Shown here: piece by piece, positions 1 to 54,383 of the stretch
How the letters are laid out: each line of letters starts with the position of its first letter
Numbering within the stretch: position 1 is the stretch's first letter
Assembly (NCBI GenBank): GCA_020072845.1
Contig: JAIQGF010000020.1
Span: 1-54,383 of the forward strand
DNA length: 54,383 nucleotides
Origin: Terriglobia bacterium
GTDB taxonomy: Bacteria; Acidobacteriota; Terriglobia; Terriglobales; Acidobacteriaceae
Direction of reading: 5' to 3'
Notes under the pieces: generated by a model
Database searches by the model: none
Seen by the model: the letters and a program-made list of their open reading frames with translations, nothing else
Told to the model about the DNA's origin: nothing
Position numbers and translations under genes: made by a program

Positions 1-30
1 CTGTCATCGAATTCTTCCCAGGGCTGGCGC

Positions 31-100
31 CCCTTCGACTGCGCTCAGGGCAGGCTCTGGGCTACTAGCGTTCGCCCCCTTCGACTTCGCTCAGGGCAGG
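31..100. repeat. Two copies of the TTCGACTkCGCTCAGGG repeat
   Basis: Near-identical 24-base units lie at 31-54 and 77-100, differing at one base in the middle. Relatives, some inverted, occur near 21080, 21140, 25680, 29660, 30625, 36705, 38012 and 39292, so this is a dispersed repeat family and not a gene. No gene is visible in 1-235. Positions 187-234 hold a second array (GCTGAAAGCTGATAGCTGA type). Confidence 0.8.
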
Positions 101-235
101 CCCTGCGGGGCTGGGGTCACGGTGATCCTGAGGCCAGAAACGACGCGCACCAATGGGATGTCAACAAAGCCGAGAGGGTTCTTAAATACTGACGGCTGAA
201 AGCTGATAGCTGACAGCTGAACTCTGACGGCTGGT

Positions 236-610
236 TTACGTGGCGTAGGCGCGGAAACTCCTGGGCTGGGGGCCGCCATAGGAGGTGGTGTACTCGAGGC
301 GCGCCCGGCCGATGGTCAGCGTGACCCGATCCGATACCACCCGTTCCGCTTCCAGGCAGCGCGTGCACAAGCAACCGAACTCGGCGATGGTCCCGTCGGT
401 GTGCTCGGCTGTGACGGGCAACACGTGACGGACCGAGGCGCGGCACATGGAACAGCGCCCGCCGCCGTGCAACTGGTATTGCAGTTCCGCGTAGGACAAC
501 AGGATCTTCTGTTGCCGGTCGCTGGGACCCGCAGCGGCGCCGTCGGCCAGCGCCTGCAGGTACTCCTGCAGCACGTTGTGCGGCAACGGCCTGTGGTGCG
601 ATGTGGTCAT
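236..610 (-). CDS. Conserved hypothetical protein with zinc-binding-like cysteines
   Basis: This 124-residue protein has no family I can name. Cysteines occur as CxxC at residues 53-56 and as CxCxxC at 80-85, which suggests a structural zinc site between a helical N-terminal half and a beta-rich C-terminus. I chose the ATG at 610. A GTG six codons upstream (628) is also open, and neither has a clear Shine-Dalgarno. It reads in the same direction as the DUF3891/DUF488 pair upstream but is separated from it by about 60 bases, so co-transcription is possible. Confidence 0.6.
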   Translation of the reverse strand: MTTSHHRPLPHNVLQEYLQALADGAAAGPSDRQQKILLSYAELQYQLHGGGRCSMCRASVRHVLPVTAEHTDGTIAEFGCLCTRCLEAERVVSDRVTLTIGRARLEYTTSYGGPQPRSFRAYAT

Positions 611-673
611 CTGGGGCGCATATTGCACGAAAGCGCCGCTTTTTACAAATCTCCAAAGGTCACCATTGCGGGA

Positions 674-1474
674 TTACCACAAGAGGAATGCGAGCGTGGT
701 GGTGACAGTGGTGGCGGAGGGAAAGCGACGGGCTTCCACGCCCAGGCTGACCTCGGGGTCCGAGTCGCAGCCGCGGAATGGCGAGGGTTGCAGCACGAAG
801 GCCTGGTTTTCGCGGCGGATGCGGACTTTGCCGGGCGCGAACGGTTGCGGGAACTCGACCGCGTCGCCGGCGCCGCAACACAGGTACAGCGACAACAGGT
901 CGCAGAACTGGAGCACCAGCAGCAGGGATTCGAGTTCGGCCGGGCTGTGAGCGCCCTGCGGTTGCAGGCGCTGGCGCCGCTCCGCTTCGCGGGCCAGGAA
1001 GGCGTGCAACCGCGAGGAGTTCTCGGGACCGTCGATGGCCGAGGCCAGGCGGCCCTCGCCGAGCGCGCAGAAATGCCGCGAGACAATGTATCCGCCGGCG
1101 GGACAGACCGACTCGGCACGGTCGATGGAAGCCGTCCAGGCACGCAGGAACTGCGGCGGGTCAATCTCCAGAAATGAAATCGGTTTCCCGCGGCCATCCA
1201 CGCCGGGAGCGGCGGTGAAGCAAGCCTCGGGCTCGAAAATTGCCCATCCCGCATCGTGCACTTCGATGGCGCGCGCGAGCAGCGGATCCACGCGGGGAAA
1301 CCCGGGCGCAACCATGTTGGCGGCCAGCGCTCCCGCCAGCGCGGCATGGTCGGGTTGCGTAACCAGCCAGTATTTTTCGGCAAGCTGTTTTTGGGCGCGC
1401 TCGATCACCGGCCAGACGGGCTGATAGTCGTTGGCGGGCGGCGGAGCGTTGGGCACAAGCGGGTAGATGACCAC
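674..1474 (-). CDS. DUF3891 family protein
   Basis: The 266-residue protein has the DUF3891 signature: a TQPDHAALAG segment at residues 39-48 and an HDAGW motif at 73-77, as in HD-like metal-site folds. The family has no established reaction. It follows the DUF488 gene with a one-base gap (that gene ends at 1476), so the two are almost certainly one transcript. The family assignment is from motif recognition; the resemblance to HD hydrolases is inference. Confidence 0.8.
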   Translation of the reverse strand: MVIYPLVPNAPPPANDYQPVWPVIERAQKQLAEKYWLVTQPDHAALAGALAANMVAPGFPRVDPLLARAIEVHDAGWAIFEPEACFTAAPGVDGRGKPISFLEIDPPQFLRAWTASIDRAESVCPAGGYIVSRHFCALGEGRLASAIDGPENSSRLHAFLAREAERRQRLQPQGAHSPAELESLLLVLQFCDLLSLYLCCGAGDAVEFPQPFAPGKVRIRRENQAFVLQPSPFRGCDSDPEVSLGVEARRFPSATTVTTTLAFLLW

Positions 1475-1475
1475 G

Positions 1476-1904
1476 TTACTTCACGCCTCGGCGGGCGCGC
1501 ACCGCGCCGCCGGCCGCTTTCTCCGGACCGGAGCTGTGGGGCGGTTTCCGCATGCCGTCCAGAAGCTCCTTGAGCACGACGGCGTTGTTGTGCTCTTTAT
1601 TCCGGGAGGCGAACACCAGCGTCGTCTTCTTGCGCTTGCGGGCGAGGTCATAAAGCTGCGCCAGAGCGCGCGCGGCCTCGGGCTCGCCGAGCTCCTCGAG
1701 GTATTTCTTGCGGAACTGCTGCCATTGCGCCGGGCGCGTGTGGAACCAGCGGCGAAGCTGCGTGGAAGGCGCCAGGTCGCGCAGCCAGGCATCAATCTGC
1801 GCGCGTGCTTTGGTCACGCCGCGCGGCCACAGACGATCGACAAGGATGCGGGCGCCGTCGTTCGGTGATGGTGGGTCGTAGGCGCGCTTGAGAGCAATGA
1901 GCAT
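1476..1904 (-). CDS. DUF488 family protein
   Basis: This 142-residue protein carries the DUF488 hallmark RILVDRLWPRGVTK at residues 19-32 and the usual TTLVFASRNKEHNNAVVLKE-like segment (94-113). Small DUF488 proteins of this size are widespread in bacteria and their biochemical role is not established. It is the first gene of a leftward pair with the DUF3891 gene, one base apart. The last 20 residues are basic and resemble read-through into repeat-poor spacer sequence. Confidence 0.85.
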   Translation of the reverse strand: MLIALKRAYDPPSPNDGARILVDRLWPRGVTKARAQIDAWLRDLAPSTQLRRWFHTRPAQWQQFRKKYLEELGEPEAARALAQLYDLARKRKKTTLVFASRNKEHNNAVVLKELLDGMRKPPHSSGPEKAAGGAVRARRGVK

Positions 1905-1929
1905 GGCTCTGGTATTGTAGCGCTCAGCA

Positions 1930-1962
1930 AGACAGCTATCAGCTGTCAGCTTTCAGCTTGAG
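1930..1962. repeat. CAGCTATCAGCTGTCAGC array
   Basis: A degenerate array of CAGCT/CAGCTTT units. It is the inverted counterpart of the array at 187-234, so the two arms flank the three-gene leftward block between them. A third relative is at 24929-24962 beside thymidine kinase. No coding potential is seen. Confidence 0.7.
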
Positions 1963-1976
1963 GCGGACCAAATCAT

Positions 1977-2333
1977 TTGCATAAACACTTATTCATCCTC
2001 CTAGTCGCAGCCGCGGCGGTGTTGCTTGGGGGCTGCGACACGCAACTTCGTAAGAGCGATGCCGAGCTGGGATTGAATCCGCAGCAGGCGAGCGGGCGTC
2101 GCGTCTTCGACCGCTACTGCGCCACCTGTCACGAGGCGTACAGTTCGCGGTCGCTGCGCGGGCCCAGCCTGGAGGGCGTCTTCAAGAAGCAGTTCATGCC
2201 CAGCGGCACTCCGGCCAATGACGAGCGTGTAGGCGAGGTGATCAGCCTGGGACGCAGCAAGATGCCGTCGTTCGGGCGCGTGCTTGACCAAAAGCAGATG
2301 GACGACCTGCTGGCTTACATGCATACCCTTTAA
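1977..2333 (+). CDS. Lipoprotein mono-haem cytochrome c
   Basis: The 118-residue protein has a signal peptide ending in a lipobox (VLLGGC, Cys20), so it is probably lipid-anchored outside the inner membrane. A single haem-attachment motif CATCH is at residues 48-52, and a Met ligand is likely at 96 in KMPSFG, followed by the typical C-terminal helix. Size and motif order fit class I c-type cytochromes that carry electrons. The start is a TTG preceded by GAGGCGG about nine bases upstream. No oxidase or dehydrogenase gene adjoins it, so its partner is unknown. Confidence 0.88.
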   Translation: MHKHLFILLVAAAAVLLGGCDTQLRKSDAELGLNPQQASGRRVFDRYCATCHEAYSSRSLRGPSLEGVFKKQFMPSGTPANDERVGEVISLGRSKMPSFGRVLDQKQMDDLLAYMHTL

Positions 2334-2520
2334 TTTTCAATAACTTACGGCGCTCAGAATAAAGAGTCCTCGCCAGTTGGGGAGAATCTATATACACTGT
2401 ACGAGCGTGTGGATTTGAATTGATCTAAGTACGTTCTGCCGAAGCTCTGCTGAAGCACTACCTGTTCTTAGTCCCGATTTACTTCCCCGCAATTTCAACA
2501 CAGAAGAGAGCAACACGAAA

Positions 2521-2721
2521 ATGGAACAAGGAACAGTGAAGTGGTTCAACGACGCCAAGGGTTTCGGTTTTATCAGCCGCCAGAACGGTGAGGACGTATT
2601 TGTCCATCACACCGCCATTCAGGCGCAGGGCTTCCGCAGCCTCCAAGAAGGGCAAGCGGTTCAGTTCGACGTGAAAAAGGGTCCCAAGGGCTGGCAGGCT
2701 GAGAACGTTCAGGTTCTGTAA
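2521..2721 (+). CDS. Cold-shock domain protein (CspA family)
   Basis: A 66-residue single cold-shock domain. RNP1 (KGFGFI, residues 13-18) and RNP2 (DVFVHH, 25-30) are intact, so it should bind single-stranded RNA or DNA as an RNA chaperone. The roughly 190-base gap upstream has no gene and may hold a long 5' leader, as many csp genes have. A strong terminator follows directly. Whether it is cold-induced cannot be told from the sequence, because many paralogues are constitutive. Confidence 0.97.
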
Positions 2722-2743
2722 TCCGGCGTTCGCAGAATCATTT

Positions 2744-2775
2744 CGGGGTGGCTTCGGCCACCCCGATTTTGTTTG
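2744..2775 (+). terminator. Rho-independent terminator after the cold-shock gene
   Basis: A perfect 9-bp stem (CGGGGTGGC / GCCACCCCG) closed by a TTCG tetraloop at 2753-2756 is followed by ATTTTGTTT. Confidence 0.93.
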
Positions 2776-2781
2776 GGCGTC

Positions 2782-3999
2782 TCACTCGATCTCCCGCACC
2801 GGCCTCTGCATCGCCCCGATGGCAGACATGGCCACCACCGCCAGTCCGGCCAGGGCGAACATCCCCGCAACGCTCCACCCCACCAGTATGCCGGCGGTTG
2901 CCAGGGAGATTGGCATCAAGCCGAACGCCGCCAGCATCAGCACGCTCATCACCCTGCCGCGTACCGCGACCTCAACCCGTTGCTGGATCCACGATTGCAA
3001 CTGCACGTTCACATATCCGCTAATCGCGCCCATGGCCAGCAGCAGCACCGCAATCGACCAGAGCGGTTGCAGGAATCCGATTGCGGTCATACCCATACCC
3101 AACAGCGTGGTGCCACCTAGCAGCAGCTTTCCGCGCCGCTTCGACCTCGCCACCCCCGCCAGCATCATGCCGGCCAGCGCCCCGGCAGCCACGCTCGAGA
3201 TGCACAGCCCGTAGGCCGACGGCGACGCGAACCGGTGCTTGGCCAGGTAAGCAAGCCCGACGCTAAACGGCCCGATGGTGCAGAAGTTGATGACCGCCGC
3301 CACCGCCATCAAAGTGCGCAAGGCAACGTCCTGCTTCACGAATCCCAACCCTTCCGCCACCGATTTCAGGAGGCTGGGCTTCCGGCCGCCAGCCCTTTTC
3401 GACGGGTCCGGAAGGCCGATCAAGGCGCCGATAATGAACAGAAAACTTATAGCGTCCAGCACAAACGCCCACGCCACACCCTTGGCTTTGATCAGGAATC
3501 CGGCCGGGGTCGGTCCCAGGATGCCGGCCAGCAGCGCGGTGCTTTGCGCCACCGAGTTGGCCTCCGGCAACTGTTCACTCTCCACCAGGGAAGGCAGGAA
3601 GGCGGAAGCCGCCGGCATGGCAAACGCGTCGGCCACGCCGAAGGCGAATCCCAAAACGTAGAGGTGCCAGAGGCGAATGTGCAGCGTCCATAACAGCAGC
3701 CCGATTAGGGCTACCGCTGCCGCGCGAGTCCCCGCCGTCGCCATCAACACCTTGCGCGGCGAAGTTCTGTCGGTGATCGCGCCGCCCAGCAGCATGAGCA
3801 GGGCGCGCGGGATGGCCGCCGTCATCAACACGGTGCCCATCGCCAGGCCCGAGCCGGTCAGTTGCAGCACCACCCAGGGCAAGGCCACCAGGTAGAACTG
3901 GTCTCCGGCGATCGAGACGGTGGACCCCATCCACCATTTGCGGAACCAGGGATTCAGGAGCGGATGTCGGGGAGCGGGCAAGGCTGCGGCGGTCGCCAT
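2782..3999 (-). CDS. MFS transporter (drug/siderophore-exporter type)
   Basis: The 405-residue membrane protein has the length and about 12 hydrophobic segments of the major facilitator superfamily. The loop between helices 2 and 3 reads GGAITDRTSPRKVLM, an MFS motif A variant, and overall it resembles the EntS/MFS_3 exporters. It should move small molecules across the inner membrane by proton antiport; the substrate cannot be deduced. AGGAGG stands four bases before the ATG. It is divergent from a TetR-family gene with a palindrome between them, which suggests TetR-controlled efflux. Confidence 0.9.
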   Translation of the reverse strand: MATAAALPAPRHPLLNPWFRKWWMGSTVSIAGDQFYLVALPWVVLQLTGSGLAMGTVLMTAAIPRALLMLLGGAITDRTSPRKVLMATAGTRAAAVALIGLLLWTLHIRLWHLYVLGFAFGVADAFAMPAASAFLPSLVESEQLPEANSVAQSTALLAGILGPTPAGFLIKAKGVAWAFVLDAISFLFIIGALIGLPDPSKRAGGRKPSLLKSVAEGLGFVKQDVALRTLMAVAAVINFCTIGPFSVGLAYLAKHRFASPSAYGLCISSVAAGALAGMMLAGVARSKRRGKLLLGGTTLLGMGMTAIGFLQPLWSIAVLLLAMGAISGYVNVQLQSWIQQRVEVAVRGRVMSVLMLAAFGLMPISLATAGILVGWSVAGMFALAGLAVVAMSAIGAMQRPVREIE

Positions 4000-4032
4000 G
4001 GGGCCTCCTGGGTGGGTCGTTTCGATCCGATG

Positions 4033-4058
4033 CGAATGTGAATTTACATTTACATTCG
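4033..4058. promoter_or_regulatory. Candidate TetR operator
   Basis: A 26-base imperfect palindrome with perfect CGAATGT / ACATTCG arms and an AT-rich core lies in the 126-base divergent gap between the MFS exporter and the TetR-type regulator. It is the obvious binding site for that regulator. This rests on position and symmetry only. Confidence 0.6.
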
Positions 4059-4125
4059 ATGGGCTGTCAAGCCCCCTCCGCTGTTTTTTTCGCGTGCGCT
4101 TCTTGCGGGCTGCTATAAAGGGGCC

Positions 4126-4782
4126 ATGCCGGCGACCCGGAAATCGCTAGTCCCGCAGCAGGCGCGCAGCCGCGAGAGCCTGCGCAAGCTGATGAAGGCG
4201 GCCACCGAGGTGCTGGGGCAGCGCGGCCTGGAAGGCGCCACCATCCCGCGCATCGCGCAGCACGCCGGCTTGTCTCCGGCCGCCATTTATCGCCGCTTTC
4301 CCGACAAGGATGCGCTGCTGGAGACCGTGATCCTGCACATTTACGAGCGGCAGGAAGAGCACTTGCGGACGAACCTGACGCCGGAAATGGCGGCGAAGAT
4401 TCCCGCGCCGGTGCTGGCGGCGCAACTGGTGAATAGCATCTTCGTCAGCTACCAGATGAACACCGGTCTGATCCGCGCCATGCGCCAATTCCTGCACACC
4501 ACCGGCAACAAGGCGTTCTGCAAAAAGGCGGTGCGCTCCGAGATGCGCACCTTTGAACACCTCATCAACCTCTTCATGTCGCACCGGAAGGACATCAAGC
4601 ACGCCGACCCGAAGGTGGCGATATCATTGGGATTGATGCTGGTGGTCAACACCCTCCTGGAGTTGATTGTCTTCAACCAGTACCAGCGAGAGTTGCAACA
4701 GTTTCTGCCCCCCGACGATCAGCAGTTGAAAAAAGAGCTGACGACCGCTTTTTTGCGCTATCTCGGGCTCGAGGCCAAGTAG
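4126..4782 (+). CDS. TetR/AcrR family transcriptional regulator
   Basis: This 218-residue protein has an N-terminal TetR helix-turn-helix: residues 36-70 include ATIPRIAQHAGLSPAAIYRRF followed by PDKDALLE, the canonical end of the domain. The C-terminal ligand-binding half is helical and unassigned. It is divergent from the MFS exporter, and the usual arrangement is repression of both genes until a ligand binds. The first 12 residues are basic, as is common before the DNA-binding domain. Confidence 0.92.
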   Translation: MPATRKSLVPQQARSRESLRKLMKAATEVLGQRGLEGATIPRIAQHAGLSPAAIYRRFPDKDALLETVILHIYERQEEHLRTNLTPEMAAKIPAPVLAAQLVNSIFVSYQMNTGLIRAMRQFLHTTGNKAFCKKAVRSEMRTFEHLINLFMSHRKDIKHADPKVAISLGLMLVVNTLLELIVFNQYQRELQQFLPPDDQQLKKELTTAFLRYLGLEAK

Positions 4783-4842
4783 GCTGGAAACGAACCGGTA
4801 TCAACCTCATCTCGCGGGCGCGTCGTACAATGTAGCGTTCTC

Positions 4843-5745
4843 ATGTTCACGACCCTGGTTCAGATCGACACGGCGCCGCGGCGCCCCGGGCCCAAGCCGG
4901 AGTGGCTGAAGGCGCGCGCGCCCATGGGCGAGAACTATCACTCGCTCAAGAAGCTGGCGCGCGGGCTCGGCCTGCACACGGTGTGCGAGTCGGCGCAGTG
5001 TCCCAACATCGGGGAATGCTGGAACCACCGCACCGCGACCTTCATGCTGCTGGGCGACATCTGCACCCGGCGCTGCGGGTTCTGCGCCGTGCCCAAGGGA
5101 CACCCCGGGCCGATTGATTTTGACGAGCCGCGGCGCGTCGCCGATGCGGTGGCGCAATTGGGACTGAAGTACGCGGTGGTGACCAGCGTCAATCGCGACG
5201 ACAACAACCTGGGCGGCGCGCGCGTGTTCGCCATGACCATCGAGGAGATCCGGCGGGTGGCGCCCGACTGCCGCGTCGAAGTGCTGATCCCCGACTTCCA
5301 GGGGCACGACGACTGCCTCGAGGTCGTGCTCGACGCCCGGCCCGACATCCTCAATCACAACACCGAGACGGTGCCGCGGTTGTACCGCGTGGCGCGGTCC
5401 GGGGCGCGCTACGAGCGCACCCTGCGCCTGCTCGGGCGCTCGAAAGAAATCGCGCTGCGGACGGTGACGAAGTCAGGGCTGATGGTCGGACTGGGCGAAA
5501 CCACCGAGGAACTGCTGCAGGTGTTTCGCGATCTTGCCGAGCGAAAGGTGGACATTCTCACCGTGGGGCAGTACCTGCGGCCCTCGCGCGACCACCTGCC
5601 GATGGCGCGTCTGGCGCCGCCGGAGGAATTCCGTTTCCTGAAGCAAGAGGCGCTGAAGATGGGATTCCGGCATGTGGAGAGCGGGCCGCTGGTGCGGTCG
5701 TCGTATCACGCGCACGAGCAGGCGGAGTCCACGGGGATATCGTAG
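4843..5745 (+). CDS. lipA: Lipoyl synthase
   Basis: The 300-residue radical-SAM enzyme inserts two sulfurs into protein-bound octanoyl groups to make lipoyl cofactor for 2-oxoacid dehydrogenases and the glycine cleavage system. Both iron-sulfur sets are present: auxiliary-cluster cysteines 48, 53 and 59 (CESAQCPNIGEC) and the radical-SAM CxxxCxxC at 74, 78 and 81. The conserved C-terminal RSSY is at 285-288, where the serine ligates the auxiliary cluster. Length matches the family. No lipB is adjacent in this window. Confidence 0.97.
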   Translation: MFTTLVQIDTAPRRPGPKPEWLKARAPMGENYHSLKKLARGLGLHTVCESAQCPNIGECWNHRTATFMLLGDICTRRCGFCAVPKGHPGPIDFDEPRRVADAVAQLGLKYAVVTSVNRDDNNLGGARVFAMTIEEIRRVAPDCRVEVLIPDFQGHDDCLEVVLDARPDILNHNTETVPRLYRVARSGARYERTLRLLGRSKEIALRTVTKSGLMVGLGETTEELLQVFRDLAERKVDILTVGQYLRPSRDHLPMARLAPPEEFRFLKQEALKMGFRHVESGPLVRSSYHAHEQAESTGIS

Positions 5746-5764
5746 CGATTCGCGGTTCAATCAA

Positions 5765-5826
5765 ACACAGAGACACAGAGGCACAGAGGGTTTACCGGGA
5801 ACGGTTTCCCTCCGTGCCTCGGTGCC
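5765..5826. repeat. CACAGAG inverted-array element
   Basis: The left arm is a CACAGAGACACAGAGGCACAGAGG array and the right arm CCTCCGTGCCTCGGTGCC is roughly its inverse, separated by about 15 bases. It could fold as a long hairpin between lipA and the next gene. A relative built on the same word lies at 41984-42071. Confidence 0.7.
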
Positions 5827-5902
5827 GCTATGGCGAATCATCAATGTTTGCGGGCAGAGTTTCTGATATACGATACGTTTTCCCACCCGAACACGAGGCT
5901 CC

Positions 5903-7030
5903 ATGAAAGATTTCTACGTCCGCGACGCCGCGCAATTCGAGAACAAGGTCGTCACCACCAGCTTCGTCGTGGCGGTCAAGCAGGTAAAGCCGAAAAAGAC
6001 CGGCGAGCCGTACCTGGCGCTCACCCTAGCCGATCACACCGGGCACATTGACGCCAAGGTGTGGGACAACGTTCCCGAGATCATGGGGACGTTCGAGCAG
6101 GACGACTTCGTCAAGGTGCGCGGCCTGATCAACAAGTACAACGGCCGCCTGCAATTGACCGTGCACAAGCTGAAGCGGCTGGAGGAGTCGGAGATCGATT
6201 ACTCCGACTATCTGCCCAAGACCACCAAGGACGTGGATGAGTTGTGGCGCACGCTTGGCGAGTTCGTGGCCGGATTCCAGAATCCGCACCTCAAGGCGCT
6301 GCTGGAAAATTTCATGAGCGATCCCGAAATCGCCGCCGCCTACCGCAACGCGCCCGCGGCCAAAACGCTGCATCACGCCTATATCGGCGGGCTGCTCGAC
6401 CACGTAGTATCGCTGTGCAAGCTGTGCGACCTGGCCTGCCGCAACTACCCCCAGATTGACCGCGACCTGCTGTTGACGGGCGTGTTCCTGCACGACATCG
6501 GGAAGGTGCACGAGCTTTCGTACGCGCGCTCCTTCGCCTACACCACGCGCGGGCAACTGCTGGGGCACATGATCATCGAGCTGGAGATGCTGCAGGCCAA
6601 GCTGCCGCCGGAGTTTCCTCCGGAGCTGAAGACCCTACTCGAACACCTCATCATCAGCCATCACGGACACTACGAATTCGGCTCGCCCAAGCTGCCCATG
6701 TTTCCCGAAGCGCTGATGCTGCATTATCTCGACGATCTCGACTCGAAGATGGAAAGCATGCGGGCGCATTTCGAGCGCGAAGCGGCGTTGGAGAACCCGT
6801 GGACGAGCTACAACGCGTCCTTGGCGCGTCCGCTGCTGGACACCGGCAAATTCCTGCGGCCGAAACCGCAGGCAGCGCAGGCGGAGGATGTCACGGCGGC
6901 GCCGGCGCAAGCGGTGGAGGAACCAGCGGCGGTAGCGGCGACCTCCGCCGAGACCGCCGTGCCGCTGGAGAAACACATCGAGGCGCTGCAAAACAAATTC
7001 AAGCCTGCCGCCAAGAGGGAAGGCAAGTGA
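5903..7030 (+). CDS. YhaM-type 3'-5' exoribonuclease (OB fold plus HD domain)
   Basis: The 375-residue protein has an N-terminal OB-fold nucleic-acid-binding region (about residues 15-95, FVVAVKQVKPKKTGEPYLAL onward) and an HD phosphohydrolase domain (about 155-300). Metal-binding candidates include His158, His167, His197-Asp198 in FLHDIGKVHE, and the ISHHGHYEFGSP segment. This architecture matches YhaM/CbfA exonucleases that degrade RNA and single-stranded DNA from the 3' end. The tail after residue 315 is Ala/Glu/Pro-rich and probably disordered. Its stop overlaps the GTG start of the next gene. Confidence 0.88.
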   Translation: MKDFYVRDAAQFENKVVTTSFVVAVKQVKPKKTGEPYLALTLADHTGHIDAKVWDNVPEIMGTFEQDDFVKVRGLINKYNGRLQLTVHKLKRLEESEIDYSDYLPKTTKDVDELWRTLGEFVAGFQNPHLKALLENFMSDPEIAAAYRNAPAAKTLHHAYIGGLLDHVVSLCKLCDLACRNYPQIDRDLLLTGVFLHDIGKVHELSYARSFAYTTRGQLLGHMIIELEMLQAKLPPEFPPELKTLLEHLIISHHGHYEFGSPKLPMFPEALMLHYLDDLDSKMESMRAHFEREAALENPWTSYNASLARPLLDTGKFLRPKPQAAQAEDVTAAPAQAVEEPAAVAATSAETAVPLEKHIEALQNKFKPAAKREGK

Positions 7031-7389
7031 GATCGGGCGCGCCGGCGTCGCTGGAGATGGATTGCCTTAGGGTGTTGTGGAGCCGTCCCGAGGCAAGCGT
7101 CGCTGAAGTGCGCGCCGGCCTGCCACGGCCGCTGGCATACACCACCGTCATGACCGTGCTCGATCGCATGTGCGGCAAGGGCCTGGTAAAGCGACGCAAG
7201 CGCGGGCGGGCCTGGTCGTATTCCGCCTGTCTCGACCTGGACACGGCGCGGGCGGAAGCGGTGCGCCGGCTGGTGGCGAACCTGTTCGAGTCCGATAACC
7301 GGGCGCTGGTCCGGTACCTGCTGGGCGAAGGCGCCCGTCCGCGGCGGCGAGTGACGGCGGCGTCCAGCATTGATGATGAACTGCTCTGA
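7027..7389 (+). CDS. BlaI/MecI/CopY family transcriptional repressor
   Basis: I place the start at the GTG at 7027, which overlaps the upstream TGA (GTGA), implying translational coupling; the protein is 120 residues. The winged-helix segment LEMDCLRVLWSRPEASVAEVRAGL, then LAYTTVMTVLDRMCGKGLVKRRKRGRAWSYS, is the standard BlaI/MecI fingerprint. BlaI proteins repress as dimers and are usually inactivated by a BlaR1-type membrane protease, but no blaR1-like gene is next to it. Its target is unknown. Confidence 0.88.
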   Translation: MRSGAPASLEMDCLRVLWSRPEASVAEVRAGLPRPLAYTTVMTVLDRMCGKGLVKRRKRGRAWSYSACLDLDTARAEAVRRLVANLFESDNRALVRYLLGEGARPRRRVTAASSIDDELL

Positions 7390-7587
7390 ATTGGTAATTT
7401 CGTAATTTTGTAATTTGGTAATTTCAAGAGTAGCGGTTCCAATCGGCTGCAGAAACCAGTTCTCGCAGACAGATTATTCTTCATTCTGACTTCTTAATTC
7501 TTCATTCCTCCGTGGTGGAATCCGCTCTTAATCTCAGATCGCGAACTCCGTAAATTACCCAATTACCCGATTACCAAATTACTCAAT
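7389..7587. repeat. GTAATTT inverted-array element
   Basis: The left arm at 7391-7428 repeats TGGTAATTTCGTAATTT. The right arm at 7549-7587 repeats the inverse (AAATTACCCAATTACC). The loop contains a second word, TCTGACTTCTTAATTCTTCATTC. No gene is seen in this AT-rich gap of about 250 bases. Confidence 0.75.
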
Positions 7588-7646
7588 CGCCCACGTTGCT
7601 ATCCGGCGCTCCTTCTGGTAGAAAGCCCCCAACGGTGGAGGTTTCT

Positions 7647-8387
7647 ATGCGTCGAACACTATTACTGTGCAGTCTTTTGGTCTTGGCAATTGCATTGATG
7701 ATGGCGTGCACGAAGAAGCCGGCAGAACCGGCGGCGGCAGAGGGCGGGCCGTCGTCAACTGCGACCGGAACTGGGGCAACTGGAGCCACGCCCGGAGGCA
7801 CGGCAGGCACGGGCGCGACAGCTGCCAAACCGGGCGCCATGGCCGCCAAAACGGCCGAAGCGAAGCCCGCGGCTGCGAAGCCTAAGATCGTGCCCGCCGG
7901 GCAGCACATCGTAGTGCGGCTCGGGCAGGCGGTGGGATCGAAGATCAGCTCGCCGGGGCAATCGTTTACGGCGACGGTGGCGCAGCCGGTCGAGGTCGAC
8001 GGCCAGGTGTTGATCCCCTCGGGCGCCGAGGCGACGGGAACGGTGGCGGAAGCGGTGCCGCTGGGGCGCTTCAAGGGAGGCGCGGTTCTGCGGCTGGCGC
8101 TCAACACGGTGAAGGTGGGGGGCAACACCTACAAAGTTGAGACGGCAGCCATCGCCCAATCCGCCAAGGGCAAGGGCAAGCGAACCGCCGTGGCGGTGGG
8201 TGGAGGCGCCGGACTGGGCGCGGTCATCGGCGGTCTGGCCGGCGGCGGCAAGGGCGCTGCCATCGGCGTACTGGCGGGCGCGGGCGCGGGCACTGCCGGA
8301 GCGGCGTTCACCGGCAACAAGGACATCGTGCTGCCGGCGGAGGCGACGCTCAGCTTCAAGCTGCTCCAGCCGCTGGAAGTGAAATAG
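7647..8387 (+). CDS. Lipoprotein with glycine-zipper C-terminus
   Basis: Start chosen at the ATG at 7647, six bases after GGTGGAG; the longer open frame upstream has no signal peptide. The 246-residue product has a lipoprotein signal ending LMMAC (Cys21), an Ala/Gly/Thr-rich linker to about residue 75, a compact beta-rich domain (about 85-180, [19 protein letters not shown] onward) and a glycine-zipper stretch [20 protein letters not shown] near 190-225. Glycine zippers pack in membranes or oligomers. It is probably an envelope protein; the exact function is unknown. Confidence 0.8.
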
Positions 8388-8389
8388 CA

Positions 8390-8468
8390 GGCGGCGGTCG
8401 CCAGTCGCCAGGCTGCAGGCAATCGAACTTGTTTTCCTGACGACTGAAGACTGGCGACTGACGACTTT
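8390..8468. repeat. GTCGCCAGTCGCC inverted element
   Basis: GGTCGCCAGTCGCCAG near 8396 and GACTGGCGACTGACGAC near 8449 are inverted partial arrays that fill the whole gap between the lipoprotein and the HAD gene. Confidence 0.6.
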
Positions 8469-8469
8469 T

Positions 8470-9168
8470 ATGTCTGATTTCGATTTCTCGCCGTTCTCCT
8501 GGCTCACCTTCGACTGCTACGGAACGCTGATCGATTGGGACCGGGGAATCCTGTCCACGCTGCGTCCCGTGCTGGCCGCGCATGGCCGCAATCTCAGCGA
8601 CGGCGGAATCCTGGAACTATTTGCCGCCATTGAGCGCGTCGAGGAGGCCGGCGAATACCGCACCTATCGCCAGATTTTGGAAGCGGTCATGACCAAGATC
8701 GCGGCGCGGCTGGTGTTTCGCATCAGCAGCCAGGAGGTGCGCTCGCTCCCGGATTCCCTCGGCGACTGGGCGCCATTTCCCGACACCGTGGCCGCTCTGC
8801 GCCAGTTGAAGAAGCACTACAAGCTGGCGGTGATCTCCAACACCGACGACGATCTGTTCGCCCGCACCGCAGCGCACCTGGAAGTGCCGTTCGATGCCGT
8901 GATCACCGCCCAGCAGGCGCGCAGCTACAAGCCTTCTTTGAACAATTTCCGGCTCGCGCTGGAACGCCTGGGAGCGGGGCGAGAGCAGGTGCTGCACGTG
9001 GCCCAGAGCCTCTATCACGATGTCGCTCCCGCCAATGAACTGGGAATCGCCAGCGTGTGGGTCAACCGGCAGGGAAGGCCGGGAGCTTCCGGCGGAGCTG
9101 CCGGCACGGCGAAGCCGGATTTGGTGGTTCCGGATATGGCGACACTGGCGGCGATGGCGGTGAGTTAA
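8470..9168 (+). CDS. HAD superfamily hydrolase, haloacid dehalogenase type II-like
   Basis: This 232-residue cytosolic protein has all HAD motifs: nucleophile Asp15 in FDCYGTLIDWD, Ser123-Asn124 in VISNTDDD, Lys154 in RSYKPSLNNF, and the acidic motif with Asp184 in SLYHDVAPANELGI. The DCYGT form of motif I and the SNTDDD motif II are typical of (S)-2-haloacid dehalogenase and its housekeeping relatives. Whether it removes halide or phosphate cannot be judged here. The gene is flanked by an inverted repeat upstream and a Trm112-like gene downstream. Confidence 0.88.
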   Translation: MSDFDFSPFSWLTFDCYGTLIDWDRGILSTLRPVLAAHGRNLSDGGILELFAAIERVEEAGEYRTYRQILEAVMTKIAARLVFRISSQEVRSLPDSLGDWAPFPDTVAALRQLKKHYKLAVISNTDDDLFARTAAHLEVPFDAVITAQQARSYKPSLNNFRLALERLGAGREQVLHVAQSLYHDVAPANELGIASVWVNRQGRPGASGGAAGTAKPDLVVPDMATLAAMAVS

Positions 9169-9215
9169 TCGGCGGCGCTCTTTAGTGCCCGGTACAGTTG
9201 TAGAATGTGCAAGAT

Positions 9216-9377
9216 ATGATCAGCCAGGAACTGCTCGATATCCTCGCCTGCCCGGTTTGCAGGACGCCCTTGAAGTTGACTGCCTCGGACCAGTTGCAGT
9301 GCGTCAAATGCCACCGGCTTTACCCCATACGCGACGGTATTCCCATCCTGCTGGAAAGTGAGGCACAAAAGGCCTGA
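9216..9377 (+). CDS. Trm112/YcaR-like zinc-ribbon protein
   Basis: A 53-residue protein starting MISQELLDILACPVC. Cys12-xx-Cys15 and Cys29-xx-Cys32 form a zinc ribbon, followed by the family hallmark LYPIRDGIPILL at 35-46. Members of this Trm112/UPF0434 family act as small partners of methyltransferases in some organisms; the bacterial role is largely unproved. The length is typical, and its small size makes it easy to miss. A DNA gap of about 300 bases follows. Confidence 0.92.
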   Translation: MISQELLDILACPVCRTPLKLTASDQLQCVKCHRLYPIRDGIPILLESEAQKA

Positions 9378-9686
9378 CTTGCACCAAATTCGGTGTATGG
9401 TTGTGCCACAAACGTCCAAGTTTCCCCAAATGAGAACAAGATTCGTCATTGCGGAGCCCTTTTCGGGCACAGTTTACAACCCCGTTCCAGCGTAAGAAAT
9501 ATCCGTAAGTCACTTCCAAACAACCAGTTAGCTCAGAAAGTAGGAAACGGCTGTGGAATACGCCATGCTTTGGGCCGAGAATTGCTTGCAACATCGGTAG
9601 GGTTTGCGGAGTCTAACCGGGTAGAGAAGGGTTAGAAGTAATAGGCAAGGGTGAGGAACCCAAGCCTTCAGGGTCGGAGGTGATCC
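9378..9686 (+). other. Gene-free leader region before the 76-residue protein
   Basis: About 309 bases without a convincing open frame. The second half is purine-rich and ends in GGAGGTGATCC directly before the ATG at 9687, an 11-base match to the anti-Shine-Dalgarno end of 16S rRNA. The stretch probably holds the promoter and a long untranslated leader; I see no known riboswitch. Confidence 0.4.
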
Positions 9687-9917
9687 ATGATGGCTGAAAA
9701 GTTCTCAAGCGGTGAATTGACGGCCCTCCGCAGCGAACTGCTGCAAAGCGGGGTGGATTCCTGGGATGCGGCCCGCGTGCTCCAGATCTTTCTTGCCGGG
9801 CGCGGCTATGGAGTGTCGCCCGAGGCGGCGCTGGATGCGGCCAGCCGCGTGGAATGCGCTGGCTGTGCTCTGGATGTGATCCAGAAGGAGCTCGAGGGCA
9901 TTGCCATGGTGATGTAA
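9687..9917 (+). CDS. Small conserved-looking hypothetical protein
   Basis: A 76-residue, mostly helical, cytosolic protein with no recognised domain. It has two cysteines in ECAGCALDV (about residues 57-60, CxxC), too few to claim a zinc site. The extended Shine-Dalgarno GGAGGTGATCC next to the start and a strong terminator about 70 bases after the stop show that it is an independent and probably well-translated unit. Two ATGs in a row begin the frame. Function unknown. Confidence 0.7.
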   Translation: MMAEKFSSGELTALRSELLQSGVDSWDAARVLQIFLAGRGYGVSPEAALDAASRVECAGCALDVIQKELEGIAMVM

Positions 9918-9986
9918 AGTCGGGCGCGGAAGGTGACGCCGCGCTGACCCAAGTTTCGCCGGAACTCAGGCGAATTAAGAAGGAGC

Positions 9987-10020
9987 AGGCCGGACCAACC
10001 AGTCCGGCCTTTTCGCTTTT
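9987..10020 (+). terminator. Rho-independent terminator
   Basis: A perfect 9-bp stem AGGCCGGAC / GTCCGGCCT with a six-base loop is followed by TTTTCGCTTTT. Confidence 0.93.
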
Positions 10021-10197
10021 CCACGCCTGCTGCAACTCGGATTCAACCCGGTAACCGCGCCGGGGTAACGGGGGTGTGTTGGCGAAGTAGGTTTCCGGAT
10101 TGACCCGCCACCACTCTTTTCATACCATACCGCCACTGGGGTCGAGCAGCGCTAAGTAGTCTTCATATCTGCATTCGGGGATTTCTCAAAAATTTAC

Positions 10198-10212
10198 GTG
10201 ACCGGTAGTCAC
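10198..10212. promoter_or_regulatory. Small palindrome upstream of the secreted-protein gene
   Basis: GTGACCGGTAGTCAC has perfect 5-base arms and lies about 20 bases before the start at 10233. It could be an operator or part of the leader; no regulator can be assigned. Confidence 0.3.
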
Positions 10213-10232
10213 AATTCCATGGAGGAGCCACT

Positions 10233-11108
10233 ATGAAGCGGTGTTGTGTCTTGGTGTTCGCAGCGTTGTTGTCGGTGCCCTTGGGGTTCGCGCAGGAGGC
10301 TCAGAACGGTCATGGCCGGCCTGAACCGCCGATGCTGGGCGTTCACTGGGCCAGGGGAATCGCCCGCGCACGATCAAACCCCGATATGACCTGGCACAAG
10401 GGCGCCATCATGAACGCCGCCGCCGTCAAGGTCATTTTCTGGGGACCGAAATGGGCCAACAGCTCCTTCGTGGGCGACAAGATTTCAGGCCTGGATCTGT
10501 GGTACTCGGGGTTCAGCAACTCCAATTACGCCAAGACTTCCGACGAATACACCGGAAGCAACGGCCAGGTGGGTCCGACGAGTACCAACGGTGGTTATTT
10601 CATCGACACGACGACCGCCTCGGGCGGCAACACAACCTCGCCCATCCTCGCCGAAGTTTGCAGAGTGATCCCCAACCCGGTCGCCGACGGGTATTATCCG
10701 GTCTACACGGACAAGCCTCGCGGCAACGCCGGGTACTGCGCCTGGCACAGCTACGGTTCTTGCGGAGGCACACCCGTGCAGTTTGCATTCTTCTGGAGCC
10801 TGGATGGCGACCCGGGATGCGATCCGCAAGACACAACGACGGGACATTCGCAGGGCCTGGCCGCGCTTGCCAACGTGAGCGGGCACGAATTGTCGGAAGC
10901 GCGCACCGATCCCCGCAACGGCGGTTGGTACGATTCCTCGGGGGCCGAGAACGGCGACAAGTGTGCCTGGACCTTCAACGTTTCCTCCGTCGCGTTTCCT
11001 AACGGGACCCATTGGAAGCTGCAAGACGAGTGGTCGAATGCCGCGTATAACGCTGGCACCGGGTACCCGAACAGTTCCGGACAGAAAGGCTGCCTCGACG
11101 GGCACTGA
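10233..11108 (+). CDS. Secreted protein with HELSEARTDP motif, possible metalloprotease-like
   Basis: The 291-residue protein has a signal peptide cleaved near residue 20 (LGFA/QE). A conserved-looking core VKVIFWGPKW (65-74), paired cysteines, and HELSEARTDPRNGGWYDSSGAENGDKC (218-244) recall the EXORDIUM/phosphate-induced family and related secreted proteins, whose HELxEaxTDP segment resembles a zinc-metalloprotease helix. Here the first ligand would be His218 with Glu219, but the canonical second HExxH histidine is absent (HELSE), so catalysis is doubtful. GGAGGAG precedes the ATG. It stands alone, with a terminator behind it. Confidence 0.7.
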   Translation: MKRCCVLVFAALLSVPLGFAQEAQNGHGRPEPPMLGVHWARGIARARSNPDMTWHKGAIMNAAAVKVIFWGPKWANSSFVGDKISGLDLWYSGFSNSNYAKTSDEYTGSNGQVGPTSTNGGYFIDTTTASGGNTTSPILAEVCRVIPNPVADGYYPVYTDKPRGNAGYCAWHSYGSCGGTPVQFAFFWSLDGDPGCDPQDTTTGHSQGLAALANVSGHELSEARTDPRNGGWYDSSGAENGDKCAWTFNVSSVAFPNGTHWKLQDEWSNAAYNAGTGYPNSSGQKGCLDGH

Positions 11109-11143
11109 TGCCGGCGAGCGCTAGCTGCGGCTGAACATCAACC

Positions 11144-11175
11144 GGGCCGCCTTCGTACTGGGGCGGCCCTTTTTC
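11144..11175 (+). terminator. Rho-independent terminator
   Basis: GGGCCGCC (11144-11151) and GGCGGCCC (11162-11169) pair around a ten-base loop and are followed by TTTTTCATTTT. Confidence 0.88.
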
Positions 11176-11256
11176 ATTTTGCTCCGCGGGCGCCTGTGCG
11201 CAGCGGAGAAGCGCGGGAAGGTTGAACCGCGCGCGCAGCGAATTTACACTGGATCG

Positions 11257-12189
11257 ATGCACGCGCACGCCCACGATCCGCAGGGACATACCTCGCGCGT
11301 GCTGCGGGTCTCGCTGGTGGTGACGATGGCCTACATCGTCCTGCTGGTGATCTCCGGTGTCCGTGCGCACAGCCTGGCGCTGCTTTCCGAGGCCGGGCAC
11401 AACGTCTCCGATTTCCTTGCCCTGCTGCTCTCGCTGGCCGCGGTGTACCTGGAGAACCGCCCGCCCAGCGCGACCAAAACCTACGGCTACAGCCGCGCCG
11501 GCGTGCTGGCGGCGTTCATCAACGCCATGACGCTGGTGGCGATCGCCTTCTACATTTTTTACGAGGCAGGCCGCCGGCTGGTGGCCCCGGTGCCGGTGCA
11601 TCCCGGGTTGATGATCGGCGTCGCCGCCGCGGGCGTGGTGGTCAACGGCGTCATCTCCATCATGCTCTGGCGCAGCAGCAAGGACCTGAACATCCGCAGC
11701 GCCTTACTCCACATGCTGGGCGACACGCTGTCCACCGCGGCCGTCATCGGCGGCGGCTGGGCGATCCTGGCAACCGGCCAAAACTGGATTGACCCGGCGC
11801 TCTCCTTCGGCATCGGCGCCATGATCTTGTGGTCATCGCATGGGATCATCCGCGAGACCCTCAACATCCTGCTGGAAGGCACGCCACGCGGCATGGATCT
11901 CTCGCTGGTGGCGCAGGACATCACTGCCGTCGCGGGTGTGAATGACGTGCACGACCTGCACGTGTGGAGCATCGGCAGCCAGTCGCACGCGCTCTCCTGC
12001 CACATCAGCATTGCCGACATTCCCCCGTCGGCCAGCGAGGCCATCCTGCGTGACGTCCAGGAGCGGCTGCGGGTGAAGTTCCACATCCATCACACCACCA
12101 TCCAGTTCGAGCACGTGGTGTGCGACATCGCCCACGGCTGCGTCGTTATCCCGACGCAGACACCCGAAGGCCATGGGCACGAGCACTAG
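11257..12189 (+). CDS. Cation diffusion facilitator (zinc/cobalt/cadmium exporter, CzcD type)
   Basis: Start chosen at the ATG at 11257, where the His-rich MHAHAHD N-terminus begins; the product has 310 residues. Metal-site residues are His48 and Asp52 in SEAGHNVSD and His152 with Asp156 in HMLGD, the H/D pattern of zinc-transporting CDF proteins. Six membrane helices are followed by a cytosolic domain (about 215-300) with VHDLHVWSIGSQSHALSCHI. It exports divalent metal in exchange for protons. The C-terminus GHGHEH is again His-rich. A Fur-box-like palindrome lies downstream, before the next gene. Confidence 0.93.
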   Translation: MHAHAHDPQGHTSRVLRVSLVVTMAYIVLLVISGVRAHSLALLSEAGHNVSDFLALLLSLAAVYLENRPPSATKTYGYSRAGVLAAFINAMTLVAIAFYIFYEAGRRLVAPVPVHPGLMIGVAAAGVVVNGVISIMLWRSSKDLNIRSALLHMLGDTLSTAAVIGGGWAILATGQNWIDPALSFGIGAMILWSSHGIIRETLNILLEGTPRGMDLSLVAQDITAVAGVNDVHDLHVWSIGSQSHALSCHISIADIPPSASEAILRDVQERLRVKFHIHHTTIQFEHVVCDIAHGCVVIPTQTPEGHGHEH

Positions 12190-12283
12190 AAGCCCTATCA
12201 CGCCCGCTTTGAAATCCTGTCGGTTAGTCGGCCTACTAAGAAATATTGGTTGACAGCGGTTATTAAACGTGGCAGAGTTGTAT

Positions 12284-12298
12284 TGATAATGCTTATCA
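12284..12298. promoter_or_regulatory. Fur-box-like palindrome
   Basis: TGATAATGCTTATCA matches the Fur-family 7-1-7 inverted repeat (TGATAAT-N-ATTATCA) except at one base. The symmetry extends three bases further on each side (12281-12301). A TTGACA -35-like hexamer is at 12250-12255. It lies about 25 bases upstream of the likely start at 12325. Confidence 0.5.
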
Positions 12299-12324
12299 AT
12301 ACGTTACAACCAATGAGGCGAAAG

Positions 12325-12948
12325 ATGAAGTGGACTCGAAAATTTCCTAATTCCGCCAATAACTTCGATCTGGTCCTAGCCACGCCGCAGGAGCTGGATT
12401 CTAAACGGATGAACACACTTCTAGATGGCATTTTAGAAGAGACCCACCGCGGACTTACGCTGAGTTCGCGTGCCAGCACCGAGTTCCGACGCTGGTTCGA
12501 CAAGCCCGAAACCCCACTGAAGAGCGAAGCCTATGTTCTGTTAAGCAACTGGTTCATGACGCAGTCCGGAGATCGACACTGCACGGTTGCGAGCCGCTGC
12601 GAAGACCTCTGGGATGCGCTGTTCCCGTGCCGTCCAGTGGAGCGGCTGTCTTCGCCTGAAGCTGGACGCAATCATGTGATGGTTCCGGCCGCATTTCAAA
12701 GCTTTTGGCGGCGGCTCTTGGAGGCTCAGGGCGAAAATGTCCGTGAAGCTGATGAATCGTCCGCAGAGCCGAATAGCGCGCCGCCTTCTCGGACGGATGA
12801 GGCGCCTGCAGTTAGTGACGTGTCCACGACTGACCGGCTTCGGGCGAAGTTCGACAAGGAGGGTCTGCACTGCGAGGTGGAAGGATCTCCCCGGGCGCTC
12901 GCTGATTTTCTAAAGATGGTATCGAACTGGGAGGCTGGCCAAGCTTGA
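12325..12948 (+). CDS. Hypothetical protein downstream of a Fur-like site
   Basis: The frame is open from 12250, but I choose the ATG at 12325 because AGG lies six bases before it and the upstream palindrome would otherwise be inside the gene. The 207-residue product begins MKWTRKFPN, shows no membrane segment and has an acidic, Ser/Glu/Pro-rich linker (about 140-165) before a short C-terminal domain (about 170-207, DRLRAKFDKEGLHCEVEGSP onward). I do not recognise the family. Base composition is visibly less GC-rich than in its neighbours, suggesting acquisition. Confidence 0.6.
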   Translation: MKWTRKFPNSANNFDLVLATPQELDSKRMNTLLDGILEETHRGLTLSSRASTEFRRWFDKPETPLKSEAYVLLSNWFMTQSGDRHCTVASRCEDLWDALFPCRPVERLSSPEAGRNHVMVPAAFQSFWRRLLEAQGENVREADESSAEPNSAPPSRTDEAPAVSDVSTTDRLRAKFDKEGLHCEVEGSPRALADFLKMVSNWEAGQA

Positions 12949-13045
12949 TAGCCCGGCGGAATGCGCCCAAAGCTTTCGTCGAGAAACTGCCGTGATGACT
13001 CTATGGCGCAATGGAAAGAAGCGTCAAAAACTAGGAGCTTAGCGA

Positions 13046-13381
13046 ATGCGCTATTGGGGTACTCGTTGGAGGCGCGGGATACTCACCAAGAATTGGCATT
13101 GGCAAGCCGCGATGCTGGCCCGTTGGGGCAATTGGCTACTTGGCCGCGGCTTCAGGACTGACGCCGAATACTGGCGTGAGAATAAAATGGAGCATCGCCA
13201 AGGAGATGACGAGCGGGGCGGACGAAAACGACGCGGTATCGCTACCAATGTCAAGTTCACGATTGAATGCGGCTGCTGCGGCAAACACTTCAAGCGGCAA
13301 TCTCCGACAGGAACAACGTTAAAACCGCACAAATCTTCGGAGGGCTTGACTTGCCACGGAACGATCGGTTTCTTACGATGA
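13046..13381 (+). CDS. Small zinc-ribbon-like protein
   Basis: The 111-residue protein starts at the ATG at 13046, nine bases after AGGAG. The C-terminal third reads IECGCCGKHFKRQSPTGTTL then KPHKSSEGLTCHGTIGFL: Cys75/Cys77/Cys78, His95, Cys103 and His104 give a zinc-knuckle pattern like that of small CPxCGKxFKR...LxPHK...CxGRTG proteins found on bacterial and phage genomes. The N-terminus is Trp/Arg-rich and basic, suggesting nucleic-acid contact. It follows the Fur-site gene and shares that gene's lower-GC character. Confidence 0.6.
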   Translation: MRYWGTRWRRGILTKNWHWQAAMLARWGNWLLGRGFRTDAEYWRENKMEHRQGDDERGGRKRRGIATNVKFTIECGCCGKHFKRQSPTGTTLKPHKSSEGLTCHGTIGFLR

Positions 13382-13545
13382 GGCATCGGCAGCTGGCCTC
13401 CGAGGAACCGCCAAGTTCCCCCATCCCATAGAAGTGACTGGGTGAATTTGCGAATGGATCGTCGGCCACTCGGAAGCAATTCCAGCGGCCAACTGACCGA
13501 AGTTCACCAGCAATCGCAGGCACAGGCTACAGATAATTCTGCGCC
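13382..13545. other. Gap with nothing recognisable
   Basis: This 164-base spacer lies between the zinc-ribbon gene and the convergent HIT gene. No hairpin terminator or repeat array is obvious. Confidence 0.5.
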
Positions 13546-14031
13546 TCAGGTCTGAAGCTCGAACTGCTTCCTCAGCTTCTCCCACGTGGTTCCAAGATCT
13601 TCCGGCACAAGGCGCGTCTCGCCAACCACCGTCATGAAGTTGCTGTCGGCGATCCAGCGCGGCAGCACGTGCATGTGGATGTGGCCGGCCACGCCTGCCC
13701 CGGCGGCCGCGCCGATATTCATCCCCAAGTTGATCCCGCCAGGCTTGTACGCCGCGCGCAAGGCCCGCTCCATCCGCTGCGACAGCGCCATCATCTCGGT
13801 TGCAGCCGCGGGCGACAGCTTCTGCAATTCGTCAATGTGTTCATAGGGAACGATCATGACATGGCCGCTGGTGTAGGGAAAGGCGTTGAGGATGATAAAG
13901 CAGTGCTCGCCGCGGTGGAGGATCAGCGCCTCGCGGTCCTGGAGTTTGACTTGCTCGCAAAAAACGCAACCCGGGGTCTTGCCGACATTGGTGAGATACG
14001 TGAAACGCCAGGGGGTGAAGAGGTAGTCCAT
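13546..14031 (-). CDS. HIT family nucleotide hydrolase/phosphorylase (Ap4A phosphorylase-like)
   Basis: The 161-residue protein has the histidine triad GHIHMHVLPRW (His117, His119, His121; the middle histidine of the triad is the nucleophile) and an N-terminal CVFC zinc knuckle at 22-25. The order FPYTSGHVMIVPYEH (51-65), then triad, then the longer C-terminus matches bacterial HIT proteins related to diadenosine tetraphosphate phosphorylases. It probably acts on dinucleoside polyphosphates or nucleotidyl conjugates in the cytosol. It is a single gene. Confidence 0.92.
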   Translation of the reverse strand: MDYLFTPWRFTYLTNVGKTPGCVFCEQVKLQDREALILHRGEHCFIILNAFPYTSGHVMIVPYEHIDELQKLSPAAATEMMALSQRMERALRAAYKPGGINLGMNIGAAAGAGVAGHIHMHVLPRWIADSNFMTVVGETRLVPEDLGTTWEKLRKQFELQT

Positions 14032-14047
14032 GCGCGACAGCGTACCT

Positions 14048-14160
14048 CAAAAGTCAGAATTAAGAAGTCAGAAGTGAGAAGTAAGAAGTGAAAATGAAGT
14101 TGAGATGAGGTGCAACGTGCCTGTACTTTCTGACTTCTGACTTCTGACTTCTTACTCAAT
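14048..14160. repeat. AAGAAGTCAGAAGT inverted-array element
   Basis: The left arm 14049-14098 (AAGTCAGAATTAAGAAGTCA and onward) and the right arm 14119-14160 (TTCTGACTTCTGACTTCTGA and onward) are inverted arrays around a 20-base loop. A one-armed relative is at 15452-15481, and another lies inside the 7389-7587 element. From 14160 to 14680 no gene is convincing. Confidence 0.75.
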
Positions 14161-14285
14161 CATGCGTTGCAGCCCAAAAGGGCACAGCATGGTTCCGTTT
14201 TTCGTTCGCAGATGCAGTATTGGCCTTGCAAAGGCGCCCACGTAGAATTTATGCGATTTAAGGGCTGAAAAAGAAGATTCCTGAT

Positions 14286-14312
14286 CAATCGCTCTCTCAT
14301 TTCGCTGAGGCG
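14286..14312 (+). repeat. 27-base direct repeat, copy 1
   Basis: Identical over 27 bases to 14599-14625 (it begins CAATCGCTCTCTC and ends TGAGGCG). Similarity resumes in a following GCCCAGCGCAGC segment. It lies upstream of the secreted protein at 14680. Confidence 0.75.
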
Positions 14313-14598
14313 GCCGCCCAACGCCCAGCGCAGCTACGAGCAACCAACCGCAGTTACGAATCTAGCGCAGCGTAGCGGACATGCACCGTGGATACCGATT
14401 TCTCACTTCTATGGGCCGCAGAGTCTCTGGAGAGAGCTGAACGGGGCGCTCGGCTCGGTAGGGGAGTCTATCTGCGCCGTCTGTCAGAGATTTCCCGGAC
14501 AAGACTCCCCATTATTAGCAATATCCCCGATACTCCGCCTATGGTGCATAGCCGCACACTGCAGAACTTCGAAATGTTTCGCATTCTGTTAGTGGATT

Positions 14599-14625
14599 CA
14601 ATCGCTCTCTCATTTCGCTGAGGCG
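14599..14625 (+). repeat. 27-base direct repeat, copy 2
   Basis: The second copy of the 14286-14312 unit, 313 bases downstream and about 55 bases before the start of the next gene. The similarity extends into AGCGCCCAGCGCAGC and the following ACAACCA. The pair suggests a duplicated upstream region. Confidence 0.75.
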
Positions 14626-14679
14626 TTTACGCCAGCGCCCAGCGCAGCCAAGAACAACCAGCCACTTCGTGAGGTGAAT

Positions 14680-15297
14680 ATGAACAAAGTAACACGTGCG
14701 TGTCTTCTTGTCGTGACGCTGCTGGCTCTCGTAGGGCTCGCCGCAGCGGGGTCTAATGGGCGTCGGCACTTCAACCTTGCCGACGTCGACGGCCGTTACG
14801 TCAGCGCAGAGACTGCGTACGACATTTCTCAGGGGAATGCCCTCCCGGCAGTCCTCTTCGCCGGGGCATCCGTGATGATCGCCGACGGGGAGGGCCACGT
14901 ATGCGGAGAGTCCGACGGCTTCTACGGTGGGAATCCGCCTCCTGGCCTGAACCTCGGCCCAAGCCTGTTCCACGGAACGTACACCGTTGAGGCTAAAACT
15001 GGAAGAATCACGATTATTACCGCCAGTGATGGGCCTCCCGTGCCTTTGACAAATGTATTCTGCGGAACAACCGCACCGATTGACACCACTGGCGCCGTTG
15101 TGTTCAAGACCCAGGTGGGCTACCTCCAGTCGGACGGTGGCAACGGTGCCGGCAATAAAATCGTTACGACGGAGCAGATCAACGCGTCTGACGCATCGCA
15201 GGGCGGCTGCTGCGCTACCAGCGGTTTTCTTGTACACGCAAGGGTGTGGACCAAAGGCGGCGAAAGCGAAAGCGAACACGAACGCGATCGCGATTAG
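14680..15297 (+). CDS. Secreted hypothetical protein
   Basis: The ATG at 14680 follows GAGGTG; an in-frame GTG two codons earlier is possible. The 205-residue product has a clear signal peptide (MNKVTRACLLVVTLLALVGL then AAA), so it is exported. The mature part is Gly/Thr-rich and looks like a lipocalin-style or beta-barrel repeat domain (DVDGRYVSAETAYD, FHGTYTVEAKTGRI), with several cysteines that may pair. The last dozen residues are charged (ESESEHERDRD). I cannot name the family. A terminator follows at once. Confidence 0.65.
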   Translation: MNKVTRACLLVVTLLALVGLAAAGSNGRRHFNLADVDGRYVSAETAYDISQGNALPAVLFAGASVMIADGEGHVCGESDGFYGGNPPPGLNLGPSLFHGTYTVEAKTGRITIITASDGPPVPLTNVFCGTTAPIDTTGAVVFKTQVGYLQSDGGNGAGNKIVTTEQINASDASQGGCCATSGFLVHARVWTKGGESESEHERDRD

Positions 15298-15318
15298 CCC
15301 CCTTCCCCTGGAAACTCT

Positions 15319-15353
15319 GAGCCCGGCCTGGAAGTGAGGTCGGGCTCTCTTTT
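15319..15353 (+). terminator. Rho-independent terminator
   Basis: GAGCCCGGCCT (15319-15329) pairs with AGGTCGGGCTC (15337-15347) with one G-T pair, followed by TCTTTT. Confidence 0.85.
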
Positions 15354-15606
15354 CACAACGCGGCGAATCGATTGTCTCCCCACCAGGCGGAGATGGCTGT
15401 GGAGCCGGTATTCATCGCTTCGGCACAACGCTTCAACTGGATTATTTACCCTTACTTCTGACTTCTTAATTCTTACTTCTCCCGGGTGCGCGGTGTCACA
15501 TGTCCCTGTGCGGCCCGACCTTGCCCGGCGGCCTGGCGCCTGCCACAATCTGGGGCAGTTGGTTGCAGAATTTTTTTCGTCTGTTGGGAAGAATTCCGCG
15601 GGGCGT

Positions 15607-15635
15607 TTGACCAATTTGTGAGCGGTTGCTATAGT
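15607..15635 (+). promoter_or_regulatory. Sigma-70 type promoter for ribosomal protein S1
   Basis: TTGACC (15607-15612), a 17-base spacer and TATAGT (15630-15635) make a near-consensus vegetative promoter. It would give a leader of about 150 bases to the ATG at 15793. The GC-rich leader has inverted segments (GCCAGCCGCGCTGGA) that could fold, and S1 is often autoregulated in this way. Confidence 0.75.
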
Positions 15636-15792
15636 CGGAAAGGCCTCCAGATCGCCAGCCGCGCTGGAGGGAGCGACCGCTGGACTGTCCAAGCCCGATT
15701 GCGGGCAAATCACCCCGACGACCCACGCCAGCAGTCCGTACAAAATCGTGGTCCCCATGCGCGCGCTGCGGTGTGCGATGGGTGGAAGAATT

Positions 15793-17748
15793 ATGGTCTT
15801 AGACGAGCGTACAGCCCACAGCGACGAATCCCCTTCGGACTCGCAGCCGGCTGCGGAACAGAGCGCACAAGATTCGCCTACCGGGCAAGCCGAACTTTCG
15901 CCTACCGAGCAAGCCGCCACGCCCCAACCGGCCAACGCTGTGAATCCTGTTGAGACTCCCGCTGTTACTCCACCTCGGCCCGCCTCGGGTCCGACGAACA
16001 GCACCCCAGCGCGCGAAACGCGCGCTGGAGACCCCGCAAAAAGCAATCGAAACGAAAAAGAGATGACGGACGATTTCGCAACCGCACTGGAAAACTTCAC
16101 CGCCGAACAGGCGGCCGAGCAGGCCGCCCATGAAGACCGCGTCATCAAGGGCACGGTCCTGAAGATCACCCCCACCCACGTCGTGGTTGACGTCGGCTTC
16201 AAGTCCGAGGGACTGGTACCGATTGCCGAGGTTCAGGACCACGAGGGCAACGTAAAGGTTGAGCCCGGCCAGGAAATCGACGTCATGATCGAGAAGGGCG
16301 AGACCGAGGAGGGCTACACCAAGCTCTCCCACCAGAAGGCCTCGCGCCTGCGCGCCTGGGACGAGATCGAGAAGGCCTACAACGACAAGACCCCCATCCG
16401 GGGCATCGTGGTGGAGCGCATCAAGGGCGGTCTGACGGTGGATATCCAGGGCGCGCGCGCCTTTCTCCCCGGCTCCCAGGTGGACCTGCGGCCGGTGCGC
16501 AACCTGGACGGCATGAAGGCACAGGAGCTGGAAGTCCGCGTCATCAAGCTGAACAAGAAGCGCGGCAACATCGTGGTCTCGCGCAAGCAGCTCCTCGAAG
16601 AGGACCTCACGGTAAAGCGCAGCCACACGCTGGAGCAGTTGCACGAGGGCGCGGTGATGACCGGCACGGTCAAGAACCTCACCGACTACGGAGCGTTCGT
16701 GGATCTGGGCGGCATTGACGGCCTGCTGCACATTACGGACATGAGCTGGGGCCGGCTGACGCATCCCCGCGACCTGGTCAACGTCGGCGACCAGATCCAG
16801 GTGAAGATTCTCAAATTCGACAAGGACAAACAGCGCGTCTCGCTGGGATTCAAGCAGCTCACGCCCGACCCGTGGCTGGATGCCGCGCATCGGTATCCCA
16901 TCGGCGCCCACGTCAAGGGACGCGTCATCAGCATCACCGATTACGGAGCCTTCATCGAGCTGGAGCAGGGCATCGAGGGACTGGTGCACGTCAGCGAAAT
17001 GACGTGGTCGAAGCGCATGAAGCACCCGTCGAAGATGCTGAACGTCAGCCAGGAAGTGGAAGCGGTGGTGCTGAACGTGAACCCCGGCGAGCGCCGTATT
17101 TCGCTGGGCCTGAAGCAGCTCGAGTCCAACCCCTGGGAGACCTTGCACGAGAAATACCCGGTCGGCTCCACCGTCGAGGGCCGCGTCCGCAACCTCACCG
17201 ATTTCGGCGCCTTCATCGAGATCGAGGACGGCATTGACGGCCTGGTGCATGTCAGCAACCTGAGCTGGACCAAGCGCGTCAAGCATCCTTCGGAAGTTCT
17301 GAAGAAGGGCGACAAGGTCAAGGCCGCGGTGCTGGCCATCGAACCCGAAAACCGGCGCCTCTCCCTCGGGATCAAGCAGCTTCAGCCCGATGTGTGGGAG
17401 ACCTTCTTCAACGAGCACCGCATCGGCGACGTGGTGCACGGCAAGGTGCTGCGCGTGGCCACCTTCGGATCCTTCGTCGAGATCGCCGATGGAGTCGAAG
17501 GCCTCTGCCACAATTCCGAAGCGGTGGACGAGCACGGCGCCCAGGCGAAGCTGGAGCCCGGACAGGAATTCGATTTCAAGATCCTCAAGATGAACCCGGG
17601 CGAGAAGAAAGTCGGCTTGAGCCTGCGCGCGGTGGGAGCGGAAGCCACTCGCGCCGACGTCGAGGCCTACAAGCACCCGGTTTCAAGCTCGACCACGACC
17701 TTGGAAGAGCTGATGACGTGGAAACGAGCGGGCAGCGATAACCAGTAG
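15793..17748 (+). CDS. rpsA: 30S ribosomal protein S1
   Basis: Six S1 RNA-binding domains begin near residues 115, 200, 284, 369, 456 and 543, spaced about 87 residues apart; domains 3-5 are the most regular ([20 protein letters not shown] type). S1 binds mRNA on the small ribosomal subunit and helps unfold it. I chose the ATG at 15793 after GGTGGAAG, giving 651 residues. The first 90 residues are Ser/Pro/Glu/Ala-rich and disordered, and include a small tandem repeat ([16 protein letters not shown]). An internal ATG at 16063 after AAAAGAG would give 561 residues, close to the usual length, so the true start is uncertain. Confidence 0.95.
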
Positions 17749-17775
17749 CTGGGAGTTAGTAGTTAGGAGTTAGTG

Positions 17776-17802
17776 AGCTCGGCGGAAACGCCGAGCTTTT
17801 TG
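17776..17802 (+). terminator. Rho-independent terminator of rpsA
   Basis: AGCTCGGCG / CGCCGAGCT, a 9-bp perfect stem with a four-base loop, followed by TTTTT. Confidence 0.93.
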
Positions 17803-17807
17803 CTGGA

Positions 17808-17925
17808 ATCAAGAATTGAAGATTGAAGATTTCAGATTGCAGAATGAACAGCAGAAATGGCCAATGTTCGAACGAACAACGCCCCCGACCAATCTTCAAT
17901 CTAAACTCTGAAATCTTCAATGCTT
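17808..17925. repeat. GAAGATTGAAGATT inverted-array element
   Basis: The left arm 17808-17848 (AATTGAAGATTGAAGATTTC) and the right arm 17886-17925 (CAATCTTCAATC, AATCTTCAATG) face each other across about 40 bases between rpsA and the convergent gene. Confidence 0.7.
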
Positions 17926-18320
17926 TAGAACGCTTCCACCGCCCACTTATACGTCACGCGCCCGGTCTCTTCGCCCTGGGTCACCTTTTGGTCTTTAACC
18001 AGCATTTCCAGGATGTGCAGAATCTTGGTTTCCGGGTAGCGCGGCTTTCCGGTCGCCGTGATCTTGCTGGAGATATCGAATACCGACATGCCGCCGCCCG
18101 CATTTCTCAGTGCCCAGATGACGTCGGCCTTGATGTTGCCGGGCGGTTGCGCCGGTGGGGGTGGCTGTTTCTTTTCTTCCGCGGGCGGCTGGCCGTAGCC
18201 GGGCCGTGTTCCCGGTTGCTGTCCATAGCCGGGCCGGTTTTGACCCTGTCCCTGCTGCTGTCCCGGGCGTCCGTAAGGGTCTTTCGGGGGTGGCCGCATA
18301 CAGGTTTTCCTCACGCGCAT
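17925..18320 (-). CDS. Hypothetical protein: Pro/Gln/Gly-rich N-terminus and winged-helix-like C-terminus
   Basis: The 131-residue protein starts with a low-complexity region to about residue 60 (GQQQGQGQNRPGYGQQPGTR and onward), followed by a compact domain, IKADVIWALRNAGGGMSVFD through KPRYPETKILHILEMLVKD, ending TGRVTYKWAVEAF. The helix-turn-helix-wing pattern resembles a winged-helix domain, so nucleic-acid binding is plausible but unproved. A second ATG at 18299 is possible. The Gln/Gly/Pro/Tyr composition is of the type that can undergo phase separation. Confidence 0.6.
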   Translation of the reverse strand: MRVRKTCMRPPPKDPYGRPGQQQGQGQNRPGYGQQPGTRPGYGQPPAEEKKQPPPPAQPPGNIKADVIWALRNAGGGMSVFDISSKITATGKPRYPETKILHILEMLVKDQKVTQGEETGRVTYKWAVEAF

Positions 18321-18384
18321 TGTATGGCATGAAGGTGGCGGCCCGGCATTACTTTCGTCGGCGACCGACGGTTGGTGGCCGGCG

Positions 18385-18753
18385 TCACTCTTTGATCTTC
18401 AGGTTGATGTACGCGGTCTTCCGCGAATCGAAGGAGCTCAGGGTCTTGGCGTCGCTCTTCTTGCCGTTGCGCTCGGCATGCACTTCATAATCCACATTGG
18501 GCGAGAGCGCGTTAAAGCGATAGCTGCCGTCCTGCCCGACAATGAACGTCTTCACCGCCATGGTCTTGCTGTTCTTCAGGTACACAATCGCACCCGGTAG
18601 CGGCTTCTCCTGCTGGTTCACCACCGCGCCCGTCAGGATGCGCACCTGGGGCTCTTTGTCAGACATCGCGGCGCTACCCATGGCGCGCGCTGGCGCCGCA
18701 CAAGCCCCGGCCAGCAACCCAGCCAGCGCGGCGGTGAGCCATAATCTCTTCAC
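18385..18753 (-). CDS. Secreted carboxypeptidase-regulatory-like domain protein
   Basis: I set the start at the GTG at 18753, preceded by AGGAG about seven bases upstream; a longer frame to 18993 lacks a signal sequence. The 122-residue product has a signal peptide ending at APARA (about residue 24) and one Greek-key beta domain: RILTGAVVNQQEKPLPGAIV then DGSYRFNALSPNVDYEVHAE. This is the CarboxypepD_reg/transthyretin-like fold common in acidobacterial envelope proteins. It probably mediates binding and has no catalytic residues. It is divergent from the DsbA-like gene. Confidence 0.75.
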   Translation of the reverse strand: MKRLWLTAALAGLLAGACAAPARAMGSAAMSDKEPQVRILTGAVVNQQEKPLPGAIVYLKNSKTMAVKTFIVGQDGSYRFNALSPNVDYEVHAERNGKKSDAKTLSSFDSRKTAYINLKIKE

Positions 18754-18892
18754 GTGACACTCCTGACTCTGACTTCCCTGCTGTGTTGGATGCAAGCCGA
18801 TGCCGGCCCGCTCATCATATTCCAACCGCTTTGTCCGCTTCCAGTTGCGGCCAGAACCGCTGATTTCCAGCCCCGGCCCGGCGCATGCGATA

Positions 18893-19951
18893 ATGCTGTC
18901 TGTGCAATTGTTCCGACGTTTTCTTATCGCCGTTCTCTTCCTCTGTCTGGGCTGCGCCGCGCAGGCGAACTCTCCGGAAGTCAACCAGCGCATCGAGCGC
19001 CAGGTACGCGTCTATTTGGGCGACAAAATCCCTCCCTCGGTGAACGTCACCGCCGGCCCACGCACCGCCAGCACCGAGTTCCCCGGCTACGACAAGGTCA
19101 CGGTGACCCTCTCCCAGGGGGAGCGCAAGCAGGACATTGATTATCTAGTTTCCAAGGACGGCGCCAGCCTGGTTCGCGTCCTCAAGTTCGATATCAGCAA
19201 GGACCCCTACGCCGAGATCCTGAAGAAGATTGACGTCAACGGCCGTCCGGTGCGCGGCAACAAGGACGCCAAAGTTACCATCGTCAACTTCGACGATTTC
19301 GAGTGTCCGTTCTGCTCGCGCATGCACTCCCAGCTCATGCAGGAAGTGCTCAAGATGTACGGCGACCGGGTGCGCATCATCTACAAGGATTTCCCGCTCG
19401 CCGAAATTCATCCCTGGGCCATCCACGCGGCCGTGGACGCGAATTGCCTGGGCGCGCAAAGCTGGGACGCCTACTGGCAGTTCGCCGACTACGCGCACGC
19501 CAACCAGAAACAGATTTCCGGCGGGGAGCAGAAGCCGCCGTTCACACAACAGTTCGCCGCGCTCGACAAATCGGCGGCCGACATTGCCCGGCGGCTGAAT
19601 TTGCAGGCCGCGCCGCTGCAAGCCTGCATCAAGGCGCAGTCAACCACGGCAGTATTGGCCTCCATGCAGGAGGGCCTGGTCCTGGGAATTTCGGCAACGC
19701 CGAGCCTGTTCGTCAACGGCGAGAGGGTGGATGGCGCCGTGCCCATGGCGGAATTGCAGGCGATGATCAATCGCGCGCTGCATGACGCCGGCCAGCCCAT
19801 TCCGGCGGCGGCCGTGGCGCTGCCGCCAGACTCGTCGCCTATGGGAAGCGCCCCGGCGCATGCGCCGGCCAAGGCAGATGCGGCGCCAGCAGCCAACGCC
19901 GTGCCGGCCACGACCGCGCCGGCGACGAATGCGCCACCGGCCCCCAAGTAA
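18893..19951 (+). CDS. DsbA-like thioredoxin-fold oxidoreductase, exported
   Basis: The 352-residue protein begins with a signal peptide that may be a lipoprotein signal (CLGC, Cys21). A separate N-terminal domain (about 28-110) precedes the thioredoxin-like domain, whose active site is FDDFECPFC (CPFC, 138-141), with the cis-proline region GISATPSLFVNG further on. Such proteins make or reshuffle disulfide bonds in the periplasm. The last 55 residues are Ala/Pro-rich and disordered. It is followed at once by a SurA-like foldase, so the pair forms a periplasmic protein-folding unit. Confidence 0.9.
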   Translation: MLSVQLFRRFLIAVLFLCLGCAAQANSPEVNQRIERQVRVYLGDKIPPSVNVTAGPRTASTEFPGYDKVTVTLSQGERKQDIDYLVSKDGASLVRVLKFDISKDPYAEILKKIDVNGRPVRGNKDAKVTIVNFDDFECPFCSRMHSQLMQEVLKMYGDRVRIIYKDFPLAEIHPWAIHAAVDANCLGAQSWDAYWQFADYAHANQKQISGGEQKPPFTQQFAALDKSAADIARRLNLQAAPLQACIKAQSTTAVLASMQEGLVLGISATPSLFVNGERVDGAVPMAELQAMINRALHDAGQPIPAAAVALPPDSSPMGSAPAHAPAKADAAPAANAVPATTAPATNAPPAPK

Positions 19952-19972
19952 GTGTCATTTCGGAGGAACAAC

Positions 19973-21049
19973 TTGATTCGCACTCGTAGCGGGCTTCGCC
20001 CGACCGGCCCCGCAGTCCTCGTCATTCTCCTGGCGCTGCTGGTTCCCCTTGCCGCCTGCAACCGCGGCCAGACCGCTGCCGACGTCATGGCCAAAGTCAA
20101 CGGCCGTAAAATCCTGCGCTCGGAAGTGGACAAGTACTACGCCAATCAGACCGCCTCGTCGCCGCAGCAGCCCACCGACGAGCAGTCCACCAGCCTCAAG
20201 CTCGGTATCCTGAAGGAGCTGATTGACAACGAAATTCTCATGCAGCGCGCCGAAAAGCTCGGGCTGCTCGCCACCAACGAAGAGGTGGACCAGAAGCTGA
20301 ACGAGATCAAGGCGCCTTACACGCAGGAGGAATTCGACAAGCGGCTCAAGGAGCGCAAGATCAGCCTCGACGACTTCAAGCGCGACCTGCGCCGCTCCAT
20401 CACCATTGACAAGGTTCTGAACCGCGAAATCACCTCCAAGATCGCCATCTCCGACTCCGACATCTCCTCCTACTACAACGCCCACAAGGGCGAGTTCAAC
20501 CTGATCGAGCCGCAGTATCACCTGGCGCACATCTTCGTCAGCACGCAGCCCAACCCGCAGGTGCGCAACCTGAAGGGCGACAAGGCGCAGAACGAGGCCG
20601 AGGCACGCAAGAAAATCCAGATGATCATGAACCGGCTCGACAGTGGCGAGGACTTCGCCACCGTCGCCATGAATTATTCCGAGGACCCGGAGAGCGCCGG
20701 CAATGGCGGCGATTTGGGCTTCACCCCGCAATCGGCGCTGGCCAAGACCGATCCGGCCACGCGCGACGCGGTCAGCAAGCTCAAGCCGGGCCAGTACAGC
20801 AACGTCGTCACCATCGCCAACCCGGAAAACCGGCAGGTCTACGGCTTCCGCATCGTCAAGGTGGTGGCCAAGGAACCGGCGGGCCAGCGCGAACTCAATG
20901 ACCCGCGGGTGCAGCAGGCCATCCGCGACCAATTGCGCGACCGCCGCGAGCAACTGCTCAAGGCCGCCTATTACGATGTGGTCCGCGACCAGGCCAAGGT
21001 CGAAAACTACTACGCCGAGCAGATCCTGAAGAGCACGGGACAGAAATGA
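19973..21049 (+). CDS. SurA/PpiC-like peptidyl-prolyl isomerase lipoprotein
   Basis: The start is the TTG at 19973, six bases after GGAGG; the open frame extends back to the preceding stop. The 358-residue product has a lipobox PLAAC (Cys29), a SurA_N-type helical region (ADVMAKVNGRKILRSEVDKY onward) and a parvulin domain with YHLAHIFVSTQPN and GGDLGFTPQSAL (about 165-285). It probably assists outer-membrane protein folding by proline isomerisation and chaperone action. It is translated right after the DsbA-like gene, with a 21-base gap. Confidence 0.92.
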   Translation: MIRTRSGLRPTGPAVLVILLALLVPLAACNRGQTAADVMAKVNGRKILRSEVDKYYANQTASSPQQPTDEQSTSLKLGILKELIDNEILMQRAEKLGLLATNEEVDQKLNEIKAPYTQEEFDKRLKERKISLDDFKRDLRRSITIDKVLNREITSKIAISDSDISSYYNAHKGEFNLIEPQYHLAHIFVSTQPNPQVRNLKGDKAQNEAEARKKIQMIMNRLDSGEDFATVAMNYSEDPESAGNGGDLGFTPQSALAKTDPATRDAVSKLKPGQYSNVVTIANPENRQVYGFRIVKVVAKEPAGQRELNDPRVQQAIRDQLRDRREQLLKAAYYDVVRDQAKVENYYAEQILKSTGQK

Positions 21050-21072
21050 CGGCGTAGTCCGCGGCGTCTGAG

Positions 21073-21172
21073 CCGCGGGCCGTCATCCTGAGCGAGCGCA
21101 GCGAGTCGAAGGATCTTGGTGTGGCACAGGCGTCTGCCCTGAGCGAAGTCGAAGGGGACGGCACGCCGCATC
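21073..21172. repeat. TTCGACTTCGCTCAGGG-family element, inverted copies
   Basis: CCTGAGCGAGCGCAGCGAGT near 21088 and CCCTGAGCGAAGTCGAAGGG near 21138 are relatives, in reverse orientation, of the repeat at 31-100. This element marks the left border of the lower-GC insert. Confidence 0.7.
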
Positions 21173-21194
21173 TGTGCTACATTTCCCGCCATCA

Positions 21195-21245
21195 ATGCCC
21201 GAAAACCACCTCTACTACGGCGATAATCTCGACGTTCTCCGCCAA
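21195..21245 (+). pseudogene. Remnant of a DNA methyltransferase start
   Basis: The first 17 codons read MPENHLYYGDNLDVLRQ, the stereotyped N-terminus of N4/N6-adenine or cytosine DNA methyltransferases (DNL being the SAM-binding start). The similarity then stops abruptly and the frame runs into unrelated sequence. The rest of the enzyme is not found in the window. I read this as the 5' scar of a methylase deleted or replaced when the next gene arrived. Confidence 0.6.
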
Positions 21246-21273
21246 CGTCCCTCTGCCACTGGAGTAACGTGCA

Positions 21274-21954
21274 ATGCCGGATATCGACAACGTCGGCCAA
21301 GCATTGGCGACCTACGCCACGAAATACGGTCTGAAGAAGGACCCGATTCTGAGCGCGTCTGAGCTTCTTCAGTATGGCCAACCACTCGCGAATGTGCGGA
21401 CCGGACTACCTCCGTCCATCGAAGAGTGGCAGGAGTTCATCGCGGAGGTCTTGCTCGTCCCTCAGGTGCCTGAGGCCGTACGCCGCACGTTTTCTGTAGC
21501 CAAGAGGCTCTTCATTTTCGGGTACTACGAATACTCTCTTTCAACGGTGTCACAGCATTACGCGCTACTCGCGCTAGAGGCGGCGCTACAGGCGCGATGG
21601 TCTGCTGCGCTGCCGCGACCATGTGCGGTTGCGTACAGCAACGGTATAGTGACGTCATTCGACAACCTCACTCACAAGTTCTTGCACGACCACTGGAGAG
21701 CGGACCCGAAGCTCAAGGTAAATGGTGAAACATTCCCAAGAAGTAATCATCAACTAACGGCATGTTTGGAGAAGATGAAAATAATCACAGCTGAAGATGA
21801 GAAGTGGATTCTTGAAGCAATGGAAGACAGGAACCACTTGTCACACTTGGAATTCGCGCCGATCTACGGACCATCGGACGCGGCGTTGTACTTCGTTGCG
21901 GAGCTGATCAACCGAATGTTTGATTCTCTGCCACTGCCGGCTCCCTCCTCCTAG
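21274..21954 (+). CDS. HEPN-domain-like protein
   Basis: The 226-residue all-helical protein starts at the ATG at 21274, after GGAG at 21260-21263. A segment AKRLFIFGYYEYSLSTVSQH then YALLALEAAL (about 76-105) resembles the first HEPN helices. Near the C-terminus EDRNHLSHLEF contains Arg-x4-His (RNHLSH), the catalytic motif of HEPN ribonucleases. HEPN proteins are frequent in toxin-antitoxin, abortive-infection and restriction systems. It is lower in GC than its flanks, follows a methylase remnant and converges on a nuclease-like gene. The HEPN call is inference from motifs. Confidence 0.6.
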   Translation: MPDIDNVGQALATYATKYGLKKDPILSASELLQYGQPLANVRTGLPPSIEEWQEFIAEVLLVPQVPEAVRRTFSVAKRLFIFGYYEYSLSTVSQHYALLALEAALQARWSAALPRPCAVAYSNGIVTSFDNLTHKFLHDHWRADPKLKVNGETFPRSNHQLTACLEKMKIITAEDEKWILEAMEDRNHLSHLEFAPIYGPSDAALYFVAELINRMFDSLPLPAPSS

Positions 21955-22018
21955 CCTGGGTTTTGCTGCGGCAGGTGTTATCGCAAACGCGCCTTTCGTG
22001 TGCAGTCCGACAGCGCCG

Positions 22019-23368
22019 TTATGGCTTGCCCATGGACGGCACGGTAAACGGAAATACCGCCGCATCGGGCTCACCAAACTCAAACACTAGCCAGTCGTCA
22101 TCATCTTGCGGCACTGCCGACCTCTCGAATCGCACACCTTTAATTAGCCTGCCTTGCGAGAGCATTTGCATGAACGGCGTCATACCGCCGCCCGAGTCAT
22201 ACTGTTTTACGAATGTTGCTTGGTCGATTTTACCTGCCAGGACCTCCTGGACTACCCTCGAAGAAATCTTGATTTCACGACTGCTCACGGTCATGCCTCC
22301 GTAGTTGCTCTCTCCCTCATGCATTTTTCCCGCCCGAACAGCCCACTGCAATCGGTATCGGGCATTCATAGGACCGATAGCCGGATTTGCGAGTTTGAGA
22401 TGGATGGACCCAAGGACTCTCTTCAGCTCGCTGCTCATCGGGTCAATCGTGCAATTGAGGTAAAGCGCTGGGTCGAGAGACCAATGTCCCGGACCGACAT
22501 TCCACAAATTGCCTACGTGCTTCATTCTCAACAGGAGCACAAATGCAGCCAACGAGTGTTGCCGGAAAAATTCAGCAATAATCTCGTTGAGTTCATAGGT
22601 AGTCCAGTCGTGCTGCCGTCCCGACCGCAACGTATCACAGCCGCCGTCACAAAGAATGATTCCCTTGTAGCCGTTAAAGCCTGTCTCCTTCAGCTTTTGC
22701 CATTTCTTAGCTAGAGCACGAAAAACAGCATTCTGCCTTACTGATCTCGCTCCTGTATAACTGGCGTGCGATCCCGAGGAAGTAGATGCTCGCGGTGTGT
22801 ACAAAATTGCGACCGACGTGTCGCTTGTATTGACCTCATACGTGCGTCGTACACCAGGGTTCGCCACAATCTCCGCCAGGAATTGCCGGAATCGTTCATT
22901 GAAGATTCGGTCCTCAAACAGGCGGCGCTCCGGAACTTTCAGTCGAAGTGGCGGACCGCCCCTGCGCGGCCGCACATCATAGTCGCCGACCCTCAGCGAA
23001 AAACTCCCGTGCACGCCCTTGTCGCGCAACCACCGAGTTCGTAAGCGCAACTCGTCCCACAATAGGTCGAAGCGATTCGCTGCATGCAAGCCCTTATCCG
23101 ACACGCTCGTGATGTCGGCTATAAATTCTTCTCCCTGTTTCGACGAAAAATGCACATCGGGAGCCTTCCTGCCCGAAAACGTCGGTTCGTGCCGTACCGT
23201 TCCCAGCTTGCTCACCGCATTTAGGACAACGACCTCCCACTCGGTTTCAATACACTGATACGTATTCGTCCCATTCAGCAAATCCACATGCCTTTGCACC
23301 TGGCTGGGAAGCATCCACCGAGCGTTTTCATTGATTACTCGTTGCAAGGTGCGGCGCGAGAACATCAT
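22019..23368 (-). CDS. Putative defence protein with a PD-(D/E)XK-like region
   Basis: I start at the first of two ATGs at 23366-23368; the open frame runs further upstream without support. The 449-residue protein has no signal or membrane segment. Residues 43-90 (ETEWEVVVLNAVSKLG, then RKAPDVHFSSKQGEEFIADI) show a Glu, then Pro70-Asp71, then a hydrophobic strand ending Asp85-Ile-Thr87, reminiscent of a PD-(D/E)XK nuclease core with Thr in place of Lys. I do not recognise the remaining 350 residues. It converges on the HEPN-like gene and shares its lower GC, so both were probably acquired together. Confidence 0.5.
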   Translation of the reverse strand: MMFSRRTLQRVINENARWMLPSQVQRHVDLLNGTNTYQCIETEWEVVVLNAVSKLGTVRHEPTFSGRKAPDVHFSSKQGEEFIADITSVSDKGLHAANRFDLLWDELRLRTRWLRDKGVHGSFSLRVGDYDVRPRRGGPPLRLKVPERRLFEDRIFNERFRQFLAEIVANPGVRRTYEVNTSDTSVAILYTPRASTSSGSHASYTGARSVRQNAVFRALAKKWQKLKETGFNGYKGIILCDGGCDTLRSGRQHDWTTYELNEIIAEFFRQHSLAAFVLLLRMKHVGNLWNVGPGHWSLDPALYLNCTIDPMSSELKRVLGSIHLKLANPAIGPMNARYRLQWAVRAGKMHEGESNYGGMTVSSREIKISSRVVQEVLAGKIDQATFVKQYDSGGGMTPFMQMLSQGRLIKGVRFERSAVPQDDDDWLVFEFGEPDAAVFPFTVPSMGKP

Positions 23369-23402
23369 GTCGTGCAATCGTACCTGATCCCGAGCCGGGT
23401 GC

Positions 23403-23431
23403 CCCACCCTTCGCGCTTTTCGAAGGGTGGG
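23403..23431. repeat. Perfect 11-bp hairpin at the right edge of the insert
   Basis: CCCACCCTTCG and CGAAGGGTGGG pair across a seven-base CGCTTTT loop. It is palindromic, not followed by a T-tract, and lies upstream of both divergent genes, so it looks more like a repeat or boundary element than a terminator. Confidence 0.65.
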
Positions 23432-23557
23432 AATCAAGCCACCCACCACCGGCCAGCCCCTCACGACCGCTTCGACATCAAGGCCTGCGCCGAATTGCCG
23501 GCTGAACCAATCGCTGAAACTGAAACTTGACTTGTTCTACAATCTCGCCAATCTTCC

Positions 23558-24166
23558 ATGGGCAACGTCCTCGAGTGGCTCCGCGATTTTCGCGACTACG
23601 TGCGCCGGGTGTGGCAGGCGGAATGGCTGCCGCTGTCGCGGGCGGAGGCCATCGGATGGATGCTCTTCTTCCTCTTCTTCCTGTGGTACGCCATCGGCAA
23701 GGAAGGCGGCGATTTCGCGCTGCTGGACTCCGGCAATCTGGTAATCCACGAGGGCGGACACGCGCTGTTCGGCCACTTCGGCAATTTCCTGGGCGTCGCC
23801 GGTGGAACGATTCTGCAACTGCTGGCGCCGCTGCTGCTGGCGCTGGCCTTCCAGGTCCGGCGGCAGGCGGTGGGCTACGCGCTGTTCCTGCTGATCGTGT
23901 TTGAAAACCTGCTCTACGTGGCCAAGTACATGAGCGACGCGCGCGCCCAGGCGATGAGCTACGTCGCCATCGGCGTGGGCGCCATGGAAGGGCTGGAAGA
24001 CCCCATGATGCACGACTGGTACAACCTGTTCTCACGCTTCGGCGTGCTGCCGTACGACACACGCATCGCCGCCGCGGTATTCAAGATCGGGTGGGCGGGC
24101 ATGATCGGCACGGTGCTGTGGTTCGGGTGGCGGTGTTACCGGAGTTGGCGAGCGGGATGGGAGTGA
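23558..24166 (+). CDS. Membrane protein with HEGGH motif, putative zinc metalloprotease-like
   Basis: The 202-residue protein has about four membrane segments (33-46, 80-100, 106-124, 170-190). HEGGH at 64-68 lies in a hydrophobic context, VIHEGGHALFGHFG, as in site-2-type intramembrane metalloproteases. A conserved-looking EDPMMHDWYNLFSRFGVL (147-164) may supply a third metal ligand (His152 or Asp153). It may cleave or process membrane proteins, but the family could equally be a non-proteolytic metal protein. It is a single gene between two repeat elements. Confidence 0.65.
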   Translation: MGNVLEWLRDFRDYVRRVWQAEWLPLSRAEAIGWMLFFLFFLWYAIGKEGGDFALLDSGNLVIHEGGHALFGHFGNFLGVAGGTILQLLAPLLLALAFQVRRQAVGYALFLLIVFENLLYVAKYMSDARAQAMSYVAIGVGAMEGLEDPMMHDWYNLFSRFGVLPYDTRIAAAVFKIGWAGMIGTVLWFGWRCYRSWRAGWE

Positions 24167-24168
24167 GA

Positions 24169-24324
24169 CAGTCGATGGTCGATGGTCGATGGCCCAAGAA
24201 ATGAAGATCAGCCGCGGCCCGACAGATTTGCGATAGAGGGGGTTGGTCGTTAGTCGTTCGCAAATCTCATTGGCCCACCGCTGACGCTAATTGTCTACGG
24301 CGATCGACCATCGACCATCGACGC
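24169..24324. repeat. TCGATGG inverted-array element
   Basis: Left arm 24169-24196 is three to four copies of TCGATGG. Right arm 24301-24324 is CGATCGACCATCGACC, its inverse. The loop is about 100 bases. This word recurs at 30541, 34869-34992, 36612 and inside tgt (about 38000). Confidence 0.8.
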
Positions 24325-24329
24325 TTTGA

Positions 24330-24926
<597 letters not shown>

Positions 24927-25017
24927 GGAAGCTTTCAGCTTTCAGCCATCAGCTTTCAGCTAAAGAATGACCAACCAAAAATTGGACTCAAAACTCAGCA
25001 CTCACAACTCGACTTGC

Positions 25018-25545
25018 TCAATCCCTGACCGGCAACTGGCGCGCGGCGATGGCCTGGACTTCCGTGGCGATGTTGGCGGCGTAACGCTGCGCGTAGGTGC
25101 GCGTCAGAAACGACTGCAAGTCGGCGAAATTGTCGAAAATTCTGGTAGCGCAGCCCAGGATCCATCCGCTCACCACGCGCGACGGCATGCCCAGCACCAG
25201 GTACACAGGAATGCCGGAACGATGGGCGAAGGTGAGCTCGCCCTGAGTGCCGGCGCCGCGCGCTGCGGCCGCGTCCCAGTAGCAGACGACGTAGTCGGCG
25301 CGCGACTCGATCCAGTCCAGGTCCCAGGCGATGATTTTGCGCACCGCCGCCCGGTAGCGCACCAGGTCGGTGGTTTTCCAGCCGCGGAAGTCGCGGACTT
25401 CCTCGTCGGTGAGATTTTTCCTTTCGTCGGCGGCGGGATCGTAAACCTCGTGGCCGAGGGCGCGCAGGAAAGGAGTGACCTGCGCACGCCATCCCTTGCC
25501 GAGGTCGGGCGAGTACTCGATGGAACCTGAAAGATAGGCGCGCAT
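25018..25545 (-). CDS. Nucleoside 2-deoxyribosyltransferase-like protein
   Basis: The 175-residue protein opens MRAYLSGSIEYSPDLGKGWR, and a later segment GAGTQGELTFAHRSGIPVYL matches the nucleoside 2-deoxyribosyltransferase/DUF4406 fold, in which the Glu of GTxGE is the catalytic nucleophile region. Such enzymes cleave N-glycosidic bonds of deoxynucleosides or related nucleotides. Its position next to thymidine kinase supports a salvage role. The exact substrate, and whether it transfers or only hydrolyses, cannot be read from the sequence. Confidence 0.8.
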   Translation of the reverse strand: MRAYLSGSIEYSPDLGKGWRAQVTPFLRALGHEVYDPAADERKNLTDEEVRDFRGWKTTDLVRYRAAVRKIIAWDLDWIESRADYVVCYWDAAAARGAGTQGELTFAHRSGIPVYLVLGMPSRVVSGWILGCATRIFDNFADLQSFLTRTYAQRYAANIATEVQAIAARQLPVRD

Positions 25546-25840
25546 GAAGGAAAAGCCATTGTCGGACGTGTGAAGCGGGAGGTCAATCCGAATGAATGTG
25601 AATCACTGTGGATAGCGGTGGAAAAACAGGCTTCAGGCTCCAGGCTTCAGGAAGGCAGATTCCTCACGGGCTCCTTCCCCGTTCGACTTCGCTCAGGGTC
25701 GGGACAAGTTCCGCCCGTTCGAAATGACAAACACAGTGGTCAGTGGCCGGTGGCCAGCGCGGCAGGGTTGACAGCATCGGGCAAAGAACCCTAGCATCGA
25801 GCGAATTTCACGGGCGAGGGCGCCCGCGCCACATCGACTC
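25546..25840. repeat. Gap with three different repeat modules
   Basis: This gap holds a CAGGCTTCAGGCTCCAGG array (25628-25655), a TTCGACTTCGCTCAGGGTC unit followed by GACAAGTTCCGCC (25676-25715) and a GTGGTCAGTGGCCGGTGGCC array (25738-25760). No gene is seen. Confidence 0.65.
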
Positions 25841-26185
25841 ATGAAGAAATCCGGAAAAGTCACCCTGGGATTCGTGGCCGGCGCGGCCATGGTGCTGCTG
25901 GGCTGCCAGCGCACCGAGATGCAGCGCTGCGTGGACCAGTACGGGATGGTGACCGAGGATTTTTACTGCAATCCGGCGCGGCCCAGTACCTATCGCAATT
26001 TCTATCACTGGCACTACGGCGGCAGCGGCGGCTTCGGCTACGGAACCTACGTGCACGGCGGCAGCAGCGTCGCGACGCCGGGCGTGGGACACAGCACGGC
26101 GACGGGCGTAGGACACAGCACGGCGAGCGGAGTTTCGCGCGGAGGCTTCGGCGCGCACGGCTCGGCGCACTCCGCGGGATCATGA
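25841..26185 (+). CDS. YgiB-like lipoprotein
   Basis: The 114-residue protein has a lipobox VLLGC (Cys22) and a short cysteine-bearing domain, MQRCVDQYGMVTEDFYCNP, then a Gly/Ser/His-rich tail with two GHSTA repeats. In E. coli the lipoprotein YgiB (DUF1190) is encoded directly before the ATP-grasp protein YgiC. Here the next gene is YgiC-like and starts one base after this stop. I infer that it plays the same partner role from order and general character; the sequence itself is too variable for certainty. Confidence 0.6.
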   Translation: MKKSGKVTLGFVAGAAMVLLGCQRTEMQRCVDQYGMVTEDFYCNPARPSTYRNFYHWHYGGSGGFGYGTYVHGGSSVATPGVGHSTATGVGHSTASGVSRGGFGAHGSAHSAGS

Positions 26186-26186
26186 A

Positions 26187-27317
26187 ATGAAGCGCAACAC
26201 GATCACACCACGCAGCGGCTGGGAAAAGAAGGTCGAGGAAGCCGGCCTGGTGTTTCATTCGCCCGACCAGACGTACTGGAACGAGGCGGCATACTACTCG
26301 TTCACCTCCGCCGAAGTGGACATGCTGGAGAAGACCACCAACGACCTGCACGCCATGTGCCTGGACGCGGTGCAGTTCGTGATCGATCACAACCGGTTTG
26401 CCGACTTGAAAATACCCGAGCTGGCGGTGCCGGTGATCAAGCGCGCGTGGGAGGCGGAGCCGCCGGCGATCTACGGGCGCTTCGATTTGGCGTACGACGG
26501 GAAGAATCCGCCGAAGCTGCTGGAGTACAACGCGGACACGCCCACATCGCTGCTGGAGGCGGCGGTGGTGCAGTGGTACTGGCTGCAGGATGTGTTTCCC
26601 AAGGCGGACCAGTTCAACTCCATCCACGAGCGGCTGATCGCAAAGTGGAAAGAGCTGAAGGATTATCTGAAAATGCCGCTGTACCTGACCAACATGGACA
26701 CCACCGAGGACACGATGACGGTGGCGTATATGCGCGACACGGCGGAGCAGGCGGGGCTGACGTGCAAGTCCATCCTGATCGAGGAAATCGGGTGGGACCA
26801 GGAGCAGAATTATTTTGTGGACCTGGAATTGAACCCGATCCGGTCGGTGTTCAAGCTCTACCCGTGGGAGTGGCTGCTGGCGGACGAATTCGGCGAGCAC
26901 ACGCTGATGACCTACGGCGAAACGCAGTGGGTGGAACCGATCTGGAAGATGGTGCTCGCGAACAAGGGAATCCTGGCGATCCTGTGGGAGATGCACCCGA
27001 ACCATCCCAACCTGCTGGAAACGTATTTCGACAGCGCGCGCTGGATGTCCACCTACGCCAAAAAGCCGCTGCTGGCGCGCGAGGGAGGCAACATCACGCT
27101 TACAACGGCAAAAGGCACCGTCGGTCCGACCGACGGCACATACGGCGAGGAGGGATACGTTTTCCAGGCGCTGGCGGAGTTGCCGAACATGGACGGAAAT
27201 TATCCGGTGATTGGGAGTTGGATGATTGACCAGGAAGCCGGCGGAATGGGGATTCGCGAGTCCGATGGGCCGATTACGACGAATTTAAGCAGGTTTGTGC
27301 CGCATCTTTTCGAGTAA
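26187..27317 (+). CDS. Glutathionylspermidine synthase-like ATP-grasp protein (YgiC/YjfC family)
   Basis: The 376-residue protein matches the C-terminal synthetase domain of glutathionylspermidine synthase: an early SDQTYWNE-like segment, FDLAYDGKNPPKLLEYNADT with the conserved LEYNADTPTS, and a late ATP-grasp region, NYPVIGSWMIDQEAGGMGIR then ESDGPITTNLSRFVPH. Family enzymes join a carboxylate and an amine using ATP. Stand-alone members such as YgiC have not been shown to make glutathionylspermidine, so the substrate is open. It is co-transcribed with the upstream lipoprotein (one-base gap). Confidence 0.9.
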   Translation: MKRNTITPRSGWEKKVEEAGLVFHSPDQTYWNEAAYYSFTSAEVDMLEKTTNDLHAMCLDAVQFVIDHNRFADLKIPELAVPVIKRAWEAEPPAIYGRFDLAYDGKNPPKLLEYNADTPTSLLEAAVVQWYWLQDVFPKADQFNSIHERLIAKWKELKDYLKMPLYLTNMDTTEDTMTVAYMRDTAEQAGLTCKSILIEEIGWDQEQNYFVDLELNPIRSVFKLYPWEWLLADEFGEHTLMTYGETQWVEPIWKMVLANKGILAILWEMHPNHPNLLETYFDSARWMSTYAKKPLLAREGGNITLTTAKGTVGPTDGTYGEEGYVFQALAELPNMDGNYPVIGSWMIDQEAGGMGIRESDGPITTNLSRFVPHLFE

Positions 27318-27444
27318 CTCAGTATTTCAGTACGTCAGTGACTCAGTACCTGAGTACCTCAGTCCTTACAATAAAATTACGCATAGAAATGCGTTGGAAG
27401 TTGTAGTTCGACGCCTTAGGTACTTGAGGTACTTAGGTACTCAT
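27317..27444. repeat. CTCAGTAC inverted-array element
   Basis: Left arm 27317-27367 repeats ACTCAGTAC/TTCAGTACG/CCTGAGTAC words. Right arm 27411-27444 repeats the inverse, TTAGGTACTTGAGGTACTTA. It fills the convergent gap and reaches into the 3' end of the biotin carrier gene. Confidence 0.75.
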
Positions 27445-27938
27445 TCCACGATGGCGAGCACTTCGCCGGCGGTGACGGAGGCGCCTTCGGCGACCATCAC
27501 CTGCTTGACCGTACCCTTCTTCGGCGACTTGAGTTCGTTCTGCATTTTCATCGCTTCCACGACAAGCACGCCCTGGCCGGCTTCGACCTCGCTGCCCGCC
27601 GCGAGGATCACGCGCACCACTTTGCCGGGCATTGGCGCCAGCAGTTTCTGCGGGCCTTCGCCGGTGGCCGCGGCGCCCTTGCGGCCGCGCAGCGAGCGCG
27701 GGTCGCGGACTTCGACGGCAAAGCGCGAATTCTTGACCCAGTAGTGGACGTCGGTGGCGGTGCGCTCGCGCTTCACCTCGTACTGCGTGCCGCCGATGAT
27801 GATGGAGATGACGTCGTGCTTGGTCATGGCGGCGTCGGCCTGGACGAGCTCGCCGTCGAGCCGACAGGACCAGGCGTTGCCGTCGCGCTCGAGTTCGAGC
27901 TTGTGGGGCGTGCCGTCGATGGAGATTTCGTAAACCAC
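27441..27938 (-). CDS. Biotin carboxyl carrier protein of an acyl-CoA carboxylase
   Basis: The 165-residue protein ends in a biotinyl domain (about 98-165) with the modified lysine in EAMKM (Lys131). The Pro/Gly segment APMPGKVVRV at 101-110 begins the domain. The N-terminal 80 residues (VYEISIDGTPHKLELERDGN) resemble the subunit-docking part of 3-methylcrotonyl/propionyl-type carboxylases, not the housekeeping AccB. The start is a GTG. It follows a biotin carboxylase gene on the same strand, 32 bases apart. The carboxyltransferase is not in the window. Confidence 0.88.
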   Translation of the reverse strand: MVYEISIDGTPHKLELERDGNAWSCRLDGELVQADAAMTKHDVISIIIGGTQYEVKRERTATDVHYWVKNSRFAVEVRDPRSLRGRKGAAATGEGPQKLLAPMPGKVVRVILAAGSEVEAGQGVLVVEAMKMQNELKSPKKGTVKQVMVAEGASVTAGEVLAIVE

Positions 27939-27970
27939 GTTGTCGGTTCTCGGTTATCGGTTGTCGGTCC

Positions 27971-29515
<1,545 letters not shown>

Positions 29516-29595
29516 ACGGGCGACCCGGAGATTGTAATGCAGGGGAGGGCACGCCGCCGGGTGATTTAGGTCACAGGGGAGTGTGCGGTGGTGGG

Positions 29596-29700
29596 CGTAA
29601 GGCAAATGGCCCAAGGCCCAAGGCAAAAACCTCATGCCTTGAGCCTGCACACGCCATGGCGCCCTTCGACTCGCCCAGGGCAGGCTGTGTGCCACCCAGC
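29596..29700. repeat. AAGGCCCAAGGC and TTCGACT-family modules
   Basis: The array AAATGGCCCAAGGCCCAAGGC with its partial inverse ATGCCTTGAGCCTG lies before a TTCGACTCGCCCAGGGCAGG unit (29659-29684). No gene is seen in 29516-29708. Confidence 0.6.
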
Positions 29701-29708
29701 GTGGGCCG

Positions 29709-30521
29709 CTAGTCTTTCTTCTCCAGGGTGATGCCGCCGGGGCCCGCCTGTTTTTCCGCCTTGGCCGCCTTGGTGGCCATCGTCTTCTTGACCCACTCGT
29801 CGGCCTTCTTCAGGTCTTCTTCGCGGGCCTTGGGGTCGCCGCATTCGATGTCGGCCAACTCGCGCCACATCAGGTTGTAGTAGGCCATGGCGTCGTCGTA
29901 ATCGGGCCGCAACGCGATGGCCTTCTCCAGCATGGTCATGCCTTCCTTGACCGCGTCCTGGTTCTTGTTCCGGAGCGCCTCGCAGATTTTCTTGTCCTTG
30001 ATGGCCTCGTCGGGCTTGAGGCCGGCCTTGGCCTTTTCCTCCATGCGAGGCTGGTAGGTCTCGGTCCAGTCAATAACGGCGACCGAGTAATAGGCCTCGG
30101 GATCGTTGGGATCCACGGTGATTACCTTCTTGTAGTATTCCTTGGCCTGGCCGAACTTCTTCATCTGCAGGTAAAGGTAGGCGATCCCCTTGATAGCGTT
30201 GAGATCGTTGGCCTTCATCTTGAGTACGTCCTGGTACTGGTTGATCGCCTGTTCGGCCATGCGGTTGTTGTCCGGTGTGTCCGCCCCCGGGATGTATTGC
30301 TGCGCGTACGCGGTAGCAAGATAAAGCCGGGCATTAATCAGGGTCGGGTCAAGCGCCACCGCGTTCTTGAACTTCTCGATGGCATCTTCATATTTGGCGT
30401 TCTTGTAGGCCTGCACGCCCTTGTTGAGCTGGTCGCGAGCGCGGAGCTTGTTGCAGCCGGCAAGCGAGAACAGCGCCAGGACGACGGAGGCAAGCGCCAG
30501 CAGTCGTGCGCTTCTGTTCAT
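29709..30521 (-). CDS. TPR-repeat lipoprotein
   Basis: The 270-residue protein has a lipobox SLAGC (Cys23) and then tetratricopeptide-like helices: KGVQAYKNAKYEDAIEKFKN, ALDPTLINARLYLATAYA, LNAIKGIAYLYLQMKKFGQA, DPNDPEAYYSVAVIDW and others, four to five units over residues 33-220. The C-terminus is Lys-rich. TPR lipoproteins assemble envelope complexes. It is the last gene after tonB-exbB-exbD-exbD, as in many acidobacteria, so it may be a scaffold for the TonB system (inference). A composite repeat sits just before its start. Confidence 0.85.
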   Translation of the reverse strand: MNRSARLLALASVVLALFSLAGCNKLRARDQLNKGVQAYKNAKYEDAIEKFKNAVALDPTLINARLYLATAYAQQYIPGADTPDNNRMAEQAINQYQDVLKMKANDLNAIKGIAYLYLQMKKFGQAKEYYKKVITVDPNDPEAYYSVAVIDWTETYQPRMEEKAKAGLKPDEAIKDKKICEALRNKNQDAVKEGMTMLEKAIALRPDYDDAMAYYNLMWRELADIECGDPKAREEDLKKADEWVKKTMATKAAKAEKQAGPGGITLEKKD

Positions 30522-30535
30522 TAGTTTGTCTCTCC

Positions 30536-30672
30536 GATAAAGTCGATGGCCGATGGTCGATGGCCGATGGCCAAAGACCTCAGCGGCTAACGCCGTTTTT
30601 CAGTTTCAAGCTGGGATGGCACGGCTCCTTCCGCTTCGCTCAGCGTCAGGACAAGTTCCGCCGTGTCCCTCC
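30536..30672. repeat. Composite repeat element (copy A)
   Basis: Modules in order: TCGATGG/CCGATGG array, CCTCAGCGGCTAACGCCG hairpin word, GGCACGGCTCCTTCCGCTTC, CGCTCAGCGTC, then AGGACAAGTTCCGCCGTG. The same order is found at 36612-36755. Both copies sit immediately upstream of a leftward gene. Confidence 0.8.
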
Positions 30673-30679
30673 GAAAGAA

Positions 30680-31114
30680 CTAGCCGCCGGCCTCGATCTT
30701 GGCGGTAATCAGGCCGACCTTGTCCACGCCAGCCGAGTGCGCGATGTCAATCACCTGCGCCACGTCGGCGAAGGGAAGATCGGTATCGGCCTTGACGAAA
30801 ACCACCTTCTCGGCACGCGTCTTGTAGATCTCTTCCAGGCGACCCTGGAGCTTGTCCCAGGAGACGTCTTCCTGGTTGATCTTGAGCAAGGGCTGGCCCC
30901 CGGTCTTGATCACCTGCACGACGACCGTACGGTCGGTCGAAGGCGGCTGCGCCTTCTGGTCCTTGGGGGGCTGCGGGACGAGGGCGTCCAGGCCCTTGGG
31001 GGTGAGCGGGGTGATGACCATGAAGATGATCAGCAACACCAGCAGCACGTCGATCAGCGGCGTAACGTTCATGTCGGAACAGGGACCGCTACTAGTTCCA
31101 ACTACCATTGCCAT
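30680..31114 (-). CDS. exbD: ExbD/TolR family biopolymer transport protein (second copy)
   Basis: The 144-residue protein has one N-terminal membrane helix in DMNVTPLIDVLLVLLIIFMV, with the essential proton-path Asp in PLIDVLLVLL, and a periplasmic C-terminal domain. ExbD works with ExbB to use proton motive force to drive TonB. It is the fourth gene of the leftward tonB-exbB-exbD-exbD-TPR set. It differs clearly from the copy upstream, so the two may form a mixed dimer or serve different partners. Confidence 0.93.
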   Translation of the reverse strand: MAMVVGTSSGPCSDMNVTPLIDVLLVLLIIFMVITPLTPKGLDALVPQPPKDQKAQPPSTDRTVVVQVIKTGGQPLLKINQEDVSWDKLQGRLEEIYKTRAEKVVFVKADTDLPFADVAQVIDIAHSAGVDKVGLITAKIEAGG

Positions 31115-31129
31115 AACGAAATCCTCTCT

Positions 31130-31196
31130 AGAACAGTTTCAGTTTCGAGTTTCAGTTTCAGCAGGCCTCAACTCCAGACTGAAACGGCTCGCAAAC
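31130..31196. repeat. CAGTTTCAGTTTC element between the exbD genes
   Basis: The array AACAGTTTCAGTTTCGAGTT at 31133-31166 is followed by the short inverse GACTGAAACGG. Relatives: 32611-32660, 44125-44164, 53790-53812. Confidence 0.7.
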
Positions 31197-31204
31197 ACGC
31201 GGAC

Positions 31205-31684
<480 letters not shown>

Positions 31685-31831
31685 AACTACGACCCTCCTG
31701 CACGAAACCTGAAGCTGAGGTTGTCTGTCCCTCCCCGCCGGGCGGGGAGGGACAAGCAACTATGCTCGTTCGAACTGCCTGCTTCCCACTCTCCGCCAAA
31801 ACCGGGCGGAAGGGTGGGCCCCCCGGCGGAT

Positions 31832-32584
31832 TTACCGGCGGACGGCGTTGCGGCGCTTCAGGAAGTAATCCACCAGCTCGCTGGAGGAGTTATCCATCTC
31901 GACGTCAAACGCTTCGACGCGGCCGGACAGGTAGTTGTACATCATTACGGCCGGGATGGCGACGAACAGACCGACGGCGGTGGTGACCAGCGCTTCGGCG
32001 ATTCCGCCGGCAACGGCGCCCAGACCGGTGGCCTTGGCCTCGGAGATGCCGCGGAAGGCGTTGAGAATGCCGACCACGGTGCCGAACAGCCCGACGAAGG
32101 GGGCGGTGGCGCCGATGGTGGCCAGGCCGCCCAGGCCGCGCTTCAACTCGGCGTGAACGATGGCTTCGGCACGCTCCAAGGCGCGGCGGCTGGCTTCGAT
32201 CTGTTCGCCCGGAATTTCCGCTGACTCGCCATGCGCCTTGAATTCCTGCAACCCGGCGGTGACCACCTTGGCCAGGTGGCTCTTCTTGTTGCGCTCGGCG
32301 ACGCGGATGGCCTCGTCAATCTTGCCTTCGCGCAGGGCGCCGGCGACGGCGGGAGCAAACGCCCGCGATTGCTTGCGGGCGGCGCTGAACGCCATCCAGC
32401 GGTCGATCATCACGCCAATGGACCAGCCGGACATGATGAACAGGATGACGACCACGAGTTTGGCCAGGATACCCATCTGCTTCCACAGCGAGATCGGGTC
32501 CCAGGTAATCGTGCCCTCCTGGAAAATCGCCAGGGCGATGGTGGGCACGTGTGTGTAAAAGAGAGTTGCCAGTGCTACGAGCAT
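31832..32584 (-). CDS. exbB: ExbB/TolQ family proton-channel protein
   Basis: Start at the ATG at 32584; AGGAGG lies about 12 bases upstream. The 250-residue protein has three membrane helices (about 33-56, 140-168 and 185-210). The last two include the family signature GLGGLATIGATAPFVGLFGT followed by the helix EALVTTAVGLFVAIPAVMMY. The long cytosolic loop lies between helices 1 and 2. It forms the pentameric stator of the TonB motor with ExbD. It is preceded by tonB and followed by two exbD genes. Confidence 0.95.
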   Translation of the reverse strand: MLVALATLFYTHVPTIALAIFQEGTITWDPISLWKQMGILAKLVVVILFIMSGWSIGVMIDRWMAFSAARKQSRAFAPAVAGALREGKIDEAIRVAERNKKSHLAKVVTAGLQEFKAHGESAEIPGEQIEASRRALERAEAIVHAELKRGLGGLATIGATAPFVGLFGTVVGILNAFRGISEAKATGLGAVAGGIAEALVTTAVGLFVAIPAVMMYNYLSGRVEAFDVEMDNSSSELVDYFLKRRNAVRR

Positions 32585-32610
32585 GAGTTGCTTGTTCCTC
32601 CTCAGAACTA

Positions 32611-32660
32611 AAACAGTTTCAGTTTCAGTTTCAGTTTCGAGACCGAAACTGAAACTCGAG
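32611..32660. repeat. CAGTTTCAGTTTC inverted element upstream of exbB
   Basis: Four CAGTTT units (32613-32640) face an inverse ACCGAAACTGAAACTCGAG (32642-32660) with almost no loop: a near-perfect hairpin between tonB and exbB. Confidence 0.8.
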
Positions 32661-32782
32661 TTCCGCGCCAAGGGTCGCGCCCCGCTGTCGAAGCTGGGGG
32701 CGGCCACGAATCCCCGCGCGTGGGGGGCCGGAACGCGGCGTGCCAGCCCCGAATTCGTTGCCCTTCCAGAGAGAAAACCGGA

Positions 32783-33520
32783 TCAACCGGCCAGGGTGAA
32801 ATTGACCGTCACCACGGTTTCCACTTCCACCGGCTCGCCGTTCAGGAAGTAGGGCTTGTAGCGCCACAGCTTCACCGCTTCCACGGCAGCCCCAGTCAGC
32901 ATCGGGTGACCGCTCACAACGTGCAAGCCCTGAATGCTGCCGTCCTTGGCGATGACCGCCTGCAGCACCACCGTACCCTGGATCCTGGCTTGGCGAGCCA
33001 GCGGCGGGTAGGTCGGCTTCACCTGGTGAATGAGCAGACCTTGGGAAACGCCCTGGGAGACGCGCACGCGCTGCGGCGTCGCCACTTTCGGGACCGCGAC
33101 CGGCGTCGAGCTGATGATGCCGCCGATCACGCCGCCCATAGTCCCTCCCGGAATGCCGCCAGGCACGCCACCAACCACACCCCCGATGCCGGCAGCCGGA
33201 GGCGCTTCCTCTTCCTTGATCATCTGAACCTTTTCAGGAATCTTGGTCGGCGTGCGCAACTGACCGTTGTTAATCTCACTGATGATTTGCTTTACCACCT
33301 TGATCTGCTGTGCAGCCGGCGGGGGCGGCGGCGGCGGTGGTGGTGGCGGCGCTACCAGAAACGTCATCAACTGCTGCTTCGGCAGCGCTTCCGTATAGAT
33401 CAGCGGAATCAGGATCAGGATGCCCAGCAGAATTCCCTGGAGCACGAACGACAGCACCGTAGTGGCGCCGCGCTTGCTGCTGAGCCTGCCTCCCGACTCG
33501 ATAAGGCTATCCTCAAACAT
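32783..33520 (-). CDS. tonB: TonB family energy-transducing protein
   Basis: Start at the ATG at 33520. The 245-residue protein has one N-terminal membrane helix (TVLSFVLQGILLGILILIPL), an 11-residue polyproline run near 58-68, a Gly-rich stretch with PGGIPGGTMGGVIGGI, and a C-terminal TonB domain (about 160-245: KPTYPPLARQARIQGTVVLQ, KLWRYKPYFLNGEPVEVETV). It spans the periplasm and passes energy from ExbB/ExbD to outer-membrane receptors. It is the first gene of the five-gene leftward operon. Confidence 0.93.
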   Translation of the reverse strand: MFEDSLIESGGRLSSKRGATTVLSFVLQGILLGILILIPLIYTEALPKQQLMTFLVAPPPPPPPPPPPAAQQIKVVKQIISEINNGQLRTPTKIPEKVQMIKEEEAPPAAGIGGVVGGVPGGIPGGTMGGVIGGIISSTPVAVPKVATPQRVRVSQGVSQGLLIHQVKPTYPPLARQARIQGTVVLQAVIAKDGSIQGLHVVSGHPMLTGAAVEAVKLWRYKPYFLNGEPVEVETVVTVNFTLAG

Positions 33521-33646
33521 GCCCTTGTTCTCCGGTTGCGGTACTTCCCGCACGTAATTTAGACACCGGGCCCGCGAGTTTTGCTCCCGGGGGCGTTCAT
33601 TTCTTGCCGCTTGGGGCGAACGCCTTCGAGAGCGGCCGAACAACAA

Positions 33647-34861
33647 CTAGCCCTTGGCGCGTACTTTTTCACGCCGTTGCGAGGGCGCCACCGGCACCGT
33701 GGCCGCCACCCCGCGGGCCTTGCGCAAACGCCAATCCTGGTACGCAACCAGCATGGGCGAAGCGATGAAGATCGACGAATAAGTCCCGATAATGATGCCG
33801 ATGACCAGTGCCAGGCTGAATCCGTGCAGCACCTCTCCCCCGAAGAGGTAAAGCGAAAGCACGGTCAGGAAAGTCAAACCGGAAGTCAAGACCGTTCGGC
33901 TCAGCGTCTGGTTGATGCTGCGATCCACGATCTCGGCCAGCGATTCACGGCGGAGCAGTTTAACATTCTCCCGGATACGGTCAAATACAACAATCGTATC
34001 GTTCATCGAATAGCCCACCAAGGTGAGGATGGCGGCGATGACGGTGAGGGAGATTTCCTTGTTCATCAAGGAGAAGGCGCCGACCGTAATCAGGGTGTCG
34101 TGGAAGCAGGCGACGACGGCGGCCAGGCCGTAAATCAGTTCGAAACGGAACCACAGGTACACCAGCATGCCCGCCAGCGAGTACAGGATGGCCAGTTTGG
34201 CCTGCGTCTGGAGCTGCTTGCCAACTTGCGGACCGACAATCTCGACATTGCGCACGCCAAAGTCGGAGGTGTAGAAGCCGCCGTTCAGCGCCGCGAGCGC
34301 GGGTGCGGCAGTGCCGGCGGACTTGAGCTCGTCAACCGAGGCGATGACCCCGCCGCGGGTCTTGTCGCGGAAATTGGCGATCTGGCGGGCGATCTCGCCG
34401 TAGCGCTGCGCCGCGTCGCTGCCCAGGTGCAGCGGGTCCTTGGAGAGCAAGAAATCCTGGATGGCCTGCACGCCGGCGTTGTTCAAGTCCTGCTTGCCGG
34501 CGGGCGGGTCGGGCGGTTCCAGCGCCTTGATGATCTGGTTCTTGCCCTGGTCGAGTGCGGATTCGCTGGTTTCCTTGATGTCGAGCGCGACCAGCACTTC
34601 ATTGGCGGCCGGATCGCCATAGCGCTGGATACGGGCATTGTGCAGCGCGGCACGGTCCAACTCGGCGCGAATCTGGTTGTTGTCAGGCGGGTGCGTGAAC
34701 TTCACATACACCAGCGTGCCACCGCGGAAATCCACGCCCAGCGGGACGCCGTGCCAGAACGCCATGCTGAGAATGCCGGCGACGCTGAAAATCAGGGAAA
34801 AGGCGAGGAAGTACCACTTGTACTTCAGGAACGGGATGTTCGGGTTCCGAAAGAACTCCAT
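33647..34861 (-). CDS. secF: Protein translocase subunit SecF
   Basis: The 404-residue membrane protein starts at the ATG at 34861 (MEFFRNPNIPFLKYKWYFLA). Six membrane helices surround a periplasmic domain (about 55-200). The signature VGYSMNDTIVVFDRIRENVK in helices 4-5 is intact. SecF with SecD uses proton motive force to pull proteins out of the SecYEG channel. The periplasmic domain is longer than in E. coli SecF (323 residues), with an extra helical segment around 90-150. It is the last gene of tgt-yajC-secD-secF. Confidence 0.95.
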   Translation of the reverse strand: MEFFRNPNIPFLKYKWYFLAFSLIFSVAGILSMAFWHGVPLGVDFRGGTLVYVKFTHPPDNNQIRAELDRAALHNARIQRYGDPAANEVLVALDIKETSESALDQGKNQIIKALEPPDPPAGKQDLNNAGVQAIQDFLLSKDPLHLGSDAAQRYGEIARQIANFRDKTRGGVIASVDELKSAGTAAPALAALNGGFYTSDFGVRNVEIVGPQVGKQLQTQAKLAILYSLAGMLVYLWFRFELIYGLAAVVACFHDTLITVGAFSLMNKEISLTVIAAILTLVGYSMNDTIVVFDRIRENVKLLRRESLAEIVDRSINQTLSRTVLTSGLTFLTVLSLYLFGGEVLHGFSLALVIGIIIGTYSSIFIASPMLVAYQDWRLRKARGVAATVPVAPSQRREKVRAKG

Positions 34862-34868
34862 TGTTTAC

Positions 34869-34992
34869 CTTGTCGATGGTCGATGGCCCGTGGTCGATGG
34901 CAACCGGGTCCCGACCTGATTCTTCCAAACTTGTCATCGTCGTTGATCGCTCGTCGCTGGCCATCGGCCGTCGACCATCGACCATCGACTTG
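34869..34992. repeat. TCGATGG inverted-array element between secD and secF
   Basis: Left arm 34869-34901 (TCGATGGTCGATGG and onward) and right arm 34957-34992 (GTCGACCATCGACCATCGAC). A 20-base stretch TGGTCGATGGCAACCGGGTC at 34891-34910 is identical to 38039-38058 inside tgt. Confidence 0.85.
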
Positions 34993-36612
34993 CTAAATAC
35001 TCAGCACTTCGCCGCGCTTCAGGTTGTTCAGGTGCGCGTCAAAAATGACGCGCGACACGAACACGGCGGTGAACAGGTTGGCCAGCAGACCGAAGGTCAG
35101 CGTGACCGCGAAACCCTTCACCGGGCCGGTCCCGAAGATAAACAGGATGAAGGCGGAGACGATGGTGGTGACGTGCGTGTCCACAATCGTGATCCAGGCG
35201 CGTGCAAAGCCTTGCTCCACCGCCGAGGGCGCGGTCTTGCCGTTGCGCAGCTCCTCGCGAATGCGTTCGAAGATCAGCACGTTGGAATCCACGCCCATGC
35301 CGACGGTCAAGATTACGCCGGCGATGCCCGGCAAAGTGAGCGTCGCTCCGCTGAAGCCGAGGAATCCGAGCAGGATCACCAGGTTGAACAGGAGCGCAAG
35401 ATCGGCATTGATGCCGGCGACGCGGTAGTACACCAGCATGAAGATCATGACCGCCAACATGCCGATGACCGCGGCGAGCACGCCGTGCTTGATGGAGTCC
35501 GCTCCCAGCGACGGCCCGACGGTGCGCTCTTCCAGATAGCGGATACCGGCCGGCAGCGCGCCGGAGCGCAGCACCATGGCGAGATCCTTCGACTGCTGCT
35601 CGGTGAAGGCGCCGGTGATGCGGCCTTCATCGTGAATCTGTTCCTGGATGGTGGCGACTTCCTGGACCTTGTTGTCGAGCACGACAGCCAACTGCTCGCC
35701 GACGTGCGCGCCGGTGAAGGAGGCGAAGCGGCGCCCGCCTTCGCCGGTCAGCAGGAAGCGGACGGCGGGACGGTTGTTCTCGTCGCGGGTGGGCTCGGCG
35801 GTGCGCAGGTCGCGTCCGGTCACGGCCGAAGCGCGGGTAATGATGTACCAGGCGGTCTGGGTGGCGTCGGCGCCGCGCGCGCCGATGGAGCGGCCCTGCA
35901 TGAGCACGGAATCAGGAGGCAGCACGCCGTTCTTGGAGGCCAGCGCGTCCTGCTCGCTGGGATAAGGCCCGCCCAGCGCCTGGCGGATTTCCAGCATGGC
36001 GGTGGACTGCATGATCTGCTTGACGCGGGCGGGATCGTCCACGCCCGGCAACTGCACCAGAATCTGGTACTGGCCGAGGCCGTGCTCCTCGATCACCGGC
36101 TCGCTGACGCCGAGCTGGTCAATGCGGTTGCGAATGGTCTCGATGGCCTGCGCCACCGAGCGGTTTTTCAGCTCGGCCAGCGATTGCAGCTTCATGGCCA
36201 GCGTCCAGGAGTTTTCGGCGCCCGAGGTGAGGACGTACTCCGGCAACTGATTGCTGACGATGTCTCTCAGGTCGGCGGCCGATTCCGGCGGCACGCCCTT
36301 GATGGCGATGTGGTCGGGAGCATTCTGCGGGTCGGGCTTAGTGATGTCGGTGTAGACGATGCCCTTGGACTTGAGGCTTTCCTTCAGGCGCTCGATACCG
36401 CGGTCGCTGTCGGCGTTGACCGCGTCGTTGACCATGACCTGGAGGATGAGGTGGGTTCCGCCCTTGAGATCGAGCCCGAGTTTGACGCGCTCGAGGACGG
36501 CCGATTTCAGGGCACTGCCGCTCACGCCGCTCGGCAGCCCGAAGATGCCGAACACAAAGACCAGCAGCACGGCAACGATAAACAGGGATTTCCAGAGTAA
36601 CGTCTTATTCAT
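34993..36612 (-). CDS. secD: Protein translocase subunit SecD
   Basis: The 539-residue partner of SecF begins MNKTLLWKSLFIVAVLLVFV. LDLKGGTHLILQV (about 47-59) starts the periplasmic P1 domain. The second half has five membrane helices with the signature VGMGVDSNVLIFERIREELR and conserved prolines. It drives late steps of secretion with SecF and YajC. Length lies between the Bacillus and E. coli forms. It is read leftward between yajC and secF; a composite repeat lies directly before its start. Confidence 0.96.
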   Translation of the reverse strand: MNKTLLWKSLFIVAVLLVFVFGIFGLPSGVSGSALKSAVLERVKLGLDLKGGTHLILQVMVNDAVNADSDRGIERLKESLKSKGIVYTDITKPDPQNAPDHIAIKGVPPESAADLRDIVSNQLPEYVLTSGAENSWTLAMKLQSLAELKNRSVAQAIETIRNRIDQLGVSEPVIEEHGLGQYQILVQLPGVDDPARVKQIMQSTAMLEIRQALGGPYPSEQDALASKNGVLPPDSVLMQGRSIGARGADATQTAWYIITRASAVTGRDLRTAEPTRDENNRPAVRFLLTGEGGRRFASFTGAHVGEQLAVVLDNKVQEVATIQEQIHDEGRITGAFTEQQSKDLAMVLRSGALPAGIRYLEERTVGPSLGADSIKHGVLAAVIGMLAVMIFMLVYYRVAGINADLALLFNLVILLGFLGFSGATLTLPGIAGVILTVGMGVDSNVLIFERIREELRNGKTAPSAVEQGFARAWITIVDTHVTTIVSAFILFIFGTGPVKGFAVTLTFGLLANLFTAVFVSRVIFDAHLNNLKRGEVLSI

Positions 36613-36755
36613 TTGAGTCGATGGTCGGCGGTCGACGGTCGACGGTCGACGGCCAAAAACCTCAGCGGCTAAAGCCGCTTAAACAGTCGCACGAATTCGG
36701 CACGGCTCCTTCTGCTTCGCTTCGCTCAGCCTCAGGACAAGTTCCGCCGTGCCCT
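36613..36755. repeat. Composite repeat element (copy B)
   Basis: Same module order as 30536-30672: a TCGACGG/TCGATGG array, CCTCAGCGGCTAAAGCCG, GGCACGGCTCCTTCTGCTTC, CGCTCAGCCTC, AGGACAAGTTCCGCCGTG. It ends before the yajC stop region. Confidence 0.8.
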
Positions 36756-36793
36756 TCCCGAGCCTTGCCCTTTCCGAAATGCTTCCCGAAAAG

Positions 36794-37108
36794 CTAGCCA
36801 CCGGTTTTGACTTCCTCGCCCGAGCTGACGGTGACAATCGAGCTTCGGCTCACTTCCAGCCGCAAATTGTCGGGCGGAACGCGCAGGTGAATGTAATCTT
36901 CCCGCAGGGCGATGACCGTCCCGCGCAGGCCGCCGCTGGTGACGACGCGATCGCCAGTCTTCAGCTCGGCCAACATCGCCTGCCATTTTTTCTGCCGCCT
37001 CTGTTGCGGCATGATCAGCAGGAAATAGAAAATGACGAAGATGAAAACCAGCGGCAGCCAAACCAGCGCGCCGCCGCCGCCCTGCCCTTGCACCAGGGCT
37101 AATGCCAT
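36794..37108 (-). CDS. yajC: Preprotein translocase accessory protein YajC
   Basis: The 104-residue protein has one membrane helix (VWLPLVFIFVIFYFLLIMPQ, about 16-36) followed by the family signature QQRRQKKWQAMLAELKTGDR and VVTSGGLRGTVIAL. It associates with SecDF. I use the ATG at 37108; a TTG four codons upstream (37120) has a better-placed AGG and could be the real start. It lies between tgt and secD in the classical order. Confidence 0.93.
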   Translation of the reverse strand: MALALVQGQGGGGALVWLPLVFIFVIFYFLLIMPQQRRQKKWQAMLAELKTGDRVVTSGGLRGTVIALREDYIHLRVPPDNLRLEVSRSSIVTVSSGEEVKTGG

Positions 37109-37374
37109 GAAGAATGTCAAGACTTGCCTATCTCCTCCCGCGCAACCTTCGTAGCCGGATGCAACGGGCACTGCCCCGGTCGCCACTCGGTTCGCCACCC
37201 CATCGCACGCGGCGTGCGCTGGGGACCCCGGTTCGTCGCGGCTTCGCCAGACAAATTTCAGCCTGCGGCGACTATTACCACCGAGGATGATCTTGAACCG
37301 ACGGGTCTGCCACCCCATCGCGCGCAAAATCGGCGACGCGATGGGGACCCCGGTCGCCCGGGAGCCCCAGTCGC
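37109..37374. repeat. CCACCCCATCGC...TGGGGACCCCGGT repeats in the tgt-yajC gap
   Basis: Two copies, near 37194-37240 and 37311-37357, share CCACCCCATCGC and TGGGGACCCCGG. The second folds as a 9-bp hairpin, CCCCATCGC (37313-37321) with GCGATGGGG (37338-37346). The array runs into the 3' end of tgt. Confidence 0.7.
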
Positions 37375-38679
37375 TTATTCTCGCGATGGGGCGATGGTCG
37401 GATCTTCCCTTTGGGCACGAGCAGGGGAGTTCAAATTCTGCGACCGGAGACCAGAAAGAAAACTACTGAATTCCCCAAGTTGTATAGAATGCCGCACCCG
37501 TTTCATGGTGTCAAGGTAGTAAGCCAGATTGTGGATGGAGTTGAGGACTTGTCCCAGCACCTCGCGGGCGGCAAACAGGTGTCGCAAGTAGGCGCGCGAG
37601 TAGCGGGCGCAGACCCGGCAGCCGCAATTGGGGTCGAGCGGGGCCTGGTCGGCGGCATAGCGGGCGCCCTTGATGTTGATCTTCCCTTCGGAGGTAAACA
37701 ACAAGCCGTGGCGGGCGGCGCGCGTGGGATGGACGCAATCCATCATGTCCACGCCCAGGGCGGCGTATTCCACGATCTCCTCCGGGGTACCCACCCCCAT
37801 CAGGTAGCGCGGCTTGTCGGGCGGAAGATGCTCCAGGGTTGACTCTACGATCTCGCGGGTGAGGGCGCGCGGTTCGCCTACGCTCAGGCCGCCGATGGCA
37901 TAGCCGGGAAAGTCCATGTCAACCAGGCGCTGGGCACATTCACGGCGGAGGTCGGGGTAGATGCCGCCCTGGACGATGGCGAAAAGGGCGGGGGAGTCGA
38001 TGGTCGATGGTCCCCTCGGCTGCGCTCGGGACAGGCTCTGGTCGATGGCAACCGGGTCGACGGTCGACGGTCGATGGTCGACGGCAACAGCATTGCCGAT
38101 TGCCGATTGTCGATTGCCGATTTTGCGCCAAGGAACCTCATCCTTGTGCTCTTCCCAATACTGCTTGCACCGTTCCGCCCAGCGCACCGTCAACTCCATC
38201 GACTGGCGGGCGCGCTCGCGGTCGGCGGGGAATTCGGTGCACTCGTCGAAGGCCATGATGAGGTCGGCGCCGAGCGCGATCTGCGACGCGGTCGCGGATT
38301 CCGGCGTGAAGAAGTGCGTCGAGCCGTCCAGATGCGAGCGAAATTGCACGCCCTCGTCGGAGACCTTGCGCATCTCGCTCAAGCTCCACACCTGGAAGCC
38401 GCCGGAATCGGTAAGGATGGCGCGCTCCCAGCTCATGAAGCGATGCAGGCCGCCGAGGGCGCGGATTTGCTCGGCGCCGGGCCGCAGGTAGAGGTGATAG
38501 TTGTTGCCGAGAATGATCTGCGCACCCAGCTCCTCCAGGACGTCCTGGGGTACGGCCTTGACCGTCGCCTGCGTGCCCACCGGCATGAACACGGGGGTCT
38601 CGACCGGCCCGTGGGCGGTTGAAATGCGCGCGCGGCGGGCGGCGCCGGAGCGAGCCGTTACTTCAAAGGAGAAGGGCAT
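37375..38679 (-). CDS. tgt: Queuine tRNA-ribosyltransferase with an in-frame repeat insertion
   Basis: The 434-residue enzyme exchanges guanine 34 for preQ1 in GUN-anticodon tRNAs. Catalytic Asp91 (TDSGGFQ) and Asp314 (DCVHPTR) and the zinc set Cys352, Cys354, Cys357 and His383 are intact. Typical Tgt has about 375 residues. Here residues about 187-229 (RQSAIGNAVAVDHRPSTVDP and onward) have no counterpart, and their DNA (37993-38124) is a composite of the intergenic repeats. The last 25 residues also look repeat-derived. The insert falls before the LFAIVQGG core strand in a loop, so activity may survive. It heads the yajC-secD-secF operon. Confidence 0.95.
   Translation of the reverse strand: MPFSFEVTARSGAARRARISTAHGPVETPVFMPVGTQATVKAVPQDVLEELGAQIILGNNYHLYLRPGAEQIRALGGLHRFMSWERAILTDSGGFQVWSLSEMRKVSDEGVQFRSHLDGSTHFFTPESATASQIALGADLIMAFDECTEFPADRERARQSMELTVRWAERCKQYWEEHKDEVPWRKIGNRQSAIGNAVAVDHRPSTVDPVAIDQSLSRAQPRGPSTIDSPALFAIVQGGIYPDLRRECAQRLVDMDFPGYAIGGLSVGEPRALTREIVESTLEHLPPDKPRYLMGVGTPEEIVEYAALGVDMMDCVHPTRAARHGLLFTSEGKINIKGARYAADQAPLDPNCGCRVCARYSRAYLRHLFAAREVLGQVLNSIHNLAYYLDTMKRVRHSIQLGEFSSFLSGLRSQNLNSPARAQREDPTIAPSRE
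37993..38124. repeat. Composite repeat inside the tgt reading frame
   Basis: Modules: GTCGATGGTCGATGG, a GGCTGCGCTCGGGACAGG unit of the TTCGACT family, TGGTCGATGGCAACCGGGTC (identical to 34891-34910), a CGACGGTCGACGGTCGATGG array and GCCGATTGCCGATTGTCGA. Its length (about 130 bases) keeps the tgt frame open. Confidence 0.85.
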
Positions 38680-38697
38680 GCAAGAGAGGATTGTAAA

Positions 38698-38766
38698 TCG
38701 CCGCTGATGAACGCAGAAAAACGCAGATGAATTTCCCGATCTGCGTCAATCAGCGTTTATCTGCGG
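38698..38766. repeat. AACGCAGA inverted element
   Basis: CGCTGATGAACGCAGAAAAACGCAGATGAA faces GATCTGCGTCAATCAGCGTT and TATCTGCGG. It lies directly between tgt and the thioesterase gene. Confidence 0.7.
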
Positions 38767-38775
38767 CCGGGTTTT

Positions 38776-39171
38776 TTACGCGCCCTTTTGCTTCACCCGC
38801 GCCATGAACTTGCCGACGCTGACGAAGGCGCGGTTCACGGTGCCGCTGCCGATCTCGTTGGTCTCGTCCCAGGCGCGGACGCGCATGGTGTAAAAGCGGC
38901 CGTCGAAGGACTCCATGACCGCCTCGGCCTTCACCTTGATGCCGATGCCGGTGGCGGCCTTGTGCGAGACGTTGATGTGCGTGCCGACGGTGGTCTCGTC
39001 GCCTTCCTCGTAGGGCTTGAGCGCCCAGTAGCACGCCTCTTCCATGAGCTGGATCATTTGCGGAGTGGAGTACACCGGGGAAAATGAGTCGTGGATGCCG
39101 GCCAGGGTTTGTTCCAGCTTGACGACGTTTTCAACTTCGGCACGGGCGCCAACGGGGACGGGCTTGGACAT
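38776..39171 (-). CDS. Acyl-CoA thioesterase, hot-dog fold (FlK-like)
   Basis: Start set at the ATG at 39171 (MSKPVPVGARAEVENVVKLE); an upstream extension to 39282 is repeat-derived. The 131-residue protein matches the small hot-dog thioesterases related to fluoroacetyl-CoA thioesterase: PVYSTPQMIQLMEEACYWAL with the conserved Glu, then VGTHINVSHKAATGIGIKVK with the conserved His. It hydrolyses short acyl-CoAs, substrate unknown. It is transcribed towards tgt but separated by a repeat. Confidence 0.88.
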   Translation of the reverse strand: MSKPVPVGARAEVENVVKLEQTLAGIHDSFSPVYSTPQMIQLMEEACYWALKPYEEGDETTVGTHINVSHKAATGIGIKVKAEAVMESFDGRFYTMRVRAWDETNEIGSGTVNRAFVSVGKFMARVKQKGA

Positions 39172-39276
39172 GGGGTTCCTCTGTTGCGAGAGATGAAAGA
39201 TCAACGCAGAGGTCGCAAAGGATTCGCAGAGGACCCGGCCGTCGGCGAGCGGCAATCGGCTGTCGGGCCAGAACTT

Positions 39277-39347
39277 CCCCACCCTATCTCGCCCCTTCGA
39301 CTGCGCTCATCAGGGCAGGCCCCCACCGGGGCGAGATAAGGGTGGGG
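39277..39347. repeat. 19-bp inverted repeat enclosing a TTCGACT module
   Basis: CCCCACCCTATCTCGCCCC (39277-39295) and its inverse with one extra A (39328-39347) form a long stem. The loop is a TTCGACTGCGCTCATCAGGG unit interrupted by a TCA duplication. A module seems to have entered a hairpin. Confidence 0.8.
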
Positions 39348-39395
39348 CAACCGCCCGTTAGTATGAAACTCAAATCGGATGATATTTTGTAAGCC

Positions 39396-40523
39396 TTGGA
39401 ACCGCTGACCCACTTTCTGACCGGGGCCTGCATCTCGCGCGCCGCCGGGCTGAACCGCAAGACGCTGCTGGCGACCACCACCTGCGTGCTGGCCGCGGAA
39501 GCCGCCGACCTCGACGTCCTGTGGCTCTTCAAGAGCCCGATTGACAGCTTCGCGCACCACCGGGGCATCACACATTCGTTCGTGGGCGCGCCGTTTGTGG
39601 CGGCGTTCGTCGTCGGATTCATGTACCTGGTGTGGCTGTGGAAGCGGCGGCGAAGGCCGGAGCCGGCCGGCGCGGCGAAGGGTCCGGCACTGCCGAAAAC
39701 GCCGCGCTGGGGGCTGTTGTACGGCTACGCGCTGATCGCCGCCCTCAGCCACATCCTGCTCGACTTCACCAACAACTACGGCGTGCGCCCGTTCGAACCG
39801 TTTTCTTACCGCTGGTATTCCTGGGACATCGTCTTCATCTTCGAGCCGCTGCTGTACGTGTTTTTTCTGGCCGGCCTGGCGATGCCGGCGCTGTTTGCGA
39901 TGATCAATGAAGAGATTGGAGCGCGCCGCAAAGGGCCGCGCGGACAGGGCGGCGCCGTGGTTGCGCTGGTGCTGATGGTGGCGCTTTGGGGCCTGCGGGA
40001 TTATCAGCATCGGCGGGCGGTGGCGGCGCTGGATGCACGCATCTATCACGGGGCCGAGCCGATCCGCACGTCGGCGTTTCCGTATTTCGTAAACCCGTTC
40101 AAGTGGTACGGCGTGGTGGAGACGGAAAAGTTTTACGAGCGCGTGACGGTGGATTCGCTGACGCCGGAAGTGGATCCGGCGGCGCGCAGCGAGACCCGCT
40201 ACAAGCCCGAGGAGACTCCGGTCCGGGAAGCCGCCAGGGACACGCGCCTGGGGCGGGTATATCTGGACTGGGCGCAGTACCCGATGCTCGAGGTCCAAGC
40301 GGTGAGCGGGCCGGTGCCGGGCTTCGAGGGGCCGATTCATGGCGGCACCATCGTGCGCTTTTACGATCTGCGCTTCGAGTATCCCGACCTGGAGCGGCGG
40401 GGCGGACACACGCTGGGCGCGCGTGTCCTGCTCGACCAGAACCTGCACGAGGTGGCGGAGTGGTTTGGAACACGCTCGCAAAGGCCGGACCTGATCGCAC
40501 CGCCCCGGGAAAACGGGAAGTGA
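39396..40523 (+). CDS. Membrane metal-dependent hydrolase (YdjM/DUF457 family)
   Basis: The 375-residue protein begins at a TTG at 39396 (LEPLTHFLTGACISRAAGLN). The signature HHRGITHS (54-61) and the early His6, together with Asp38-Asp40 in EAADLDVLW, form the family metal site; about five membrane helices lie between 60 and 215. The C-terminal 170 residues form a beta-rich extramembrane domain. The function of the family is not settled; some members are linked to phospholipase activity. It is a single gene. Confidence 0.85.
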   Translation: MEPLTHFLTGACISRAAGLNRKTLLATTTCVLAAEAADLDVLWLFKSPIDSFAHHRGITHSFVGAPFVAAFVVGFMYLVWLWKRRRRPEPAGAAKGPALPKTPRWGLLYGYALIAALSHILLDFTNNYGVRPFEPFSYRWYSWDIVFIFEPLLYVFFLAGLAMPALFAMINEEIGARRKGPRGQGGAVVALVLMVALWGLRDYQHRRAVAALDARIYHGAEPIRTSAFPYFVNPFKWYGVVETEKFYERVTVDSLTPEVDPAARSETRYKPEETPVREAARDTRLGRVYLDWAQYPMLEVQAVSGPVPGFEGPIHGGTIVRFYDLRFEYPDLERRGGHTLGARVLLDQNLHEVAEWFGTRSQRPDLIAPPRENGK

Positions 40524-40530
40524 CCAAGAA

Positions 40531-40648
40531 ATCTGTAATTTGCAATTTGTAATTTGTAATTTTTCTGGACGTGAACAAACGTTGTGCCTATCGGCCAGAG
40601 CTTCCGCGGCTTTCAAATTGCAAATTACCAATTACAAATTACAAATGC
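40531..40648. repeat. TTGTAATTTGTAATTT inverted-array element
   Basis: Left arm 40531-40564 (TCTGTAATTTGCAATTTGTA and onward) and right arm 40611-40648 (the inverse, ACAAATTACAAAT type) lie around about 45 bases. Confidence 0.8.
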
Positions 40649-40708
40649 CGTCTTGACGATCCATCCTCCGCAGCCGCAGAATCATGCGTTGACCTCGGGG
40701 AGGAATTC

Positions 40709-41233
40709 ATGCTGGCTTACCTGTTCGTAGTCTTCGCCATTGCCGCCCGCTTTCTGGTTCTGCTGTTTCCGCAAATGTGGCTGAACTTCACCCCCGTGGG
40801 CGCGGCGCTGCTGTTCTTCGGGGCGCGCGGTCCGCGCAAGCGTGCCTGGGCCGCGGTGCTGCTGCTGGCCGGTTCCGATGTGGTGCTGACCAAGTTTGTC
40901 TATGGATATCCCTACACGCCGGACCATTTCGCGACCATCGCGTGGTACGCCGCCATCGTCGCGATGGGCACGCTGCTGCGCAACCATGCCGGCCCGGCGC
41001 GGATTGTGGGTGCGGCACTGGCGACCTCGGTGTCGTTCTTCGTTATCAGCAACTTCGCCGTCTGGCTGACTTGGAACATGTACCTGCACAACCTGGGCGG
41101 ACTGGCCGCCTGCTACGCCGCCGCGGTGCCGTTCTTCCGCAACGATGTGGTGTCAAATCTCCTGTTCACCACGGTCATGTTCAGCGTCCCGGCGCTGATC
41201 GAGCTGCTGCGGCCGGCGGCAGTAAAAGCTTAA
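40709..41233 (+). CDS. DUF6580-type membrane protein
   Basis: Start at the ATG at 40709 after GGGGAGGAATTC. The 174-residue protein has about five membrane helices. The early FTPVGAALLFFGARGPRKRA, YPYTPDHFATIAWYAA and FFVISNFAVWLTWNMYLHNL are features of the small DUF6580 membrane family, which resembles ECF-transporter substrate-binding (S) components. It may be a transport subunit, but no ATPase gene adjoins it. A strong bidirectional terminator follows. Confidence 0.8.
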   Translation: MLAYLFVVFAIAARFLVLLFPQMWLNFTPVGAALLFFGARGPRKRAWAAVLLLAGSDVVLTKFVYGYPYTPDHFATIAWYAAIVAMGTLLRNHAGPARIVGAALATSVSFFVISNFAVWLTWNMYLHNLGGLAACYAAAVPFFRNDVVSNLLFTTVMFSVPALIELLRPAAVKA

Positions 41234-41269
41234 CCACGGATCGCCACGGATCTTCACGGATCAAGAATC

Positions 41270-41302
41270 AAAGGCACGGATCACCTCCGTGCCTTTTGTT
41301 GT
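41270..41302 (+). terminator. Rho-independent terminator inside a CACGGATC element
   Basis: An 11-bp stem AAAGGCACGGA / TCCGTGCCTTT with a five-base loop (41281-41285), then TTGTTGTTG. It sits within a larger CCACGGATC array (41232-41266) whose inverse is at 41315-41334, between two convergent genes. Confidence 0.88.
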
Positions 41303-41336
41303 TGCGTTCACTTTTCTGATCCGTGTTGATGCGCGG

Positions 41337-41954
41337 CTAAGCGGTCTTGTTGTTTCTGCTCCTCCACCAGAAGGCCACGGCGAAGATCACAGCCAGCAGC
41401 AGCGCGAGCAGCAGCCAGGCCAGGTGGGTACGGACCAGGTTGGCGGCCAGCGTGACCGCTCGCGGCCCAAACTTGATGACCAGCACGGAGAGGATCAGAA
41501 AGCGCGCCACGCGCCCGGCGAAGATGGCCAGCAGAAAGTGGCTGAAGTGCATTTCGAAGACGGCGGCGGAGAGCGCGAAGAGTTTGAAAGGAAACGGCGG
41601 CGGCATCATGGCGGGCAGGATGAGCGCGAGATACTTGTGCTGCTCGAAGCGCTCGCGCATGCGGGCAAATTTCAGCGGCCCCATGCGCTTCTCCAACACC
41701 AATTCGCCCATCTCGTAGCCGATGGCGTAAATGATCAGGCTGCCCAGGGCGGAGCCGGCGGCCGCCATCAGTATGTAGAGCCAGAACCGCTCGGGATGCT
41801 TGTAGACGTAGCCGGCAACCAACGGATCGAGCGGCAAGCCGAGCAAGGCCGCGTCGATTCCGGCGATGGCAAAGACGCCCCACGCCCCGAGGGGTTTCAA
41901 CAGCGCCCAGAGAAATGCCGACCAGCGGGCCAGGAGATTGCCTAGTGTGTGCAA
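41337..41954 (-). CDS. VTT-domain membrane protein (YqaA/DedA-like)
   Basis: The 205-residue protein has the YqaA/DedA architecture: an N-terminal helix, GVFAIAGIDAALLGLPLDPL, the re-entrant segment AGSALGSLIIYAIGYEMGEL, and ALILPAMMPPPFPFKLFALS with the conserved Pro run, then a membrane-spanning C-terminus. DedA proteins are thought to flip or transport phospholipids or undecaprenyl carriers. A substrate is not inferred here. It is a single leftward gene. Confidence 0.85.
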   Translation of the reverse strand: MHTLGNLLARWSAFLWALLKPLGAWGVFAIAGIDAALLGLPLDPLVAGYVYKHPERFWLYILMAAAGSALGSLIIYAIGYEMGELVLEKRMGPLKFARMRERFEQHKYLALILPAMMPPPFPFKLFALSAAVFEMHFSHFLLAIFAGRVARFLILSVLVIKFGPRAVTLAANLVRTHLAWLLLALLLAVIFAVAFWWRSRNNKTA

Positions 41955-41983
41955 GGATGGAATTCTACCAGCCGGGTCACGCC

Positions 41984-42071
41984 GGACTTAACCACAGCGG
42001 CCACAGAGGAACGCAGAGGAACACGAATTGATTGCCTTTCTCCGTGATCCTCTGTGTCCGCTGTGGTTAAT
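41984..42071. repeat. CACAGAGGAACGCAG inverted element
   Basis: Left arm TTAACCACAGCGGCCACAGAGG and right arm CCTCTGTGTCCGCTGTGGTTAA (near 42050-42071) are nearly exact inverses around about 40 bases; the right arm touches the mogA stop. Confidence 0.85.
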
Positions 42072-42543
42072 GTTGTGTTTTGCCCGCCAGCAACTCCAGG
42101 GCGTGCGGCAGGATGTCAATCACCGCCGCCAGCGATTCGGTGGCGGCGGAGGGGCTGCCGGGCAGATTGAGGATCAGCGACTTGCCGCGCACGGCGCACA
42201 TGCTGCGGCTGAGCGCGGCCAGCGGCGTTTTCTTGGCGCCTTCGGAGCGCATGCGCTCCCCGATACCGTCCACGATCTTGTCGGCGATCGAGCGGGTAGC
42301 CTCCGGCGTTACGTCGCGCTCGGCGATGCCGGTGCCGCCCGTGGTGACTACCAGTTGGGCCAGGTGACACATGTCCATCATGGCGACTTCGATGTTGGTC
42401 TGATCGTCCTTGCTCACGCTGCTGACAATCACGTTGAAGCCCTTGGCTTCCAGCGCGGCGCGAACGGCCGGGCCGGAGAGGTCGTCGCGGTGGCCGGCGG
42501 CGGAGGAATCGCTGATGGTGAGGACGGCGGCGGTGAATGGCAT
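42067..42543 (-). CDS. mogA: MogA/MoaB family molybdopterin adenylyltransferase
   Basis: The 158-residue protein of molybdenum-cofactor synthesis activates molybdopterin by adenylylation. Signature: TTGGTGIAERDVTPEAT (67-83), the GGTG loop with the conserved aspartate, and LNLPGSPSAATESL further on. The length fits MogA/MoaB. It is leftward and lies downstream of the response regulator and moaC, so it forms a Moco cluster with moaC and moeA on this strand. Confidence 0.92.
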   Translation of the reverse strand: MPFTAAVLTISDSSAAGHRDDLSGPAVRAALEAKGFNVIVSSVSKDDQTNIEVAMMDMCHLAQLVVTTGGTGIAERDVTPEATRSIADKIVDGIGERMRSEGAKKTPLAALSRSMCAVRGKSLILNLPGSPSAATESLAAVIDILPHALELLAGKTQH

Positions 42544-42566
42544 CGGTCTGTCAGTCTAGCGGGGAA

Positions 42567-43319
42567 TCACGCTTCCAGCACGTTGTCTTCGGCTTCCCGG
42601 CTGGATTCATCGAGCAGGCGCAGGCCTTCCATGAGCAGGCCCTGGGTGGAGCGCGAGATGGACTTCTGATCGCTGTTGCCGTTGAAGTCAATCTGGAAGT
42701 TGCCGCCGGTCCAGCTCAGGACCTTGAACACGGCCTCGTCACCTTTCAGGCCGCCGTAGACGGCGTGGTTGATCTGGCCGTCGTGGAAGTAGATTTCGCA
42801 GCGGTCGCCGTTGTTGGTGAGCGTGAGCAGGCAGCTCTTATGACCGAGATCGAGCGACTGCAGCAGGTCAATGACGTTCATCTGCGCCAGGCTGCCGCGC
42901 AGTTTGCCGTCGGCGGTAGGCGCTTCCCTGGCCAGTTTCTCCAGCGCGATCTTGTCGATGATGCGCTTGATCTTTCCCGCCGCTTCCTTGACGAAGAAGG
43001 GCTTCTCGATGAAGTCTTCGACCTTGTCCTGGAGCACCTTGAGCTTTTCGTCGATGTCGCCCTTGGTGGCAATGATGATGAAGGGAATGCGCGCGGTGGA
43101 GGCGCGGGCCTTGATCTTGTCGAACAGGGCGCGGCCATCCATGCCGGGCATCTGGTAATCGCTGATGATCAGGTCGAAGGGCTCGTCAATGATCTTCAGC
43201 AGGGCATCGGCGCCATCCCCGGCGGTGCTGAGGTTGGCCATCGGGGCGAGCGCCTGCCGCAGCATCCCCAGCACCATGGGGTTGTCGTCGACCAGAAGGA
43301 CTTTGACGTTGGATGGCAT
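42567..43319 (-). CDS. Response regulator with C-terminal DUF4388/PATAN domain
   Basis: The 250-residue protein has a receiver domain (1-120): Asp11-Asp12, phosphoacceptor Asp54 in SDYQMPGMDG, Thr85 (IIATKGD) and Lys106 (EKPF). A PATAN/DUF4388 domain (about 138-245) follows: KLRGSLAQMNVIDLLQSLDL, YFHDGQINHAVYGGLKGDEA. PATAN proteins mediate protein interactions in gliding and type IV pilus responses. No DNA-binding domain is present, so it probably signals through a partner. It sits inside the moaC-mogA pair, an unusual place. Confidence 0.92.
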   Translation of the reverse strand: MPSNVKVLLVDDNPMVLGMLRQALAPMANLSTAGDGADALLKIIDEPFDLIISDYQMPGMDGRALFDKIKARASTARIPFIIIATKGDIDEKLKVLQDKVEDFIEKPFFVKEAAGKIKRIIDKIALEKLAREAPTADGKLRGSLAQMNVIDLLQSLDLGHKSCLLTLTNNGDRCEIYFHDGQINHAVYGGLKGDEAVFKVLSWTGGNFQIDFNGNSDQKSISRSTQGLLMEGLRLLDESSREAEDNVLEA

Positions 43320-43335
43320 GAAGTAGTCTGTCGGT

Positions 43336-43851
43336 CTATCGGTCTTTCAGTCGATCAGCTCTTGCCTGATGCCTTGCGCCTTGAGCCTTGCGCCTGTACT
43401 CCCCGCTTTTTCCGCCTGACTTCTTCTGCAACACGATCTCGCGGATCGCGATGCCTTTGTCGAGCGCCTTGCACATGTCGTACACCGTCAGAGCAGCGAC
43501 ACTGGCGGCCACCAGCGCTTCCATTTCGACGCCGGTGACGGCGGTCGTCGTCACTCGGGAGGCAATGGCGACGCCATTCTGCCGCACGTGCGCCTGCACG
43601 TCAACCACGCTCAGCGGCAGCGGATGGCACATCGGAATCAGTTCCGCGGTGCGCTTGGCGGCCATGATTCCCGCTACCCGCGCCACTTCCAGTGGATCGC
43701 CCTTGGGATTTTTCGCCAGCGCCTTCACCACCGCCGGCGACATGGCGACGAAGGCGGTGGCCTCGGCTTCGCGGTGGGTGGCGGCCTTCTGCGAGACGTC
43801 GACCATGCGGGCGCGGCCAGTGCTGTCGTAGTGGGAAAAGCTTTTAGCCAT
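43336..43851 (-). CDS. moaC: Cyclic pyranopterin monophosphate synthase accessory protein MoaC
   Basis: The 171-residue enzyme completes the first step of molybdenum-cofactor synthesis, conversion of the MoaA product to cPMP. Conserved parts: ARMVDVSQKAATHREA, ELIPMCHPLPLS, and VEMEALVAASVAALTVYDMC KALDK. The family is usually near 160 residues and ends soon after IVLQKKSGGKSGEYRR. Here the tail KAQGARHQARADRLKDR is encoded by a GCGCAAGG/ATCAGGCAAG repeat array that runs to the next gene. MoaC activity should not depend on it. Confidence 0.95.
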   Translation of the reverse strand: MAKSFSHYDSTGRARMVDVSQKAATHREAEATAFVAMSPAVVKALAKNPKGDPLEVARVAGIMAAKRTAELIPMCHPLPLSVVDVQAHVRQNGVAIASRVTTTAVTGVEMEALVAASVAALTVYDMCKALDKGIAIREIVLQKKSGGKSGEYRRKAQGARHQARADRLKDR

Positions 43852-43970
43852 TAGCTCTTAGCGATTAGCTCCTGCAAACCGCTGGTCAATCCGTTGGCCG
43901 CTAACAAACGACGAAAATGCCGGACGATTCGCCAATTCTGCAATTCGACAATTCGGCAATTCAGGTAATC
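43850..43970. repeat. TTAGCTCTTAGCGATTAGCT and CAATTCGACAATTCGG arrays
   Basis: Two short-word arrays (43850-43872 and 43926-43965) flank a spacer between moaC and a tiny membrane gene. The second overlaps that gene's stop. Confidence 0.65.
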
Positions 43971-44110
43971 CAACCGCTACGGTACACCAGCCACCAACTG
44001 AAAAACAGGATGGGGATGGTCGCTACCAGGCCCCACAGCAGCGGCAGCACGAAATCGGCGATCAGGCTCAGGATGACGAAAATGATCCAGAACAGCTTCT
44101 TCTCGTCCAC
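43961..44110 (-). CDS. Tiny membrane protein (49 residues)
   Basis: A GTG-start reading frame, VDEKKLFWIIFVILSLIADF then VLPLLWGLVATIPILFFSWW, gives 49 residues with two membrane segments and a short basic C-terminus. A stop codon bounds it upstream, and it is too short for most gene finders. The charged VDEKK start and aromatic helices argue for a real peptide of unknown function between moaC and moeA. There is no clear Shine-Dalgarno. Confidence 0.5.
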   Translation of the reverse strand: MDEKKLFWIIFVILSLIADFVLPLLWGLVATIPILFFSWWLVYRSGWIT

Positions 44111-44124
44111 CGCACCATGGTAGT

Positions 44125-44226
44125 CCTAAAACAGTTTCAGTTTCGAGTTTCAGTTTCAGTTGGCTGCCTCAGCGGCTAAGGCCGTTCACATTAGCGGCTG
44201 AACAGCAGGGCTGAAGCCCTGCTCCA
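44125..44226. repeat. CAGTTTC array with CTCAGCGGCTAAGGCCG and GGGCTGAAGCCC hairpins
   Basis: CAGTTTCAGTTTCGAGTTTC at 44131-44150, then CCTCAGCGGCTAAGGCCG, then a 9-bp palindrome AGCAGGGCT-ga-AGCCCTGCT (44204-44223). The middle module is shared with the composite elements at 30536 and 36613. Confidence 0.8.
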
Positions 44227-44241
44227 CCCGAATGCAAGCAG

Positions 44242-45474
44242 TTACACCAGCAACAGGGAAACCATGTCGCCGGCGGCCAGCATTTCGCGGTCGGGCGGGA
44301 CGACCAGGTAGCAGTTGGCGCGCGCGGTGGCGGCCATATCGCCCGAGCCTTGCCATTTCACCAGTTCAACTTCGCTACGCTCATATTCACCGCTCAGCAG
44401 GGCCGGGAGAAAGCGCGTGAGCCCGGTTTTGACCTTGACGTCGTACCGCAAGCGCGCCTGGGTGAACGTCATCCTTCGTGGAGATGCGCCGGCGAGCGCT
44501 TCCACCATCAGGCGCGCGAATAATTCGAAGCAGACCATGGTCGAGACAGGATTCCCCGGCAGTCCGAAGAAATGCGTGGGCAAAGCGCCGGGGCGCGCGG
44601 GCGCGCGACCGAAGACAACTGGCCTCCCCGGCTGGATGTGTGCGCCGGTAAAGAAAAATTCCGCGCCCAGCTCGGCGAGGACCTGCTCGACCAGGTCGTA
44701 CTTGCCCACGCTGACGCCGCCGGAGAGCAGCAGCAGGTCGCTGGTGAGCCCCTGCCGCACCAGATGGCGCAAGCGCTCCAATTCGTCGGGTGCGATCGGC
44801 AGTACGACCGGCACGCCGCCGGCGGCGTGCACCTGCGCGGCCAGCGAGTAGCTGTTGGAATTGCGAATCTGGTTGGCGGCGGGCTCAGCGGCGATGTCCA
44901 CGAGTTCATCGCCGGTAGAAAGGATCGCCACGCGCGGACGCTTGTAGACATGCAGTCGGTGGCGGCCGCATGAGCCGGCGACGGCGATGGCGGCGGGGTT
45001 AAGGCGCGTGCCCGGGGACAGCAGGACCTCTCCGCGCTTGGCTTCGGCGCCCGCGGGCACGATGTTCTCTCCCGCGGCCACGCTGCGTTGGATCTCGACC
45101 GTGTCGCCGGTGCGCAAGCTGTATTCAACCATGACGACGGCATCCGTGCCGACCGGGACGGGCGCTCCAGTCATGATCTCGACTGCCTGGCCCGGTTCGA
45201 TATCCAGCGCTTGCGGCGGCCCGCCGGCGCGGATTTCTCCGACCAGCTTCAGGCGAGCCGGGACGCTGGCGACATCCGCGGAGCGGACCGCGTAACCGTC
45301 GCGGGTGGCGCGCGCAAATGGCGGGAAGTCGCGGTCGGCGAGCACGGATTCGGCGAGCACGCGGCCGCCGGCGAGGAGCAGTTCGCACCGCTCGGCTTCG
45401 GGAGGATGGACTTGCGCCGCGGCTTGCTCCACCCCGCGGCGTGCGTCTTCGAAGGAGAGAATGGTGGGCTGCAT
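44242..45474 (-). CDS. moeA: Molybdopterin molybdenumtransferase MoeA
   Basis: Start at the ATG at 45474 (MQPTILSFEDARRGVEQAAA). The 410-residue enzyme inserts molybdate into adenylylated molybdopterin. It has the MoeA domain order: LPPFARATRDGYAVRSADVA-like substrate loop (DFPPFARATRDGYAVR), the MoCF core with LLLLSGGVSVGKYDLVEQVL and FGLPGNPVSTMVCFELFARL, and the C-terminal beta domain. Its partner MogA is downstream in the same cluster. Confidence 0.95.
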   Translation of the reverse strand: MQPTILSFEDARRGVEQAAAQVHPPEAERCELLLAGGRVLAESVLADRDFPPFARATRDGYAVRSADVASVPARLKLVGEIRAGGPPQALDIEPGQAVEIMTGAPVPVGTDAVVMVEYSLRTGDTVEIQRSVAAGENIVPAGAEAKRGEVLLSPGTRLNPAAIAVAGSCGRHRLHVYKRPRVAILSTGDELVDIAAEPAANQIRNSNSYSLAAQVHAAGGVPVVLPIAPDELERLRHLVRQGLTSDLLLLSGGVSVGKYDLVEQVLAELGAEFFFTGAHIQPGRPVVFGRAPARPGALPTHFFGLPGNPVSTMVCFELFARLMVEALAGASPRRMTFTQARLRYDVKVKTGLTRFLPALLSGEYERSEVELVKWQGSGDMAATARANCYLVVPPDREMLAAGDMVSLLLV

Positions 45475-45489
45475 CAAGGCGGTGATTTT

Positions 45490-45594
45490 ATAGCAAATGA
45501 GTTGCGAGTTCTGAGTTGTGAGTTGCGAGTGTATGTCGGCGAGGGCGCCGGGCCTACAATTCAATGGTTGAAGGTTGAGGGCTGAGAGCTGACC
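45490..45594. repeat. GAGTTGCGAGTTCTGAGTTG and GGTTGAGGGCTGAGAG arrays
   Basis: Two low-complexity arrays (45490-45531 and 45566-45594) lie between moeA and the divergent small membrane gene. Confidence 0.6.
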
Positions 45595-45596
45595 GC

Positions 45597-45824
45597 GTGC
45601 ATCGAAATCGGACAGTGCGTACTAATTTACTGAGGTCTCTGGTCGCGGTGGTGGTCGGGAACGCGATTTATTTCCTGGTGATCATGCCGTGGCTGCCGGC
45701 CGCGGGACGACATGGGATTGCGCGGATCGACCTCGGGCTGGCGGTCGACTTCTGGGTGTGCCTGGTGGTGTTCGGCTTAATCGAGCTGGTGTGGCGCAGA
45801 AAAAGGGCAGGTGCGGGCAGGTAG
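45597..45824 (+). CDS. Small membrane protein
   Basis: A 75-residue protein from a GTG start at 45597 (VHRNRTVRTNLLRSLVAVVV). Two membrane helices lie at about 13-31 and 47-65, and the C-terminus is basic. I see no family. It precedes the diguanylate cyclase by 69 bases on the same strand and may be co-transcribed with it. There is no obvious Shine-Dalgarno. Confidence 0.55.
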   Translation: MHRNRTVRTNLLRSLVAVVVGNAIYFLVIMPWLPAAGRHGIARIDLGLAVDFWVCLVVFGLIELVWRRKRAGAGR

Positions 45825-45893
45825 TGCTGCTGATAAACTAGATTCCTCTTCCCGGCTGGCATTTTTCCCTCAACGTCGCCCGGGCACCGACGC

Positions 45894-47375
45894 ATGCAGA
45901 AGATTGCCATCCTCTACGACGCCAGTCAGGCGGTGATTTCGACCTTCGACCTGGACGAGGTGCTGAGCCAGATTCTCTCCATCCTGGGGGATTATTTTCA
46001 TCTGCACCGGGTTGCGGTCGTGCTGCTGGACGCGGACAAGAACATGCTGCACGTCCGCTCGCATACCGGGTGGAACCGCGAAAGCGTGGAGATGGACATC
46101 CCGCTGGGCAGGGGGCTGATCGGGACTGCGGCCAAGCTGAAGCGGCCGATCTACGCGCCCAAAGTCAGCAGCGACCCGCGCTACATCATGTCGATTCCCA
46201 GCACCCAGTCGGAGCTGGCGGTACCGCTGATCGTGCGCGACGAGGTGGTCGGAGTGCTCGACTGCCAGAGCGACCAGGAAGAATTCTTCGACACGGAAGC
46301 CATCGACCTGCTGACGCTGTTCTCCACCCAGGCGTCGATCGCCCTGCAGAACGCCAAGCTGTACTCGAACGAGCAGCGCAAGGCGGCGCAATTGGAGGCA
46401 ATCAACGCCATCGCGCGGCAGACCACGGCGGTGCTCGACATCGGCGAGCTGCTGCAGAAATCGTGTCACTTCATCCAGCAATCGTTCGCCGTGGACCACG
46501 TTGCCATGCTGCTGCTGGAGGACGGCATGCTGGTGGTGCGGGCGCATGAAGGCCGCCTGACACCGCGCATCCACACCGGCACCGAGATGCCGCTGGCGGG
46601 GTTGTGCGCGCGCGCCATCGCCTCAGGAAAGCTGGTGACGGAAAACGATGTCAGCGGCGTCGAGGGCTATGTCCCGGGATTCGAGGAGACGCGCTCGGAG
46701 ATGTGCCTGCCGCTCATCTCCTTGGGAGAGACGCTGGGCGTCTTGGCGGTGGAAAGCGCGCAGACGAACGCGTTTTCGCCGGCCGACGCGCAGCCGCTGG
46801 AGTCGGTGGCGGACATTTGCGCCGCCGCCATCCAGAACGCGCGCTACTTCGAGAAAGTCCGCCAATTGGCCTATGTTGACGGGCTCACCGGCATCTTCAA
46901 CCGGCGCTACTTCGAGATGAGAATGGCCGAGGAGATCGAGCGCGCCCAGCGCTATGAGAACGAGCTCTCGCTGATCATGGTCGACATTGATAATTTCAAG
47001 AAGCTGAATGACGAATTCGGCCACCTGCTGGGCGACGAAACGCTGCGCCAGGTGTCCACCATCTTCGCGCACAACCTGCGCAAGGTGGACATCGCCTGCC
47101 GCTACGGTGGGGAAGAGTTCGTCATCCTGGCGCCGCAGACATCGGGCGAGCACGCCCACGCGGTCGCGGAAAAGCTGCGCAAGGTGGTGGAAGGCTGGTC
47201 ATTTCCCGGCGTGCCTCGTCCGGTGACCATCACGGCCGGCGTGTGCAGCTTCCCGGCGAATGGCAGAACCCGCGACGAGTTGGTCAAAGCCGCCGACGAC
47301 GCGCTCTACTTTGCCAAGCAGCACGGGCGCAACCGCGTACAGCTTGCCGGATCCGGGCTGGCGACGACGGCATGA
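45894..47375 (+). CDS. Diguanylate cyclase with two GAF domains
   Basis: The 493-residue cytosolic protein has two GAF sensor domains (about 15-165 and 180-320) and a GGDEF domain (about 325-490). The active-site loop is GGEEF at 405-409, the active variant, and the RxxD inhibition site (RKVD, 396-399) is present five residues before it, so the enzyme should make c-di-GMP and be feedback-inhibited. The GAF ligands are unknown. It is a single gene behind a small membrane protein. Confidence 0.95.
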   Translation: MQKIAILYDASQAVISTFDLDEVLSQILSILGDYFHLHRVAVVLLDADKNMLHVRSHTGWNRESVEMDIPLGRGLIGTAAKLKRPIYAPKVSSDPRYIMSIPSTQSELAVPLIVRDEVVGVLDCQSDQEEFFDTEAIDLLTLFSTQASIALQNAKLYSNEQRKAAQLEAINAIARQTTAVLDIGELLQKSCHFIQQSFAVDHVAMLLLEDGMLVVRAHEGRLTPRIHTGTEMPLAGLCARAIASGKLVTENDVSGVEGYVPGFEETRSEMCLPLISLGETLGVLAVESAQTNAFSPADAQPLESVADICAAAIQNARYFEKVRQLAYVDGLTGIFNRRYFEMRMAEEIERAQRYENELSLIMVDIDNFKKLNDEFGHLLGDETLRQVSTIFAHNLRKVDIACRYGGEEFVILAPQTSGEHAHAVAEKLRKVVEGWSFPGVPRPVTITAGVCSFPANGRTRDELVKAADDALYFAKQHGRNRVQLAGSGLATTA

Positions 47376-47378
47376 AGT

Positions 47379-47451
47379 GATCAGTGGCCAGTGGTCAGTG
47401 GCCAGTCGTCGGGTGATGCTGGCCACCGGCCACCAACCACCGATCACTTGT
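47379..47451. repeat. CAGTGGCCAGTGGTCAGTGG inverted element
   Basis: Left arm 47379-47414 and right arm 47420-47451 (GGCCACCGGCCACCAACCAC and onward) are inverse arrays with almost no loop. It fills the convergent gap between the cyclase and the M20 gene. Confidence 0.8.
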
Positions 47452-47455
47452 TGTT

Positions 47456-48799
47456 TCACTGGCGTGAGGCCGATTGTGCCGTCAGCTTCCGCAATTCTTC
47501 CGCCGACGCGTTCAGCAGGTTCCGCAACACGGCGACTTCCGCGGTAATGCCGGTTTCCAAGGCCGGCTCCACGTCGGGTGCAAACAGGGCAGAGTGGTTG
47601 GACGGCAGCGTGGTTCCCGCCGCCTTGGCCTGGGCCAGCTTCTCCGGATCCGCGCCTCCCAGGTTGAAGTAGAAGCCCGGGATACCCTGCTTAACGAAAT
47701 ACGAAAAGTCCTCCGACGCCGTTTGCGGCTCCTCACTGACGACATTGTCCTTGCCCAGCGTAGATTCAAGCGCAGACCTGAGCCGCTGCGCCAGCGCGGG
47801 GTCGTTATAGACAGCGTCGGTGAACTCGAGCCGCTCGATCAACGGCTCGCGCGGCGCGCCGGCTGCTTGCGCTTCCGCCTTGGTAATCCTGGCAATCGCC
47901 GCCAGCACCTGCTTGCGGATGTCCTGTTTGTAGGTGCGCACCGTCAGCCCAAGTTCGGCCTGGTCGGGAATAATGTTGTTCTTGGTGCCGGCGCGCATGT
48001 AGCCGACGGTAATCACCGTCATCTCGCCGGGTTTCACCTCGCGAGAGGGGATGGTCTGCAGGGCGAGGATGGTGCGGGCAGCGATCACGATCGGATCGAT
48101 GGCCGTGTGCGGCGCCGATCCGTGCCCGCCTTTGCCGAAGATGGTGATGCGCAGGGAGTCGGAGTTGGTGTCGTAGATGCCGGGCACGACTCCCACCTTG
48201 CCGGCCGGAAGCTCATTGCCGACGTGCAGCGCCACGGCCACATCCGGCCGCGGAAAACGGGTCAGCAAGCCGTCCTTGATCATGCCATCGGCGCCGCCGA
48301 TGGTTTCCTCGGCCGGCTGCCCGATCAGCATCAGAGTGCCGTGCCAGGTCGTCCTGCTCTGCGCCATGATCGCGCCCGTGCCCGCGATGGAAGCCATGTG
48401 CAGGTCGTGCCCGCAGGCGTGCATGACCGCGACATCTTGCCCGCGGTCATCCTTGGTCCGGACCTTACTGGCGTAGGCGAGGCCGGTTTTTTCTTCCACC
48501 GGAAGGGCATCGAGTTCGGTGCGCAGCATGACCGTGGGCCCGGGACCGTTCTTGAGAATGGCGACGATGCCGGCGCCGCCGACGTGCTCCGTGACTTCGT
48601 AACCCAGGCTGCGCAAGCGGCCGGCGAGCTTGGCTGCCGTTTGGGTCTCGTGCGAAGACAACTCCGGGTGCTGGTGCAGATCGACATAGAGAGCGTGCGC
48701 GTCGGGATAGACGGTTTGAACTTCCTTGGGTACCGCCGCAGATTGCGCGCACGCTGATGCCGTCGCGCCGACCAGGAGCACGAATGCCGCCCATTTCAT
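47456..48799 (-). CDS. Exported M20 family amidohydrolase/peptidase
   Basis: The 447-residue protein has a signal peptide (MKWAAFVLLVGATASACAQS) and the M20D motifs: LHQHPELSSHE (41-51), HACGHD (127-132, metal-binding Cys/His/Asp), EETIGGADGM and the later HGSAPHTAIDP segment. Such enzymes hydrolyse N-acyl amino acids, hippurate-like amides or small peptides using two metal ions. The export signal suggests periplasmic action. It is a single gene downstream of the PDZ gene's terminator. Confidence 0.92.
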   Translation of the reverse strand: MKWAAFVLLVGATASACAQSAAVPKEVQTVYPDAHALYVDLHQHPELSSHETQTAAKLAGRLRSLGYEVTEHVGGAGIVAILKNGPGPTVMLRTELDALPVEEKTGLAYASKVRTKDDRGQDVAVMHACGHDLHMASIAGTGAIMAQSRTTWHGTLMLIGQPAEETIGGADGMIKDGLLTRFPRPDVAVALHVGNELPAGKVGVVPGIYDTNSDSLRITIFGKGGHGSAPHTAIDPIVIAARTILALQTIPSREVKPGEMTVITVGYMRAGTKNNIIPDQAELGLTVRTYKQDIRKQVLAAIARITKAEAQAAGAPREPLIERLEFTDAVYNDPALAQRLRSALESTLGKDNVVSEEPQTASEDFSYFVKQGIPGFYFNLGGADPEKLAQAKAAGTTLPSNHSALFAPDVEPALETGITAEVAVLRNLLNASAEELRKLTAQSASRQ

Positions 48800-48870
48800 T
48801 GCGAATTACCCCTTCTGGTTGATGGTTCATGGATTATATGACTGCGCGGCGCACCAGCGGGGAAGGCAGG

Positions 48871-48903
48871 GGAAAAAGCAAAGGCCGCGACGGCTCGCGG
48901 CCT
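48871..48903 (-). terminator. Rho-independent terminator of the PDZ gene
   Basis: On the minus strand the stem AGGCCGCG / CGCGGCCT (48882-48903) is followed by TTGCTTTTT. Confidence 0.85.
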
Positions 48904-48922
48904 GAAGAATGACGGCGAATGA

Positions 48923-50185
48923 TCATTGCGGAGGCGAGGGCGGTTGCGCGGGCGGCGCGGGAGGATTGGTGGGCGCCTCCGGCGGCGCTTTCTCCTGGTC
49001 GCGCTGGGCCTGCTCTTGCGCGCGTTCGGCCTCGCGCTGGGCCTTCTCTTGCGCGCGCTGGGCGCGTTCCGCCGCGCGTTGGGCCTGCTCTTGCGCGCGC
49101 TGGGCCTGCTCTTGAGCACGCTCGGCTTCGCGCTGGGCTCGTTCCGCCGAGCGCTCCCAGTCGCGCTGGCTGCGCTCCAGTTCACGCTGGATCTTTTCCT
49201 GCGCCTCGCGCATGGAGCGCTCGATCTCCGGCTGCAGCCGTTGCAGATCCCTCATTTCGAGCTTGAAATCCTGCATGTTGTGCCCGAAGTCTTCCATGTT
49301 CAAGGGGAATTCTTCCATGCCCGGAAAAGTGTCCGACTGCTCGCGGCTGTGTTCCGGGACTGTGAGCGAGAGCGTCTGCTGCCGCTTATCGCGCATGATC
49401 CCGAGCTGCACCGGGCCCGCCTTCTGCTCGCGCATGAGGCGATTCCAGTCGGGGGTACCCGCCACCTTCTGATTGCCGACGCGGACAATCACGTCTCCGG
49501 CGCGCAGGCCCGCCGCCTCGCCGGGGCTGCCTTTTTCGACGGAGCGGATCAGCACGCCTTCGCCGTCCTTCACCCCGAAAACCTCGCCCAACTGCGGCGT
49601 CAGGTTTTCCACCAGGACGCCATTGCGGCTCGACAAGGTGGTGATGATCGGAACCCCGATGCGCGGGATCCGGATTCTGGAGATCTCGACGCGAGGAGCC
49701 ATGACCACCACGCGGCGCCGGTCGGCCAATTGCGCTTTGATGGTCATCGGCTTGCCGTCGCGGCTGATGCCCAGTTCCACCGTCTGCCCCGGCGGCGTTT
49801 CGCGAATCAGCTTGCGGAGATCCTCGCTGCCCTGGAGGTTGCGCCCATTGAACGAGAGGACGACATCGTGCTCCTTCAGCCCGGCTTTCCCCGCGGGCGC
49901 GTCGCCGTCGACCATGGTGATTTCCACGCCGCGCGCGTCCTTCAACTTCAGGGCCGCCATGCGATCGTGGGTCACGTCACGGATATCAACTCCAAGATAA
50001 GAGCTTGGCTTGGCCGGTTTGGCCGCCGTTGCCGCTACTGCCACTGCTACCGGGGCGGGTGAGGGGCGCGCCTTGACCACCGGCGCGGGCGGCGCCGGGG
50101 GGGCAGCGGGCGCCGGCGTTTCCTGGGCCGCGGCCAGCGCGCCCAGAACAACCGAAATGATGGCGAACCGCGTGATCCTGCTCAT
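48923..50185 (-). CDS. Exported protein with two PDZ domains and a charged coiled-coil tail
   Basis: Start at the ATG at 50185. The 420-residue protein has a signal peptide, a Pro/Ala-rich linker, PDZ1 (about 60-135, SYLGVDIRDVTHDRMAALKL), PDZ2 (about 190-275, GVLIRSVEKGSPGEAAGLRA) and a tail (about 310-400) of AERAQREAERAQEQAQ-type heptads, then Pro/Ala-rich residues. It has no protease domain, unlike HtrA. It may bind misfolded or C-terminal peptides in the periplasm. It follows the ECF/anti-sigma/DUF4097 genes on the same strand, so it may belong to the same envelope response. Confidence 0.85.
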   Translation of the reverse strand: MSRITRFAIISVVLGALAAAQETPAPAAPPAPPAPVVKARPSPAPVAVAVAATAAKPAKPSSYLGVDIRDVTHDRMAALKLKDARGVEITMVDGDAPAGKAGLKEHDVVLSFNGRNLQGSEDLRKLIRETPPGQTVELGISRDGKPMTIKAQLADRRRVVVMAPRVEISRIRIPRIGVPIITTLSSRNGVLVENLTPQLGEVFGVKDGEGVLIRSVEKGSPGEAAGLRAGDVIVRVGNQKVAGTPDWNRLMREQKAGPVQLGIMRDKRQQTLSLTVPEHSREQSDTFPGMEEFPLNMEDFGHNMQDFKLEMRDLQRLQPEIERSMREAQEKIQRELERSQRDWERSAERAQREAERAQEQAQRAQEQAQRAAERAQRAQEKAQREAERAQEQAQRDQEKAPPEAPTNPPAPPAQPPSPPQ

Positions 50186-50334
50186 AGTCTTCCTCTGTGC
50201 TCCCTTGCCCCCCAGCGTGTACATCAACAGGTTTTAGGCGTTAGGCGAATACCCAAGGCCTGTGGCCTAAGATCAAATGTAAAACCCGAAACTCACAGCT
50301 TGAGAACTTCAAGCTCATTCAGCATTGCCGCACA

Positions 50335-51531
50335 TCATTTAGCGCGCCGGAATTCGATGTTGCCCGACATGGTGCGCACCTTCAACACCGAGCCGCCGCC
50401 ATTCAACGACCCCTGTGCGTAATAGTTTTTCGGTCCGTAGTTACCGCCATCGGTGGTGATTTTCAGGTCGGGAAAATCGGAGCGAATCTGGTGGCCATTG
50501 GCCATGTCCAGCTCTGCCTTGACGGTCAACTTGACCTGCGGGCCGACGTAAACGATCACGTCGCCCACGGAAGTTCGCAGGGTGGAATCGGTGCCCATGC
50601 CGAGAAACTCGACGGTAATGGGTCCGGCGCCGGTTTCGGCCCGCGCGCCCTGCATCAGCTTGTACAGTTCGATACCGCCGCCACCGGTGTTGGCGACCAC
50701 CGGCCCGCTGGCGGAGGTCAGCTTGATGCTGCCGCCGCCGGTGATCAGCTTGGCCTTGCCGCTGACCTCGCCGACGTTAATGCTGCCGCCGCCGGTGGAG
50801 ACGTACAGTTCCGAGCCGCACTGCTGTACCTGCACGCTGCCGCCGCCCGTGGATACCGTCACCGCTTGCGATGCTCCTCCGACGCTGATGCTGCCGCCGC
50901 CGGTGCTGGCGTTGACCTTGCCCTTCGAACCCGTGATCTTGATGCTGCCGCCCCCGGTGCGCAGGCTCAGCATATTGGTGGAGTTGGCCGCCTCGATGCT
51001 GCCGCCGCCAGTGTCGGCGGTAATCTCCCCGGCGATATCGCCCAGCGAGATGCTTCCGCCCCCCGAATGGGCCGTCACCCGTCCTGACAGGTTATGCAGG
51101 CTCAGGCTGCCGCCTTCGGTGTCGGCGCGCACCTGCTGCAGGTCGCGCGGAACCTGGACGTGGAACTCCACCGACAAGCGACCGTGGCGCCGTTCCGTGG
51201 TGCCTTCGATCACGGCGGCGTCGCCGCGTTTGGCGGCGCTGACGCCGAAACCCGCCAGGTCGCGCCGGGCGGCCTCTTCCGAGCCGCCGTGGATGCGCTT
51301 GCGGATGGTGTAGGTCACGTCATTCTGGGTTCCGCCCTGCACCGTGATCGCGCCCATGTCGGTGTTCACCCGCAAGGAGGCCGGAGCCGGCATGCTGCCG
51401 GTGATCTCCTCCACCCAGGCATTGCCGTCACGATAGATCCTGCTGCTCGAATTACTGGTCTGCGCGAACACCGGCAAGGCGGCGATGACGATCGTCGCAG
51501 CCAGCAGCGCGAATTTAGGAATGCGTTTCAC
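50335..51531 (-). CDS. DUF4097 exported beta-solenoid protein
   Basis: I start at the GTG at 51531 (VKRIPKFALLAATIVIAALP), where GGAGAA precedes and a signal peptide begins; the longer frame is spurious. The 398-residue product has about nine TGGGSI-type repeats over residues 160-310 (GGGSISLGDI, GGGSIEAANS, GGGSIKITGS, GGGSISVGGA and others), the right-handed beta-solenoid pattern of the DUF4097/LiaX-type family. Such proteins act outside the membrane in stress responses and adhesion. It is encoded after the anti-sigma gene. Confidence 0.88.
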   Translation of the reverse strand: MKRIPKFALLAATIVIAALPVFAQTSNSSSRIYRDGNAWVEEITGSMPAPASLRVNTDMGAITVQGGTQNDVTYTIRKRIHGGSEEAARRDLAGFGVSAAKRGDAAVIEGTTERRHGRLSVEFHVQVPRDLQQVRADTEGGSLSLHNLSGRVTAHSGGGSISLGDIAGEITADTGGGSIEAANSTNMLSLRTGGGSIKITGSKGKVNASTGGGSISVGGASQAVTVSTGGGSVQVQQCGSELYVSTGGGSINVGEVSGKAKLITGGGSIKLTSASGPVVANTGGGGIELYKLMQGARAETGAGPITVEFLGMGTDSTLRTSVGDVIVYVGPQVKLTVKAELDMANGHQIRSDFPDLKITTDGGNYGPKNYYAQGSLNGGGSVLKVRTMSGNIEFRRAK

Positions 51532-51601
51532 TTCGATTCTCCGATCTCCCCCAAAATCCAGTCTTCCGTCGTCGGTCTTCAGGCGTGAGCCTGGAATCGC
51601 A

Positions 51602-52531
51602 TTAATCAATTTCCGGCAGGGAGGCCAACATGCGGCCCGCCTGCTCGCGAATAAAGTCGCTGCGCTCCTCCGCGGCCAGCTTCTGCAACACCATCCGCAC
51701 GGCGCCGTCGGCGCGTACCGGTTGCAGGAAGCTAATGGCCTCGGCGCGGACGCCCGGATTGGTGTCGTTCTGCAACGCTTGCAGGATGGCATCGCGCACG
51801 CCGGTATCTTCCTTGATGTAGGGCGCCAGGGATTCCAGCGCCTTCAGGCGCACGCCGGGGTTGGTGTCGTAGAGCAACGACGCCTTCAACATCTCGCGGA
51901 TACGCGATTCATCGGGCTTCTGCGACAGCAAGTCCACCGAGTTCTGACGCACCCCGGGGTTGTAGTTGTTGCGCGCGGCAAACAGCAGCAGTTGTTGGAT
52001 GCGCTCGTCGTTGAGCGAGCCTTCCGCACGCTGCGGCGTGACCGTGTCGTACTTGATTTCCACCTTGCCGCTCCCCGGGACCTGACTGATCTCGCGAATG
52101 CCGGCAATCGAGGCCTCCGCCGGGGCCGTCCCGGTTCCTGATCCCACGAGTTGACCGCCGATGCGCGGCACCAGCCGCCACGCCGTCCCAATGCCGCCGG
52201 CGAATCCCAGGATCAGCAGCACCGCCGCCAGCGCCGGCGAGAATTTCATCTGCCGCAGCCAAACCATGGGATCGATCAGCCGCCACCCGCGCTGCGGTTC
52301 GGCCGTCTCCAGCGCTTCCTGCAAACGCATGCGCGAGGCGGCGAGCAGATTGGGCGTGGGCTCCACGGGCGGCGTCGCCGACATGGTGGTGCGGAAGGCG
52401 CGCACGATCTCGAGCTCCGAGGCGCAGGCGCCGCATCGGCTGACGTGCTGCTCCAGCTCGTAGCGGCTGTCGTCGGGCAGCTCGTCATAAACGTACAGCG
52501 TGATGTTCGCTTTGACCCATTCGCAGTTCAT
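51602..52531 (-). CDS. Zinc-type anti-sigma factor with HEAT-like repeats
   Basis: The 309-residue protein has a ZAS zinc motif, His29-x3-Cys33-x2-Cys36 (HVSRCGAC), as in RsrA/ChrR-type anti-sigma factors, and one membrane helix (about 98-118, FSPALAAVLLILGFAGGIGT). The outer part (about 160-309) has three NPGVR repeats (NYNPGVRQNSVDLL, DTNPGVRLKALESL, DTNPGVRAEAISFL), HEAT-like helix pairs. It should hold the ECF sigma until a signal is sensed. Its start is four bases after the sigma stop, so the two are co-translated. Confidence 0.9.
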   Translation of the reverse strand: MNCEWVKANITLYVYDELPDDSRYELEQHVSRCGACASELEIVRAFRTTMSATPPVEPTPNLLAASRMRLQEALETAEPQRGWRLIDPMVWLRQMKFSPALAAVLLILGFAGGIGTAWRLVPRIGGQLVGSGTGTAPAEASIAGIREISQVPGSGKVEIKYDTVTPQRAEGSLNDERIQQLLLFAARNNYNPGVRQNSVDLLSQKPDESRIREMLKASLLYDTNPGVRLKALESLAPYIKEDTGVRDAILQALQNDTNPGVRAEAISFLQPVRADGAVRMVLQKLAAEERSDFIREQAGRMLASLPEID

Positions 52532-52535
52532 ACCG

Positions 52536-53228
52536 TCATCTCATTTCCGCCAGGGACGCGCGCAGCTTCTGCGTGGCCCGGAACAACGTATTCTTCGCCG
52601 TCTCCTCGGTGGTATTCAGCATTTCACCGATGGTGCGCAGCTTCAGTCCCTGGTAATGCTTCAATTCAAAAACCATGCGCTCGCGCCCGGAGAGCCTGCC
52701 CAAAGCGGAGTGGATGCGCGATCCCAACTCGCGGCGCATCAGGTCGTGCTCCGGATTGCTGTGGGCGCGATCGTCGGCCACGCGGTCGATCACGCTGTAT
52801 TCCTCGCCCTCGGAGTCGGTGGCCACCGGCGCGTCTTCCTTGCGGACCTGTCTTTTCCGCAGGTGGTCGAGGCAGAGATTGGTCACGATGCGGTACAGCC
52901 AGGTATAGAAAGAGCACTCGAAGCGGAATTTGCCGACCGAGCGGTAGGCTTTCAGGAATGCTTCCTGGTAGATGTCCTGCGCGTCGGATTCCGAGCCGGT
53001 CAGGTGCAAGGCCAGGCGCAGCACCGCCTGATCGTACTGGCGGACCAGTTCCTCGAAAGCGCCGCGATTGCCCGCTTGCGCTTCGCGGATCAGGACCGTG
53101 TCGTCCACCCGCCGGATACCACTGCTTGCCATGCGCCCCCGACTGGACCAGGCGTCATTGTTGCGGGCCTGCTCCACGCGTTTCAGCTCGCCACCCGGAA
53201 ATGGGACTGCCGCCGCTTCGGCCGGCAT
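52536..53228 (-). CDS. ECF-type RNA polymerase sigma factor
   Basis: I chose the ATG at 53228 (MPAEAAAVPFPGGELKRVEQ), seven bases after GGAGA, giving 230 residues; the longer GTG start at 53267 is possible. Region 2 (about residues 65-130) has AFEELVRQYDQAVLRLALHL and ECSFYTWLYRIVTNLCLDHL. Region 4 has LSGRERMVFELKHYQGLKLR with TIGEMLNTTEETAKNTLFRA. It directs transcription of envelope-stress genes when freed from the anti-sigma encoded next. Signal and targets unknown. Confidence 0.93.
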   Translation of the reverse strand: MPAEAAAVPFPGGELKRVEQARNNDAWSSRGRMASSGIRRVDDTVLIREAQAGNRGAFEELVRQYDQAVLRLALHLTGSESDAQDIYQEAFLKAYRSVGKFRFECSFYTWLYRIVTNLCLDHLRKRQVRKEDAPVATDSEGEEYSVIDRVADDRAHSNPEHDLMRRELGSRIHSALGRLSGRERMVFELKHYQGLKLRTIGEMLNTTEETAKNTLFRATQKLRASLAEMR

Positions 53229-53467
53229 GGGTTCGTCTCCACGTCTGCTCCGCTCTGAGTCTGGCACGCCAACCTCGGGATAACTCCCCTGTACGGCTTT
53301 TTACAATCGGAGCCAATCAATTCACTGCCAATGCTTTGGACGTGGCGTGGGCCGAATGGTAAGCAGAATCATCGCAACCGTGCATTACCTGCCGCGAACG
53401 GCAATTTAAGCGTTGCCGCACACCGGCGGATGACAGCTAAATTACTGGAAAGAATATATCTTTTTGC

Positions 53468-53755
53468 CTACGCCTTGGGCAGCGACTGGGTCGGTGGGAC
53501 ATCCCGTGCGGGGGTTCGCAGGCGCCGGGCAATGGCCGAGATCAGCGCCCAGAGAAAAGCGAAGACGGCGGCGACGAGCAAGGCAAGGGCGGCGACCACT
53601 CTGACGCCCTTCGCCGATCCGGAGACCTCAAACGAGCAGGAACTCAACGGCCAGGCGACGTTCAGGTTCATGTTGCCGGCGAAATTCGCCAGCAGCGTCC
53701 ACAGGCCCGCGATCAACAACAGCAGCGCAATGATGAACCGCGAGATCGCTTTCAT
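53468..53755 (-). CDS. Small membrane protein
   Basis: Start at the ATG at 53755 (MKAISRFIIALLLLIAGLWT); the upstream open frame runs into the terminator hairpin. The 95-residue protein has two membrane helices (about 6-24 and 53-73) joined by a short loop with one cysteine. The C-terminus is basic. No family recognised. It is separated by a terminator from the ribosomal gene upstream and by about 240 bases from the ECF gene. Positions 53268-53467 hold only spacer. Confidence 0.65.
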   Translation of the reverse strand: MKAISRFIIALLLLIAGLWTLLANFAGNMNLNVAWPLSSCSFEVSGSAKGVRVVAALALLVAAVFAFLWALISAIARRLRTPARDVPPTQSLPKA

Positions 53756-53789
53756 GGAAAGAATAATGCGCGGGGCCGAAGCCCCGCGC
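53752..53789 (-). terminator. Rho-independent terminator after the L9 gene
   Basis: GCGCGGGGC / GCCCCGCGC with a TTCG tetraloop on the minus strand, followed by ATTATTCTTTCC. Just upstream (53790-53812) lies a CAGTTTC-family array. Confidence 0.85.
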
Positions 53790-53810
53790 AACTGAAACTG
53801 AAACTCAAAA

Positions 53811-54184
53811 CTACTGTTCCGGCTCCGCTTCCTTCTGCACTTCGACCTTGATCTGCGCCGTCACATCCTTGAACAGGCGCACCGGGACCTTGAACTCGCC
53901 CAGGGTCTTGAGCGGCTCGTCGAGCTGGATCTTGCGACGGTCAATGTTGAAGCCCTTCTTTTCCAGCTCGGCGGCCAGGTCGCCTGAGGTCACGGAGCCA
54001 AAGAGCTGCTCGTGCTCGCCCGAGCGGCGGTGGAAGGTGATGGTGACGCCCGCGATTTGAGCGGCCAGCGCTTCGGCGTCCGCCTTGTCCTTCTGCAGGC
54101 GGCGCACCGAGGCGGCCTTCATCTGCTCGATGACCGACTTGTTCGCCTTCGTCGCCTCGATGGCAAGCTTCTTGGGCAGCTCTG
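53811..54184 (-). pseudogene. rplI: 50S ribosomal protein L9, C-terminal part only
   Basis: From LPKKLAIEATKANKSVIEQM to the end this is ribosomal protein L9: the long connecting helix, then the C-terminal rRNA-binding domain with GSVTSGDLAAELEKKGFNID and RRKIQLDEPLKTLGEFKVPV. The N-terminal ~40 residues (normally starting MEVILKEDVE and ending RNYLLP) are missing: the sequence to the right of about 54184 belongs to another gene. The open frame continues as unrelated SRWPERTDKSLAE. I read this as a contig join or rearrangement, not a working start. Confidence 0.85.
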
Positions 54185-54204
54185 CGAGGCTTTTGTCTGT
54201 TCTC

Positions 54205-54383
54205 TCAGGCCACCTGGATGCTTTCGATGCCCAGGATACTGGCAAGTTTCCGGATCCTGGATCCTATATGCCCCACTCCTATCGCGCAATGATGGGCGGG
54301 TCCCTGACAACACCAGGCATCCATAAATTCCTTTATGCCAAGACGGAATTTATAGCGGCTGTTCGTATTGCCAATCTCGTTCT
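54205..54383 (-). CDS. C-terminal fragment of an L-fucose isomerase-like protein
   Basis: On the minus strand the last 179 bases read 58 codons to a TGA at 54205-54207: SRYKFRLGIKEFMDAWCCQG, then PAHHCAIGVGHIGSRIRKLA and SILGIESIQVA. The GPAHHCAIGVGHI motif and the LASILGIE ending match the C-terminus of L-fucose/L-arabinose isomerase-like enzymes, whose active-site histidine lies in this segment. The 5' end is beyond the window. Base composition is lower in GC than the rest, and it meets truncated L9 within about 20 bases, so it is probably foreign. Confidence 0.7.
   Translation of the reverse strand, partial: NEIGNTNSRYKFRLGIKEFMDAWCCQGPAHHCAIGVGHIGSRIRKLASILGIESIQVA

What the first reader, a model, noticed from the sequence alone, without database searches (positions are those of the whole stretch)
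37993..38124. Intergenic repeat element inserted in frame inside tgt
Tgt here has about 43 extra residues (187-229) between the WEEHKDEVPW helix and the LFAIVQGG strand. The DNA of the insert is a composite of the TCGATGG, TTCGACT and GCCGATT modules that otherwise sit between genes, and a 20-base stretch is identical to the secD-secF spacer (34891-34910). Frame and catalytic residues are kept. It resembles the palindromic elements in Rickettsia genes, but in a probable acidobacterium.
Basis: partly seen in the sequence, partly recalled or inferred. Interest (0 to 1): 0.75.

Follow-up and report, generated by a model that had tools for sequence, protein, structure and literature searches.

The report
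Repeat DNA colonises one enzyme loop
In a bacterium of the Acidobacteria, a piece of the scattered seven-letter repeat DNA that usually lies between genes has become part of a tRNA-modifying enzyme, and a number of related bacteria carry different repeats or hairpin sequences at the same point of that enzyme.

Summary
Tgt (window 37375-38679, minus strand) carries about 43 extra residues (187-229) encoded by dispersed repeat DNA: 48 matches besides itself in the genome, against one weak match for an equal flanking stretch. The frame and conserved residues are intact. The insert is a low-confidence loop between helix and strand; the rest models as a normal Tgt.

It is not a one-off. The same loop exceeds 30 residues in 16 of 38 measured genomes of this family and in 2 of 89 outside it. 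The TCGAYGG repeat was found only in this genus (4 of 4 genomes; 0 of 57 others). Other genera carry other sequences there; 12 of 20 tested inserts recur elsewhere in their own genome. Half of the inserts (10 of 20) have a 7-nt period although the heptamer differs. In this genome 9 of 40 other copies examined run through coding-like frames, including ValS, ArgS, SelD, TilS, MetH and a ribonucleotide reductase.

Best reading: tolerated in-frame colonisation of a permissive loop by dispersed heptamer or hairpin repeats. It works like Rickettsia palindromic elements but is of another, STRR-like kind. How the repeats move is unknown.

The parts
37375..38679 (-). tgt, tRNA-guanine(34) transglycosylase, 434 aa, intact frame
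   Evidence: TIGR00430 482.8 bits over cut-off 306.75; PF01702 504.7 bits
37993..38124 (-). in-frame repeat insert, residues about 187-229 of Tgt (repeat-like DNA 37995-38122)
   Evidence: 48 genome-wide matches besides itself; loop absent in Z. mobilis TGT; mean pLDDT 46-53 in the three blocks 191-220
37995..38012 (+). heptamer array TCGATGG; exact 18-mer also at 24170-24187 and, inverted, at 34973-34990
38011..38039 (+). 29-nt core TCCCCTCGGCTGCGCTCGGGACAGGCTCT between heptamers; with its flanks a composite unit with 12 further copies by the query ranges, two of them in the Ggt and ValS frames
38039..38058 (+). 20 nt identical to 34891-34910 (spacer between the ORFs read as secD and secF)
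38055..38081 (+). heptamer array TCGACGG/TCGATGG
38092..38122 (+). heptamer array GCCGATT/GTCGATT
34864..34997 (.). copy of the same repeat at the secD-secF junction as an inverted pair (arms 34864-34906 and 34955-34997)
24162..24331 (.). further copy as an inverted pair of TCGATGG arrays (arms 24162-24199 and 24294-24331); gene context not examined
36617..36652 (+). heptamer array just upstream of the ORF read as secD, exact 20-mer shared with the insert; no inverted pair
30544..30572 (+). further CGATGGC/TCGATGG array; context not examined

Best explanation
The genome carries many copies of a dispersed repeat built from degenerate seven-base units, some as inverted pairs. A composite of these units has become part of the coding sequence of tgt at one permissive helix-to-strand connection, adding about 43 residues that are predicted with low confidence (probably disordered) and leave the rest of the fold alone. 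Units such as TCGATGG and GCCGATT make no stop codon in any of the six frames when repeated in tandem, so a copy of suitable length is translated as harmless filler. The same loop has been filled in related genera by other repeats or hairpin elements, often built from another heptamer. Shown: repeat identity, open frame, intact predicted fold, genus restriction of the heptamer in the sample, different fillings of the same loop, other genes hit. Inferred: that the fillings are separate gains, that the insert is functionally neutral, and that selection only removes copies that break the frame or the fold. Not known: how the repeats move (candidates are trans-mobilisation by Y1/RAYT-like transposases, template switching, or gene conversion between copies, followed by slippage).
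For: Dispersal: 48 matches besides itself against one weak match for the flank control. Genus restriction: TCGAYGG pattern in 4 of 4 genomes of the genus, 0 of 57 others. Same-site recurrence: loop over 30 aa in 16 of 38 measured family genomes, 2 of 89 outside. In 12 of 20 genomes tested the insert has at least one further place in its own genome, while the tgt-core control was listed in 18 of 20 genomes, each time at tgt only. Period 7 in 10 of 20 loop cores, against 1 each for periods 5, 6 and 10. Hairpin z of -2.0 or lower in 10 of 30 loops. Turnover: G000-G001 nucleotide identity 0.36-0.64 in the three 45-base blocks of the insert, 0.76-0.96 in the others. Tolerance: model mean pLDDT 88.9, low only in the insert and at the C-terminus; TM-score 0.95 (normalised by the target) to Z. 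mobilis TGT. Other genes: 9 of 40 further copies run through long coding-like frames; seven of these ORFs match Ggt, ValS, ArgS, SelD, TilS, MetH and B12-dependent RNR models. Stop-free heptamers.
Against: Eight of 20 inserts (G003, G008, G014, G016, G017, G021, G029, G036) showed no listed second place in their own genome. One search scored only 15 candidates per genome and its list was cut, so this is partly a detection limit, but some of these loops may be ordinary variable sequence (G016, G017 and G029 had 2-3 matches in all). The own insert is not a hairpin, and 20 of 30 loops have z above -2. Half of all possible heptamers are stop-free on both strands, so that property is not special. 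Separate gains were not tested on a tree. Only the ArgS, ValS and SelD sites were compared with relatives; for Ggt, TilS, MetH, RNR and two poorly identified ORFs the insert status rests on the repeat DNA alone. No movement was observed, and no protein data exist.
Confidence: 0.82

Rival explanations
1. The loop is a selected feature: an RNA hairpin in tgt mRNA (pausing, mRNA stability, autoregulation) is kept while its sequence turns over, as in a structure-constrained site.
For: Strong hairpins in several genera (z -7.9, -7.5, -6.6, -4.9, -4.6 in L017, L023, L011, L016, L030), of several sequence kinds, and a 156-nt hairpin of -106.8 kcal/mol in L071, all at one site.
Against: The window's own insert has z -1.9 and no inverted arms; 9 of 17 loops over 30 aa have z above -2; 22 of 38 family genomes manage with a loop of 30 aa or less; SelD also shows variable residues at one loop.
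Confidence: 0.1
2. An ancestral long linker in this family, expanded locally by replication slippage, with no transfer of repeats from elsewhere.
For: Period-7 arrays are prone to slippage (general knowledge); G000, G001 and G003 share related units in the loop.
Against: The insert contains the 29-nt core and an exact 20-mer found elsewhere in the genome, which slippage at tgt cannot make; 12 of 20 inserts match other places of their own genome; unrelated genes carry the same composite.
Confidence: 0.05
3. A lineage-specific functional extension of Tgt (for example RNA or partner binding) whose DNA only looks like repeats.
For: The extension is kept in frame in both G000 and G001.
Against: Residues are not conserved between relatives; Pfam and NCBIfam match only TGT-superfamily models; the stretch is modelled at low confidence; the same kinds of peptide (RPSTVD, NRQSAIGN) occur in unrelated enzymes of the genome.
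Confidence: 0.02
4. Assembly or binning artefact at the insert.
For: Repeats can mis-assemble; no reads were available.
Against: The frame stays open, and G001, a separate assembly, has an orthologous but diverged insert at the same place.
Confidence: 0.01

Closest known systems
Rickettsia palindromic elements (RPE); known here from passages of PMC10969869 and PMC3733652; the 2002 RPE paper was not held
   Same: Short dispersed repeats inserted in frame into unrelated genes, adding tens of residues that are presumably tolerated.
   Different: RPEs are described there as palindromes of ~150 bp; the tgt insert is a non-palindromic heptamer composite in Acidobacteriota. A loop filled by different repeats in many genera was not described in the passages read.
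Intragenic GTAG/CGTC REPs (PMC3733652, passages read)
   Same: REPs inside ORFs in several species; recB of X. campestris and X. oryzae hit by different REPs at about the same site; Acidobacteria are mentioned there for tyrosine transposases.
   Different: The repeat in this window has no GTAG tag and a 7-nt period. The cloverleaf-like inserts of G012, G025 and G030 look closer to that kind (by eye).
Degenerate heptanucleotide repeats of the cyanobacterial tRNA-Leu intron P6b loop (PMC3488679, passages; PMC4476775, abstract and one passage) and cyanobacterial STRRs (recalled)
   Same: Seven-nt degenerate units folding into a hairpin at one permissive site, with repeated independent shifts from one repeat class to another.
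   Different: That site is in a self-splicing RNA, not in a protein-coding frame; other phylum.
TAACTGA heptamer repeats of Beggiatoaceae (PMC4679880, abstract and one section read)
   Same: Dispersed heptamer direct repeats, mostly intergenic, a few inside ORFs.
   Different: TAACTGA makes stop codons in one orientation, so in-ORF copies sit mostly at gene ends or in reverse orientation; the heptamers here are open in all six frames and lie inside conserved enzymes.
Coding palindromes of nematomorph mitochondria (PMC6649704, passages read)
   Same: Inverted repeats inside coding sequence, gained and lost between species.
   Different: Long perfect palindromes, thought to be actively maintained, in mitochondria; no heptamer basis was mentioned in the passages read.

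Membership tests
Tgt (TIGR00430 / PF01702) | Whole-protein score over the curated cut-off | tested here: met
   482.8 bits over 306.75; 504.7 over 26.3
Tgt (TIGR00430 / PF01702) | Conserved DSGG (D91-G94), D145, D314 and C352/C354/C357/H383 (catalytic and zinc roles recalled) | tested here: met
   Invariant columns in the 43-sequence alignment
Rickettsia-type palindromic elements | Dispersed repeat lying in frame inside unrelated protein-coding genes | tested here: met
   Tgt plus 9 of 40 further copies in long coding-like frames
Rickettsia-type palindromic elements | Element is a palindrome | tested here: not met
   No inverted pair of 14 nt or more in 37980-38140; fold z -1.9. Some inserts of other genera are hairpins
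Rickettsia-type palindromic elements | Sequence relation to RPE families | not tested
   No RPE sequence was compared
Heptanucleotide (STRR-type) repeats | Degenerate 7-nt tandem period | tested here: met
   Period-7 identity 0.52, reached by 0 of 1000 shuffles
Heptanucleotide (STRR-type) repeats | Many dispersed, mostly non-coding copies | tested here: met
   52 pattern sites, overlaps counted; 31 of 40 examined copies do not run through a coding-like frame by a simple codon score
Heptanucleotide (STRR-type) repeats | Descent from cyanobacterial STRR sequences | not tested
   Likeness of kind only
GTAG REP / RAYT system | GTAG-tagged palindrome | tested here: not met
   No palindrome in the own insert and no GTAG tag seen (sequence)
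GTAG REP / RAYT system | Y1/RAYT transposase in the genome, flanked by the repeat | tested here: inconclusive
   9 Y1_Tnp matches in the own genome; their flanks were not examined
Intein or known inserted domain | Recognisable domain inside the insert | tested here: not met
   Only TGT-superfamily models match; no best stretch lies in the insert

The most novel reading that the evidence does not exclude
Bacteria of this family run a repeat-making process defined by length (7 nt), not by sequence: genera have their own heptamers, grown into arrays and hairpins, and these are repeatedly planted at the same codon window of tgt (and perhaps of selD). One gene's loop would then be a natural landing pad that records successive waves of otherwise unrelated small repeats, and that adds new peptide to enzymes, in any frame, without breaking them.
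Probability: 0.3. Interest if true: 0.8.

Novelty: new variant of a known kind. Interest (0 to 1): 0.62.

Why it matters
Repeats inside bacterial genes are known, mostly as scattered cases. Here one loop of a conserved tRNA-modifying enzyme is filled by different repeats or hairpins across one family, which gives a natural series of empty, hairpin and heptamer states at one place. It makes testable where new protein segments come from, how much extra sequence an enzyme tolerates, and whether 7-nt repeats arise by a process that sets the length and not the sequence. It also warns annotators that odd insertions in ValS, ArgS, SelD, TilS, MetH and other genes of this genome are repeat DNA.

Tried and rejected
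Local slippage only: rejected because the insert holds the 29-nt core and an exact 20-mer found elsewhere. Intein or domain insertion: only TGT-superfamily models match. RNA hairpin as the general cause: the own copy is not a hairpin and 9 of 17 loops over 30 aa have z above -2. ArgS as a second recurrent site: in the comparison only the own genome has the long form (66 residues against 34-57), so recurrence is not a property of every hit gene. SelD may be recurrent (G001 has a pattern site inside its selD match), but the DNA of the other SelD loops was not tested. ValS residues 388-425 lie in a loop that varies widely anyway, so its insert borders are unclear. Clustering inserts by shared 11-mers gave 14 clusters of 27 cores, but with one chained cluster of 11 that mixes kinds (partly through a conserved flank left in the L010 core), so it is not a count of families. 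The pattern search's backwards control was not always zero: G000 1, G002 1, G010 4, G026 1, G037 2. Literature: searches listed no paper on repeats inside tgt or on heptamer repeats of Acidobacteria in the held library; I judged by titles, abstracts' starts and the passages named, and work outside open licences was not searchable.

Full report
What is there. Tgt is one intact 434-aa frame on the minus strand, 37375-38679. TIGR00430 and PF01702 match it in two stretches, and Z. mobilis TGT residues 192 and 194 bracket query residues 181 and 228. The DNA is a patchwork: TCGATGG and TCGACGG arrays, a 29-nt core, the 20-mer identical to 34891-34910, and a GCCGATT array. The names secD and secF for the neighbouring ORFs are by eye.

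More than chance. The insert has 48 matches besides itself at E<=1e-3 in the 4.23-Mb genome, with 40 of 205 first-look candidates scored. The equal-length flank 38125-38256 has itself and one weak match. In 94 kb of this genome 15 arrays of period 7 were found, with 4 of period 6, 5 of period 8 and none for periods 4, 5 and 9-12; three resampled versions gave none. Of three further TCGAYGG sites of the window that I searched, two (24162-24331, 34864-34997) are inverted pairs and one (36600-36700) is not; the tgt copy is not, and its fold z is only -1.9 (100 shuffles).

Genus-specific repeat, family-wide site. The pattern TCGAYGGTCGAYGGTCGA occurs in all 4 genomes of the genus (52, 33, 16 and 6 sites, overlaps counted) and in none of 57 other relatives; its backwards control has 0-4 sites per genome. 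Yet the same Tgt loop is long elsewhere: over 30 residues in 16 of 35 measured family genomes. Three more family genomes drawn, all of one genus, have 21, so 16 of 38. Outside the family it is 2 of 89, namely G059 and G096. Lengths come from aligned loci or from segment coordinates and may be off by a few residues; the genomes are related, so the Fisher p of 8e-9 (on 16 of 35) overstates independence. The loop DNA differs between genera. By eye: cloverleaf-like GTAGG elements in G012 and G025 and something similar in G030; heptamer hairpins in G002, G004, G009, G031 and G059; TTTCGAG-type arrays in G013 and part of G032. Named MAGs L047, L071, L087 and L090 also have long, hairpin-rich loops; L087 and L090 are titled Pyrinomonadaceae and Chloracidobacterium, and L047 appears to carry three kinds in one loop. 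Whether those four recur in their own genomes was not tested.

Are the inserts repeats in their own genomes? Twenty joined inserts were searched in 20 genomes (list cut, 15 candidates scored per genome) and six again in six genomes. In 12 of 20 the own insert has at least one further place: G001, G002, G004, G009, G012, G013, G025, G028, G030, G031, G032, G059. In 8 of 20 none was listed. A tgt-core control in the same query was listed in 18 of 20 genomes, each time at tgt only.

A shared period without a shared sequence. Of 20 loop cores of 50 nt or more, 10 have a 7-nt period reached by at most 1 of 1000 letter shuffles; periods 5, 6 and 10 reach that once each, and 4, 8, 9, 11 and 12 never. 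The ten use about eight different heptamers by eye; G000 and G001 share one, and G013 and G014 may. Half of all possible heptamers (0.504) are stop-free in tandem on both strands; TCGATGG, TCGACGG, GCCGATT, GTTTCGA and GGCTGCA are among them, TAACTGA is not. Since 7 is not a multiple of 3, one frame reads all phases, so such arrays are open in all six frames.

Other genes. Of 40 further copies examined in this genome, 9 run through long frames with coding-like codon use on both sides, by a simple score trained on five window ORFs. NCBIfam models name seven of these ORFs: over the curated cut-off gamma-glutamyltransferase, ValS, SelD, TilS and B12-dependent ribonucleotide reductase; below it, on ORFs cut by the stretch end, ArgS and MetH. 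One more matches UvrC/DEDD-exonuclease models below their cut-offs, and one has only hits below the cut-offs. In relatives, the long ArgS form is unique to this genome among those compared, while SelD varies at the same loop in G001, G002, G003, G012, G014, G017 and others; G001 has a TCGACGG pattern site inside its selD match, the DNA of the rest was not tested.

Structure. The model (mean pLDDT 88.9) puts the insert after helix 154-178 and a helix 184-194, before strand 231-236, at low confidence (block means 53, 51, 46 for 191-220 and 70 for 221-230); the rest matches Z. mobilis TGT (TM-score 0.95 by target). A helix-to-strand turn lies, in a barrel of this type, on the side away from the active site (general knowledge, not measured here).

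How it works, most likely. Dispersed heptamer-based repeats spread in these genomes by an unknown route. Copies in genes that break frame or fold are removed (inferred); those that keep the frame and fall in permissive loops persist as filler, and the Tgt loop is the clearest such place. Once a repeat is present, recombination with other copies and slippage can exchange or resize it, which fits the drop in G000-G001 identity inside the insert (0.36-0.64) against 0.76-0.96 outside. The genomes hold Y1_Tnp genes (9 matches here; 29 of 37 genomes have at least one), but no link to the repeat was tested.

Known relatives. In-frame repeats are known from Rickettsia and from intragenic REPs, including one gene hit at about the same site by different REPs in two species (PMC3733652, passages; PMC10969869, passages). 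Heptanucleotide hairpins with repeated class shifts are known from the Nostoc tRNA-Leu intron (PMC3488679, passages; PMC4476775, abstract and one passage). TAACTGA heptamers are mostly intergenic (PMC4679880, abstract and one section). I therefore file this as a new variant of a known kind: what looks new is the recurrence across a family at one enzyme loop and the shared period without shared sequence.

Noticed in passing
L133 (G000:C11, SelD) and L220-L226: SelD has a loop with different, partly repeat-like residues in several genera, as in Tgt; DNA tested only for G000 and, by one pattern site, G001.
   Followed up: partly
L127 / L189 (G000:C5, ValS): ValS of this genome seems to hold two separate inserts, near residues 223-249 (PESRVPSPESK, by eye a GAGTCCC-type heptamer) and 388-425.
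   Followed up: partly
window 14052-14156: Inverted pair of AAGTCAG/CTTCTGA heptamer arrays, a different heptamer family in the same genome.
   Followed up: no
window 40531-40646: Inverted pair of AATTTGT/ACAAATT heptamer arrays; related arrays in L158 at 3245-3276 and 3319-3351.
   Followed up: no
window 38690-38770: Between tgt and the next gene there seems to be another inverted repeat of CGCAGATGAA/ATCTGCG type (by eye).
   Followed up: no
L048 (MAG Acidobacteria bacterium isolate LL3.bin3): Tgt loop with a short direct duplication (QTQSLFGQTQSLFGIVQGG) at the same place, seen.
   Followed up: no
G036 genome: Many copies of an element like part of the G032 tgt insert (query 313-382), although the G036 tgt loop core shares no 11-mer with it.
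   Followed up: no
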